Source: Bacillota bacterium (GTDB taxonomy: Bacteria > Bacillota > Dethiobacteria > DTU022 > PWGO01). From it: a stretch of DNA of 34,216 nt. The position numbers were made by a program, and so were the translations under genes. Of the stretch, positions 1-34,216 are shown piece after piece. A model generated the notes under the pieces. The model had not been told where the DNA came from. It was given only the letters and a program-made list of their open reading frames with translations, and did not search any database. Each line of letters opens with the position of its first letter. Within the stretch, counting starts at the first letter, position 1. The stretch covers positions 1-34,216 of the forward strand of contig JAAYSV010000038.1 in NCBI GenBank assembly GCA_012518215.1, read 5' to 3'.

Positions 1-42
1 ATATTTTCGCATACCCACAAAAGATAGCTAAAACCGCCTGAT

Positions 43-253
43 GAATCCCCTCCTCGTACACACCTTACCATTGCTATAAACTGGTTCCTAGGTTTCAGTC
101 TTTTCCCCGTACGGATATGTTGGCGTCAGCGACATAGAGTGAATGGTTGCCATAGCCGGTGAAGGCGAGGAAGCGAAACGGGACTGCCGACGTGATGTGG
201 ACAGTGCATTGCCTGTCCATTCTGAGAGAGCCCTGTTTTTTGGGGCGACCGAA
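43..253 (+). repeat. Alpha repeat unit, copy 1
   Basis: This is a 211-bp unit from one GAATCCCC to the next. It matches 20161-20369 on the same strand and 8719-8927 on the opposite strand at most positions. Landmarks are CTGGTTCCTAGG, CCCCGTACGGATATGTTGGC and a small hairpin-like GCCC-TGTTTTTTG-GGGC close to the 3' end. Confidence 0.85.
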
Positions 254-462
254 GAATCCCCTTCTCATACATACCCCACCACCGCTATAAGCTGTTTCCT
301 GTTTTCCCCTGGCCAAGTCGCCCAGCCAACATAAAAAAAAAGAATAAGAAAAAGTGGGCGGCCAAGAAAATCCTCATCGATACCACTTACTCACGGAGGG
401 AAACTGATTCCTGGGTTTTATCTTTTCGCTTACTCACAAAAAGATAGCTGCAGCCGCTTGAA
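254..462 (+). repeat. Beta repeat unit, copy 1
   Basis: This 209-bp unit shares its first ~50 bp with alpha (GAATCCCC head, ATAAGCTG-TTCCTG) and then diverges into a run containing CCAAGTCGCC, CCAACATA plus an A-rich stretch, and GGGAAACTGATTCCT. It matches 20370-20577. Confidence 0.8.
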
Positions 463-511
463 GAATCCCCTCCTCGAACACCACTTAACACCCCCAGAAG
501 AAAAAGTACAA

Positions 512-628
512 CCTGTCAGATTCCTCGCGGCGCTATTTTTTCACTCCGGTGTTATCGTTTCTACATCATTTTTCTCTGTAGATTCATGTTGGTGTTCTTG
601 TTAAACACCGCTTGCTCGGAATGACAGG
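512..628 (+). repeat. Gamma repeat unit, MITE-like, copy 1
   Basis: This 117-bp unit begins CCTGTCAGATTCC and ends GGAATGACAGG. The ends are therefore inverted copies (CCTGTC-ATTCC) apart from an AG insertion. It is the reverse complement of 9018-9130 over most of its length, including CTCGCGGCGCTATTTTTT and GTTCTTGTTAAAC. No open frame of note lies inside. Confidence 0.8.
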
Positions 629-963
629 GGGGGAAGAGAGAGCCTCAGTCAACTGAAGAATCCCCTCCTCGAACAAACCCTACTACCGGCATAAACCGGT
701 TCCCGTTTAATCTTTCCCGTCCCCGATATGTTGGTGGAAGAAAAGCATTCACCGACAAAAAAAAGAGATTCTTTGCCGCACCCGTAATGACAATAGGGGG
801 GCCATGTATTGGCGCAAGCAAAATTTGAAAATTCCATGCAGTTTCAGGGAATTGAAGGGAATCAAATTTTCATGTCGAAATCAATAGGGCAGGGCGCTCA
901 TTAATAATGCCCATTAAAAATTTATGATTCAATCAATTTCAAATAATTTAAGGAGATGATAAA

Positions 964-3900
964 ATGTCGCGCTTCAAAAATTTGATGATGATTTCCCTGG
1001 TGGCCTTGCTGGTACTCTGTTTTTCGGGAGTATCCGAAGTAGTATTTGCTGTTGATGGTGATGATGCAACGGAAACGTATTTCGGAGATGTCAATGCGGA
1101 TGATGACATAAATGTCAGCGATGCCATAGCCGTTCTCAGGCATATCGTGAGCCTGGCCCCGTTTGATAAAGAAGAACTGAAAGACAATGAGGCCTGGCAG
1201 AGAGCGGATGTAAATCTGGATGGTGATGTCGATGTCTCCGATGCCATCATGATCTTGAGATACATAGTTGGTCTGATCAAAGAGTTTGGACCTGCGGGAT
1301 CCACAGCGACGGTTCATACGGAGACGGCTTTCCTCCATGCTCTGGATTTCGATCATGTGAAAACCGTCAAACTGGGTCGGGATATTACCCCCGCTAAAAA
1401 TCTGGAGATAGAACGAAATCTGACACTGGACGGGGATGACCATGCCCTTCGGGGGGAAGTTGTTGTGGGTTCGGAAGTCACAAGTTTTACGGCCGAAAAT
1501 ATCGAAATCGATACCCTGACCCTCAACGGCGGCGGAACCGATTCCGTGAACCTGATGGGTGCCGTTATCAACATTCTTAACGTCAATGTCGATGTTAGTA
1601 TCGAGATTGATAAAGACAGTACTATCACACAAATATGGGTAGCCAAAGGAGCCGCCCCCTCTTTTGGCGGGGAAGGATTGCCCGATGATATTGATATCTA
1701 TTATGTGGTAACCTTTGTTGTAAAGGACAGTAGAGATAATACCCCTGTGCCGGGAGCCGAAATCGATGTAAGAATTTTTGTAGACGGTGAGGCAGAAGAG
1801 GTGACGACACTTACCACCGACAATAATGGAGTCGCCGAGGACCATTTCGTCGAGGGCCAGTACGATTATTTTGTAACCCCCCCCGTTGATAAAAATTTAA
1901 GAGACAAGAAAGCGCCATTTCAAGTAATTGGTGAGGAAAAAGTAGTAGAGGTTGATTTGCAACCTGCGTTTGGAGATCCTGAATATTTGGAAATAATCGT
2001 TCATCCTTCGGAGACCGTGGCCGGCGAAGCCATTGACCCTGCTCCCGCGGTGCAGGTCTGTGACGAGTTCGGCAACTCCGTAGAAGAAGCGGGTATAGAG
2101 GTGACGGTAACCCTGGACGGGGGCGATTTTGCCTCCGGTAGCGATACGGAGACAACTGTTACTGATACTAACGGCAAGGCTGAATTCAACGATCTGGTGA
2201 TCGAGAAAGCCGACACCGGCTACGAACTTACCTTCAGTGCGGAAGATCTCGATGATGCCGTCTCGGAACCGTTCGATGTAATCGCTGCCGGTATTGATGG
2301 TGATGAGTCATCGGTCGAACTCATTTCCGACGAAACGGTGGAGGCCGGCGAAGACAATATTGAACTTCTACTTGCCCTGAAAGATGAGTACGATAATCCC
2401 ATCAGCGGCACTTTTCATGTCGTGATCGGGGGAAGTATGCCGTTCTGGGAAGAGGATGTTGAGTTTTCGGCAGATGGTGAAGCTACAGTATTCTCGGAAT
2501 GGCTCTATACGTGTACTGCTTATTTTCCGGTTGAAGTTGGAGGAATAGGAATCGGCGGTTTTGACGTTACCGTTGTTGCCGCTGCGCCGGCAAGTTTTGC
2601 TCTTGACGTCGATTTTGACGACGCGGAAGACCTGACATTTGCTTTCACCGGCTTCAAGGATAGATTTGGAAACAGGATCGATGACCCGGATATAGACCCG
2701 GAGGAATCAAACATCACGCTGGTGGCGAACGATGAGAGCCTTGATATTTCCGTTTCGCTGGCTGATCTGCCTGATTTTGCTGTTGATGGGGGAACGATGA
2801 CCGTAACCGTGGAGGCGGGGGATATCCTTTCCCTGGCCGGCGGGGCAGGTTATTTTGATGGGCTCGATCTGAATGTTCATACTACGGTGGATACAGAACT
2901 ATCCGGTGATGGATGGGAGATCATGCTATCGGATATTGCGGATCTGCCGGAATTCCCCGTTGAGGATCTGAATGATTTCTTCGTGGCCATGGTGGATGAC
3001 GACCTGCTTCCGCTTGAAGATGCCATGGACAATGATATAAATCTGCTGCAGCTGTATTGGGATGGGCAGCCGCGCAACTTTTACAATGCCTGTGCTGCTT
3101 ACGATGCAGCCAACGGTATCTATGAGGTACTGGAAAGGGTAGTTCTGGAGGATACGCTCGAAACACAGCGCGAATATCTTGAGTGGGTTGGAGACTCTCT
3201 GCAAGCCGTGGAAGGCATGCTCGCTCAAGAATATCGTATAATCGAAGCTCGAAAAGCGGTCATGCCTCATGAGGGTGGGGAGGTAACTCCCGTTACCATA
3301 TCTGCGGCCAGAGATGAAATCGCCGCTTTTGAAGATGCCTACGGCGATTTGCAGATAAACGCGGCTACCGACGAGCACCGCGATGGGATCATCAACGATA
3401 CCAAAGAACAGGTTAGTTTTCAGATGAACGTCTCCTTCGGCGTCATCGGTGCATCGGGGGTGGAACCCGGTGGTTTTCACATCGAGGCTCCATGGCTGGA
3501 CGACACCGGCGATAAAGTTGATCATTTCAACATATCCAATTTTCATCCTTTCCATGTTTTATCAGGGGATCCCCCTGATGATGTAAATCTTGAATGGGAT
3601 GGAGACGAGGAAGCATATTACTTGCGCGCCCTGTTCGATGAAGGAACACCGGGAACGGGAAGAATAGAGGTCTGGCTGCAGGCTGCCGGAGCGGCGGATG
3701 AACTTGCCCGTTACTTCGAGGTGGACAGGGAAATACAGTTGCAAGGCAGTTACGATCCTTCCGGGAAGATCACCATGGGCCCGCTGCCTCTGGAGAAATG
3801 CCCGGTAGATGGAGCCCGGAATGTCAGGGTGGATAGCGAGATAAAGGTAACTTATGATATGCGCATAAATTTTGTAACAGACGGCAGCGGGATCATGATG

Positions 3901-6900
3901 GAATATTTTGATCCCGTTACGGATAACTGGGAGCCGATGACGGTAACCGGCCTTATCAACAACGAGGTTCTGTTCATAGAACCTCATGAAGGGTTGGATT
4001 TTGGCACGGATTATCGTGTGCTGATCCCGTATGGTACGGTAGAAAGCGCGGAGACAGAGCTCCCATCCACCCAGGAAGTTTCCTGGGGTTTCAGCACCGA
4101 GATGGCCATGGATATCGATCCGCTGGAGATTTATGTGCGTTCATTTGAAGACGGAGGCCCTGGGGATGTTGAATTCAATCAGACTTTCACGTTGACGCTC
4201 AATTGCGGGGATTTCAATGAGGAACTTTCCGAAAGCGATTTTGCACTGGGCGGCATCTTTGCTGAATGGGGCGATGCGTCGCTGGACATTGCATCTGCAG
4301 AACGTGACCAGGAAGATGCCAATCTGGCTCGGGTGACGGTGGAAGGATACCTCAATATACGTCCCGAAGAATGGGGCGGGTTTGATTGGGATGATGACGG
4401 TCATTATGCCACGGGCACGATCATCGCCCTGGCAAGCGGACATGATTATGACGACGGTGATGTTTCGGCCGCGGTTGCTCTGCGAGAGGAACTCGACCCG
4501 ATCTGGATCAATCCGGGACATCTGCACGTCCCCGTTTACGATGAGAGTGGGCCCGATGTTGCGATCAACGAACAATTCAGGGTGGGTCTTGGTTTCGGAA
4601 CCTTTGTTGAAAACCTGGATGAAAGTGATTTTGCACTGGGCGGCATCTTCGCCGATGGCGAGGGTTACGCCGCGTTGCAGGTGGAGAATGTCAAGATCGA
4701 TATCGTCAACCCCTCCGTGGCCTCGTTCACCCTCACCGGGACACTGAACATCAGCGAGGAACAGTGGCATCAGTTCTGGGATCAATGGCATCAGGACCCC
4801 GTGGGCACCATCACCCTGCTGGCTTCCGGCCACAGCGGCGATGAAGATCTCATTGCCAGCGTCTGGGTCTCTCAGCCGCCTGACCCGCTGCGTGCGCATC
4901 CCGATCGTATCTTTGTTCCCGTATATGACGGCGAAAACGATGTTTCCATCGACGAAACCTTTGAACTGGAACTGGGAGATGGGGAATTCAATGATCAAAT
5001 CGGGCCGGCGGATCTTTCTTTGGGAGGCATCTTCACCGACGGGAGTTACGATGCGGATCTGGCAATCGACTCCGTGGACATCATCGAACCCCACCGCCTC
5101 TCGTTCACCCTCAGCGGGACACTGAACATCAGCGAGGAACAGTGGCATCAGTTCTGGGGCCAGTGGCATCAGGACCCCGAGGGTACCATCACGTTATCGC
5201 CTTCGGGCTATACCGGTGATGCCCCCCTCACTGCCCGCATCTGGGTCTCTCCGCCGCCTGACCCGCTGCGTGCGCATCCGGATCATATCTTTGTTCCCGT
5301 ATATGACGGCGAAAACGATGTATCCATCGATGAAACCTTTGAACTGGAACTGGGAGATGGGGAATTCGATAGCCAGGTCGGGCCGGAGGATCTTTCTTTG
5401 GGCGGCATCTTCACCGACGGGAGTTACGATGCGGATCTGGCAATCGGCTCCGTGGACATCATCGAACCCTATCGCCTCTCGTTCACCCTCAGCGGGACAC
5501 TGAACATCAGTCAGGAACAGTGGTATGAGCTGTGGAATCAATGGCATCAGGACCCCGAGGGCACCATCACCCTGCTGGCTTCCGGCCACAGCGGCGATGA
5601 AGATCTCACCGCCCGCGTCCGGGTCTCTCCGCCGCCTGACCCGCTGCGTGCAAATCCCGATCGTATCTTTGTTCCCGTATATGACGGCGAAAACGATGTT
5701 TTCATCGACGAAACCTTTGAACTGGAACTGGGAGATGGGGAATTCGATAGCCAGGTCGGGCCGGAGGATCTTTCTTTGGGCGGTATCTTCGCCGATGGCG
5801 AGGGTTACGATGCGGATCTGGAAATCGGCTCCGTGAACATCATCGACCCCTATCGCCTCTCGTTCACCCTCAGCGGGAAACTGAACATCAGCGAGGAACA
5901 GTGGCATGAGCTCTGGGATCAATTGCATCAAGACCCCGAGGGCACTATCACCCTGCTGGCTTCCGGCCACAGCGGCGACGAAGATCTCACTGCCAGCGTC
6001 TGGGTCTCTCCGCCGCCTGACCCGCTGCGTGCGTTTGACGACCATATTTGGGTAGATGTCTATGATGGTGAAAACGACGTGTTCTTCAATAGAACCTTTG
6101 AACTGGAGCTGGGATATAGTGAATTCGATGATCTTCAGCTGACGGACATTTTGCTTGGCGGTGTGTTCGAGGGTCTTGATGTAAAAGAAATCATACCCGA
6201 TCATGATCCGAGCCGTGTCCGGGTTGTTATTGAAGGAAACCTCAATATCAGCCAAGATGAATGGCTGGATCACTGGGGTTCAGGCGGAAAGAAATACAAG
6301 GTTGCTACTGTAACCGTGGTTGCCGACGGGCATACGGGCGAAGGTGATCTTCTTGCCGAAATCCGTGTATTCTCGCAAGATCTGGATCGCCCGGCTTTCA
6401 GCGTTAATCCGGTGGAAAACCGGATCTGGGGGCATAACTGGCTACCCAATGAGACGCTTGACATCAGAATTGGCCCCGAGAATGAACCACAATATCAGGA
6501 AACCTTGAACACCGACGACTGGGGTTTCTTCCACCTGGATGATGAGGGATTGGATATCGAAGTCGGGGATATTGTTACCATTACCGGTACGAAAATAACG
6601 AAAGTTCATGTGGTGACTGCCCTGGAAGTTGATCTGGTGGATGTCGATAACGACATCATTTCCGGCACCGCCGCACCGGGCATTATCGTGCGTGTGGACA
6701 TCTATGCCGAAGAGGGGCCCGGTTCCAGCCGTATGGTCATCGCTGATGAGGAAGGCAACTGGGTTGCTGACTTTTCGCAAGATGTCGGAGAAGAGCCCTG
6801 GGATAGAGCCCATGATATTGAGCCCGGAGACCGGGGCAGTGTTTGCCAACCCGATGAAGATGATGATTGTACCTGCATCGATTGGTTCGTGCCGGATCCG

Positions 6901-7965
6901 TTCCTGGAGGTAACCATCAACCATGGCCCGATCGAAGGCCGTGATTGGCCTGCCAACACCGAGATCAACGTGATCATAACCGACGAAGAGGAAAATGAAA
7001 AATTCAAGAACGATTACGAGACTGACAACCATGGTAATTTTCATATAGGACAATGGGATCTGGAAGGAGTGGAGATCTTACCCGGTTACACGATAACCGC
7101 TGAAGGCGGCGGCTGCAGGGTGGAGTTCGAGACCTCCTTCATCGAAGTAACCGATCCCAACGTGGAAGATGACACGATATCTGGCCAGGCCGGACCCGGG
7201 GAATGGGTGGAGGTCATTGTCTTTGTTGATGATCGGCCCTTTCACGAATATCCACGTCGCAACGTGCAGGCGAACCAGAATGGTGACTGGCTGGCCGACT
7301 TCTCCGTCAGGGAGGGAGAGGGCGATGAATTGTGGGCAGAACCCTTTGACCTTGAAGAGGGGGATGATGGCTGTGCAGTGTTGAGGGATGAAGACCGGAA
7401 CGCGACTATATTCAACTGGTGGATTCCCAGCCCGTTCCTCGAGGTAACCATCAACCATGCCCAGATCAAAGGTCATGATTGGCCTGCCTACACCGAGATC
7501 AACGTGATCATAACCGACGGTGAGGAAAATGAAATATACGAAAATGTTTTCGAGACTGGCGACGGTGGTGATTTTGAATTAAAAGCCGGGGATCTGGAAG
7601 AAGTGGAGATCTTACCCGGTTACACGATAACCGCTGAAGGTGGCGGCTGCAGGGTGGAGTACGAGATCTCCTTCATCGAAGTAACCGATACCGACGTGGA
7701 AGATGACACGATATCTGGCAAGGCTGGACCCGGGGAATGGGTGGAGGTCATTGTCTTTGTTGGAGAGCGGCCCTTTCACGAATTTCCACGTCGCAACGTG
7801 CAGGCGAACCAGAATGGTGACTGGCTGGCCAACTTCTCCGTCAGCGGGGGAGAGGGCGGTGAAGTGTGGGCAGAGCCCTTCGACCTTGAAGAGGGGAATC
7901 ATGGCATTGCATTGTTGATAGATGAAAAACGTAACATGACTGTATTCCACTGGGAGGCCCATTAG
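964..7965 (+). CDS. Giant secreted dockerin-bearing modular surface protein (2333 aa)
   Basis: This is probably an extracellular adhesin or structural protein. The ATG follows AAGGAG at 950-955. A signal peptide (hydrophobic residues ~7-28, cleavage about VFA-29) precedes a type I dockerin-like pair with two calcium loops, DVNADDDINVSD (42-53) and DVNLDGDVDVSD (82-93). Next come a short beta-helix-like module (~115-230), Ig/invasin-like regions (~240-560) with VxVCDEFGN and TDTNGKAEF motifs, a helical stretch (~640-800) and a Big_5/SbsA-like Ig domain (~935-1045, CPVDGARNVRVDS). Six tandem modules (1052-1806) and three C-terminal modules (~1809-2333) complete the protein. It is strongly acidic. 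There is no SLH domain, LPXTG motif or catalytic domain, so how it attaches is unknown, and no cohesin gene lies in the window to receive the dockerin. It is a single-gene unit flanked by inverted repeat arrays. The function is inferred from architecture only. Confidence 0.9.
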   Translation: MSRFKNLMMISLVALLVLCFSGVSEVVFAVDGDDATETYFGDVNADDDINVSDAIAVLRHIVSLAPFDKEELKDNEAWQRADVNLDGDVDVSDAIMILRYIVGLIKEFGPAGSTATVHTETAFLHALDFDHVKTVKLGRDITPAKNLEIERNLTLDGDDHALRGEVVVGSEVTSFTAENIEIDTLTLNGGGTDSVNLMGAVINILNVNVDVSIEIDKDSTITQIWVAKGAAPSFGGEGLPDDIDIYYVVTFVVKDSRDNTPVPGAEIDVRIFVDGEAEEVTTLTTDNNGVAEDHFVEGQYDYFVTPPVDKNLRDKKAPFQVIGEEKVVEVDLQPAFGDPEYLEIIVHPSETVAGEAIDPAPAVQVCDEFGNSVEEAGIEVTVTLDGGDFASGSDTETTVTDTNGKAEFNDLVIEKADTGYELTFSAEDLDDAVSEPFDVIAAGIDGDESSVELISDETVEAGEDNIELLLALKDEYDNPISGTFHVVIGGSMPFWEEDVEFSADGEATVFSEWLYTCTAYFPVEVGGIGIGGFDVTVVAAAPASFALDVDFDDAEDLTFAFTGFKDRFGNRIDDPDIDPEESNITLVANDESLDISVSLADLPDFAVDGGTMTVTVEAGDILSLAGGAGYFDGLDLNVHTTVDTELSGDGWEIMLSDIADLPEFPVEDLNDFFVAMVDDDLLPLEDAMDNDINLLQLYWDGQPRNFYNACAAYDAANGIYEVLERVVLEDTLETQREYLEWVGDSLQAVEGMLAQEYRIIEARKAVMPHEGGEVTPVTISAARDEIAAFEDAYGDLQINAATDEHRDGIINDTKEQVSFQMNVSFGVIGASGVEPGGFHIEAPWLDDTGDKVDHFNISNFHPFHVLSGDPPDDVNLEWDGDEEAYYLRALFDEGTPGTGRIEVWLQAAGAADELARYFEVDREIQLQGSYDPSGKITMGPLPLEKCPVDGARNVRVDSEIKVTYDMRINFVTDGSGIMMEYFDPVTDNWEPMTVTGLINNEVLFIEPHEGLDFGTDYRVLIPYGTVESAETELPSTQEVSWGFSTEMAMDIDPLEIYVRSFEDGGPGDVEFNQTFTLTLNCGDFNEELSESDFALGGIFAEWGDASLDIASAERDQEDANLARVTVEGYLNIRPEEWGGFDWDDDGHYATGTIIALASGHDYDDGDVSAAVALREELDPIWINPGHLHVPVYDESGPDVAINEQFRVGLGFGTFVENLDESDFALGGIFADGEGYAALQVENVKIDIVNPSVASFTLTGTLNISEEQWHQFWDQWHQDPVGTITLLASGHSGDEDLIASVWVSQPPDPLRAHPDRIFVPVYDGENDVSIDETFELELGDGEFNDQIGPADLSLGGIFTDGSYDADLAIDSVDIIEPHRLSFTLSGTLNISEEQWHQFWGQWHQDPEGTITLSPSGYTGDAPLTARIWVSPPPDPLRAHPDHIFVPVYDGENDVSIDETFELELGDGEFDSQVGPEDLSLGGIFTDGSYDADLAIGSVDIIEPYRLSFTLSGTLNISQEQWYELWNQWHQDPEGTITLLASGHSGDEDLTARVRVSPPPDPLRANPDRIFVPVYDGENDVFIDETFELELGDGEFDSQVGPEDLSLGGIFADGEGYDADLEIGSVNIIDPYRLSFTLSGKLNISEEQWHELWDQLHQDPEGTITLLASGHSGDEDLTASVWVSPPPDPLRAFDDHIWVDVYDGENDVFFNRTFELELGYSEFDDLQLTDILLGGVFEGLDVKEIIPDHDPSRVRVVIEGNLNISQDEWLDHWGSGGKKYKVATVTVVADGHTGEGDLLAEIRVFSQDLDRPAFSVNPVENRIWGHNWLPNETLDIRIGPENEPQYQETLNTDDWGFFHLDDEGLDIEVGDIVTITGTKITKVHVVTALEVDLVDVDNDIISGTAAPGIIVRVDIYAEEGPGSSRMVIADEEGNWVADFSQDVGEEPWDRAHDIEPGDRGSVCQPDEDDDCTCIDWFVPDPFLEVTINHGPIEGRDWPANTEINVIITDEEENEKFKNDYETDNHGNFHIGQWDLEGVEILPGYTITAEGGGCRVEFETSFIEVTDPNVEDDTISGQAGPGEWVEVIVFVDDRPFHEYPRRNVQANQNGDWLADFSVREGEGDELWAEPFDLEEGDDGCAVLRDEDRNATIFNWWIPSPFLEVTINHAQIKGHDWPAYTEINVIITDGEENEIYENVFETGDGGDFELKAGDLEEVEILPGYTITAEGGGCRVEYEISFIEVTDTDVEDDTISGKAGPGEWVEVIVFVGERPFHEFPRRNVQANQNGDWLANFSVSGGEGGEVWAEPFDLEEGNHGIALLIDEKRNMTVFHWEAH
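4117..6381 (+). repeat. Six tandem ~126-residue coding repeats
   Basis: These lie within the giant surface protein. Modules begin at 4117, 4495, 4882, 5260, 5638 and 6019 and are 126, 129, 126, 126, 127 and 121 residues long. Each carries a DPLRAxPD..FVPVYDGENDV opening, a LSLGGIF centre, LNISEEQW and a GTITLLASGHSGDEDL ending. Modules 3, 4 and 5 are nearly identical even at DNA level, for example the stretch around 4915-4990 compared with 5293-5368 and 5671-5746. The outer modules 1 and 6 have diverged. I do not recognise the domain; an Ig-like beta-sandwich is a guess. Confidence 0.85.
6388..7962 (+). repeat. Three C-terminal ~170-178-residue coding repeats
   Basis: Module 1 is about 6388-6891, module 2 6892-7425 and module 3 7426-7962. 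Modules 2 and 3 share LEVTINH, TEINVIITD, ILPGYTITAEGGGCRVE, FIEVTD, QANQNGDWLA and EPFDLEEG and are close at DNA level. Module 1 is more distant. Each seems to hold two Ig-like halves, the second with an ISGxAxPG motif as in bacterial Ig domains of adhesins. Each ends with a short aromatic link (WFVPDPF, WWIPSPF, FHWEAH). Confidence 0.75.
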
Positions 7966-8075
7966 ATCCATGATATGCAGTTTCCCCTGCCGGGGATTTC
8001 CTTGTTGGTCTAGCTGGCCTGTCGGTGAGGGGAAGATCAAAGCCAGTTGCATAAACGGAAGGCATGGATAGCGAG

Positions 8076-8105
8076 ATGGCTGCCGGAGCTCCGCCCGGCA
8101 GCCAT
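8076..8105 (+). terminator. Possible hairpin terminator after the giant surface protein
   Basis: A perfect 11-bp inverted repeat (ATGGCTGCCGG / CCGGCAGCCAT, 8-nt loop) lies 110 bp past the stop. There is no clear T tract after it, so it may equally be an mRNA-stabilising structure. Confidence 0.4.
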
Positions 8106-8361
8106 CCTGTGTTACTCTGCAACGACCCCTTCTTGAAGTTTCATATTCCTTCAGACCGGCCCTCGGCATCATCATGTCCATGCCGCTGACGCCAACATAT
8201 CGGTACGGGGAAAGATAGAAGCCTAGGAACCAGTTTATGGCGATGGTAAGGTGTTTACGAGAAGGGGATTCTTCGGTCGCCCTGAAAAACAGGGCTCCCT
8301 CAGAATGACAGGTAGTACTGCATCTTTTCCCTACGATGGGTAATGAGGAATGCTTTTACGT

Positions 8362-8473
8362 TGTCATTCAGAGCAAGCGGTGTTTTGCGTTATGCAGGCG
8401 TTGGGTTTCGGGTAAACGGTTGCAAGAATGCCGGCCCCCAGTTGGCAAGGATAGCGTAGCGTGGAATCTCGGG
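8362..8473 (-). repeat. Gamma repeat unit, copy 2
   Basis: This unit has a TGTCATTCAGAGCAAGCGG left end and an AGCGTAGCGTGGAATCTCGGG-type right end, and is 112 bp long. The interior differs from the other copies more than the ends do. Confidence 0.7.
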
Positions 8474-8550
8474 CGATAGGGAAGCGTTGTGCTTGCCCGT
8501 GACGGTGCTGACATTGCAACATTTTACTCCAGCCGTCAGGGCTTTTACGT

Positions 8551-8664
8551 TGTCATTCAGAGCAAGCGGTGTTCTGCAAGTATGAAGGCGTTATGTTCGG
8601 GGGATGGTGATGCAGAAACGCGGGACTTTTTCGGTGGGCATAGCGCAGCGTGGAATCTGACAGG
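8551..8664 (-). repeat. Gamma repeat unit, copy 3
   Basis: This 114-bp unit runs from TGTCATTCAGAGCAAGCGG to GGAATCTGACAGG. The right end is the exact complement of the CCTGTCAGATTCC end at 512. Confidence 0.75.
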
Positions 8665-8718
8665 TAGGGCGTTTTCTTTCTCTGGCAGCAGGGTAAGGAG
8701 TATATGAGGAGGGGATTC

Positions 8719-8927
8719 TTCGGTCGCCCCAAAAGCAGGGCTCCCTCAGAATGGACAGGCAATGCACTGTCACATCACGTCGGCAGTCCCGTTTCGCTTC
8801 CTCGCCTTCACCGGCTATGGCAACCACTCACTCCATGTCGCTGACGCCAACATATCCGTACGGGGAAAAGACAGAAGCCTAGGAACCAGTTTATGGCGAT
8901 GGTAAGGTGTTTACGAGAAGGGGATTT
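8719..8927 (-). repeat. Alpha repeat unit, copy 2 (complete)
   Basis: This unit spans 209 bp between two GGGGATT(C/T) heads at 8711 and 8920, and is the reverse complement of 43-253 and 20161-20369. The next alpha begins at once, so the units sit head to tail. Confidence 0.85.
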
Positions 8928-9017
8928 TTCGGTCGCCCTGAAGAACAGGGCTCCCTCAGAATGACAGGTAGTACTGCATCTTTTCCCTACGATGGGTAAT
9001 GAGGAATGCTTTTACGT

Positions 9018-9130
9018 TGTCATTCAGAGCAAGCGGCGTTTAACAAGAACACCAACATGAAGCTATAGAGAATAATGATGTAGAAACGGTAACACCGGAA
9101 TAAAAAAATAGCGCCGCGAGGAATCTCGGG
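9018..9130 (-). repeat. Gamma repeat unit, copy 4
   Basis: This 113-bp unit is the reverse complement of 512-628 including the interior (GTTTAACAAGAACACCAACATGAA and the AATAGCGCCGCGAGG end), so these two are the closest gamma pair in the window. Confidence 0.8.
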
Positions 9131-9217
9131 CAAGGGCAAACATGTCGGGTAGCAGCCTGCTTGTTATTTTTGCTTTTATAAAGGATTATCAGCCCCAAAA
9201 TAGAATAATGAAGGTAA

Positions 9218-9235
9218 ACCGGAATCATATCCGGT
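9218..9235 (+). promoter_or_regulatory. Perfect inverted repeat in the leader of the GLUG-protein gene
   Basis: ACCGGA and TCCGGT are separated by 6 nt, 46 bp before the start codon. This could be an operator or an RNA hairpin in the leader. A weak promoter-like pair (TTGTTA at 9161, GATTAT at 9184, 17-bp spacing) lies just upstream. Confidence 0.3.
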
Positions 9236-9280
9236 AGTTTTGTATATCTAAAAATCACTTGTATCTGGAGGGATCTGACC

Positions 9281-12265
9281 GTGAAATATAATATCGGTAA
9301 AATAGCCCTGATGTTGCTTGTTATCCTGCTGTTTTGCGGGCAGGGCGCTATTGCAGGAGCGGCGTCCACAGATAGCTGCCTCTCGCCGACGGAAGGGGGG
9401 GAAACAATTCCTCACGACAACCCCCCGGTTTATTTCGGAGATTTGAATAACAATGGCCGTATCGAGATACAGGATGCCGTAATGATCTTGCGACATATAG
9501 TTAAATTATATCTTCAGGATGACCAGGATTTTTTACAGAGGGCGGATGTAAATCTTGATGGGGTTATAAATGTCAGGGATGCGATCATGGTTTTGCGGAT
9601 GGCGGCAAATTTGATCCCGGATTTTATCCCGGTTGATCCGGCCCTCGTCTCGACGGAGATGGCACTCCGCCAGGTAGTGGAAAGAACGACTGTAAAAGAA
9701 ATCAATATAAACGGCCGGATCATTCTGGGTGAAAGCCTGTTGGTTGAACGGGGTGTTGCCATCGGCACCCTGCTCGTCAATGTCAACCCCGATGGAGGCG
9801 GCGGGGTGAAAATCTCGGGGACGCTCGGCGAACCGGGCAGTGTTTTCAATCTTGTATCCATTCCGGCGCAACGCTACATGTTTACCGGGTGGACTTCGGG
9901 GCAGGAATTTATCAGCATGGAAAAAAGCATCGACTTCACGATGCCGGCAGAGGATACGGAGATCACCGCCCATTTTTTGCTGCTCACTTACAATCTGGGG
10001 GCATCCTCTTCGCCACCGGAAGGCGGAGCGGTCGAGGGATGTGGACGGTATGAAGAAGGGGCGACACCCACCCTGAAGGCATTGCCTGCCGAAGGTTTTG
10101 TTTTTATCGGGTGGGCCGTGGAGGAAGAAATAATATCCAGGGATGCAACGATGGAATACACCATGCCCGCCGGGGATGTTCATTTTGTGGCCGTCTTTTT
10201 TCCGGAACATCTTGTACCCGTGGCATCCGCCGGGGAGCTTGATCAGATCCGTGAAAGGGGGCCCGGGATCTTCGGTGCCGGTACCATCTATGAAGGTGAA
10301 TATGAAGGCGGCCTGGACAAGCATTACCTGCAGTGTGCCGACATAGATCTGGGGATGGCACCCTACAATGAAGGAGATGGTTGGGAACCCATCGGCGGCT
10401 TCTATGATGAACACTATCAGGAGTTCACCCATCCCTTCACGGGTTCCTATCACGGCAACGGATACAGGATCAAGAACCTGACGATTGACAATGACGATGA
10501 GGGGGTCGCCGGATTGTTCGGCTATGTTGCTTCCGATTCTGTTCTGACGGAGATCATCCTCGAGGACGTGGATGTAAACGGGGGCCTGGCCGCCGCTGCT
10601 CTGGCCGGGTACAACAAAGGCAAGATCAGCAACTGTCATGCCGCGGGGCAGATTTCGGGTCTGATCAAAGTAGGCGGCCTGGTGGGCTACAATGCTTCCG
10701 ATGGGGAGATAGACGCCAGCCATGTCGAGGCTTCCGTGCGGCAATCATGGGCAGGGGATCCCGGGGAATTTGAAGCCGAGATGTATGGAACCGGCGGCCT
10801 TGTTGGTTCAAATGAAGGTGCCATCAACGACAGTTCTGCCGATGGTGAAGTTGTTGCCCCGATATTTGTGGGCGGCCTGGTGGGTTACAATGAAGGGTGG
10901 ATCGGGGACAGTTCCTCCTCTGCTACAGTTGCCGAAATAGACACCGACAATTGTTTTGTTCTTACCGGAGCCGGCGGCCTGGCCGGGGCTAACAGTGGAA
11001 CCATTTTGAGGAGCCATGCCCGCGGCACGGAGATCAGCGGTTACAAGATGGTCGGCGGCCTGGTGGGTGTAAACGTTGGCAGTATCAACGCCTGCCATGC
11101 CGGTTTTGAATCTGCGGAAAACGGCATGACCAGGGTCACGGGAGTTCACGATGTCGGTGGCCTGGTCGGTGCCAATCTGGGTTTTGGCGGGATTGTACGG
11201 CGCTGTTATGCTACCGCGGAGGTCATCGGCACCGATAATACCTTTGAATTCCTGAATAACCTGCTGAACCCGGGGGAAATAATTTTTGACGGGAGCGTGG
11301 AATCCCTTCCTGTCATCGCACCCCAGGGGCTTTATGATGGGCAATACCTGGACATTCCCGGTGTCGGTGGCCTGGCCGGCCTGGTTATCGGTGGCCAGGT
11401 TTCCGATTACAGTTATGCTGAAGGACTCGTGACCGGTGGTGTGATCGCCGGTGGGCTTGTGGGATCGAATATCAATGGTGACATTGCAGACTGCTGGAGC
11501 CATGCTGATGTCCACGGCCCGTATTATGTAGGGGGGTTCGCGGGGATCCATTGGTTCAGCGAGATCTACTGCAGCAGTGCATCGGGCCGAGTGGTGGGAA
11601 CCGATCCGCAGATCCCGTTGAACTATGATGATTATCCCCCCGAGCTGGCCATGATGCTGGGAGGCCGTGCCGGTGGTTTTGTCGCCGGCAACATCGGCGA
11701 AATTTCCTGTAGCTCCGCGCAAGGTGAAGTCCGCGGGTACGAGGTTGTCGGTGGCATGGTTGCCATCAATATCGGCAGTATAGAGGAGTGTTTTTCCTGT
11801 GGAGATGTGACAAATACGGACTGTGAAACCGAAGGTTACTTCGCGGCAACGGGCGGGCTTGTGGGGGTGAATGGCAATAATGTCGCTGACAGTTACTCTT
11901 TCAGCCACGTCGAAGGGGACAGCACAACCGGCGGCCTGATAGGTCACCATTTCATGGGGACGGTTGAAAATTGCTATGCTGCCGGAGCGGTGGAAGGCCT
12001 TGAAAATCTGGGCGGGCTCATCGGCCTGGCGGAGGATTCGGGAGAGAGTGTGGAAAACAGTTACTATGACCGGGATACAACCGGGCTGGAGATTTCAGCC
12101 GGCGGGGAGGGGCGTTCCACTGTAGAGATGACCCCCCCCTACCCCTACGATCCGGAAGAGATTTACCCCGGATGGGATTTTATCTCCATCTGGGATAACG
12201 ATCCTGCCCGGAATGGCGGTTATCCGTTCCTCCGTTGTTCCGAAATGATTCCCGATTTTCTTTGA
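9281..12265 (+). CDS. Secreted dockerin-bearing GLUG-motif surface protein (994 aa)
   Basis: This is a predicted cell-surface or secreted adhesin-like protein. The GTG start follows GGAGGG at 9267-9272. A signal peptide (hydrophobic ~8-25) is followed by a dockerin-like pair with loops at 54-65 (DLNNNGRIEIQD) and 89-100 (DVNLDGVINVRD). A short module (~115-165) resembles the one after the dockerin of the giant surface protein. Two InlB B-repeat-like domains come next (~166-304, FTGW and FTMPAEDTEITAHF motifs). From ~385 to the end there is a long run of about fourteen GLUG-type motifs (VGGLVGYN, AGGLAGAN, TGGLVGVN) expected to form a right-handed beta-helix-like stack. It closes with the WDFISIWDND..GYPFLR tail usual in GLUG proteins. 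There is no anchor motif. Its own terminator follows, so it is probably monocistronic. The binding target is unknown. Confidence 0.9.
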   Translation: MKYNIGKIALMLLVILLFCGQGAIAGAASTDSCLSPTEGGETIPHDNPPVYFGDLNNNGRIEIQDAVMILRHIVKLYLQDDQDFLQRADVNLDGVINVRDAIMVLRMAANLIPDFIPVDPALVSTEMALRQVVERTTVKEININGRIILGESLLVERGVAIGTLLVNVNPDGGGGVKISGTLGEPGSVFNLVSIPAQRYMFTGWTSGQEFISMEKSIDFTMPAEDTEITAHFLLLTYNLGASSSPPEGGAVEGCGRYEEGATPTLKALPAEGFVFIGWAVEEEIISRDATMEYTMPAGDVHFVAVFFPEHLVPVASAGELDQIRERGPGIFGAGTIYEGEYEGGLDKHYLQCADIDLGMAPYNEGDGWEPIGGFYDEHYQEFTHPFTGSYHGNGYRIKNLTIDNDDEGVAGLFGYVASDSVLTEIILEDVDVNGGLAAAALAGYNKGKISNCHAAGQISGLIKVGGLVGYNASDGEIDASHVEASVRQSWAGDPGEFEAEMYGTGGLVGSNEGAINDSSADGEVVAPIFVGGLVGYNEGWIGDSSSSATVAEIDTDNCFVLTGAGGLAGANSGTILRSHARGTEISGYKMVGGLVGVNVGSINACHAGFESAENGMTRVTGVHDVGGLVGANLGFGGIVRRCYATAEVIGTDNTFEFLNNLLNPGEIIFDGSVESLPVIAPQGLYDGQYLDIPGVGGLAGLVIGGQVSDYSYAEGLVTGGVIAGGLVGSNINGDIADCWSHADVHGPYYVGGFAGIHWFSEIYCSSASGRVVGTDPQIPLNYDDYPPELAMMLGGRAGGFVAGNIGEISCSSAQGEVRGYEVVGGMVAINIGSIEECFSCGDVTNTDCETEGYFAATGGLVGVNGNNVADSYSFSHVEGDSTTGGLIGHHFMGTVENCYAAGAVEGLENLGGLIGLAEDSGESVENSYYDRDTTGLEISAGGEGRSTVEMTPPYPYDPEEIYPGWDFISIWDNDPARNGGYPFLRCSEMIPDFL

Positions 12266-12302
12266 GAGTAGAGAAGCAGGGATTACCCGATAACAGGTAA
12301 TC

Positions 12303-12340
12303 GGCCCCCCCTTCAATAGAAGGGAGGGCCCCATTTTTTT
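12303..12340 (+). terminator. Rho-independent terminator, possibly bidirectional
   Basis: A 12-bp stem with one mismatch (GGCCCCCCCTTC / GAAGGGAGGGCC, AATA loop) at 12303-12330 is followed by seven T at 12334-12340. It lies 38 bp past the GLUG-protein stop and before the convergent end of the membrane-protein gene. Confidence 0.8.
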
Positions 12341-12372
12341 GATGGTTTCTAGTCTGCCGCCCGATCCCGTTA

Positions 12373-13029
12373 TCAGTACATCAGGTTGAGAAAACCAAAA
12401 CCGATTATATTCAGGATGATGGGGATCAGGTATACGAAGGAGACGAAAGTAACTTTTTGCCTGACGTTTTTCAGGTCAATTACAATCGCCGCTCCGGCAA
12501 AGAAATAAAAATAACCGATGATCAGTATCAACCAGATACCTTTGAAGGAGAGTTCCCACCAGGGGTATTCCCAGACGAGGTGGCCGCCGATGTTCAGCAG
12601 GCATTCAACAAAAACAGCAATGAGGGTACCGACAATGGCGTAAAACCATTTTTCCCTGAGCCCCAGTATTTTCTCGTCCCTTTTTTCGGACATCAGATAA
12701 TAGTAAACAAAACCGGCCAGGGAGAACATGAAGATGATCTCGATATTCCAGCCCACAAACACCCTGAAAGCCGTGGGTCCGGGGGTTGTCCAGAAAGCGG
12801 AATACCCAGTCAGGGCCATTACCCAGCCGTTCCAGGTTTCATTGAGAAAATCCAGTCCAAGGACCGTGAGCGCCGCAAAAATTGGATCCCAGTTACCGGT
12901 CCTTCTGGCTTTGTTGATTTCCTGCGAGTAGATATAGAATACAACCAGCAGCAGGGGGATGATATACCACTTGATCGTGGCAAGATCCCTCAATCCTTCC
13001 AGGGCTTGAACCGTTGCTTCCGTCATCAT
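12373..13029 (-). CDS. Multi-pass integral membrane protein of unknown family (218 aa)
   Basis: I do not recognise this gene. The start chosen is the ATG at 13029 (MMTEATVQALEG), preceded by a strong AAGGAGGAA at 13033-13041. A longer frame reaches 13104, but its extra residues are basic and lack a ribosome site. About six hydrophobic segments are visible, including KWYIIPLLLVVFYIYS, NIEIIFMFSLAGFVYYYLM, FYAIVGTLIAVFVECLLNIGG and VSFVYLIPIILNIIGFGFL. Polar or charged residues within or beside segments (ECLLNIGGHLVWEY, LDFLNETWNGW) hint at a ligand or ion site. It converges on the GLUG gene and diverges from comEC. The role is unknown. Confidence 0.75.
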   Translation of the reverse strand: MMTEATVQALEGLRDLATIKWYIIPLLLVVFYIYSQEINKARRTGNWDPIFAALTVLGLDFLNETWNGWVMALTGYSAFWTTPGPTAFRVFVGWNIEIIFMFSLAGFVYYYLMSEKRDEKILGLREKWFYAIVGTLIAVFVECLLNIGGHLVWEYPWWELSFKGIWLILIIGYFYFFAGAAIVIDLKNVRQKVTFVSFVYLIPIILNIIGFGFLNLMY

Positions 13030-13104
13030 TGATTCCTCCTTCCTGTGTTTGACGAGGATCCGATGCCCGGCTTTGCCGGTTGCCCGATTTCGGGCTGATC
13101 TCAT

Positions 13105-13128
13105 CCTGGTAATTAGTTATTAACCAGG
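13105..13128 (-). promoter_or_regulatory. Inverted repeat upstream of the membrane-protein gene
   Basis: CCTGGT and ACCAGG flank a 12-nt AT-rich centre about 75 bp before the start codon, a size and place that suit a dimeric repressor operator. No convincing promoter pair was identified beside it. Confidence 0.3.
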
Positions 13129-13129
13129 C

Positions 13130-13401
13130 CGGATCAGTTTATTCCCCGTTTCCGAATTTCACTCTTTCCCGGTACGGCGTGCCGTGAGTCCGCGGTTTTC
13201 CCCGGAACGATCATGAACAGCATATTGAAAAGAACAGACTGAATATCGACACCATATCCCATCCCTGCAATCATTTTATGGACAGGGAACAGGGAGGCCA
13301 TACCGTGGAATGGTCGCGGAATGCCAATCCCCGATCCTGCATCCCGTTGATCGCCCTGCTGTGATTCCCGGGACTCAACACCCCTTGCTTGAGGGGGCCA
13401 A
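13130..13401. other. Intergenic stretch without a recognised gene
   Basis: The gap between the divergent membrane-protein and comEC genes holds only a minus-strand frame of 94 codons (13134-13418). It has no ribosome site, hydrophobic pattern or recognisable motif, so I treat it as non-coding. Confidence 0.5.
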
Positions 13402-13430
13402 TTACAATAAAATAACAACTATGTTACTAT
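13402..13430 (+). promoter_or_regulatory. Putative sigma-A promoter for comEC
   Basis: The -35 is TTACAA (13402-13407) and the -10 is TACTAT (13425-13430), with 17-bp spacing. A TG at 13422-13423 makes an extended -10. Transcription would start near 13437, about 57 nt before the chosen comEC start. Confidence 0.45.
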
Positions 13431-13493
13431 ATTCCTGAAGAGTCCGGTTCATGCCACGGCTCATTCTTGCAACATGGGTGGTGGAGAAAAAAG

Positions 13494-16001
13494 ATGATGA
13501 CCCGTCCCCTGGTGACCATTGCCCTTTCTTATATTTGTGGAATAATAACGGCTTCGTTGCTGCTGGAAGATCCCCCGGGGGTTTGCCTGCTGCTCTCGAT
13601 TTTCATGGTCGTCATCGTGGGGGCTTATCTCTGGCGGATGATCCCCGTTCCCCTCTTCATGATGGCAGTGATTCTGGTGGTTTTCCTGACCGGTGCGGCT
13701 GCATTCTGGCTGGCCGCGGCCCCACCCGATGACGGCCTTGCTGCCCATCGTGGCCTTCCCGTCACCGTGGAGGGTATCATCGTGGAAGAGCCATGCCGGG
13801 AGGAGGGATACACCACTTACCGGTTCCGCCCGGAGCTGCTGGTGACAGATGAGGGGGAACAGCGTGCAGGAGGTTATCTGCTAATCCGGATCTATGATGG
13901 CAAGGATGGGACGGTCTACCGTTATGGTGAACGGCTGCGCCTGGAAGGAGAGATTGTAGAGCCGAAAGGGAGACGCAACCCCGGCGGTTTTGATTACCGC
14001 TTTTACTTGCGTGCGCAGGGGGTAGACCTGTTGATGTATCTGCAGCCCCGCCAGGTCACTTTTCTGGGGGAGGGGACTCCCAACCGCCTGGCAAAGGCCG
14101 CTTTTACCTTACGTTCCCGCATGATTGCGGGGCTTGAAAGCAACCTCCCCTCTCCCCAGGCCGAGCTGCTTGAAGCCATCCTTTTCGGTCGGCGCGAAAG
14201 CCTGCCCGCGGATGTGGAGGAAAATTTCAGACGTTCCGGCACCAATCATCTCATGGCCGTCTCCGGCCTGCACGTGGGCCTTGTGGCCGCATTGATCCTT
14301 GGACTCTGGCGGCTGATAAAATTGAAACCCGGGGGGCCGCTGGCCGTTCTCCTCTCCATCATTCTGATCTTTGGATATGCCTACCTGACAGGGATGAGGC
14401 CTGCCGCCTTGCGGGCAGCGGTGATGCTGAGCATGGGGTTTGCGGCTCTGCTTCTCGGCAGGGAGAAAGATTTTCCCTCGGCAGTTGCCCTGGCCGCTCT
14501 CATCACCCTCGTTTACAACCCGTTGCTGCTTTTCACCGTGGGGTTCCAGCTGTCCTACGTGGCCACCCTGGCGCTCTATTACCTCTATCCCATTCTTTAC
14601 CGTGAAATTTTTTTTCGCATTCCGTTTGGCATCGGGCAGCTCGCGGCGGTTACCCTTGCCGCCCAGATCGGCGTTCTTTTCCTGGGAGCATATTATTTTG
14701 GTCAACTTCCGCTGGCGGCCCTGTTTTTCAACATTCTGATGTTGCCGGTGATGGCCCTGGTAGTCGGCTTCGGCATCGTTGGCGGCCTGACCTATCTGTT
14801 CTGGCCTTTTCTATCTTCCATCCTCCTTTCCGCCAATCTGCCCCTGCTGACATATATCCTGCGTGTCTCGTACCTGGCCGAGGCTCCCTGGGTGAATATC
14901 GAGGTCAGGCCGGGATTGCCGTTCTTGCTACTGTATTATCTGGGCCTGGCCCTGCTGGTCAAAGCTTATGGCCATCATCTCCGTCTGGTAGGTGAGATTC
15001 CTGAAACTGCCGGGGGCGGGAAGATGGAAAATACTCTGAATATGGCCGTGATCGGAAGATATCTTTCCAGCATTGTGTCCCGTTGTAAAAGGAGCTTCGG
15101 TGGGCGGGAAACCGGCCGCATTGTCATCATCATCCTTCTGATTGTTACCCTGCTGGTCTGGACGGGGATTTTTATCAATCCCTCCATGCCCGGCTTGACC
15201 GTCCATTTTGTCGACGTCGGCCAGGGAGCCGCCGCCCTTCTTGAAACTTCCCGCGGCTTCACCATGCTGATCGATGGAGGCGGGGAACCGGCTTACACGG
15301 ACCCATCCCGCAAGGGACAGATCGGAGAAAAAGTTCTGTTGCCTTTTTTGCGCCACAGGGGAGTTAAAAAAATAGATCTTCTGGTCGTCACTCACCCCCA
15401 TGAAGATCATTTTGGCGGCCTTTTTGCCGTGGTCGATAGTCTGCCTCTCGGAGATGTCCTGGTGTCTCCCGTGCCGGGGGAATCCGCTTATTACGAACAA
15501 TTCCTGGAACTTGTGCGGGAAAAGGGCCTGGAGCCGCGGGAAATACATGTCGGCGCTTCATGGAATCCCTGCAAGGGACTGTTCATGGAGGTTGTCTCCC
15601 CTCCGCAGCAGCTTTTCAGCGGTACCGGCTGCGACCTGAACAACAATTCCATCGTTCTGCGCGCCACCTATGGGGAGGTTTCCTTTCTTTTTACCGGAGA
15701 CATCGAGGGAGAAGCGGTGACGGACCTGCTCGCCTCGGGTATGGACATATCGGCCCGGGTGCTTCAGTACCCACATCACGGAGGCAACCTTGAACCTGCA
15801 GTTCCTTTCCTGAAAAAGGTCTCGCCCCAGGTGGCGATCATCCAGGTCGGCAGGAATTCCTTCGGCCATCCCCACCCCGCCACGATAAAGGCCCTCGAGG
15901 AATCGGGAGTGATCACGTACCGCAATGACATCCATGGTGCCGTGATCATACGGACTGATGGACGCTCGCTCTGGCAGAAGACGATGCTTGAAGCCGGGTA
16001 A
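13494..16001 (+). CDS. comEC: ComEC/Rec2 DNA-uptake channel protein (835 aa)
   Basis: ComEC is the polytopic membrane channel that brings single-stranded DNA into the cytoplasm in natural transformation. The domains are in the family order: an N-terminal helical/OB-like DUF4131 region (~25-170, with NPGGFDYRFYLRAQGV), the Competence permease domain (~215-480, with the NHLMAVSGLHVG motif), and a C-terminal metallo-beta-lactamase-like domain (~560-800) with HFVDVGQG (~573), THPHEDHFGG (~634), TGD (~733) and YPHHGG, which supports nuclease activity. The start is placed at ATG 13494 after GGAG at 13483-13486. An in-frame TTG at 13467 has no ribosome site. Its length is typical. No comEA or comFC lies nearby, so it is separated from other competence genes. 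GT4 follows after 77 bp. Confidence 0.92.
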   Translation: MMTRPLVTIALSYICGIITASLLLEDPPGVCLLLSIFMVVIVGAYLWRMIPVPLFMMAVILVVFLTGAAAFWLAAAPPDDGLAAHRGLPVTVEGIIVEEPCREEGYTTYRFRPELLVTDEGEQRAGGYLLIRIYDGKDGTVYRYGERLRLEGEIVEPKGRRNPGGFDYRFYLRAQGVDLLMYLQPRQVTFLGEGTPNRLAKAAFTLRSRMIAGLESNLPSPQAELLEAILFGRRESLPADVEENFRRSGTNHLMAVSGLHVGLVAALILGLWRLIKLKPGGPLAVLLSIILIFGYAYLTGMRPAALRAAVMLSMGFAALLLGREKDFPSAVALAALITLVYNPLLLFTVGFQLSYVATLALYYLYPILYREIFFRIPFGIGQLAAVTLAAQIGVLFLGAYYFGQLPLAALFFNILMLPVMALVVGFGIVGGLTYLFWPFLSSILLSANLPLLTYILRVSYLAEAPWVNIEVRPGLPFLLLYYLGLALLVKAYGHHLRLVGEIPETAGGGKMENTLNMAVIGRYLSSIVSRCKRSFGGRETGRIVIIILLIVTLLVWTGIFINPSMPGLTVHFVDVGQGAAALLETSRGFTMLIDGGGEPAYTDPSRKGQIGEKVLLPFLRHRGVKKIDLLVVTHPHEDHFGGLFAVVDSLPLGDVLVSPVPGESAYYEQFLELVREKGLEPREIHVGASWNPCKGLFMEVVSPPQQLFSGTGCDLNNNSIVLRATYGEVSFLFTGDIEGEAVTDLLASGMDISARVLQYPHHGGNLEPAVPFLKKVSPQVAIIQVGRNSFGHPHPATIKALEESGVITYRNDIHGAVIIRTDGRSLWQKTMLEAG

Positions 16002-16078
16002 CGGGCGGGGGTTAATAGTTTGTTATTTTCAGGGTAATAATAGAAACTGTACGATTCAAATCAGGGAGGTAGTTTCCA

Positions 16079-17347
16079 ATGCAAATACTGATGCTTTCCT
16101 GGGAATTCCCCCCGTTTTCCGTGGGGGGGCTTTCCCAGCATGTCTATGAACTTTCCCGGGCGATGGCCGGGGAGGGGATGAACGTGGAGGTGATCACCAC
16201 GGCTTCGTCTTCACCTTCGGCGGAGATCGTTGATGGAGTTATCGTGCATCGTGTTGAACCGTACCCCGGAAGGCAACTGAACTTCATAACCTGGGTTCAG
16301 CAGCTCAATCTGGCCATGCTGGAAAAAGGGGTGTCCCTGAACAACCGCACCGGTGGATTTGATATCATTCATGCCCACGATTGGCTTGCGGCATATGCCG
16401 GCCGCGGGCTCAAGAACATCTACCATCTTCCCCTGATCGCCACCATCCATGCTACCGAACATGGGCGCAACGGAGGACTCTTCACCGAGGAACAGAAATA
16501 CATCGGTGAAGTCGAATGGCAATTGATATATGACTCCTGGAAAACAATATGCTGCAGCCAGTACATGGAAGAGGAACTGGCGACCGTATTTCAGACTCCC
16601 CGTGACAAGATCGAGATCATCCCCAACGGCGTGAGCCCGGAATCCTTTCAAATTTCAAGCCCGGACAACTCCATCCGTGAACGTTTTGCTCCGCACGGCG
16701 AGAAGATAATATTTTATGTGGGGCGCCTCGTCCAGGAAAAGGGCGTTCAGGTTTTGCTGAGAGCGCTTCCACTGGTACGGGAGCAATGCCCCGATGCCAG
16801 GGTGGTCATCGCCGGAACCGGGCCGTACGAGGAGGAGTTGCAACGCCAGGCGGCCATCCAGGGATTGGATCAGCATGTAATCTTTGCCGGTTATATCGAT
16901 GATTATACGCGCAACCAGCTCTATCACTGGTCCACGGCTGCTGTCTTCCCCAGCTTTTACGAGCCGTTTGGCATCGTCGCCCTGGAAGCCATGGCCGCCG
17001 GTACCCCGGTGGTTGTGGGTGATGTGGGCGGGTTCCGGGAGACCGTGAAACATGGTGAAAATGGACTCAAGGCAGTTCCCGGCGACCCCGCTTCGCTGGC
17101 CCGGCAAATCGGGACATTGCTCTCCTCCCCGGATCTGGCCGAAAAACTTGCCCGGAAAGCTCTTTTTGATCTCCATCACCAATTTTCCTGGAAAAGCATT
17201 GCCCGGGACACCATCGCTGTTTACCGTGAGGTGATATCCACGCCGGAAGCCCGTATCTGGAAAGAAGAATTGAAAAAAAGTAAAAAGGATGAATATGTGA
17301 AGACTTCCTTGAATGCTTCCGTTCATGAAAGTAAAGCCGGGCGGTGA
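16079..17347 (+). CDS. GT4-family glycosyltransferase (422 aa)
   Basis: This is a cytosolic retaining GT-B glycosyltransferase that moves a sugar from a nucleotide donor to a glycan or lipid acceptor. The N-terminal Rossmann half opens with MQILMLSWEFPPFSVGGL, the glycine loop seen in the glycogen-synthase-like branch. The C-terminal half has IIFYVGRLVQEKGVQ (the usual GRLxxEKG) and the donor-site E-x7-E at ~295-303 (EPFGIVALE), followed by AAGTPVVVGDVGGF. The start follows AGGGAGGT at 16062-16069. A basic tail of ~35 residues (ELKKSKKDE) extends past the domain. The next gene makes a nucleotide sugar, so the two probably act in one pathway, such as storage glucan or cell-surface polysaccharide. 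The exact substrate cannot be read from sequence. Confidence 0.88.
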   Translation: MQILMLSWEFPPFSVGGLSQHVYELSRAMAGEGMNVEVITTASSSPSAEIVDGVIVHRVEPYPGRQLNFITWVQQLNLAMLEKGVSLNNRTGGFDIIHAHDWLAAYAGRGLKNIYHLPLIATIHATEHGRNGGLFTEEQKYIGEVEWQLIYDSWKTICCSQYMEEELATVFQTPRDKIEIIPNGVSPESFQISSPDNSIRERFAPHGEKIIFYVGRLVQEKGVQVLLRALPLVREQCPDARVVIAGTGPYEEELQRQAAIQGLDQHVIFAGYIDDYTRNQLYHWSTAAVFPSFYEPFGIVALEAMAAGTPVVVGDVGGFRETVKHGENGLKAVPGDPASLARQIGTLLSSPDLAEKLARKALFDLHHQFSWKSIARDTIAVYREVISTPEARIWKEELKKSKKDEYVKTSLNASVHESKAGR

Positions 17348-17434
17348 ATAATTTGCCCTGTAATACCCAACCTAATGATGGATACACAACTGCCACTGCC
17401 AGAGCAGTATATCAAACCGAAGGTGTGATTATCT

Positions 17435-19909
17435 TTGAAAGCAATAGTGATGGCCGGAGGCAGCGGATCCCGCCTGCGCCCGCTAACCTGTGCCCTTCCC
17501 AAGCCCATGGTGCCGGTCATGAATCGGCCATTGATGGAATACACACTGGAACTCCTTTATCTGCATGGATTCAGGGAGGTGGCGGCCACCCTCCAGTATC
17601 TGCCCGGTGAAATTGAAGATGCGCTGGGAGATGGGAGCCGATTCGGGCTCAACATGCATTACTATATTGAAGAAGAACCGCTTGGCACCGCCGGCAGTGT
17701 CAAGAATGCCGCAGCTTTTCTTGACGAAACCTTCATGGTCATCAGTGGCGATGCGCTGACAGATTTTGACCTCTCAGCCGCGGTAGAATTTCATCACCGC
17801 AAGGGGGCCATGGCCACTTTGATTCTTACATCCGTGAACACCCCCCTTGAATATGGTATCGTCATCACTGCCGATGATGGACGCATCACCAGGTTCGTGG
17901 AAAAACCGGGGTGGGGTGAGGTGTTCAGCGATACGGCCAACACGGGAATCTATATCCTGGAACCCGAAGTCCTCGATCTGATTGAACCGGGAAAAATGTT
18001 TGACTTCAGCAAGGATCTTTTTCCCATCTTGCTGGAACGCAAGGAACCTCTGTTTGGTTGTGTTCTGCCCGGATACTGGTGTGATATCGGCAATCTGGAA
18101 CAGTACAGCCAGGCCCATCGGGATATCCTGGGGGGCAAGGTTGCCCTTCGCCTGGCCGCCCGGGAAGCGGAGAAAGGGGTCTGGCTGGAAGAGGGGGTTC
18201 TGCTGCATCCCCATGCAAAAATCGTTCCTCCTGTCTATATTGGCAGGGATAGCGTGATCGAGGCCCGGGCATCCGTTCAGGAATCGATCTTCGGCTCCGG
18301 GAATTTCATCGGGGAGCAGGCCTCGGCGAAGAGATGTATTGCCTGGAACGGGGTCAGCCTGGGGAAGAAAAGCGTGGTAAGGGGGGCCATCCTCTGCAGT
18401 TCCGTTCACCTCGAGCCCTCGGTTCAGGTCTACGAGGGCGCGGTCATCGGCAAGAGAAGCACGGTTGAAGAAGGTGCGGTGATCAAACCCGAGGTGAAAA
18501 TATGGCCGGAAAAACGGGTTGAAAACGGCAGCACTCTCCGGGAAAACCTTATCTGGGGAACCAGGGGACTGCGGAGTTTGTTCGGCTTTGACGGCGTCCG
18601 CGGTGAGATAAATCACAAATTTTTCCCCGAATCGGCCGCCAGGCTCGGGGCTGCCTTTGCATCGTTTCTTGAAGGAGGCAGTATCGCCATCGGAGGCGAT
18701 GCCTACGGAGCCACGCACATGTTCAAACAGGCTTTGTCAGCCGGGATTGCTTCCGCGGGGGCAGAAGTTTTTGATCTCGGTGAGACAATTATCCCCATTC
18801 TGCGCCGCCAGATCGTGGAAATGGGAATCGGCGGGGGCGTCTTTGTCCGCTTTGCCGACACCGACCCCCCGGTAATACTGTTCAAGTTCATGGATGGCAG
18901 GGGCCTGGATCTTTCCCGCGGGGAGGAAAGAAATGTAGAACAACTTTATTTCCGTGACGATTTTCCGCGTTGTTCGGGCATCTCCATCAAGAAACCCGCG
19001 CGTCTGCCCGATCCTCTGCCGCAATATCGGAAGGGGATACTGAAAAGAGTGGATCGGGAAAGCATCGGTCGGACCGGGTTTCGTATCGTGATCGGTTACT
19101 CCCCGCCGCTTGTCGAGAGGGCTCTTTTTCCCCTGCTCCGGGAACTGCGTTGCCGGGTAATTTCTCTGAATCCCAACGTGCCGCTTCATGAGGAACCGTG
19201 CTCGTTGGAGGCGCTCCGCCACTACCGGCAGGAAGTGGCCACGGCTGTGAGGCAGATATCGGCTACCCTGGGGGTAATCTTTGATCCCGGTGCCGAGGAA
19301 ATGATGTTGTTCGATGAACGAGGCCGTGTCGTGGAAGGAGAACTTTACAAGGCTCTCATTTCGCTGCTTCTTTTCCGCATGCGCAAGGGGGAAACCGTGG
19401 CTGTTCCGGTCAATGCTTCGGGGGTCATCGAAAAACTTGCGGCCCGCTATCAGGGGAAGGTATTGCGCACGCGCACCGCCCCTTCATACCAGATGAATGC
19501 GCTGCAGCAGGAAAAAGGCCAACATCTTGAAGGGTTTTCCTCTCTTTCGCTGAATCTGGACTGTATCGGTGCTCTTGTTTACCTTCTTGAATTCATGGCT
19601 CTCCAGGAAACCAACCTTTCCACACTGCTCACGGAGATACCGGACATATACCTGCTGGAGAAACAGGTTCCCTGTCCATGGGAGGAGAAAGGCCGCGTCA
19701 TGCGCATGCTCATAGAAGAAACCGCCGGCAAGAGGACCGAGATGATCGATGGCCTGAAGGTTCATCATCCCGAGGGATGGGCACTGGTTCTGCCGCATCC
19801 GGAAAAACCCGCCTACAATATTTACGGTGAGGGATTCGACGAGGAGATATCCGCCTCGCTCACCGATCTCTATGCCCGCAAAGTTGACCGTCTGATCAGA
19901 AAACCCTGA
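17435..19909 (+). CDS. Sugar-1-phosphate nucleotidyltransferase fused to a degenerate phosphoglucomutase-like domain (824 aa)
   Basis: This bifunctional-looking fusion resembles proteins annotated as mannose-1-phosphate guanylyltransferase in cyanobacteria and Clostridia. The TTG start is preferred because the protein then opens [18 protein letters not shown], the complete nucleotide-binding signature; GAAGGTG at 17419-17425 is the ribosome site. PKPM (22-25) and the metal-binding GDALTDFD (D106) are present. Residues ~240-370 form a left-handed beta-helix with hexapeptide spacing ([28 protein letters not shown]). Residues ~375-820 follow the phosphohexomutase fold ([20 protein letters not shown]). 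However, the usual phosphoserine loop TASHNP is replaced by VRFADTDPP, and the metal loop DGDGDR by [11 protein letters not shown]. Mutase activity is therefore doubtful, and the half may be regulatory. The gene probably supplies nucleotide sugar to the upstream GT4. Confidence 0.85.
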
Positions 19910-20021
19910 TCCTGTTTTCCTTCGTTGGAACAAGACATTTTCACCCTCAGCATTGCCATAATCACCGGAGAAACTCACGCTACATCACTAGCGCATTCGT
20001 AAAGCGCACTGTATTCCATCG

Positions 20022-20135
20022 CCCGAGATTCCTCGCGGCGCTATCCTTACCGACCAGGGGGCGATTTTCCTGCTAGCATTGTATAACAGCATAACGCCTG
20101 CGAACTGCAAAAGACCGCTTGCTCGGAATGACAGG
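20022..20135 (+). repeat. Gamma repeat unit, copy 5
   Basis: This 114-bp unit runs from CCCGAGATTCCTCGCGGCGC to GGAATGACAGG. The interior GCATTGTATAACAGCATAA matches, inverted, the interior of the gamma copy at 33813-33923. Confidence 0.8.
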
Positions 20136-20160
20136 GGGGAGGTCGCCGCAGGCGAGCGAA

Positions 20161-20369
20161 GAATCCCCTCCTCGTAAACACTTTACCATCGCCATAAACT
20201 GGTTCCTAGGCTTCTGTTTTTCCCCCGTACGGATATGTTGGCGTCAGCGACATGGAGTGAATGGCTGCCATAGCCGGTGAAGGCGAGGAAGCGAAACGGG
20301 ATTGCCGACGTGATGTGACAGTGTAGTACCTGTCATTCTGAGGGAGCCCTGTTTTTTGGGGCGACCGAA
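20161..20369 (+). repeat. Alpha repeat unit, copy 3 (complete)
   Basis: This is an exact 209-bp unit between two GAATCCCCTCCTCGTA heads and the best-preserved + strand copy. It is followed directly by beta. Confidence 0.85.
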
Positions 20370-20577
20370 GAATCCCCTCCTCGTACATACCCCACCACTG
20401 CCATAAGCTGGTTCCTGTTTTCCCCTGGCCAAGTCGCCAAGCCAACATATAAAAAAAGAAAAAGCAAACGTAGGCGGTCGAGAAAACCCTTGTTAATACC
20501 ACTTACTCAGGGGAGGGAAACTGATTCCTAGGTTTTATATTTTCGCATACCCACAAAAGAGAGCTTCAGTTCCTGAA
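20370..20577 (+). repeat. Beta repeat unit, copy 2
   Basis: This 208-bp unit matches 254-462 along its length, including the CCCCTGGCCAAGTCGCC and GGGAAACTGATTCCT landmarks. Confidence 0.8.
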
Positions 20578-20783
20578 GAATCCCCTCCTCGTATACACCT
20601 TACCATCGCCATAAACTGGTTCCTGGCTTTTATCTTTTCCCCGTACAGGTATATTGACGGCAGCGGCACAGAGTAAGCACCCATGAACGGCCCGGTCGCC
20701 AAGCCAACATATAAAAAATATTTTATCTTTTCCCGGTACGGCATATCGGCAAAAGCGGATGGCAGCTTGAAGGGTTTTTGATC

Positions 20784-20792
20784 TGCTATAAT
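20784..20792 (+). promoter_or_regulatory. Extended -10 promoter for the EEP gene
   Basis: TGCTATAAT is a perfect extended -10 (TG at 20784-20785, TATAAT at 20787-20792). A -35-like TTGAAG lies at 20767-20772 with only 14-bp spacing, which the extended -10 can tolerate. Transcription would begin near 20799, about 60 nt before the EEP start. Confidence 0.6.
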
Positions 20793-20859
20793 GTATAGTA
20801 ACAGGAAACAGATGGTGGCAAAAAAAAGTTCTGGCGACAACTCTGCAAGGAGGGATAAC

Positions 20860-21873
20860 ATGTTCAAGAAAGTGGCGAAGGGGCTGCTGGTTGTTCTTCT
20901 GCTACTGGCATTGGTGGGGGTGGTGGCTTACGGGGTCATCTATGCCGGGATCCCCTTGACGGAGAACCCGGTCATGGGGATGGACAGTCTGGCAGTACCC
21001 GAGCACATCCAGGAAGAAGACACCGGCATCAAGGTGATGAGTTACAACATCAGGCTTATCACCAGAGAAAGCGACGTGGCGCATTACTGGACCAATCGCC
21101 GGGAACATATGGTTGATTTGATAAAAAATTATGATGCCGACATTATCGGTTTTCAGGAGGTAACTCACCCCCAGTACAGGTACCTGATCGAGCAGTTGGG
21201 CGATGAATATGATCATTACGGGCTCTACCGTTCCGGCCTGAACAGGGAAAGAGGAAACATAATTATCGGAGATCCGGATCCCGAACCAACCTTGCTGAAC
21301 ATGCTACGAATTTCAATCGTGGACGAGGGCTCTCCAATATTCTACAGGAAGTCCCGTTTCGAGCTGCTGAACTATGACACGTTCTGGCTGCGGGAAAATC
21401 CGATGAAACCGGGGCGGGGTTGGGACGCCCGTATCAAGAGAATATGTTCCACGGTTGAATTGCGGGATCATTACACCGGGCGCATCCTTACCATCTACAA
21501 TACCCATTTTGACCACATTGGCGAGCAGGCCAGGCAGAACAGTGCCCTTCTCATCAATGAAATTTCTGAACAGGCGCAGGGCACGCCCATCGTTATGGGT
21601 GATTTCAATGCCCCCGAAGGCAGTGTCGTTTACAATACCCTGATTTCCCGCTCCCTGGCGGACGCCAAATATCTGAGCCCCGCGGACCTGCGGGACAGTG
21701 GCCGGACCTACAACGGTTACGGAAAAGCGGATGACGATCATCCCATTGATTTTATCTTTACCGATGAAAGTTCTTTCCGGGCAAGCAGTTATCGTATCAT
21801 CACCGATATGCACACCGGTAGCATTTATATCTCGGACCATTTTCCGCTTCTGGTTGAACTGGAATATCAATAG
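20860..21873 (+). CDS. Membrane-anchored endonuclease/exonuclease/phosphatase (EEP) superfamily protein (337 aa)
   Basis: This is a DNase I-fold phosphodiesterase, probably displayed outside the membrane by an N-terminal anchor (LLVVLLLLALVGVVAYGVIY, residues ~8-28). The start is the ATG at 20860 with AAGGAGGG at 20847-20854. A longer frame from 20791 is excluded because its ATG lies inside the -10 element. Catalytic motifs are in order: SYNIRL (~61), GFQEV with the metal-binding Glu (~97), WDARIKR, NTHFDHIGEQAR, GDFNAP (~247), DFIF (~310) and the C-terminal SDHFPLL (~325). The family includes nucleases, sphingomyelinases and inositol phosphatases, and the sequence does not decide between these. 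An APC permease gene follows after 74 bp, probably in the same transcript. Confidence 0.85.
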   Translation: MFKKVAKGLLVVLLLLALVGVVAYGVIYAGIPLTENPVMGMDSLAVPEHIQEEDTGIKVMSYNIRLITRESDVAHYWTNRREHMVDLIKNYDADIIGFQEVTHPQYRYLIEQLGDEYDHYGLYRSGLNRERGNIIIGDPDPEPTLLNMLRISIVDEGSPIFYRKSRFELLNYDTFWLRENPMKPGRGWDARIKRICSTVELRDHYTGRILTIYNTHFDHIGEQARQNSALLINEISEQAQGTPIVMGDFNAPEGSVVYNTLISRSLADAKYLSPADLRDSGRTYNGYGKADDDHPIDFIFTDESSFRASSYRIITDMHTGSIYISDHFPLLVELEYQ

Positions 21874-21947
21874 GCGGGGTTGCCGGGATGTAGAAACAAT
21901 ACCGGAAACAAAGGCGGCGGAGTGACTGCAGAAAAGGGGGAATAGTG

Positions 21948-23324
21948 ATGACAGGAAAAAGTGAATTCGGATTGAAACGGGTACTTGGTTTATGGGAAGT
22001 GGTTGCCATAGCTATCGGTCAAACTATCGGGGCGGGGATATTTGTCATGACCGGCATGGCCACCGGCCACACCGGGCCATCGGTGCCCCTGGCTTATCTT
22101 CTGGCCGCCATTCCCGTTATTTTCATGATGCTTCCGCTGGCCATGCTCGGTTCCGCCCTGCCCACCACCGGGGGCAATTACAAGTATGCCAGCCGCCTTT
22201 TCTCGCCGCGGGCGGCCTTCCTTGGCGTATGGGGGTTCATGGGCGGTACACTGGTGGGTGCTTTTCCCCTCTGGGCCCTCAGCGGGGCGCGATATCTTCA
22301 GGCTGTTTTCGAACTGCCTGCCGTTCCAACGGCGGTGGCGATCATGACCATCTTGCTGCTGGTAAATCTGTTTGGCATCACCGCAGCGGCTGTCTTGCAG
22401 GCCATATTCGTGGCAATATTGCTCCTCTCCCTTCTTCTGTTCGGCCTGATCGGCTTTCCCCATATCGATCCGGCCAACTTCACCCCGTTTTTACCCCATG
22501 GGGCCTATGGCCTTCTGGTTGCTACCTGCCTGCTTACCTTTACTCACCTCGGGGCAAATGCGATTATCGAGCTCGGCGGTGAGATAAAGCAGCCCGGGCG
22601 GGTTATTCCGCGGGCGTTCATGATCTCCATCCCCACGGTTGCCCTGCTCTACTTGCTGGTTGCAATCACGGCGGCAGGGGTGTTGCCGTGGACGGCTACA
22701 GCCGGAGAACCGCTCACGGTGGCGGCTGCCGCTTTCATGAACAAACCCATGTTCAATTTCTTTGTTTTCGGCGGCGGAATGCTGGCGATCATCACCACGC
22801 TCAACGCCGGTTTCATGTGGGGCACCAAGTCGCTCCTGGTGATGGCGGCGGACGGTCTTTTTCCGCGTGCCCTCACTGCAGTGAACCGCCGTTTTGGAAC
22901 CCCGCACTGGTTCTTGCTCATGATCTACGTCATTACCTGCGGATCGATCATCATTTTCGGTGAAGAGTACCTGGAAGCATTCAGCGCCCTCGGCTCCATC
23001 GGGGGGATGATCATCTTTCTGCCGGTTATGGGTGCGGCCATACTGCTGCCGCGCCGTGCACCCGAAGCTTATGCGGACAGCCCCTTCAAATTGAAGGGTT
23101 TCTGGCTGTATTCGGTACCGGCCCTGGGGATACTGCTGACCATCCTGGCCATCGGTATGTTGCTGGTCGATCTATGGTCCAAGCCCATCGGCATCATCTT
23201 CTGCTATCTTTTTATCGTCTGGCTGATCATGGGGTTTATTTTTTACGAATGGCGCAGGCGGGTGCTGCGCAAACAAGGCCTGGAGCCAACTTCCAGGACC
23301 ATTCGTGGCAAAGATTTTCACTGA
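21948..23324 (+). CDS. APC-superfamily amino-acid permease (458 aa)
   Basis: This is a cytoplasmic-membrane secondary transporter for amino acids or related amines. The chosen ATG at 21948 has AGGGGG at 21935-21940 with 7-nt spacing; the GTG one codon earlier is too close to it. The protein opens with the APC helix-1 signature VVAIAIGQTIGAGIFVMTG, where the GAGIF loop binds the substrate carboxylate. About twelve hydrophobic helices follow, along with the usual IIELGGEIKQPGRVIPRA loop between helices 6 and 7 and the KSLLVMAADGLFP motif. The length is typical. The substrate cannot be named. It probably shares the EEP promoter. Confidence 0.88.
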   Translation: MTGKSEFGLKRVLGLWEVVAIAIGQTIGAGIFVMTGMATGHTGPSVPLAYLLAAIPVIFMMLPLAMLGSALPTTGGNYKYASRLFSPRAAFLGVWGFMGGTLVGAFPLWALSGARYLQAVFELPAVPTAVAIMTILLLVNLFGITAAAVLQAIFVAILLLSLLLFGLIGFPHIDPANFTPFLPHGAYGLLVATCLLTFTHLGANAIIELGGEIKQPGRVIPRAFMISIPTVALLYLLVAITAAGVLPWTATAGEPLTVAAAAFMNKPMFNFFVFGGGMLAIITTLNAGFMWGTKSLLVMAADGLFPRALTAVNRRFGTPHWFLLMIYVITCGSIIIFGEEYLEAFSALGSIGGMIIFLPVMGAAILLPRRAPEAYADSPFKLKGFWLYSVPALGILLTILAIGMLLVDLWSKPIGIIFCYLFIVWLIMGFIFYEWRRRVLRKQGLEPTSRTIRGKDFH

Positions 23325-23600
23325 TTTTGCCACCGCCATAAGCAAGTTTGTTTCGTAACGGGGCAGTGCCGGAGTATTCGGGGGCAATATCATTCGCACC
23401 TTGCAACTCTTCCCCTTTTTGTTCCCCCCCGTTCTCCGCCTGCCTTCTTGCTCTTTACTGTGGCCTGGCATCTGCGGGCACCGTCAAGGCAGGGTGGGCA
23501 GTCCCGGCAGGATGATGGCACCTCCAATTCAAGGCAGAACGTCCGCCCGCCTGGCCGCCGGATAAATTTTTCCGGCAATGTTGCAGCGGCACACATACCT
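23325..23600. other. Intergenic stretch without a recognised gene
   Basis: This spans from the permease stop to the promoter region of the sugar operon. Only short frames with no ribosome site are present. No terminator hairpin or copy of the repeat units was seen. Confidence 0.5.
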
Positions 23601-23612
23601 CGCTTGACCAAC

Positions 23613-23641
23613 TTGACATTTCGGGAAGGCAAATATAGAGT
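23613..23641 (+). promoter_or_regulatory. Putative sigma-A promoter of the sugar operon
   Basis: A consensus -35 TTGACA (23613-23618), 17-bp spacer and TAGAGT -10 (23636-23641, four of six consensus bases) are present. The start would be near 23648, about 77-86 nt before the GH13 start. Confidence 0.5.
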
Positions 23642-23652
23642 ATAACTAAGAA

Positions 23653-23665
23653 ACTTTATAAAAGT
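23653..23665 (+). promoter_or_regulatory. Candidate operator for the ROK regulator
   Basis: ACTTT-ATA-AAAGT forms a short palindrome with 5-bp arms, in an AT-rich run just after the predicted transcription start. That is where binding would block transcription. The assignment to the ROK protein is inference from gene order. Confidence 0.3.
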
Positions 23666-23724
23666 ATTTTAATAACCTTCCGAGAACAGGCAGAAATTTC
23701 GGGTAAAAAAATAAGGATGAAGGG

Positions 23725-25344
23725 GTGGAAACCATGAAAGAACCCTGGTGGAAGGAAGCGGTTATTTATCAGATCTATCCGCGCAGTTTTCTTGATTCGG
23801 GTGATGACGGGGTCGGGGATATCCGGGGCATCATCAGCAAACTTGATTATCTGAACGACGGTACGGAAAGATCCCTCGGTATTGACGCCATATGGTTGAA
23901 TCCTGTATATCCATCACCCCAGTACGACTTCGGCTACGACATCATGGATTTTCGCGGCATAGATCCGCAGTACGGCACGATGGCGGATTTTGAAGAGCTC
24001 CTTCGGGAGGCTCACAAACGCAACATCCGTATCATCATGGACATCGTGCCCAGTGTAACCTCCCATCTGCATCCCTGGTTCATCGAATCCCGTTCATCGC
24101 GTGACAATCCCAGGCGGGATTGGTACATCTGGCAGGATGCGCCCCCGAACAGGAAATACCCCAACAACTGGCTCGGCGCCTTCGGCGGGCGGGCCTGGGA
24201 CTGGGACAAAAAAACTGGACAGTTTTACTACCATAATTCCTTGCCCGAGCAGCCGGATTTGAACTGGCGCAATCCCGAGGTGGAGCGCGAAATCCTCGAC
24301 GTCCTCGATTTCTGGTTCCAGAAAGGCGTCGATGGCTTTCGTATCGATGTGCTCAATTATCCATACAAGGACAAATATTTCCGCAGCAATCCGTATTGCA
24401 TCGGTATCCGCCCCTACGACATGCAGAAGCATCTTTACGACAAGGATCTGCCCGAAAGCGTGGAGGTCGGGAAGAAAATGCGTCTCGTTGCGGACAGATA
24501 CCCGGACAGGATGCTTGTCGCCGAGGTATACAACTTTGATCCCGAGGAAGCTGTACGCTACTACGGCGAGGACCGGGACGGGCCTCACATGGTTTTCAAT
24601 TTTTCCGCTGCATTTTCGCCCTTCAGGGCTTCCGCGTTTCAAAAAAAGGTTGAAAGGTGGGAGGAACTCGTTGCCGACAGGGGGTGGCCATGTTATTTTT
24701 TTTCCAACCACGATATACCCCGCCATATCACCCGTTTTTCCCTTGGGCAGGGGAGATGGGCCACGGAACGGGCCAGGGTGGCCGCGGCTTTCTTGCTGAC
24801 GATACGCGGTACCCCTTTTCTCTACATGGGAGAGGAGATCGGCATGAAAAGCTACTTCATGAAAAAGAAGGATCTGATGGACCCTGTCGGTATCCGTTAT
24901 TGGCCCTTCTACGGACGGGATTGGGCACGAACCCCTGTCCAGTGGAACGATGGCTTGCATGCCGGTTTCTCCGGGGCGAAACCCTGGCTTCCCGTCAACC
25001 CCGATTACCGGGAATGCAATGTGCAGGCCCAGGAAAATGATCCCGGATCGCTCCTGAACTGGTACCGGAAGTTGATCTGGCTTCGGAAGAAACACAGCGC
25101 CCTCGGCGGGGGAAAACTGATATTCCTCCGGGGATTGCCGGAGGGCCTGCTCGGTTATCTGCGTCGGGATGAGAAGGAAGAAATTCTTGTCCTCCTCAAT
25201 TTCACGGCGGCACCCGGAAAATGCGCGCTGTTACACGGATCGAAGAGGGTCGAAGAATTGTTGAGTTACGAGGCCCGGCTTGACGGCGAAAAATTGTATC
25301 TTGGCCGGTATGGCATATTTATCGCCGGTTTGAAAAGCGTATAA
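23725..25344 (+). CDS. GH13-family alpha-glucosidase-like enzyme with an altered region I (539 aa)
   Basis: This protein belongs to the oligo-1,6-glucosidase / alpha-glucosidase branch of GH13, cytosolic (no signal peptide), expected to cut alpha-glucosidic bonds in imported oligosaccharides. GTG 23725 (AAGGA at 23713-23717) and ATG 23734 (AGGGG) are both acceptable starts. It opens with WWKEAVIYQIYPRSF. The nucleophile D208 (GFRIDV), acid/base E267 (LVAEVY) and D330 (FFSNHDIPRH) are kept, and a C-terminal beta domain is present. Region I normally reads DxVxNHTSDxHPWF but is DIVPSVTSHLHPWF here: Asn, His and the later Asp become S110, V111 and H114. The flanking HPWFIESRSSRDNPRRDWYI is perfectly conserved, so a frameshift is excluded. 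Activity or specificity may be changed. It is the first gene of the sugar operon. Confidence 0.9.
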   Translation: METMKEPWWKEAVIYQIYPRSFLDSGDDGVGDIRGIISKLDYLNDGTERSLGIDAIWLNPVYPSPQYDFGYDIMDFRGIDPQYGTMADFEELLREAHKRNIRIIMDIVPSVTSHLHPWFIESRSSRDNPRRDWYIWQDAPPNRKYPNNWLGAFGGRAWDWDKKTGQFYYHNSLPEQPDLNWRNPEVEREILDVLDFWFQKGVDGFRIDVLNYPYKDKYFRSNPYCIGIRPYDMQKHLYDKDLPESVEVGKKMRLVADRYPDRMLVAEVYNFDPEEAVRYYGEDRDGPHMVFNFSAAFSPFRASAFQKKVERWEELVADRGWPCYFFSNHDIPRHITRFSLGQGRWATERARVAAAFLLTIRGTPFLYMGEEIGMKSYFMKKKDLMDPVGIRYWPFYGRDWARTPVQWNDGLHAGFSGAKPWLPVNPDYRECNVQAQENDPGSLLNWYRKLIWLRKKHSALGGGKLIFLRGLPEGLLGYLRRDEKEEILVLLNFTAAPGKCALLHGSKRVEELLSYEARLDGEKLYLGRYGIFIAGLKSV

Positions 25345-25371
25345 TCGGAGGACATTCGGTGGGAGAGCGAA

Positions 25372-26622
25372 ATGGAAAGTAAAATGAACAGCACCGCCAT
25401 GATGCGCAAGAAAAATTTGCTGAAAATAATAGAAGTTGTCCTGGGGAACCCGTATCTATCACGTCCGGAAATAGCCAGAATGGTGGGGCTCACCGGTATG
25501 ACGGTCAATACCCTGGTGGCCGAATTGGAACGCCGCAACATCGTTGTTCAGAAGGGGTTGCAGGATTCAAAGGGCGGCAGAAAGGCGCTTCTCTACAATA
25601 TCAACTGCAAATCGAAGACGATCGTGGGTGTAACCCTGCAGATCGAGCAGGCTACCGTGGACATCTTTGATCTATGCGGTCGGAAGATGGCGGAAGGCAT
25701 CGTCCTCCCCCTGCATGCAGGGGAGCAGATCGAGCGGGATCTCTCCCGCATCGTTGCAGCAATCAGGAAAATCACCTCCGGCTCCACCGGAAACAGGGAA
25801 GATATCCTCGGGGTCGGCATGGCGGTTCCCGGGCGTGTGGATTGCCGGAACGGCATTGTCTACAATCTCACCAATATGCCCCGGTGGCGCAATGTTCCCC
25901 TGAAGGAAATGCTGGAAAAAGAGCTGGGGATGCCCGTATTTGTGGAAAGAGATACCTATGCGCATCTGAGGCACCTGAGGTTGTCCGCACAGGCGGAGGA
26001 CAGGGGAGATGTTCCCAACATGGTTTATCTTGCCATCGACGAGGGGATCGGTGCGGGAGTGATCCTGGACAACCGGGTTTACCATGGTTCCCATGGACTG
26101 GCGGGAGAGGTCGGGCATATCTCGCTTGACCCGGACGGCCCACCCTGCAACTGCGGCAACCGCGGATGTACGGAAGTTTATGCTTCTCACGATGCCATCA
26201 TCCGCAACTATGCCCGCAACCTGAAAAAGATGTCCCTGGAAGATGCGGAGGTTGGCAACGTCCTCGGCAGGCGCTCCCTGGAAAATAAATTCATACTTGA
26301 TCTTGCGCGGAAAGCTGCGGATGGCGATGCGGCTGCAGACCATGCCTTTCAGGTAGCAGTCAGATACCTGGCCGCGTGCATCATCAATATCATCAACATG
26401 TACGATCCTTCGCTCATCGTTATCGAGTGCAAGTGGATGCGCATGGCGCGGAAATATTTCCACATGGTCGTGAGCAGTGTTTTTCAGGGGTGCAGGCTTT
26501 TCAACAGAAATGACGTCGAGATAGTGTTGAACCCCGTTGAAGATATTTTTGAATCCTCCTCCTATGCGGTGGTGATGGACAGGATGCTCACGGAACCGGA
26601 CGGCAATGCTCTGATTGGCTAG
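25372..26622 (+). CDS. ROK-family transcriptional regulator (NagC/XylR type, 416 aa)
   Basis: This is a sugar-responsive DNA-binding repressor of the kind that controls the operon it sits in. GGGAG at 25361-25365 is the ribosome site, 28 bp after the GH13 stop. An N-terminal winged helix-turn-helix (~12-62, LSRPEIARMVGLTGMTVNTL) is followed by the ROK fold (~80-400). The zinc-binding motif H249-x9-C259-x-C261-x4-C266 (CNCGNRGC) is intact, as is the GEVGHISL signature. At the sugar-binding/catalytic Asp the usual VENDANAA reads VERDTYAH, keeping the Asp but not the Asn, consistent with a regulator rather than a kinase. The inducer is unknown. Confidence 0.9.
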   Translation: MESKMNSTAMMRKKNLLKIIEVVLGNPYLSRPEIARMVGLTGMTVNTLVAELERRNIVVQKGLQDSKGGRKALLYNINCKSKTIVGVTLQIEQATVDIFDLCGRKMAEGIVLPLHAGEQIERDLSRIVAAIRKITSGSTGNREDILGVGMAVPGRVDCRNGIVYNLTNMPRWRNVPLKEMLEKELGMPVFVERDTYAHLRHLRLSAQAEDRGDVPNMVYLAIDEGIGAGVILDNRVYHGSHGLAGEVGHISLDPDGPPCNCGNRGCTEVYASHDAIIRNYARNLKKMSLEDAEVGNVLGRRSLENKFILDLARKAADGDAAADHAFQVAVRYLAACIINIINMYDPSLIVIECKWMRMARKYFHMVVSSVFQGCRLFNRNDVEIVLNPVEDIFESSSYAVVMDRMLTEPDGNALIG

Positions 26623-26788
26623 ATCAAGAAGAAACAGATGAAAGAACTTGCCAAAGTTTTGCATGGATCCGTTGCAGCCATGCCATCCGGAGGAGAACCT
26701 TGGCCCCCTTTCCCCCCCGCCTTTTGCCGCATGGAAGGAGGGCATAACATCCAGGGCGCGGGAAAAACGAAAGGAACGTGATCGAACA

Positions 26789-27766
26789 GTGAGGGTACTC
26801 TGCTGCGGGCTGATTGTATGTGACATCTTGATCAAACCCGTTTCGCACAGGACGTTGCGCGTGGACACCTCCACCGCCGAATCGATCAAAATGAGTGGCG
26901 GCGGCGATGCCCACAATGTGGCTGTCAATCTGGCCACCCTGGGGGTGAAAACCAGCCTCGTCGGCAGGATCGGCACCGACGAGCCGGGCAGGTGGCTGCT
27001 GGGCGGGATCAGATCTTCCGGCGTGGACGCCTCCCATCTTCTGTTGACGGATGAAGCAACTTCCACCAGTGCGGTGCTCATACGAGAAAACGGGGAAAGA
27101 AATTTTGTTTCCTGCAAGGGGGCCTGCCACAATCTGGCCGAGGGGGACATCCCCGATTCCATCCTCCATGAACACGATATCCTGTATGTCGGAAGCGCAT
27201 TTGATCTGCCGGGTCTGGACGGGGAGGGAATGGCCCGCCTGTTCGAGCGGGCGGATCGGGCCGGGATGCAGATTGTCCTGGATGTTACGGCGAACCCCTG
27301 CAAGCGGAACATGTATACACTGGCGCCTTCCCTGCGCCACGTGGATTTTTTCATGCCCAGCAGGCGCGAAGCCGCGGCCCTTTCCGGCAGAAGGAACATG
27401 AAAAAGGCGGCGGATTTCTTTCACGATCGGGGCCCCGGGACCGTGGCCATAAAGCTGGGGGGCGAGGGATCCCTGTTGTCACATGCAGGGGAGAAAAAAA
27501 TATTTCCCGCGCATGAAACCGCCGTTGTGGACACCACGGGAGCCGGAGATGCTTTTGTTTCCGGGTTTATCGCCGCCCATGTACGCGGGTTTTCCGTGGA
27601 TGATTGTGCAAAAATTGGCAATGCCGCCGGGGCGGTATGCATCGGCCACATGGGTGCTTCCGGCATGCTAACCGGCTTTGAAGCGCTTGCCGGGATGGCC
27701 GGTCTGGACATGATACGGCATGCTGCCAATCGGGAAGGAACGCAGCAACCCATCGATGGAAAATGA
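26789..27766 (+). CDS. PfkB-family carbohydrate kinase (325 aa)
   Basis: This is an ATP-dependent sugar kinase of the ribokinase/fructokinase superfamily. A longer frame goes back to TTG 26648, but the extra 47 residues are low-quality and the family opening begins at VRVLCCGLIVCDI, so GTG 26789 is chosen. AAGGA at 26771-26775 is the only nearby ribosome site and is rather far (13 nt). Visible motifs are the N-terminal substrate glycines (MSGGGDAHNVAVNLATLG, the family GGxxxN), the lid region TSTSAVLI, and the anion-hole/catalytic DTTGAGDAFVSGF with D254 as base. The substrate is unknown; as the neighbour of an aldose-ketose isomerase-like gene, a ketose is the first guess. A 166-bp gap separates it from the ROK gene. 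Confidence 0.85.
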   Translation: MRVLCCGLIVCDILIKPVSHRTLRVDTSTAESIKMSGGGDAHNVAVNLATLGVKTSLVGRIGTDEPGRWLLGGIRSSGVDASHLLLTDEATSTSAVLIRENGERNFVSCKGACHNLAEGDIPDSILHEHDILYVGSAFDLPGLDGEGMARLFERADRAGMQIVLDVTANPCKRNMYTLAPSLRHVDFFMPSRREAAALSGRRNMKKAADFFHDRGPGTVAIKLGGEGSLLSHAGEKKIFPAHETAVVDTTGAGDAFVSGFIAAHVRGFSVDDCAKIGNAAGAVCIGHMGASGMLTGFEALAGMAGLDMIRHAANREGTQQPIDGK

Positions 27767-27787
27767 GAATCGGGAAAGGAGAATGAT

Positions 27788-28903
27788 ATGGGACTGCAAA
27801 ATTTGCAATATCAGAAAAAATTTTTGAACCGGGAGGAGATGCTGCGTCACCTGCAGGAATTCCGCCTCGAAATCAAGCCGACGGTGGGGGTCTGGAGCCT
27901 GACGCCATCGGGAGGACGCTTTCATGAGCCTTACGGCGCGGAGGTGAGCATTCCGGAACGCATCAAGATGATCGGGGAGATGGCGGAGATAGGGGTCAGG
28001 GGCCTGGAAGCCCATTACGGCCCGGAAATCAACGAAGACAATCTGCATCTCTACAAACAGCTGGAGAAGGACACCGGTATCCGTATCTCGGGGATCGGCC
28101 CGCATACTTTTTACAACCGGGAATATGAATTCGGGACATTGTCCAATCCCGTCGCCCGTTACCGCGACCGTGCCACGGAGAAACTCATCCGGGTTCTGCG
28201 CCTGGTCAAGGAGGCGGATGCCGATGCCTGCGGACTTTGGCCGGGGATAGACGGATACACATACCCGTATGGCCATTTGTATTACCAGATGTGGGAGAAT
28301 TTCGAGGGTGCCCTTGCCGATGCCATGGACGAGGTGCCGGGGGTCATGGTGCGCATTGAAACCAAACCCTACGAACCGATACCGAACAACATCTATCGCA
28401 CCATCTCCGACGGGCTGATCCTTGCCCGGGATGTGGAGGCGCGCCTTTCCAACCCGGTGAACCGCAGGCTGCTCGAGCAGGGCTACTGCCTCGTCGGCAT
28501 GCAGCCGGAAATCGGGCATATCCGTATGGGCTACGAGGACACTCCCTGTGCATTCGCTCGTATATGCCGGGAAGGACGCATGTCCCACCCCCACTTCAAC
28601 AGTCAACCGCTCGGCAATTATGACCAGGACCTCAATGTCGGCGTTGTCGAATGGGATCAGGCCGAAGCGGGGTTGCTGGCCCTCAAGATGGCCGGTTTCA
28701 GGGAATATATTGGCATCGACATCAATCCCGAGAGGATGCCGATCCGCAAAGCCATGGAGATCAATATCCGTGTGCTGGAGATCATGAATGAAAGAATAAA
28801 CAATCTGCCCTATGAACGCATGCTGGATTGTTACTATTCTCCGGAGAAGAACCGCGGGGAGATGGAACTCATCCTGGCGGAGGGGATGCGCATCGGGCGT
28901 TGA
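27788..28903 (+). CDS. Xylose-isomerase-like TIM-barrel protein (371 aa)
   Basis: This is a predicted cytosolic sugar isomerase or epimerase, 21 bp after the kinase, with AAGGAG at 27776-27781. By eye it aligns to class I (actinobacterial-type) xylose/glucose isomerase. AHYGPE stands at the place of the catalytic HDDD, LWPGIDGYTYPYG at the WGGREG loop, IETKPYEP (E191, K193) at the EPKP motif, QPEIGH (E241, H244) at the NPEVGH motif, and YDQDLNVG (D279, D281) at the second metal site. The third metal-site residue, Asp of HIDLN in that family, appears to be His in HPHFN. Length is slightly below the family's ~385. Aldose-ketose conversion is likely. Whether xylose, glucose or another sugar is used cannot be told, so no gene symbol is given. 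Confidence 0.75.
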   Translation: MGLQNLQYQKKFLNREEMLRHLQEFRLEIKPTVGVWSLTPSGGRFHEPYGAEVSIPERIKMIGEMAEIGVRGLEAHYGPEINEDNLHLYKQLEKDTGIRISGIGPHTFYNREYEFGTLSNPVARYRDRATEKLIRVLRLVKEADADACGLWPGIDGYTYPYGHLYYQMWENFEGALADAMDEVPGVMVRIETKPYEPIPNNIYRTISDGLILARDVEARLSNPVNRRLLEQGYCLVGMQPEIGHIRMGYEDTPCAFARICREGRMSHPHFNSQPLGNYDQDLNVGVVEWDQAEAGLLALKMAGFREYIGIDINPERMPIRKAMEINIRVLEIMNERINNLPYERMLDCYYSPEKNRGEMELILAEGMRIGR

Positions 28904-28923
28904 ACGGCGCATCGGCATCGAGT

Positions 28924-28971
28924 GCAGAAAAATAACTTCTGCTGAAAACGGCCAGCTTTGCTTTTTGGCCG
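28924..28971 (+). promoter_or_regulatory. Two adjacent hairpins between the isomerase-like and ribokinase genes
   Basis: GCAGAA-7nt-TTCTGC (28924-28942) and CGGCCA-11nt-TGGCCG (28949-28971) lie in the 110-bp intercistronic gap. Neither has a T tract right after it, so processing, stabilisation or a regulator site is as likely as termination. Confidence 0.35.
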
Positions 28972-29013
28972 CTCATCGCCATATTTTCACGCCGGAACGG
29001 AGGCGTTGCATTG

Positions 29014-29928
29014 ATGAACAGAATCTGTGTGGTTGGAAGCCTCAACATGGATATGGCAATATCCACGCCAAGAATTCCCCTTGTCGGGGAGACGATCCTC
29101 GGAAGCGGTTTCATGACCGTCCCCGGGGGAAAGGGGGCCAATCAGGCCGTCGCTGCTGCCCGCCTGGGCGGAGACGTCAGCATGGTCGGCTGTGTCGGTG
29201 ATGACCCTTACGGGTGTGAACTCCTGGGCAACCTCGAAAGCGCCGGCGTGGAAACGGACAGTGTCAGCATCATCCACGAGGGGCATACGGGGGTAGCCGT
29301 GATCGTCGTGGGTAAAGATGGTGATAACTTCATCATCGTTGACCAGGGTGCGAATCTGCATCTGAACACGGAAAGACTGGACAGATACAGATACGTCATG
29401 GAAAAAAGCAATCTGTTGATGCTCCAGCTTGAAATTCCTTCGGGAACGGTCGAATATGCCGTTGATATCGCCGCACGATCGGGCGTGCCGGTATTTCTGG
29501 ATCCTGCTCCGGCAGCACCGCTCGGCGAGGAACTGCTTTCGAGAATCGATATCTTGACCCCCAATGAAAGTGAAACTGCCATGTTGGTGGGTTTTCCCAT
29601 CGATTCGATCGACGATGCCGGGCGTGCCGCGGCGCTCCTGCATGGCCGTGGAGTGATGCAGGTGGCGGTGACCCTGGGGGACAAGGGCGTCGTTTACAAT
29701 TGCGGGGATAGTATCGTGCACAGGCCGGCCTTCAAGGTCGAGGCGGTGGATACCACGGCGGCGGGGGATGTCTTCTCCGGCGCACTGGCCGTCTCGCTGG
29801 CGGAGGGGAGCAATATCGACGAGGCCGTGGAATGGGCCGCCGCTTCCGCTGCCCTGGCGGTAACCAGAAAAGGCGCGCAGACTTCGATTCCCGATGTTGG
29901 GGAGGTAAGAAAATTCCTTTCCGGGTGA
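29014..29928 (+). CDS. rbsK: Ribokinase-like PfkB kinase (304 aa)
   Basis: This is closest to ribokinase, which makes ribose 5-phosphate from ribose and ATP. The family landmarks are complete: VVGSLNMDM (substrate-contacting NxD), PGGKGANQAVAAARLGG, the MVGCVGDDPYG stretch, LDPAPAAPL, TPNESE (TPNExE) and DTTAAGDVFSGALAV with catalytic D252. ATG 29014 is chosen with GGAGG at 28999-29003; TTG one codon earlier is possible. It is a different paralogue from the kinase three genes upstream, having the ribokinase-type GGKGAN rather than GGGDAHN. No rbsABC or rbsD is near, so a related pentose or ketose may be the substrate. The symporter follows after 56 bp. Confidence 0.85.
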   Translation: MNRICVVGSLNMDMAISTPRIPLVGETILGSGFMTVPGGKGANQAVAAARLGGDVSMVGCVGDDPYGCELLGNLESAGVETDSVSIIHEGHTGVAVIVVGKDGDNFIIVDQGANLHLNTERLDRYRYVMEKSNLLMLQLEIPSGTVEYAVDIAARSGVPVFLDPAPAAPLGEELLSRIDILTPNESETAMLVGFPIDSIDDAGRAAALLHGRGVMQVAVTLGDKGVVYNCGDSIVHRPAFKVEAVDTTAAGDVFSGALAVSLAEGSNIDEAVEWAAASAALAVTRKGAQTSIPDVGEVRKFLSG

Positions 29929-29984
29929 CGCAGTTTGAAAAAAGTGATCCCGGGATCGATGCACAGCCACAAAGGAGGTATATC

Positions 29985-31457
29985 ATGAAGGACCTGAAAA
30001 CCAAATTGAGTTACGGGAGCGGGGACATATACGGGGGGGGTGCTCTGCTGATATTCAGCCTGCTCTACATGAATTATCTCGTGCTGGTAGAGAACATACC
30101 CGTTGTTTTTGTGACCACGATCATCCTCATTGGCAAGATCTGGGACGCGATAACTGACCCCCTCGTCGGCAGGATCTCTGACAGGACCCGTTCGCGGTTC
30201 GGAAGAAGGCGGCTATATTTTCTCATAGGTATACTGCCCGTGATGCTTTCCTTTGTGATGCTCTTCCATTCTTTCGGCATCGAGGGCGAGACCGCCAGGG
30301 TGATCTACCATGGATTTGCATATATATTTTTCGGCACCGCTCTTACCATCGTCATGGTTCCCTACAACGCCATCCTCTCCGACATGACCTCCGATTATGA
30401 TGAAAGAACCTCGTTCATGCTTGTCAGGATGGTCATGTCCGGCGGGGCAGCCCTTGTCTGCGCCGTGGTTCCCAGCCTCATCATCAAGAGCGTCGGGGGA
30501 GAAATCAACGGCCCCGCCCAGAAAAACGGCTACCTGGTGATGGCAGCCATCTTTGCCGTCATCTTCGGTGCATGCTGGCTCTCCACTTTTCTGGGCACAA
30601 AAGAACGGGAGGATCTTCCCGAACCGGAGAAAATAACCCTGTTTGACTCCTTCTCCGTTTTTGGATGCAAGCCCTACCGCAATTTCCTCGGTATCTTCCT
30701 GACCTACCAGATTGCCATTGATCTTGTGCTGGCCATATTCATCTTTTACGTCGACCTGGTCATCCTGAAATACAACCACTACGAGCTTCTCATCGGCACC
30801 CTGCTCGTTTCACAGCTGGTCCTTCTGGGGCTGCAAGGCCGGCTCGCCAGAAAAAAGGGCAAGGTCTTTCCTCTCTTTGTAGGCTTCCCCATCTGGATAA
30901 TCACCGCGATCCTGTTCATCTTTGTGAACAGGAGCACCCCCATCCCGGTGCTGATACTCTTCGCCGTCCTGATCGCCGTGGGCGCATCGGCCGGAAATCT
31001 TGTCACCTGGACCATGTTGACGGACATCTTTGATCTTGACGAGATCGTTACGGGCAAGAGGAGGGAAGGACTGTACAGCGGCATGACCACGTTTTTGAGA
31101 AAAGTTGCCAGCGGTGTGGCCATATTCATTCTGGGGGTGGGGTTGAATATGCTTGGTTTTGACCAGAACCAGTACAATCTTCTGCGAAGCTCCGCTGCCG
31201 AATTTGATCATTCCGCCTACGCCGGGATGGCCGTGGTTGCCGGTGTGAAATGGATGTTCATCCTGATACCCATCATCTTGCTCTCGATCTGCCTCATCTT
31301 TGCTTTCAACAACAAGGTCAGCAAGCGGCGTTTCGATGCTGTGCTCAAGGGAATAGAGAACCTGAAGGAAAAAGGCGACCTGTCCGCCCTTTCTGCCGAG
31401 GAAATCGCCGACATCGAGACGGCAACGGGGGTAAAAAGCAATCTTCTCTACCGATAG
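29985..31457 (+). CDS. GPH-family glycoside:cation symporter (490 aa)
   Basis: This is an MFS-fold carrier of the MelB/XynP/YicJ type that brings glycosides or oligosaccharides in with Na+ or H+. The start is ATG 29985 after a full AAAGGAGGT at 29971-29979; an in-frame upstream extension into rbsK is rejected. Family motifs are KLSYGSGDIYGGG at the N terminus, the cation/substrate loop GKIWDAITDPLVGRISDRTR with the two Asp, and RFGRRRLYFLIG, then about twelve helices and MLTDIFDLDEIVTGKRREGLYSG between helices 10 and 11. A soluble tail of ~45 residues (VLKGIENLKEKGDLSALSAE) is usual. It is the last gene of the sugar operon and presumably imports the substrate of the GH13 enzyme. Confidence 0.9.
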   Translation: MKDLKTKLSYGSGDIYGGGALLIFSLLYMNYLVLVENIPVVFVTTIILIGKIWDAITDPLVGRISDRTRSRFGRRRLYFLIGILPVMLSFVMLFHSFGIEGETARVIYHGFAYIFFGTALTIVMVPYNAILSDMTSDYDERTSFMLVRMVMSGGAALVCAVVPSLIIKSVGGEINGPAQKNGYLVMAAIFAVIFGACWLSTFLGTKEREDLPEPEKITLFDSFSVFGCKPYRNFLGIFLTYQIAIDLVLAIFIFYVDLVILKYNHYELLIGTLLVSQLVLLGLQGRLARKKGKVFPLFVGFPIWIITAILFIFVNRSTPIPVLILFAVLIAVGASAGNLVTWTMLTDIFDLDEIVTGKRREGLYSGMTTFLRKVASGVAIFILGVGLNMLGFDQNQYNLLRSSAAEFDHSAYAGMAVVAGVKWMFILIPIILLSICLIFAFNNKVSKRRFDAVLKGIENLKEKGDLSALSAEEIADIETATGVKSNLLYR

Positions 31458-31518
31458 GGTAGCGGCTGCCTGCCGTCCCTCGACCCATGGGGCTGTACCG
31501 ACAGAAGCGGGACGGCAA

Positions 31519-31555
31519 AATCGGGGTCACATGGCCTGCAACAGGCAACCCGATT
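31519..31555 (-). terminator. Weak terminator-like structure for the ABC operon
   Basis: Read on the minus strand, a 7-bp outer stem AATCGGG/CCCGATT encloses an inner GCCTG/CAGGC hairpin, and the outer stem runs into four T. It lies 26 bp past the permease stop, between the two convergent operons. Confidence 0.35.
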
Positions 31556-31580
31556 GAATGGAACGGAACCCGAAGCGGGA

Positions 31581-32405
31581 TCAGGCGATGGAACGGCGGA
31601 ACTGGCGAGCGGCCACCAGTGACATCACGGCGGCGAAGATCAGCATGGCCAGGATCCCCTTTCCGATCGAAGCCGACCAGAGCCCAATCCCGACAAGCTC
31701 GCGCAGTGGCCCCACCGCATAGGAAAGCGGGTTCCAGCGGGCAATGGCCTGCAACCAATCCGGCATCGCCTCCACCGGGAACATGGCATTGCTGGCAAAC
31801 ATCAGGGGCATGGTCAGGAAATTGACGAGGACCATGAGGGTTTCGTGGGAATGTATTACCGCCCCCAGCGACAACGAAATGCCGGAGACCCCGAAGCTGA
31901 AAAGAAAAACGATGACCACGATCAGGAGAAAACCGATGGGCCCGCTGGCAATGCGGACGCCGAGAAACATGGCAATGATGGCAATAATGGTCACTTGCAT
32001 TATGCTTTGAATAGCGGCGGCCAGCATCTTGCCCATGGGGATCGCTGCCCGGGAAATGGGGGCGGCCAGCATCTTGTTCAGGTACCCGAAACGCCGATCC
32101 CAGACCACACTCATCCCGCCGAAGATGCTGCCAAAAAGGGAAGTCATGACCATGATCCCCGGGGTCATGAAGACCAGGTAATTATCGACGCCGATCATTT
32201 TTGCCGCAAACGGATTGCTGGTCAATCCGGTCAGAGCATTGCCCATGAAGAGAAGCCAGATCAACGGTTGGATCACCGTCATCAGAATACGGGCTTTCTG
32301 GCCGAAAAATTTTTTCAGCTCGCGCCAGCATACCCAGTAGATATCGCCAAGCCGCAGCCCGGCCGCAATATTTCCGGTTTTGTTGATTTCTGTTTCCGCC
32401 TTCAT
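31581..32405 (-). CDS. ABC-2 type transporter permease (DrrB-like, 274 aa)
   Basis: This is the membrane half of an exporter of the daunorubicin/nodulation-factor type (DrrB/NodJ). A cytosolic N terminus with WRELKKFF precedes six helices. The family signatures are visible: QPLIWLLFMG in helix 1, YLVFMTPGIMVMTSLFGSIFGGMS, the RRFGYLNKMLAAPISR loop that docks on the ATPase, and MPLMFASNAMFPVEAMPDWL with WNPLSYAV near the C terminus. ATG overlaps the ATPase stop as ATGA, and AGGAGGG lies within the ATPase end, so translation is coupled. The cargo is unknown: drugs, lipids and glycans are all carried by this family. Confidence 0.9.
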   Translation of the reverse strand: MKAETEINKTGNIAAGLRLGDIYWVCWRELKKFFGQKARILMTVIQPLIWLLFMGNALTGLTSNPFAAKMIGVDNYLVFMTPGIMVMTSLFGSIFGGMSVVWDRRFGYLNKMLAAPISRAAIPMGKMLAAAIQSIMQVTIIAIIAMFLGVRIASGPIGFLLIVVIVFLFSFGVSGISLSLGAVIHSHETLMVLVNFLTMPLMFASNAMFPVEAMPDWLQAIARWNPLSYAVGPLRELVGIGLWSASIGKGILAMLIFAAVMSLVAARQFRRSIA

Positions 32406-33439
32406 CTGCGTGCCCTCCTCATGGCAAACATCTGTTTGTAAACTGCCTCCCTGTTTCCCCCTGCCTCGTCACGCAGCCCCCTGCCGGTATGGGACAGATA
32501 AACATCATCCAGCGTGGGTCTCTTGAGGGTGACAGATTCAATCTTCACCCCGTTGTCCTGGGCCACCTCGAAAATCTGCGGCAGAAGAAAATCACCGTTC
32601 CGGGCCACAACAATATGCTCCTCCTTGCTGCGCTGCGAAATTTCCTTGACATCTGGCAGCGCTTGCAGTGCCGCCAGTGTGGATGCGGCTGCCGTCTGGG
32701 GAGCATCGGCCAGACGGAAGAAGATCACATCGCCGCCAAGCTGGTCTTTCAAGGTTCCGGGTGTGTCGATGGCCTTGATCACGCCGCGGTCAATGATGGC
32801 AATGCGGTCACAGAGAGCATCGGCCTCGTCCATGTAATGGGTCGTCAGAAAGATGGTCATCGCGTTTTCATTGCGCAGCCGCTCGATATAGTGCCAGATC
32901 TCGTGACGCGTCTGGATATCCAGGCCCAGGGTGGGCTCGTCCAGAAAAAGTACGCTGGGGCGGTGGATCAGGCCGCAGGCGATATCCAGCCGTTTCCGCA
33001 TTCCGCCCGAATAAAATTCCACGCGATCACGGGCACGGTCGCCCAGGCCCACCAGCTTCAGCACCTCGTTGATACGGCTGGCAACCTGTGATCCGGGGAT
33101 ATGGTAAAACCGTGCCTGCAGAACCAGGTTCTCATACCCGGTCAGATTGTCGTCCACGGCCAGCTCTTGAGAAACATACCCCAACTGGGTGCGCACGCGG
33201 TAGGAATCCTTGACAATATCGAGCCCGTTCACGACGGCACTGCCGCCTGTGGGGCTGATCAGCGTTGTCAACATCATGATCGTTGTCGATTTGCCGGCTC
33301 CATTGGGCCCCAGAAAGCCGAAGATCTCCCCGCGTTCGATCCGGAAGGAGATCTTTTTGACGGCTTCGATCCCGCCGCGGTATGTTTTCTGCAGGTCGGT
33401 AACCACAATGGCCGGGTCAGCTTTTTCTGTTGATTTCAT
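32402..33439 (-). CDS. ABC transporter ATP-binding protein (DrrA-like, 345 aa)
   Basis: This is the ATPase partner of the ABC-2 permease; it powers export. Motifs by residue are Walker A GPNGAGKS (44-51), Q-loop Q91, signature YSGGMRKRLDIA (143-154), Walker B VLFLDEP (162-168), D-loop GLD and switch His H200 (TTHYMDEADAL). A ~110-residue C-terminal domain (~235-330, with VKIESVTLKRPTLDDVYLSHTGR) is the DrrA-type extension, which carries the GREEVFLxLT-like helix. GGGAGG precedes the start by 9 nt. It is first in a two-gene operon with its own predicted promoter. Confidence 0.92.
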   Translation of the reverse strand: MKSTEKADPAIVVTDLQKTYRGGIEAVKKISFRIERGEIFGFLGPNGAGKSTTIMMLTTLISPTGGSAVVNGLDIVKDSYRVRTQLGYVSQELAVDDNLTGYENLVLQARFYHIPGSQVASRINEVLKLVGLGDRARDRVEFYSGGMRKRLDIACGLIHRPSVLFLDEPTLGLDIQTRHEIWHYIERLRNENAMTIFLTTHYMDEADALCDRIAIIDRGVIKAIDTPGTLKDQLGGDVIFFRLADAPQTAAASTLAALQALPDVKEISQRSKEEHIVVARNGDFLLPQIFEVAQDNGVKIESVTLKRPTLDDVYLSHTGRGLRDEAGGNREAVYKQMFAMRRARR

Positions 33440-33613
33440 CGTCAGCCGCCTCCCGGTTATATTGCCAATGCTCGATTGGCCTGTTATGACTTTACCCGAT
33501 CAATGACATCATGGAAGCTGTACTGATCATGCAGTATGCAGAGATTCTGTTTCAGTTGCCGCCGGATTCTGGCGGGTGATCGGCTATATTTCACTCTGCT
33601 ATGGCATTGAAAC

Positions 33614-33642
33614 ATCTTAAAGCATATCGGTGTGCTTGTCAA
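33614..33642 (-). promoter_or_regulatory. Putative sigma-A promoter of the ABC exporter operon
   Basis: On the minus strand a consensus -35 TTGACA (33642-33637), 17-bp spacer and TAAGAT (33619-33614, four of six bases) are present. This implies a long leader of about 165 nt before the ATPase start. No regulator gene is adjacent. Bases 33650-33800 hold nothing recognisable. Confidence 0.4.
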
Positions 33643-33812
33643 TGTGCAGAACGTATTTTGGGGGGCGTTGTTGTCCCGGTCGGCAGGCGCAATAGCCCTG
33701 GCGGAACCCGATGCCCCGGCGGTAATCAGGCATGTGCTCATTGAGACAATTGTTTCGTAGGAGAAAGTGAGTGGTCAAGATTCTTCAGCGCCTGCGGCGA
33801 CCTCTCCCCCTC

Positions 33813-33923
33813 CCTGTCATTCCGAGCAGGTGTTCTGCATTACACAGGCATCATGCTGTTATACAAAGCTTGCAGGGACGCCGCCCCTGGTCGGTGGGAA
33901 AGCGCAGCGTGGAATCTGACAGG
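33813..33923 (-). repeat. Gamma repeat unit, copy 6
   Basis: This 111-bp unit runs from CCTGTCATTCC to GGAATCTGACAGG, giving the clearest example of near-perfect inverted ends (CCTGTC-ATTCC with an AG insertion on one side). Confidence 0.8.
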
Positions 33924-34216
33924 TAATACACTGTCGCATCACGTCGGCAGTCCCGTTTCGCTTCCTCGCCTTCACCGGCTATGGCAACCATTCACTCTAT
34001 GTCGCTTACGCCAACATATCCGTACGGGAAAAAGACAGAAGCCCAGGAACCAGTTTATGGCGATGGTAAGGTGTGTACGAGGAGGGGATTCTTCGGTCGC
34101 CCCAAAAAACAGGGCTCCCTCAGAATGACAGGTACTACACTGTCACATCACGTCGGCAGTCCCGTTTCGCTTCCTCGCCTTCACCGGCTATGGCAACCAT
34201 TCACTCTATGTCGCTG
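33813..34216 (-). repeat. Fourth intergenic repeat array, running off the window end
   Basis: In minus orientation, gamma at 33813-33923 joins directly to an alpha end, with an alpha head at 34084-34091 and a further alpha from 34092 to the window end. The TGACAGG landmarks at 33917 and 34126 are 209 bp apart, the alpha period. Confidence 0.85.

What the first reader, a model, noticed from the sequence alone, without database searches (positions are those of the whole stretch)
1..750. A modular family of intergenic repeats (alpha 209 bp, beta 208 bp, gamma ~113 bp) fills four gaps
The same three units recur at 1-750, 8172-9130, 20022-20760 and 33813-34216. Alpha and beta have almost the same length and share a ~50-bp head starting GAATCCCCTCCTCG, but have unrelated tails. 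They sit head to tail with no spacer, and the phase of 209 bp is exact at three separate loci (20161, 8711-8920, 33917-34126). Long conserved interiors suggest selection or very recent spread, perhaps as a structured RNA, a protein-binding array or a non-autonomous element. The simple palindromic-repeat classes I know do not have this composite build.
Basis: partly seen in the sequence, partly recalled or inferred. Interest (0 to 1): 0.65.

Follow-up and report, generated by a model that had tools for sequence, protein, structure and literature searches.

The report
Polar mosaic arrays of palindromic repeats
The gaps hold pieces of a roughly 70-locus family of one-directional mosaics, built in one uncultured Bacillota genome from two kinds of palindrome and about a dozen spacers; it is a new, unusually ordered variant of the BIME/NIME repeat mosaics known from E. 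coli and Neisseria, not a new class of gene or RNA.

Summary
The repeats are real. The window is one whole contig of a 2.14 Mb Bacillota MAG. The family fills 69 intergenic clusters (about 42 kb, 2% of the genome), and 44 of 122 contig ends lie in it. Alpha and beta are not the natural units. "209 bp" is one hairpin plus a 165-bp spacer.

Polarity is absolute: in all 44 clusters holding both, I and II are inverted relative to each other, and orientations are never mixed. Type I stems show compensatory change here and in other Bacillota. Type II shows none. A 58-bp block (K) stays 97-99% identical while the start of the same spacers has drifted to 78-83%.

This is the build of BIMEs and Neisseria NIMEs. 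Type I resembles the published CGTC/TGTC-tagged REP superfamily, not reported there from Firmicutes. No RAYT-type or reverse-transcriptase gene was found. Both partial IS110 transposase copies abut arrays. Most likely these are REP mosaics that grow by recombination and serve as IS110 landing pads. New variant of a known kind.

The parts
1..743 (+). array 1 (cut by the contig start): spacer end, e>, P-G-K spacer, I>, P-Q-Z spacer, e>, <II, e>
8148..9143 (-). array 2: <II, I>, P-G-K spacer, I>, <II, <II, I> in array direction
19955..20718 (+). array 3: <II, e>, P-G-K spacer, I>, P-Q-Z spacer, e>
33779..34216 (-). array 4 (cut by the contig end): K, I>, P-G-K spacer, <II
214..258 (+). type I hairpin
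   Evidence: alignment A2
8267..8310 (-). type I hairpin
8714..8757 (-). type I hairpin
8923..8966 (-). type I hairpin
20331..20374 (+). type I hairpin; RNA fold -18.7 kcal/mol, z -3.2
34087..34130 (-). type I hairpin
8362..8469 (+). type II element
8551..8658 (+). type II element
20026..20133 (-). type II element
33815..33917 (+). type II element, shortened (103 bp)
140..197 (+). K block in the P-G-K spacer
   Evidence: sequence; conservation
8773..8830 (-). K block
   Evidence: sequence
20258..20315 (+). K block
   Evidence: sequence
33937..33994 (-). K block
   Evidence: sequence
34146..34203 (-). K block
   Evidence: sequence
259..459 (+).
20375..20574 (+).

Best explanation
The repeats are bacterial intergenic mosaics of the BIME/NIME kind. 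They are built from TGTC-tagged palindromes resembling the CGTC-REP superfamily (type I), a second palindrome-ended element always inverted to it (type II), and about a dozen spacer families that each keep their own slot and length. SHOWN: copy number, polarity, spacer grammar, compensatory change in the type I stem, near-invariance of the K spacer block, no RAYT-type or reverse-transcriptase gene found in the assembly, and IS110 copies abutting arrays. INFERRED: the arrays grow and homogenise by in-register duplication, unequal recombination and gene conversion among arrays of like polarity, not by independent hairpin insertion. The hairpin is kept at the DNA level as a foldable target site. 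The K block is a binding site for a host DNA protein, as inter-REP segments of E. coli BIMEs are for IHF and gyrase. IS110-family RNA-guided transposases use the arrays as landing pads.
For: Copy number: 88 BLAST matches to alpha+beta; 69 clusters, 42.5 kb, between genes. Polarity: 44 of 44 clusters with I and II have them inverted; 0 of 27 with two or more I and 0 of 22 with two or more II are mixed; 1 match in 189 kb outside arrays; totals I> 97, <I 0, <II 81, II> 0. Grammar: about 12 spacer families of narrow length and fixed slot. Structure: type I has 93.7% of cells paired against 50% or less when slid, and 65 double-change cells against 26 in shuffles; in other Bacillota the C/T-G/A pair is only T-A (37) or C-G (4), and free inner stems average 2.05 pairs against 0.64 shuffled. 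K: 97-99% pairwise identity against 78-83% in the first 60 bp of the same spacers. No Y1_Tnp, no RVT_1. IS110 copies at C40 and C8, both next to arrays. Published CGTC REPs: tag CGTC/TGTC, A and T at the first stem pairs, no dedicated transposase, clustered in Neisseria (PMC3733652). REPs as targets of IS110-type elements: PMC1525189, PMC11187229. BIMEs: alternating REPs, IHF and gyrase binding (PMC2817692).
Against: Type II shows no covariation, so half of the family is tied to the palindrome class only by its ends. Relatedness of copies inflates shuffle-based covariation; the main double change (CCC/GGG versus CGG/CCG) could be one or few events, though pairs in other genomes support it independently. 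Classical REPs lie mainly in tandem and convergent gaps (PMC3733652); here 8-9 of 23 resolvable gaps are divergent (from; open-reading-frame calls are crude). The K block has no demonstrated ligand. Two IS110 copies are a small sample.
Confidence: 0.75

Rival explanations
1. The arrays are non-autonomous mobile elements mobilised in trans by a transposase: RAYT/IS200-type, or the IS110-type enzyme acting on the hairpin.
For: High copy number, genome-restricted spread (0 of 70 other genomes of the order have type II), hairpins like transposase substrates, IS110 copies beside arrays.
Against: No Y1 transposase found. Orientation is never mixed within a cluster, which random insertion would not give. 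No target-site duplication or empty site could be shown.
Confidence: 0.15
2. The arrays encode structured non-coding RNAs or transcription attenuators/terminators for adjacent genes.
For: Type I is a strong hairpin (z -3.2) with compensatory changes; 53 of 60 type I and 64 of 81 type II fold better on the TGTC-first strand.
Against: The better-folding strand alternates along an array because I and II are inverted. Arrays lie in tandem, convergent and divergent gaps. No Rfam match. No covariation in type II.
Confidence: 0.06
3. K and its flank are the remains of a captured protein gene (read backwards: ADITSAVPFRFLAFTGYGNHSLYVADANIS), so the arrays are partly pseudogene debris.
For: The reverse frame is open through K in all copies.
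Against: No Pfam match and no convincing homologue in 39 relatives (best E 0.067). Most of the variation in that frame is amino-acid changing. Two frames are open at once in K-long.
Confidence: 0.03

Closest known systems
Neisserial intergenic mosaic elements (NIME: RS modules flanked by dRS3, a CGTC-1 REP)
   Same: Intergenic mosaics of a short palindrome (ATTCCC(N)8GGGAAT) with 50-150 bp repeat modules; clustered; IS110 elements in the same genomes and both tied to rearrangements (PMC9778887).
   Different: Different sequence. Here there are two palindrome types in strict inversion, about 12 slotted spacer families of 22-204 bp, and a near-invariant block.
CGTC-tagged REP superfamily (Di Nocera et al. 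2013, PMC3733652)
   Same: TGTC tag (a listed variant of CGTC), A and T at the first stem pairs, variable complementary stems, no dedicated transposase, opposite-orientation neighbours.
   Different: Not reported from Firmicutes there. Type I stem is interrupted by conserved GA/GA mismatches and is longer; tail is CCC/CTC, not CCA. Type II has a roughly 75-80 bp interior.
E. coli BIME (BIME-1, BIME-2)
   Same: Palindromic units in alternating orientation with conserved inter-unit motifs (PMC2817692).
   Different: E. coli REPs are GTAG-tagged and RAYT-linked; here the tag is TGTC and no RAYT was found; units and spacers are longer; divergent gaps are occupied.

Membership tests
CGTC-tagged REP superfamily | Terminal CGTC (or TGTC/CCTC) tag beside the stem | tested here: met
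   TGTC in nearly all of 60 distinct type I sequences; TGTC variant listed in PMC3733652. The collecting pattern favoured TGTC with mismatches allowed
CGTC-tagged REP superfamily | Complementary A/T at stem positions 1 and 2 | tested here: met
   A-U 59/60 and U-A 58/59
CGTC-tagged REP superfamily | 8-9 bp stem, 4-5 base loop, tail mostly CCA | tested here: not met
   12 pairs broken by two GA/GA steps, loop mostly 7-8, tail CCC or CTC. Hence filed as a variant resembling this superfamily, not as a member of its four families
CGTC-tagged REP superfamily | No dedicated transposase | tested here: met
   No Y1_Tnp; IS110 present but not shown to be dedicated
BIME (GTAG REP plus RAYT) | Alternating orientation of palindromic units with conserved inter-unit motifs | tested here: met
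BIME (GTAG REP plus RAYT) | GTAG tag and cognate RAYT gene | tested here: not met
   Tag is TGTC; PF01797 search of the own genome gave no match
BIME (GTAG REP plus RAYT) | Binding of IHF, gyrase or Pol I | not testable with these tools
   needs biochemistry
NIME | Flanking 20-bp dRS3 palindrome ATTCCC(N)8GGGAAT | tested here: not met
   Core is ATTCY-GA...GA-RGAAT, not ATTCCC...GGGAAT
MITE | Terminal inverted repeats and target-site duplication around one unit | tested here: inconclusive
   Ends of types I and II are inverted repeats; no empty site or duplication could be found, as no relative in the order carries the arrays

The most novel reading that the evidence does not exclude
IS110-family RNA-guided transposases are the long-missing partner of CGTC/TGTC-tagged REPs: the bridge RNA recognises the TGTCATTC hairpin, and repeated insertion, excision and recombination there build the polar mosaics. 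Hints: both partial IS110 copies lie within 91 bp of an array (roughly 7% expected for a random gene, by my own estimate of 138 array flanks over about 2000 genes), one copy runs into an array at the AATGACA half-site, and IS110 and CGTC REPs also coexist in Neisseria.
Probability: 0.1. Interest if true: 0.7.

Novelty: new variant of a known kind. Interest (0 to 1): 0.38.

Why it matters
Di Nocera et al. (2013) left open what mobilises CGTC-tagged REPs, and reported none from Firmicutes. This genome adds Bacillota, shows absolute polarity of the array (which argues against independent insertion of hairpins), and isolates a near-invariant spacer block that is a good bait for a binding protein. 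It also warns that such arrays break short-read assemblies: 44 of 122 contig ends lie in them.

Tried and rejected
Rfam at gathering and relaxed thresholds: none. RAYT (18) and reverse transcriptase (45): none. Exact K-block scan of GTDB contigs (22) and IMG/VR (27), distant BLAST of alpha+beta against plasmids and phages (28, 29): none; records of this genome may be left out of those collections. Alpha in 39 relatives: one marginal 33-bp hit (12). Protein reading of K: rejected (40-42). A long palindrome joining the alpha and beta arms: significant only in the K-long form (score 36 against 19, sd 3.5), not in the alpha-I-beta form (28 against 22.6, sd 3.9), so it does not explain why alpha and beta have equal length. 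Covariation in type II: none (56). Flanking genes by function (49): diverse, no surface-protein enrichment. Literature search for the core sequence: nothing relevant. I did not build a covariance model: the strict pattern searches and the pair counts answered the same question.

Full report
WHAT WAS CHECKED. The four repeat-filled gaps are present. The window is an entire contig, G000:C38, of a 2,144,754-base, 61-contig MAG, so gaps 1 and 4 are truncated by the assembly. The nearest glycosyltransferase relatives are Desulfotomaculaceae, Clostridia and other Bacillota MAGs, so the host is placed in Bacillota only.

COPY NUMBER. The alpha+beta sequence has 88 BLAST matches in this genome, and a stretch holding type II and spacers has 72. 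In the stretches fetched I find 69 clusters of 0.1-1.7 kb, 42.5 kb in all, about 2% of the genome and between genes. By my count from that table, 44 of 122 contig ends fall in them. The copy number is therefore a lower bound.

THE REAL UNITS. Alpha and beta dissolve into hairpins and spacers. Type I is 43-45 bp (36-37 in a short form): TGTCATTCYGAG..stem-loop..GCGACCGARGAATC. Spacers fall into about 12 families with narrow lengths, each bound to a slot. Alpha is a type I hairpin end plus a 165-bp spacer (P-G-K); beta is a hairpin end plus a 200-bp spacer (P-Q-Z) that ends in a degenerate hairpin. The 209 phase is 44+165 and is 211 in gap 1.

POLARITY. In array direction there are 97 type I forward and 0 reversed, 81 type II reversed and 0 forward. 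Cluster by cluster, 44 of 44 with both types obey the inversion, and none of 27 (two or more I) or 22 (two or more II) is mixed; one match occurs outside arrays in 189 kb. This is the strongest new observation. It argues that arrays grow from within rather than by random insertion of hairpins (inference).

STRUCTURE. On 60 distinct type I sequences aligned by MAFFT, the hairpin is paired in 93.7% of cells, against at most 50.2% when slid. There are 65 cells with changes on both sides against 26.1 in shuffles. Most of them come from two subfamilies (CCC/GGG and CGG/CCG), so events are fewer than cells. Independent support: among 41 distinct hairpins from other genomes of the order and phylum, where the search pattern left both letters free, the closing pair is always T-A (37) or C-G (4), and inner stems average 2.05 pairs against 0.64 in shuffles. 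The stem is broken at fixed places by GA facing GA. Such steps usually form sheared G-A pairs; that is from general knowledge, not tested here. Type II has invariant ends and no covariation.

K BLOCK. In 19 P-G-K spacers the 20-base windows over K have mean pairwise identity 0.97-0.99; the first 60 bases of the same spacers have 0.78-0.83. K is therefore constrained or locally converted; the data cannot separate these. At about ten places, nearly all contig ends, K continues into a longer form, GTCGGCAGCCGGATACTTCACAGGACGTGAAG..., whose right arm pairs back on the G-K arm. In the usual form the tip of that palindrome is replaced by a type I hairpin. REPs sitting inside longer palindromes are described in PMC3733652. 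The reverse strand of K reads as an open frame, but homology and substitution pattern speak against a protein.

DISTRIBUTION. The type I pattern occurs in 9 of 71 genomes of the order and 21 of 398 sampled in the phylum, with at most 10 copies in the others against 72 here. Type II occurs in no other genome of the order. Both same-family genomes lack both. The elaboration is thus restricted to this lineage, on a widely scattered core.

MOBILITY. No Y1 transposase and no reverse transcriptase were found in a 97%-complete assembly. An IS110 RNA-guided transposase is present in two partial copies that stop at the same point at contig ends, as a collapsed multicopy element would. On C40 the array starts about 91 bp after the gene and the junction reads ...CATAGCAATGACAGTACTGG, which keeps the AATGACA half-site. 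On C8 a decayed copy lies 55 bp from an array. Two of two is suggestive, not proof.

CONTEXT. Of 23 gaps with a gene on each side, about 10 are tandem, 4 convergent and 8-9 divergent (from; crude gene calls). Classical REPs are mainly in tandem and convergent gaps (PMC3733652). Flanking gene families are diverse.

VERDICT. These are REP-type intergenic mosaics, working like BIMEs and NIMEs. Type I meets the tag and first-pair features of CGTC REPs but not the published stem, loop and tail dimensions, so it is filed as a new variant. Function beyond genome plasticity and IS landing is inference.

Noticed in passing
window 964-7965 and 9281-12265: Two large proteins with dockerin domains (one with Ig-like domains, one with GLUG and InlB-B repeats) flank array 2; the first has internal 378-bp tandem repeats (4699-6135) and a 534-bp pair (6898/7432).
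   Followed up: no
L200 (G000:C40) 739-1617 and L090 (G000:C8) 3-440: IS110 RNA-guided transposase fragments cut at the same base, so the 5' half and the likely guide-RNA end are missing from the bin.
   Followed up: partly
L071 (G034:C100): A relative carries the plain TGTCATTCTGAGCGAAGCGAAGAATC palindrome twice, 313 bp apart, amid other scattered repeats (GTAGGGGCGGG..., TAAATCCCCC...).
   Followed up: no
K-long: L066 3138-3260, L062 1-130: The longer form of K carries two perfect hairpins (CTGCCGAC/GTCGGCAG and CTTCAC/GTGAAG) side by side at its tip and is nearly identical in all copies.
   Followed up: partly
type II alignment A3, columns 9 and 106: In type II a C-to-A change at column 9 goes largely with an A-to-T change at column 106, splitting subfamilies; pairing logic unclear.
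   Followed up: no
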